Below are positions 1 through 6,861 of a stretch of DNA of 6,861 nucleotides, piece after piece (position 1 is the first letter of the stretch; the number at the start of each line of letters is the position of its first letter). Source of the stretch: Candidatus Bathyarchaeum sp. (GTDB lineage Archaea > Thermoproteota > Bathyarchaeia > Bathyarchaeales > Bathyarchaeaceae); assembly GCA_003096255.1 (NCBI GenBank), contig PIXS01000377.1, forward strand, positions 1 to 6,861. Reading direction: 5' to 3'. The position numbers and the translations under genes are program-made. The notes under the pieces were generated by a model, which saw only the letters and a program-made list of their open reading frames with translations, had not been told where the DNA came from and did not search any database.

Positions 1-765
1 AGCACCAGTTACGGCATTGTGCTCTTTGGGGCATATGAACAGAGCGTCGGCAATGTCATAACAGAAAACACCATAACAGCGCATATCCGCGGCATTCTTT
101 CGTGGGACGCTGAAGGCACAATCATTTCTGGCAACAGCATAACAGACAACAAAGAGCACGGAATCTGCTTGTACGATTCCAACGGAACCGTTGTCTCTGG
201 GAACACAATAACAGACAACCTGATGAACGGCATCATTATCCAAGGATACCACTATTCAAACAATAACACCATTTCCGGCAACTACATAGAAAACAACAAG
301 AACGGCATACTGTTCGAATACGCCTGCAACACTACTATCACAGGCAACAGTATAAAATCAAACACGCAGTGGGGGCTAATCCTGACCTATGACGGCTTCT
401 ATAACCGCCACTACGGTTTCTATCCAGTCTCAAACAACACCTTCTATAACAACAACTTCGTCAATGACCATCAAGTACTTTACAGTGTCACAGACCAAAC
501 CGACAAGAGCCTAACAATCGACCACTGGGACAACGGCACAGCAGGAAACTACTGGAGCAACTACAACGGCACAGACAATGATGGCAACGGAATAGGCAAC
601 ACCCCCTACATCCTCAACGAAAACAACCAAGACAACCACCCACTCCTAGAACCTGTTTCAGTTCCCGAATTTCCATCATGGATGGTCTTGCCCCTGCTCC
701 TTGTCGCAACCTTGGTGTCTGTAATCTACAAAAAGAGACTGACAGCAAATCATCGTTCATATTAG
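1..765 (+). CDS. Right-handed beta-helix (NosD/CASH-type) surface protein, 5' end missing
   Basis: The frame is open from base 1, so the gene begins before the window; 254 codons are visible. Residues about 1-130 are made of beta-helix rungs of roughly 23 residues with the pattern N-T-I-T-x-N-x-x-x-G-I-x-L, and hydrophobic and Asn positions recur (GNSITDN, GNTITDN, GNYIENN). Next comes an NYWS-type module with an Asp/Asn/Gly-rich loop near residues 191-200 (TDNDGNGIGN), which resembles Ca-binding loops. The C-terminus has PEFPSW at codons 222-227, then a hydrophobic segment of about 20 residues and a basic tail (KKRLTANHR). This tripartite tail resembles the archaeal PEF-CTERM anchor signal. 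The protein is therefore probably exported and held at the cell surface, where such folds usually bind or cleave polysaccharide; no catalytic residue can be assigned. AAC codons for Asn dominate. It shares the NYWS module and tail with the next gene, so the two are probably paralogues. Confidence 0.88.
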   Translation, partial: STSYGIVLFGAYEQSVGNVITENTITAHIRGILSWDAEGTIISGNSITDNKEHGICLYDSNGTVVSGNTITDNLMNGIIIQGYHYSNNNTISGNYIENNKNGILFEYACNTTITGNSIKSNTQWGLILTYDGFYNRHYGFYPVSNNTFYNNNFVNDHQVLYSVTDQTDKSLTIDHWDNGTAGNYWSNYNGTDNDGNGIGNTPYILNENNQDNHPLLEPVSVPEFPSWMVLPLLLVATLVSVIYKKRLTANHRSY

Positions 766-787
766 GAGCCTAATAGAGGTACATTGT

Positions 788-805
788 TGAAAACAGTCTT
801 TTTCA
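788..805 (+). terminator. Possible transcription terminator after the first beta-helix gene
   Basis: A 6-bp stem (TGAAAA at 788-793 with TTTTCA at 800-805) encloses a 6-base loop, and the distal arm includes a T5 run at 799-803. It starts 23 bp after the stop codon. Archaeal termination relies mainly on T-runs, so the T5 run is the more meaningful part. The stem is A/T-rich and weak, so this is a tentative call. Confidence 0.3.
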
Positions 806-825
806 GGGTGACTCGCTAGCACATC

Positions 826-900
826 GTTGGTCAAGAATTCTTGACTAAGGTCTAACAGAGAATCTGATTACGTTATTTTTGTTGGTCAAGAAATCTTTAC
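826..900 (+). repeat. Pair of 20-bp direct repeats, candidate operator pair
   Basis: The copies at 826-845 and 881-900 match at 18 of 20 positions, and their starts are 55 bp apart. The upstream copy contains a perfect 16-bp palindrome at 830-845 (GTCAAGAATTCTTGAC); the downstream copy is a degenerate version of it. The downstream copy ends 8 bp before the candidate TATA element of the next gene. Repeated dyad sites beside a promoter are typical of transcription factor operators. The regulator is not identifiable here, and the motif differs from the GTAAGCC palindrome found later in the window. Confidence 0.5.
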
Positions 901-908
901 AAAAAATG

Positions 909-916
909 TTTTATTA
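909..916 (+). promoter_or_regulatory. Candidate TATA box for the 710-aa beta-helix gene
   Basis: TTTTATTA lies about 40 bp before the chosen ATG. A start site about 25 bp downstream of its centre would fall near 937, giving a very short leader. This agrees with the lack of a clear Shine-Dalgarno sequence before the gene. An alternative TATA-like string, TTTACAAA, starts at 897 and overlaps the second direct repeat. Confidence 0.4.
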
Positions 917-951
917 GTAGCACCTGTAGGCAGCCTGTCAGAGTGGCTGGT

Positions 952-3084
952 ATGAAAAAAATTGGAACTTCAATAATTCTACTTTTTCTAGCTTTTTCGT
1001 TGTGCTGTAGTTTACAGTTTGTTGGCATAGGTTTGTTTCCGCAAATTGCCATAGTCAGGGCAGAGCCTAGGACGATTGTTGTTCCTGACGATTACTCGAC
1101 TATTGGCTGGGCAGTTGGCAACGCCTCGGAAGGCGACACCATATTCGTGAAGGAAGGCACATACCGTGAGGCTCTGCTGATTAAGAAGTCGCTGTCGCTT
1201 GTGGGTGAGAACAAAGAAACAACAATTATCAACGGGCACAATGCTGGACCTGCCCTTTACATCCAAGTGGACAATGTAAACGTGACAGGCTTTACGATAA
1301 TAAACGGTGAAGAGCCCCTTCCCCCGTCTAATTTGTTTCCCTATGGTACTAGACTTGCGGGAATACACATGCTCAGTGTAAGTAACTGCAACATAACTAA
1401 CAATGTTGTGGCAAACAGCGGTAGAGGAATCTGGCTCTATAACTCACATAATATCCGCGTTGCTGATAACCAGATAAGAGACAATCAAGAGACTGGCATC
1501 CACCTTGAGTCCTCTTCTAACAGCATAATAGTTGGCAACTCTGTGGAAAGTAGTTGGGGCGGCATTATCCTCAAGGATTCTGGCAACAACATCCTCAGGG
1601 ACAACAGTGTGTTGAATGTGAGTGCAGGCTTCAAGGTTTCTGGTGGTGAACTCTCAGAATTTCTTAATGATGTTGATTTCTCAAACACGATTGACGGCAA
1701 CGCTATTCATTATTTGGTTGACCAAAAAGACTTGACCATAAATCCGTCCACGTATCCAAATTTGGATTTCGTTATCTTGGTGAGATGTACGAATATTGTT
1801 GTTGAAAACTTTCAGTTTACTAACGCGCATGTGGGAATCCATTTGGCATACACTGACGAATCGACCATAATGGGTAACATTATAACTGGTTCAAGCGTCA
1901 GGCTCGATTATTCCTCTCACAACTTGCTAGTGAACAATACTGCCGCAATTCATTTGGAGTCTTCGCATTACAATAGAATAGCAAATAGTAGTTGTGGACT
2001 GGATCTGCGGAGGTCCTCTTACAACATAATCACTGGTAACAATGTTTCAAGGAGAAGTTTTGGAATAAATCTTAGTTTCTCTTCCTCCGATAATCATATA
2101 GAAGGGAACGATATAGCATACAATACAGACGGCGTTTTTTTCTACGAAGCTGGTTATAACAACACCATACTTGGAAACAACATAACACACAGTGGAGATA
2201 GCGGCATCTGGGTTGAAGGCACAAGCCCCACCTCAGATTATATTCGGATAATTGGAAACAACATCACAGATAGCGCCAGATGGGGTATCCTGATGCGTTC
2301 TTCTTATGGCAACACCATAGTTGGCAACTACATAGCAAACAACCAAAACGGGATCCAAATCTCTGGGGATAACGGTCAAAAATGCCACGTAGTAGGAAAC
2401 CACATAGCAAACAATGAAGAGGGAATCCGAATTCTCACACAATTTGGAAGCGAGTACTACCACAACAGCTTGATTAACAATACGCTTCAGGTCTACTGTG
2501 GGTCAAGAAGCCTCAGTGAACAAACGTGGGATAACGGTTATCCTTCTGGCGGCAACTACTGGAGCGACTACACGGGAGTAGATGCTGACAATGACGGCAT
2601 TGGAGACACCCCCTACACTATATATGAGAACAATGACGACAACTATCCGCTTATGGCTCCATTAATGACCTTTGATGCTGGCATGTGGGAATGGATCAGC
2701 TATAGTGTTGACGTCATAAGCATCTCTAATATTTCAAGTTTCAGTTTTGACCCTGAAGACACCAAGATAAGCTTCAGTGTAGATGATGAGGATGGAACAG
2801 CCGGCTTCTGCAGAGTAACCATACCAAAAGACTTGCTGGATGCGGAGGGCGACTGGGCTGTCAATGTGGACGGCAACCCTGTGAATCCATCCATTAGTAG
2901 CGACGCAGACAATTCGTACCTCTACTTCACCTACAACCACAACAAGCAAACCATAAACGTAATCGGAACACAAGCAATCCCCGAGTTTCCTTCATGGATT
3001 ATCTTGCCTCTGATCATTGCCGTAACTTTGGTGATTCTAGTCTGGAAACAGAAACTGAATAAGTTAATCTTAAATACCATGTAA
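952..3084 (+). CDS. Secreted NosD/CASH-type beta-helix protein with PEF-CTERM-like anchor
   Basis: This is a complete surface protein of about 710 aa. I chose ATG 952 because the signal peptide then begins directly with MKKIGTS; GTG 943 in the same frame would add three residues. The signal peptide is residues 1 to about 37, with likely cleavage near VRA-EP. The mature protein opens with a typical periplasmic-copper/NosD-family start (TIVVPDDYSTIGWAV..GDTIFVKEGTYRE). Right-handed beta-helix rungs rich in N-x-I-x-x-N and G-I-x-L follow to about residue 520, with a non-repetitive insert near 225-290. An NYWS module with a Ca-binding-like loop DADNDGIGD lies at 544-552. A beta-sandwich-like domain spans about 575-670, then PEFPSW at 677-682, a membrane helix and a basic tail. 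The family acts on or binds surface glycans, and NosD itself serves N2O-reductase maturation; neither role is shown here. There is no clear Shine-Dalgarno. The stop codon lies inside the palindrome preceding the HTH gene. Confidence 0.9.
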   Translation: MKKIGTSIILLFLAFSLCCSLQFVGIGLFPQIAIVRAEPRTIVVPDDYSTIGWAVGNASEGDTIFVKEGTYREALLIKKSLSLVGENKETTIINGHNAGPALYIQVDNVNVTGFTIINGEEPLPPSNLFPYGTRLAGIHMLSVSNCNITNNVVANSGRGIWLYNSHNIRVADNQIRDNQETGIHLESSSNSIIVGNSVESSWGGIILKDSGNNILRDNSVLNVSAGFKVSGGELSEFLNDVDFSNTIDGNAIHYLVDQKDLTINPSTYPNLDFVILVRCTNIVVENFQFTNAHVGIHLAYTDESTIMGNIITGSSVRLDYSSHNLLVNNTAAIHLESSHYNRIANSSCGLDLRRSSYNIITGNNVSRRSFGINLSFSSSDNHIEGNDIAYNTDGVFFYEAGYNNTILGNNITHSGDSGIWVEGTSPTSDYIRIIGNNITDSARWGILMRSSYGNTIVGNYIANNQNGIQISGDNGQKCHVVGNHIANNEEGIRILTQFGSEYYHNSLINNTLQVYCGSRSLSEQTWDNGYPSGGNYWSDYTGVDADNDGIGDTPYTIYENNDDNYPLMAPLMTFDAGMWEWISYSVDVISISNISSFSFDPEDTKISFSVDDEDGTAGFCRVTIPKDLLDAEGDWAVNVDGNPVNPSISSDADNSYLYFTYNHNKQTINVIGTQAIPEFPSWIILPLIIAVTLVILVWKQKLNKLILNTM
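3070..3076 (+). promoter_or_regulatory. Candidate TATA box of the HTH regulator gene
   Basis: TTAAATA lies inside the last codons of the upstream gene. The expected start of transcription, about 26 bp downstream of its centre, is near 3099. That leaves a leader of about 17 nt before ATG 3116, and the 3081-3100 palindrome would cover the region between TATA and start site. The match to the archaeal consensus is moderate and the site is unproven. Confidence 0.4.
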
Positions 3085-3100
3085 GCCTTAAGTGGCTTAC
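3081..3100 (+). promoter_or_regulatory. Palindromic operator copy 1, GTAAGCC-N6-GGCTTAC
   Basis: Perfect 7-bp arms (3081-3087 and 3094-3100) surround the spacer TTAAGT. The site overlaps the stop codon of the upstream gene and ends 15 bp before the regulator's ATG. There is no T-run after it, which argues against a terminator. The same arms with the same spacer length recur at 4327-4346. A dimeric HTH protein is the natural ligand, and the adjacent HTH gene is the best candidate. Placed between TATA and the predicted start site, occupancy should repress, which points to autorepression. Confidence 0.7.
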
Positions 3101-3115
3101 GTAGAGGCGGCGGAA

Positions 3116-3574
3116 ATGACCTTAAGTATTGGCTACCTCACACCAAGACAACTTCTAATCTGGGACCGAAGACGTAAAGGGCTTAAAGAAGCAAGCATCG
3201 CAAGGGAACTTCAGGTAAGCCGCCAAACAATTCACAGAGCCCTCAGCATCGCTCACCTAAAAATTTTGGAATCGCTTGAAGAGACGGCGCGAATAAACAA
3301 AATTAAAATCAAAAAAGTAAACCCTGTGAGAGGTTTTCTAATAGGATACAGCTCCCACTTCAAGACAGAAACCCTAATCACCTTTTCCACAAAAAATGGC
3401 ATCCAAATCTGGTACAAGCATGAAGGGGACTGCAAGAACTGTGATCAGCTAAAGGAATGTAAGGAAACACTAGTCGCCGAAGCCAAAGAACGTAACATAA
3501 GATTGCCAGAAGACTGCTTGCCCTCCGATTATGCGGAGAAACTGTTTGCGGAAATTACGGGTGACAAAAAATGA
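3116..3574 (+). CDS. Small HTH transcriptional regulator with C-terminal cysteine cluster
   Basis: This is a cytoplasmic DNA-binding protein of 152 aa. Residues about 8-53 (LTPRQLLIWDRRRKGLKEASIARELQVSRQTIHRA...) form an HTH of the sigma-70-region-4/LuxR/Tfx-like type, with the recognition helix near 35-46. Residues 70-102 look like beta strands (GFLIGYSSHF, LITFSTKNG, IQIWYKHEG). They lead into C106-x2-C109-x5-C115, plus C134, which could bind metal or sense redox state; that is an inference. I chose ATG 3116 over GTG 3092 because GTG lies inside the palindrome and upstream of the predicted transcription start, while ATG has a fair Shine-Dalgarno (GAGGCGG, 3104-3110). The stop overlaps the next start as ATGA, so the two proteins are probably translationally coupled. 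I cannot name the family more precisely, but an archaeal Tfx-like regulator is the closest description. Confidence 0.8.
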   Translation: MTLSIGYLTPRQLLIWDRRRKGLKEASIARELQVSRQTIHRALSIAHLKILESLEETARINKIKIKKVNPVRGFLIGYSSHFKTETLITFSTKNGIQIWYKHEGDCKNCDQLKECKETLVAEAKERNIRLPEDCLPSDYAEKLFAEITGDKK

Positions 3575-4275
3575 CCAACAAAAATGGTTTTTGGCGTTGG
3601 TGTAGAAATCCTCCAGAAATACCTAAGACTAAACACAAAAAATTGCTTGTAGGTTGCTTAATTTGTTCTGTATTGGGCGTCAGTATGCTTGTAAGTTCAG
3701 TCGCATTCTATGGTGGGTTTATGAGTGGGCAAACCAGCACCATTGCCTTATCAAGCGCTATTCTGTCTGTGGCCAATTTAGCAGAGGGACCATATTATAT
3801 ACAGAACGTAACTTATCAGCCGATAGCAGAAGCCAACAATTCAACCGTAGAAAATTATGACATGTGGATGAGGATGATTCAAGAAAATCCAAGCTTTGAA
3901 GTCCTGAGTTTTGGGGGCGGTAGAGGTCGTGGCTATGACGATGTTGCCAGTTTGAATACAACTGTAATTAACATGGGAGACCAAAATTTCACTGTCACAT
4001 CCATCGAAATTTATCGGGGTGATTATCTTTTTGCGTTAATAGAAGGACCCTTTACTGTAAATGCACGTACTGTAGGAATCGTAAACTTCCAAGTCTACAA
4101 TCTAACAGAGCTATCAAAAATCCACGAGCAGCTGAAAACTCGAATCTACAATCAAGAAAATGAACACAACGAGACGTTATTCGGTGGGCAAGTTGTTTAT
4201 CATGTCATATTGAAAACTGCAGAAGGTGTCACTGATACTTTTGAAACATTTGTTTTCCCACTGGTCAGTTTTTAG
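3571..4275 (+). CDS. Single-pass membrane protein with extracytoplasmic domain, unknown function
   Basis: This protein of 234 aa belongs to no family I recognise. The N-terminal 24 residues are basic (R9, R12, K19, K21, K23, K24) and should face the cytoplasm. One membrane helix follows at about 25-46. The remaining ~185 residues should lie outside the cell and carry six N-glycosylation sequons (N79, N90, N129, N139, N177, N200). Residues about 125-175 and 205-232 look like beta strands of an Ig-like sandwich (TTVINMGDQNFTVTSIEIY, GGQVVYHVILKT, DTFETFVFP). A Gly/Arg-rich loop, GGGRGRG, lies at 115-121. The start is well supported by GGGTGA at 3559-3564 with a 6-base spacer, and it overlaps the HTH gene by 4 bp. 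Coupling to a regulator suggests a membrane partner or sensor for it, but that is inference. An export-accessory role with the ABC operon downstream is an alternative. Confidence 0.8.
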   Translation: MTNKNGFWRWCRNPPEIPKTKHKKLLVGCLICSVLGVSMLVSSVAFYGGFMSGQTSTIALSSAILSVANLAEGPYYIQNVTYQPIAEANNSTVENYDMWMRMIQENPSFEVLSFGGGRGRGYDDVASLNTTVINMGDQNFTVTSIEIYRGDYLFALIEGPFTVNARTVGIVNFQVYNLTELSKIHEQLKTRIYNQENEHNETLFGGQVVYHVILKTAEGVTDTFETFVFPLVSF

Positions 4276-4283
4276 TCTGGGTC

Positions 4284-4307
4284 TTTTTGAGTTGGTGTGT
4301 AGTTTTT
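4284..4307 (+). terminator. T-run terminator region after the regulator cassette
   Basis: Two T5 runs (4284-4288 and 4303-4307) stand in a T/G-rich stretch directly after the stop codon at 4273-4275. Archaeal RNA polymerase typically terminates on such U-rich stretches without a hairpin. A new promoter follows at 4348, which agrees with transcription ending here. Confidence 0.4.
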
Positions 4308-4326
4308 GGTTTGAGTTAACTAGAAA

Positions 4327-4346
4327 GTAAGCCTTCCATGGCTTAC
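4327..4346 (+). promoter_or_regulatory. Palindromic operator copy 2, GTAAGCC-N6-GGCTTAC
   Basis: The arms at 4327-4333 and 4340-4346 are identical to the 3081 copy, and the 6-base spacer differs (TTCCAT). The right arm ends one base before the TATA box, so the site covers the position where TFB contacts the BRE. Binding here could block TFB or, as for some archaeal activators, help recruit it. The different position relative to TATA compared with copy 1 leaves open opposite effects at the two promoters. Confidence 0.72.
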
Positions 4347-4347
4347 A

Positions 4348-4355
4348 TTTATATA
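4348..4355 (+). promoter_or_regulatory. TATA box of the ABC transporter operon
   Basis: TTTATATA is an excellent match to the archaeal TATA consensus. Transcription is expected to start near 4378, giving a leader of about 33 nt. The leader contains a GGAG Shine-Dalgarno at 4401-4404, six bases before the TTG start of the ATPase gene. Confidence 0.75.
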
Positions 4356-4410
4356 AACGTTTTGCGATATTGATTTTTGGATACCATAATAAAGGAAAGG
4401 GGAGAAGCCT

Positions 4411-5337
4411 TTGAGTACAAACTCATTCATAGTTAACACCGACAACATCTCAAAATATTTTGGAAACATCCTTGCACTAAACGACCTAAACCTACAGGTG
4501 CCAAAAGGAATAACCGGCTTTGTAGGCAGAAACGGGGCAGGCAAAACCACAGCCATCGGAATCCTGCTAGGACTAATCAAACCCACAAGGGGCAAAGCCA
4601 CCGTTTTTGGCTTAGACTCATGGAACGACAGCTTCAACATCAGATGCAGGTTAGGCGTCATGCATGAAATCAATGCGTATCCTGGCAACTTCAGTGGCAA
4701 ACGTTACCTTGAGCATGTTGCTCGGATTTATGGTGTATCACAGGCTGAGGAGCGAATCAAGGCTCAACTGGAGGCTGTGGATTTATGGGATGCACGTGAG
4801 AAACCTATCAAAACGTACTCCGCAGGAATGATTCGTCGTTTAGGTTTAGCCCAAGCATTAATCAGCAATCCTGAACTAGTTATCCTTGATGAGCCCACAG
4901 CCAACATCGATCCTATTGGCCGCGCAACATTTCTTGGTATAATAAAAAGAATGCACAAGGAACAGGGCACCGATTTTCTGATATCGACCCACATTTTGAG
5001 CGATTTAGAGAAGGTATGCAGTTGGCTCTCGATAATAGACGCAGGCAAAATCGTTGAGCAAGGTCCCATAGGTGACCTAGCAGCAAAGTATTCAGCGAAC
5101 ACATACAAGATTGTGGTTTCTGATCCCCAGCTTTTGGTTAAGAAACTCAAGACCGCTGAGTTCATAGAAAAAGTCTGGATAGAAAAGGACACCATCTACT
5201 GTCAAGTAAACGATGCAGACAGCTTTTACACTGAAGTTCCCAAAATTGCTGGAGACCTCAAACTGCAACTGAAAACTTTCCAGCTCATGTTGGGTACGAT
5301 AGATGAAATCTACGCGAAGACTGCAGGGGGCAATTAA
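4411..5337 (+). CDS. ABC transporter ATP-binding protein (ABC-2 exporter type)
   Basis: This 308-aa cytoplasmic ATPase should power the permease encoded next. Walker A is at 39-47 (GRNGAGKTT). The Q-loop region near 84-90 reads MHEINAY, with Glu or His where Gln is usual. The signature motif is YSAGM at 136-140, a variant of LSGGQ. Walker B is at 155-161 (ELVILDE), the D-loop reads ANIDP at 164-168 (the more common form is SGLDP), and the switch His is H194 in STHIL. Residues about 230-308 form the C-terminal extension seen in ABC-2 ATPases such as the NosF/CcmA/DrrA type. The start is TTG, supported by GGAG at 4401-4404 and by its position just before the conserved first strand. The permease gene begins 1 bp after the stop. 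The substrate is not predictable; export or extrusion is likely from the permease type. Confidence 0.95.
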   Translation: MSTNSFIVNTDNISKYFGNILALNDLNLQVPKGITGFVGRNGAGKTTAIGILLGLIKPTRGKATVFGLDSWNDSFNIRCRLGVMHEINAYPGNFSGKRYLEHVARIYGVSQAEERIKAQLEAVDLWDAREKPIKTYSAGMIRRLGLAQALISNPELVILDEPTANIDPIGRATFLGIIKRMHKEQGTDFLISTHILSDLEKVCSWLSIIDAGKIVEQGPIGDLAAKYSANTYKIVVSDPQLLVKKLKTAEFIEKVWIEKDTIYCQVNDADSFYTEVPKIAGDLKLQLKTFQLMLGTIDEIYAKTAGGN

Positions 5338-5338
5338 G

Positions 5339-6079
5339 ATGGCTCAAAACAAGTTTTTGGGTTTAATGCGTTGGGAACTGGAAGAAAACTTGAGCCTGCC
5401 CCTGCTGGCTTTTCTTGTTGCCTCAGCAATTATCGCTACTATGGTTAATTATCGATTTGGTTCATGTTATCGGGAATATACTCGCCTGTATTATAGTTCG
5501 GGCACGGTTTTTCTTATTTCAAGTCTAGTTGCAGGGGCGTTCTTTGCCCGTAGTTTCGCCGGCAGTATCGGTAGAGGCACAACTAAGATTATGTTGTCCT
5601 ACCCAATTAAGAGGTCACAGCTTTTCCTCTCTAAATTCGCCGCCCTGTTTTTGGTGACTTCCGTCATTTACGTTCCAGTGTTCACTATGCATGTTTATGT
5701 CGACGGTTTAGCTGCTTTTGGACCCATGATTCTTCTGTCGCTGTTCGGGTTATTTCTACAGTTAATGCTGACTTGTTCCGTTGCTGTAGGCATATCAATG
5801 GTGACAAAAAGCGAGGTTGTGTCAATTTTAGCCACTGTTTTGCTACTGTTCGGTCTTGACAGTGTTCTTGGATATAAACACATTCTAACTGCCGAAGGTA
5901 GGTTATTCTATCTTTTTCAGTATGTTGGTAACGAACTCTACGGTAAGTTGCCATTTTCAGGGTCGCCCTTAGTTACAGCAAATGACACACTGCTGGCTGT
6001 TCTCGTGCCGATAATGGTTTTTGTGGTCTTAATTGTGGCGTCTTTTGTGTACTTTACCCGTTTTTTGGAGGTTGACTGA
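5339..6079 (+). CDS. ABC-2-type transporter permease
   Basis: This is a 246-aa integral membrane protein with about six helices, near residues 17-36, 55-75, 98-120, 128-155, 158-178 and 217-241. After the second helix comes the cytoplasmic stretch SFAGSIGRGTTKIMLSYPIKRSQ (within 72-94). It fits the ABC-2/NosY-type signature in which a surface helix contacts the ATPase (family knowledge). The start is ATG 5339, with AGGGGG at 5325-5330 and an 8-base spacer; an in-frame upstream TTG at 5303 would overlap the ATPase gene and is less likely. Spacing to the ATPase gene is 1 bp and to the next gene 2 bp, so the three are co-transcribed. A homodimer of this permease with two copies of the ATPase would make a full exporter. 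Confidence 0.92.
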   Translation: MAQNKFLGLMRWELEENLSLPLLAFLVASAIIATMVNYRFGSCYREYTRLYYSSGTVFLISSLVAGAFFARSFAGSIGRGTTKIMLSYPIKRSQLFLSKFAALFLVTSVIYVPVFTMHVYVDGLAAFGPMILLSLFGLFLQLMLTCSVAVGISMVTKSEVVSILATVLLLFGLDSVLGYKHILTAEGRLFYLFQYVGNELYGKLPFSGSPLVTANDTLLAVLVPIMVFVVLIVASFVYFTRFLEVD

Positions 6080-6081
6080 AA

Positions 6082-6861
6082 GTGAAATCTTTGACCAACG
6101 CAGGTATAATCATCATAGTAATTGGGCTCTCTTTTCTAGTGAGCACCTTCTATAGGAGCACCACTGCGTCAGGAGGTTTCAGTTATGGTAGTGGAATGAG
6201 CGGTGGTTTAGCACCAAATACGTGGAATGTAGACTGGAATACCAGCCTGCCCTATACACCGAGCTTCCTTAAATATTTCTTAATTCCACGCGAACATAGA
6301 ATGGACATACAAACTAACACGGTAATCGACGTGTATGTATTAAACCCAAGAGGTGTACAGCTGTGGCTTGCTGAAGGTAAGCTTGAGCCAACCTTTTCCT
6401 TTGAGGGTGTAAGGCAGCAGACCGTAACTTTCAATATCTATGACAGAGACGACTACTCGTTGCTCGTTTACAATCCTTCAGCAGAAAGTGCACCGTTCAC
6501 GTTAAGCGTAAATGGACACGGTCTCGAAACAGACCTGTTGTACTTATCGTTAATAATCACAGTATTTGGGGCAGCAGTCACCCTTGTGTCGTTTATACCT
6601 AGAGGAAGTGGAAGCAAAAAACAGAATTTAGCTAAGAAGAGGCCTGTTTTTCCTGTTACTGTATTGGCGATTCTAATGCTGTCCTTGCCAACTGCCTCTT
6701 GTGCTGCCCAGTTTCAGGTATCAAGCACTCTTGCCCCAAGCTGGATGAATGAAGGCACATACGTTGACTACGATTTCACGCCGCAGGCTGGATATTCAAA
6801 CGGAGTTTTAGAAACATCTGTTGATCTATCAGTTTCTTTTCTGAATGGCTCCCGAATTAGG
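6082..6861 (+). CDS. Multi-pass extracytoplasmic protein of the ABC operon, 3' end missing
   Basis: The frame from GTG 6082 stays open for 260 codons to the window edge. A strong Shine-Dalgarno, GGAGGT at 6067-6072 with a 9-base spacer, fixes the start. There is an N-terminal helix at about 7-22. An outside domain spans about 25-150, with Gly/Ser-rich entry (SGGFSYGSGMSGG) and beta strands ending in DDYSLLVYNPS, which resembles GOLD/PPC-like sandwich domains. A second helix is at 152-173, followed by a basic loop (SGSKKQNLAKKR, 177-187). A third helix at 189-209 ends in TASCAAQ like a signal peptide, and a second outside domain begins and is cut off. The position as third gene suggests a substrate-handling or envelope partner of the exporter. 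The family is not recognised. Confidence 0.85.
   Translation, partial: MKSLTNAGIIIIVIGLSFLVSTFYRSTTASGGFSYGSGMSGGLAPNTWNVDWNTSLPYTPSFLKYFLIPREHRMDIQTNTVIDVYVLNPRGVQLWLAEGKLEPTFSFEGVRQQTVTFNIYDRDDYSLLVYNPSAESAPFTLSVNGHGLETDLLYLSLIITVFGAAVTLVSFIPRGSGSKKQNLAKKRPVFPVTVLAILMLSLPTASCAAQFQVSSTLAPSWMNEGTYVDYDFTPQAGYSNGVLETSVDLSVSFLNGSRIR

Follow-up and report, generated by a model that had tools for sequence, protein, structure and literature searches.

The window that we analyzed, the entire 6,861-nt stretch of Candidatus Bathyarchaeum sp. DNA (contig PIXS01000377.1 of GenBank assembly GCA_003096255.1), carries the gene for a helix-turn-helix (HTH) regulator, a gene for a membrane protein whose start codon overlaps the regulator's stop codon (ATGA), and an ABC transporter operon (Table 1). 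A 20-bp palindrome, GTAAGCC-N6-GGCTTAC, is present at the promoters of both transcription units. As the original prediction had it, both copies are exact and differ in their spacers, the start and length of the HTH gene as well as the position of the ABC TATA box are as given there, and the window contains no third copy; no further match appears even when up to three mismatches are allowed, a search for which the chance mean is 0.25 and in which two matches were reached in 4 of 200 shuffles. Operator 1 is located 4 nt 3′ of its TATA-like box, an arrangement that is repeated in the closest relative, while operator 2 lies one base 5′ of the TATA box of the ABC operon and covers the position of the BRE. 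The stop codon of the gene upstream of the HTH gene (3082-3084) falls within the left arm of operator 1.

Table 1. Genes, promoter elements and candidate functional sites in the window.
Feature	Position	Strand	Remarks
TATA-like box CTTAAATA, HTH/membrane-protein operon	3069..3076	+	read by eye
Putative operator 1	3081-3100	.	GTAAGCC-TTAAGT-GGCTTAC; 3′ of TATA, approximately at the expected transcription start
HTH regulator, 152 aa	3116..3574	+	sigma-4/LuxR-like HTH at the N-terminus, beta/alpha domain at the C-terminus
Codons of the Cys trio C106-x2-C109-x5-C115	3431..3460	+	invariant in alignments A1 and A2
Partner membrane protein, 234 aa	3571..4275	+	single TM helix predicted (approximately residues 23-49); outer domain rich in beta structure
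Proposed docking tag FWRWCRNPPE, residues 7-16	3589..3618	+	before the TM helix
Putative operator 2	4327-4346	.	GTAAGCC-TTCCAT-GGCTTAC; 5′ of the TATA of the ABC promoter, right arm on the expected BRE
TATA-like box TTTATATA, ABC operon	4348..4355	+	read by eye; aligned with L063
ABC transporter ATPase, 308 aa, TTG start	4411..5337	+	PF00005, 3.8e-22
ABC-2 type permease	5339..6079	+	PF12679, 4.2e-7
Third gene of the ABC operon, exported/membrane protein	6082..6861	+	runs off the window; no Pfam match

The relatives of the window's HTH protein are found in Bathyarchaeia. In the closest related locus among the genomes examined, L063 (also numbered L001; genome G001), the genes for the HTH protein (78% identity), the membrane protein (52%), the ABC ATPase (76%), the permease (69%) and the third gene (50%) follow each other in the same order. 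Both palindromes are perfect there, 36 nt before and 1211 nt after the HTH start, at the orthologous HTH and ABC promoters; no other perfect copy exists in the 2.1-Mb genome. When the HTH promoters of the two loci are aligned, the conserved block begins at the TATA box, continues across the palindrome and reaches the first part of the gene; in the ABC promoter alignment, the palindrome and the region of the TATA box are conserved amid diverged flanks. The expectation that the motif would also precede orthologous ABC genes is borne out in the only other locus examined that has this gene order, at the same place against the TATA box, and an unrelated scatter of the motif is absent from G001 at zero mismatches. 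Across 256 genomes of the class, we found three perfect copies, namely the two of G001 and one before another HTH orthologue, against a chance expectation of approximately 1.6 (mean genome estimated at 1.68 Mb). With one mismatch allowed, 49 of the 256 genomes contain a match; many of these are unrelated to the HTH gene, and therefore only perfect or locus-conserved copies carry weight. Within the stretches examined, a further 13 members of the subfamily do not have the ABC arrangement. As only two loci, related to each other, are known to have the second site, the two-promoter regulon originally proposed is supported for a small clade, while autoregulation is probable widely.

The motif was also predicted to occur before orthologous HTH genes, and 12 of 16 loci (L003 and L010 among them are near-duplicates) carry it with 0-4 mismatches at 25-55 nt from the start; the four loci lacking it are three from Asgard archaea and one from Bathyarchaeia with a broken HTH gene. 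A wider set of 142 loci comprises 80 of 97 matches in the class (the 17 weakest or partial ones were left out), the window, five orthologous loci and 56 loci from Asgard archaea and from the phylum to which the Geoglobus genome G008 belongs, here labeled Halobacteriota; duplicates (L006, L168, L170, L171, L198) were removed. Asgard archaea and Halobacteriota were sampled with 30 loci each, all of which were located by the Cys-trio pattern; 60 of 60 have the trio and are therefore unable to show its loss. Counting as palindromes those of the 7-6-7 type with at least 6 of 7 arm positions paired and no more than 75 nt from the start (141 loci had enough sequence), we detected clade-specific 20-bp palindromes before the HTH gene at 75 of 96 loci in four of the six family groups (Bathy-A 12/15, Bathy-B 13/25, Bathy-C 24/26, Halobacteriota 26/30; shuffles 12-19%). 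Bathy-D has them at 8 of 15 loci and Asgard archaea at only 1 of 30; the Asgard loci contain, as judged by eye, a different element resembling GGTTAAC. The arms differ by clade, reading GTAAGCC in A, similar to GTAAAYA in C and similar to GTCAACA in Halobacteriota, and the residues of the recognition helix vary descriptively between clades as well.

Where an operator was recognized, the better TATA-like box was on its 5′ side in 11/14 (A), 15/19 (B), 24/24 (C) and 25/27 (Halobacteriota) cases, the remainder being ties (3, 2, 0 and 2, respectively) or of the opposite order (0, 2, 0 and 0). A position 3′ of the TATA box is that of archaeal repressors that block the polymerase. In 15 Halobacteriota genomes, 15 of the 20 sites with at most one mismatch are situated at these HTH promoters (in 14 of the 15 genomes), and the five found elsewhere equal the five matches to the control pattern. 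Judged from these sequence patterns, the palindromes are very probably the operators of the 152-aa HTH protein.

The structural model of the regulator (pLDDT 86) consists of the HTH, a beta-sheet and two helices. Its best Foldseek matches are EnfR chains (E 0.012-0.027, TM 0.30-0.36), of which only the HTH, residues 5-60, superposes in VIA-align. Judged by score, the protein belongs neither to the Tfx family (TIGR00721; 23.7 bits from the HTH part only, curated cut-off 60.25) nor to EnfR (NF053597; 15 bits, curated cut-off 260); it is not an ECF sigma factor, given that it has no sigma-2 match and reaches 15.1 bits with Sigma70_r4_2, below the cut-off of 25.7, and TrmB is absent from the 11 Pfam families matched at E up to 0.1. 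Its C-terminal domain contains C106, C109 and C115, which are invariant in both regulator alignments (A1, 37 rows; A2, 26 rows). A His residue four positions before the first Cys is present in 14 of 14 A, 30 of 31 Asgard and 30 of 30 Halobacteriota proteins, in 4 of 25 from B and in none of 15 from D. All regulators of Bathy-C, which is one clade with full support, are devoid of the Cys trio.

At E up to 0.001, matches to the HTH protein occur in 66 of 256 genomes of the window's class, in 66 of 195 genomes of the Asgard phylum (some weak or partial) and in 39 of 300 genomes of G001's phylum (many weak); in the Geoglobus phylum, 109 of 246 genomes have matches, which are full-length with E below 1e-30 in 30 of them and partial or confined to the HTH in the others. 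The pair of regulator and membrane protein occurs in Bathyarchaeia, Asgard archaea and relatives of methanogens. A methanogen-type member has 1329 homologues; some of the 120 listed carry names, and these are hypothetical proteins from Methanococcoides, Methanoperedens, Methanosarcinaceae and ANME-2 together with one entry named transcriptional regulator. Our literature search, thin in its coverage of subscription journals and exclusive of preprints, yielded no description of a regulator paired with tagged membrane proteins. This HTH family is widespread and apparently undescribed.

The membrane protein, incidental in the original prediction, apparently matters more than the regulator. Across the loci, the HTH gene is followed by a membrane protein gene, often with an ATGA overlap, although the partner's start codon was taken as the one closest to the regulator's stop, a choice that favors overlaps. 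Defining the partner independently of any motif as the longest TM-bearing open reading frame beside the regulator's stop, we found one at 128 of 142 loci, subfamily D included; none was found at 8 of 100 Cys-trio loci outside D and at 5 of 27 other loci, among which the broken copy L092 is counted. The model of the window's partner (pLDDT 75) has a single TM helix; its outer domain, of moderate confidence, is rich in beta structure. Structure comparison of this model gave no convincing match. The outer parts of the partners are highly diverse: with the first 45 residues removed, 114 of them (>90 aa, D left out) fall into 61 single-linkage groups, and a Pfam scan of ten returned two PQQ propellers, two NosD helices, one set of carboxypeptidase-regulatory repeats and nothing for five. 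Common to the partners is a short stretch preceding the TM helix, which reads WCRNPPE in the window and WCPQP, ACPKPP, ACRLP, VCLxxP or GWCPN elsewhere. Among the 18 homologues of the window's partner that were aligned (of 35), P14 is invariant and W10, C11 and P15 are nearly so.

The Cys residue of this stretch is found before the TM helix in 90 of 92 partners of regulators with the trio (CxxCx5C) outside subfamily D, the two lacking it being L077, with a masked stretch, and L086, where a tagged open reading frame lies upstream instead. Control TM proteins from the same loci have such a Cys in 50 of 143 cases (35%) and the tight motif in 6 of 143; some of these six are extra tagged neighbors of a regulator. 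In Bathy-C, 20 of the 21 partners found contain GW[LFIVM]P (L105 has no tag); in L123 and L126, a Cys is present elsewhere before the TM helix. In the 141 kb downstream of the 26 Bathy-C regulators, 79 copies of this tag are encoded on the coding strand and a single one on the opposite strand, in comparison with one occurrence on each strand in 268 kb of A/B/D loci. As many as 10 tagged genes follow one regulator (L111), the genes of these Bathy-C arrays encode different membrane proteins, and 6 of the 26 loci have no tag downstream. The joint loss of the cysteines is found in one clade and therefore counts as one event. In subfamily D (15 loci), the trio is kept and a pre-TM Cys occurs in 0 of 15 partners, which form one conserved family.

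These data lend themselves to a regulatory model of a membrane-docked autoregulator with dimer operators that forms a signaling pair with its membrane partner, to which, as a whole, we assign a probability of roughly 65%. Counting against it are the ABC site's restriction to two related loci, the scarcity of the 20-bp palindrome in Asgard archaea and in subfamily D, the D partners devoid of a pre-TM Cys, and the Bathy-C loci with no downstream tag. A dimer of the regulator would occupy the palindromes and repress its own operon, including the gene for the membrane partner; we consider binding to the palindromes by this protein highly likely. Since operator 1 lies between the TATA box and the expected start, self-repression that includes the partner is the most likely outcome. 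In the window's clade, the neighboring ABC operon would have been added to this control via the second operator; because operator 2 abuts the 5′ side of the TATA box and covers the BRE, the ABC operon should be under the same protein, and repression through a block of the BRE is slightly more likely there than activation. The cytoplasmic pre-TM tag, WCRNPPE in the window, probably docks on the C-terminal domain of the regulator. The state of the variable outer domain may then set whether the regulator is held or free to bind DNA, and the chances that this domain acts as a sensor are about even. That the three regulator cysteines and the tag Cys share a metal site is a tentative proposal, and we rather doubt it; subfamily D, with its trio but no partner Cys, and the His before C106 speak against it. 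Equally speculative, and on balance unlikely, is the generalization to an undescribed kind of archaeal transmembrane signaling in which an autoregulator is metal-clipped through three Cys and one tag Cys to a portable tag carried by unrelated outer domains, while in Bathy-C a hydrophobic GW[LFI]P clip would have taken the place of the metal, one regulator serving as many as ten tagged sensors.

A plain local autoregulator might instead respond to a cytoplasmic signal, such as a metal, a redox change or a ligand at the Cys domain, with the membrane protein as its regulated cargo. The operators are near-exclusive to the regulator's own promoters, several partners bear ordinary surface domains (PQQ propellers and NosD beta-helices), and the Cys trio could form a self-contained metal or redox site together with the nearby His; as this His precedes C106 in A, Asgard archaea and Halobacteriota, the site could be complete without the partner. 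In Bathy-B, the His is present in just 4 of 25 proteins, yet the partners keep their Cys. Regulated cargo leaves unexplained, however, why otherwise unrelated partners have the pre-TM tag in common and why it is precisely the clade with trio-less regulators that has no tag Cys, and we regard this explanation as unlikely, albeit worth keeping in mind. A sorting or processing signal of membrane proteins, independent of the regulator, would likewise be short, N-terminal, placed before the TM helix and repeated on tandem genes, as the tag is; such a signal is improbable in view of the confinement of the tag to the regulator's neighborhood in the stretches examined (79 vs. 1, as opposed to 1 and 1 in A/B/D loci) and of its change together with the regulator's cysteines.

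Alternatives to a membrane-docked autoregulator can also be raised at the level of the palindromes. Their perfect arms and short loop would fold, so that they might work as RNA hairpins, terminators or attenuators, rather than as protein sites. Operator 1, however, ends approximately at the transcription start expected from the TATA box and would therefore not be transcribed whole, and the arm sequence is identical at both promoters at a position fixed against the TATA box; hairpins are consequently very improbable. Another protein might bind the sites, the HTH gene being merely its target, inasmuch as binding by the HTH protein is deduced; against this speaks that clade-specific palindromes accompany the HTH gene in Bathyarchaeia, Geoglobus and methanogen relatives, which makes a foreign binder quite improbable too. 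A membrane-docked autoregulator remains our preferred explanation.

Apart from two-component systems and a small number of membrane-bound factors, little is known, to our knowledge, about the relay of outside signals to transcription in archaea. With its readable operator, its readable candidate tag and the natural alteration of regulator and partner alike in one clade, this family makes transmembrane control of transcription directly testable, and this testability extends to named methanogens such as Methanococcoides. In ECF sigma/membrane anti-sigma systems, the operon is autoregulated, and the cytoplasmic N-terminus of a partner with one TM helix may hold the regulator. Our pair resembles them, as an analogue and not as a relative, in that a sigma-4-like DNA-binding protein and a membrane partner are encoded in one operon; it differs in the 152-aa protein without sigma-2, in a tag of approximately 10 residues without an anti-sigma domain, and in the archaeal transcription it would serve. 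In the zinc clasp of CD4/Lck and the zinc hook of Rad50, two chains share a metal via Cys motifs that contribute 2+2 Cys, compared with 3+1 Cys and a hypothetical metal in our case. ArnR combines an HTH and a TM segment within one protein, whereas here they reside on two genes. By analogy, the pair described here is one that would work like a sigma/anti-sigma system or like a membrane-bound regulator split in two. ArnR/ArnR1 of Sulfolobus (PMC6396743) are likewise archaeal transcription factors tied to the membrane. According to a review on TrmB (PMC4158304), the TrmBL1/Tgr palindrome represses when located 3′ of BRE/TATA and activates when located 5′, and the operators of the window similarly represent one palindrome at different promoter positions, the proteins being unrelated. 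With regard to MTH0916 Tfx and Thermococcus EnfR (TON_1525; PMC10570040), the accessible part of this source mentions no membrane partner for EnfR, and only the HTH aligns well with our regulator, which is set apart from Tfx/EnfR by its invariant Cys trio and by the pairing of its gene with those for tagged membrane proteins.

In the region upstream of the HTH gene at the related loci L002, L004, L007 and L009, a third half-site, (G)CTTAC-N3-GTAAGC, is positioned ahead of the main palindrome, the predicted operator. Among the predicted operators of subfamily D (L128-L142) is GTAAATCTTTAC; the regulators of this group possess the Cys trio (CxxCx5C), and their membrane-protein partners belong to a conserved family that has an I[KR]PP...SGKIFKPS N-terminus and is devoid of Cys ahead of the TM helix.

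At several loci of the Bathyarchaeia regulator clade Bathy-C (L111, L109, L125, L106 and further ones), membrane-protein genes are arranged in tandem arrays behind a single regulator. These arrays encode up to 10 membrane proteins that differ from each other and all carry one RGW[LFI]P tag. At the related locus L092 (genome G145), the regulator gene contains stops or a frameshift, and the reading frame of the partner is open and carries GWCQKP.

The 5' side of the window encodes two exported NosD/beta-helix proteins in tandem, both of which end in a C-terminal membrane anchor of the EFPSW type. The gap separating their genes harbors a palindrome-like element together with a second, degenerate copy; this element may serve as an operator for some other system.

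Positions of the tandem NosD-like genes and the intervening element in the window
Feature	Positions
NosD-like gene	1-765
Element TTGGTCAAGAATTCTTGACTAA and degenerate copy	826-848 and 881-903
NosD-like gene	943-3084
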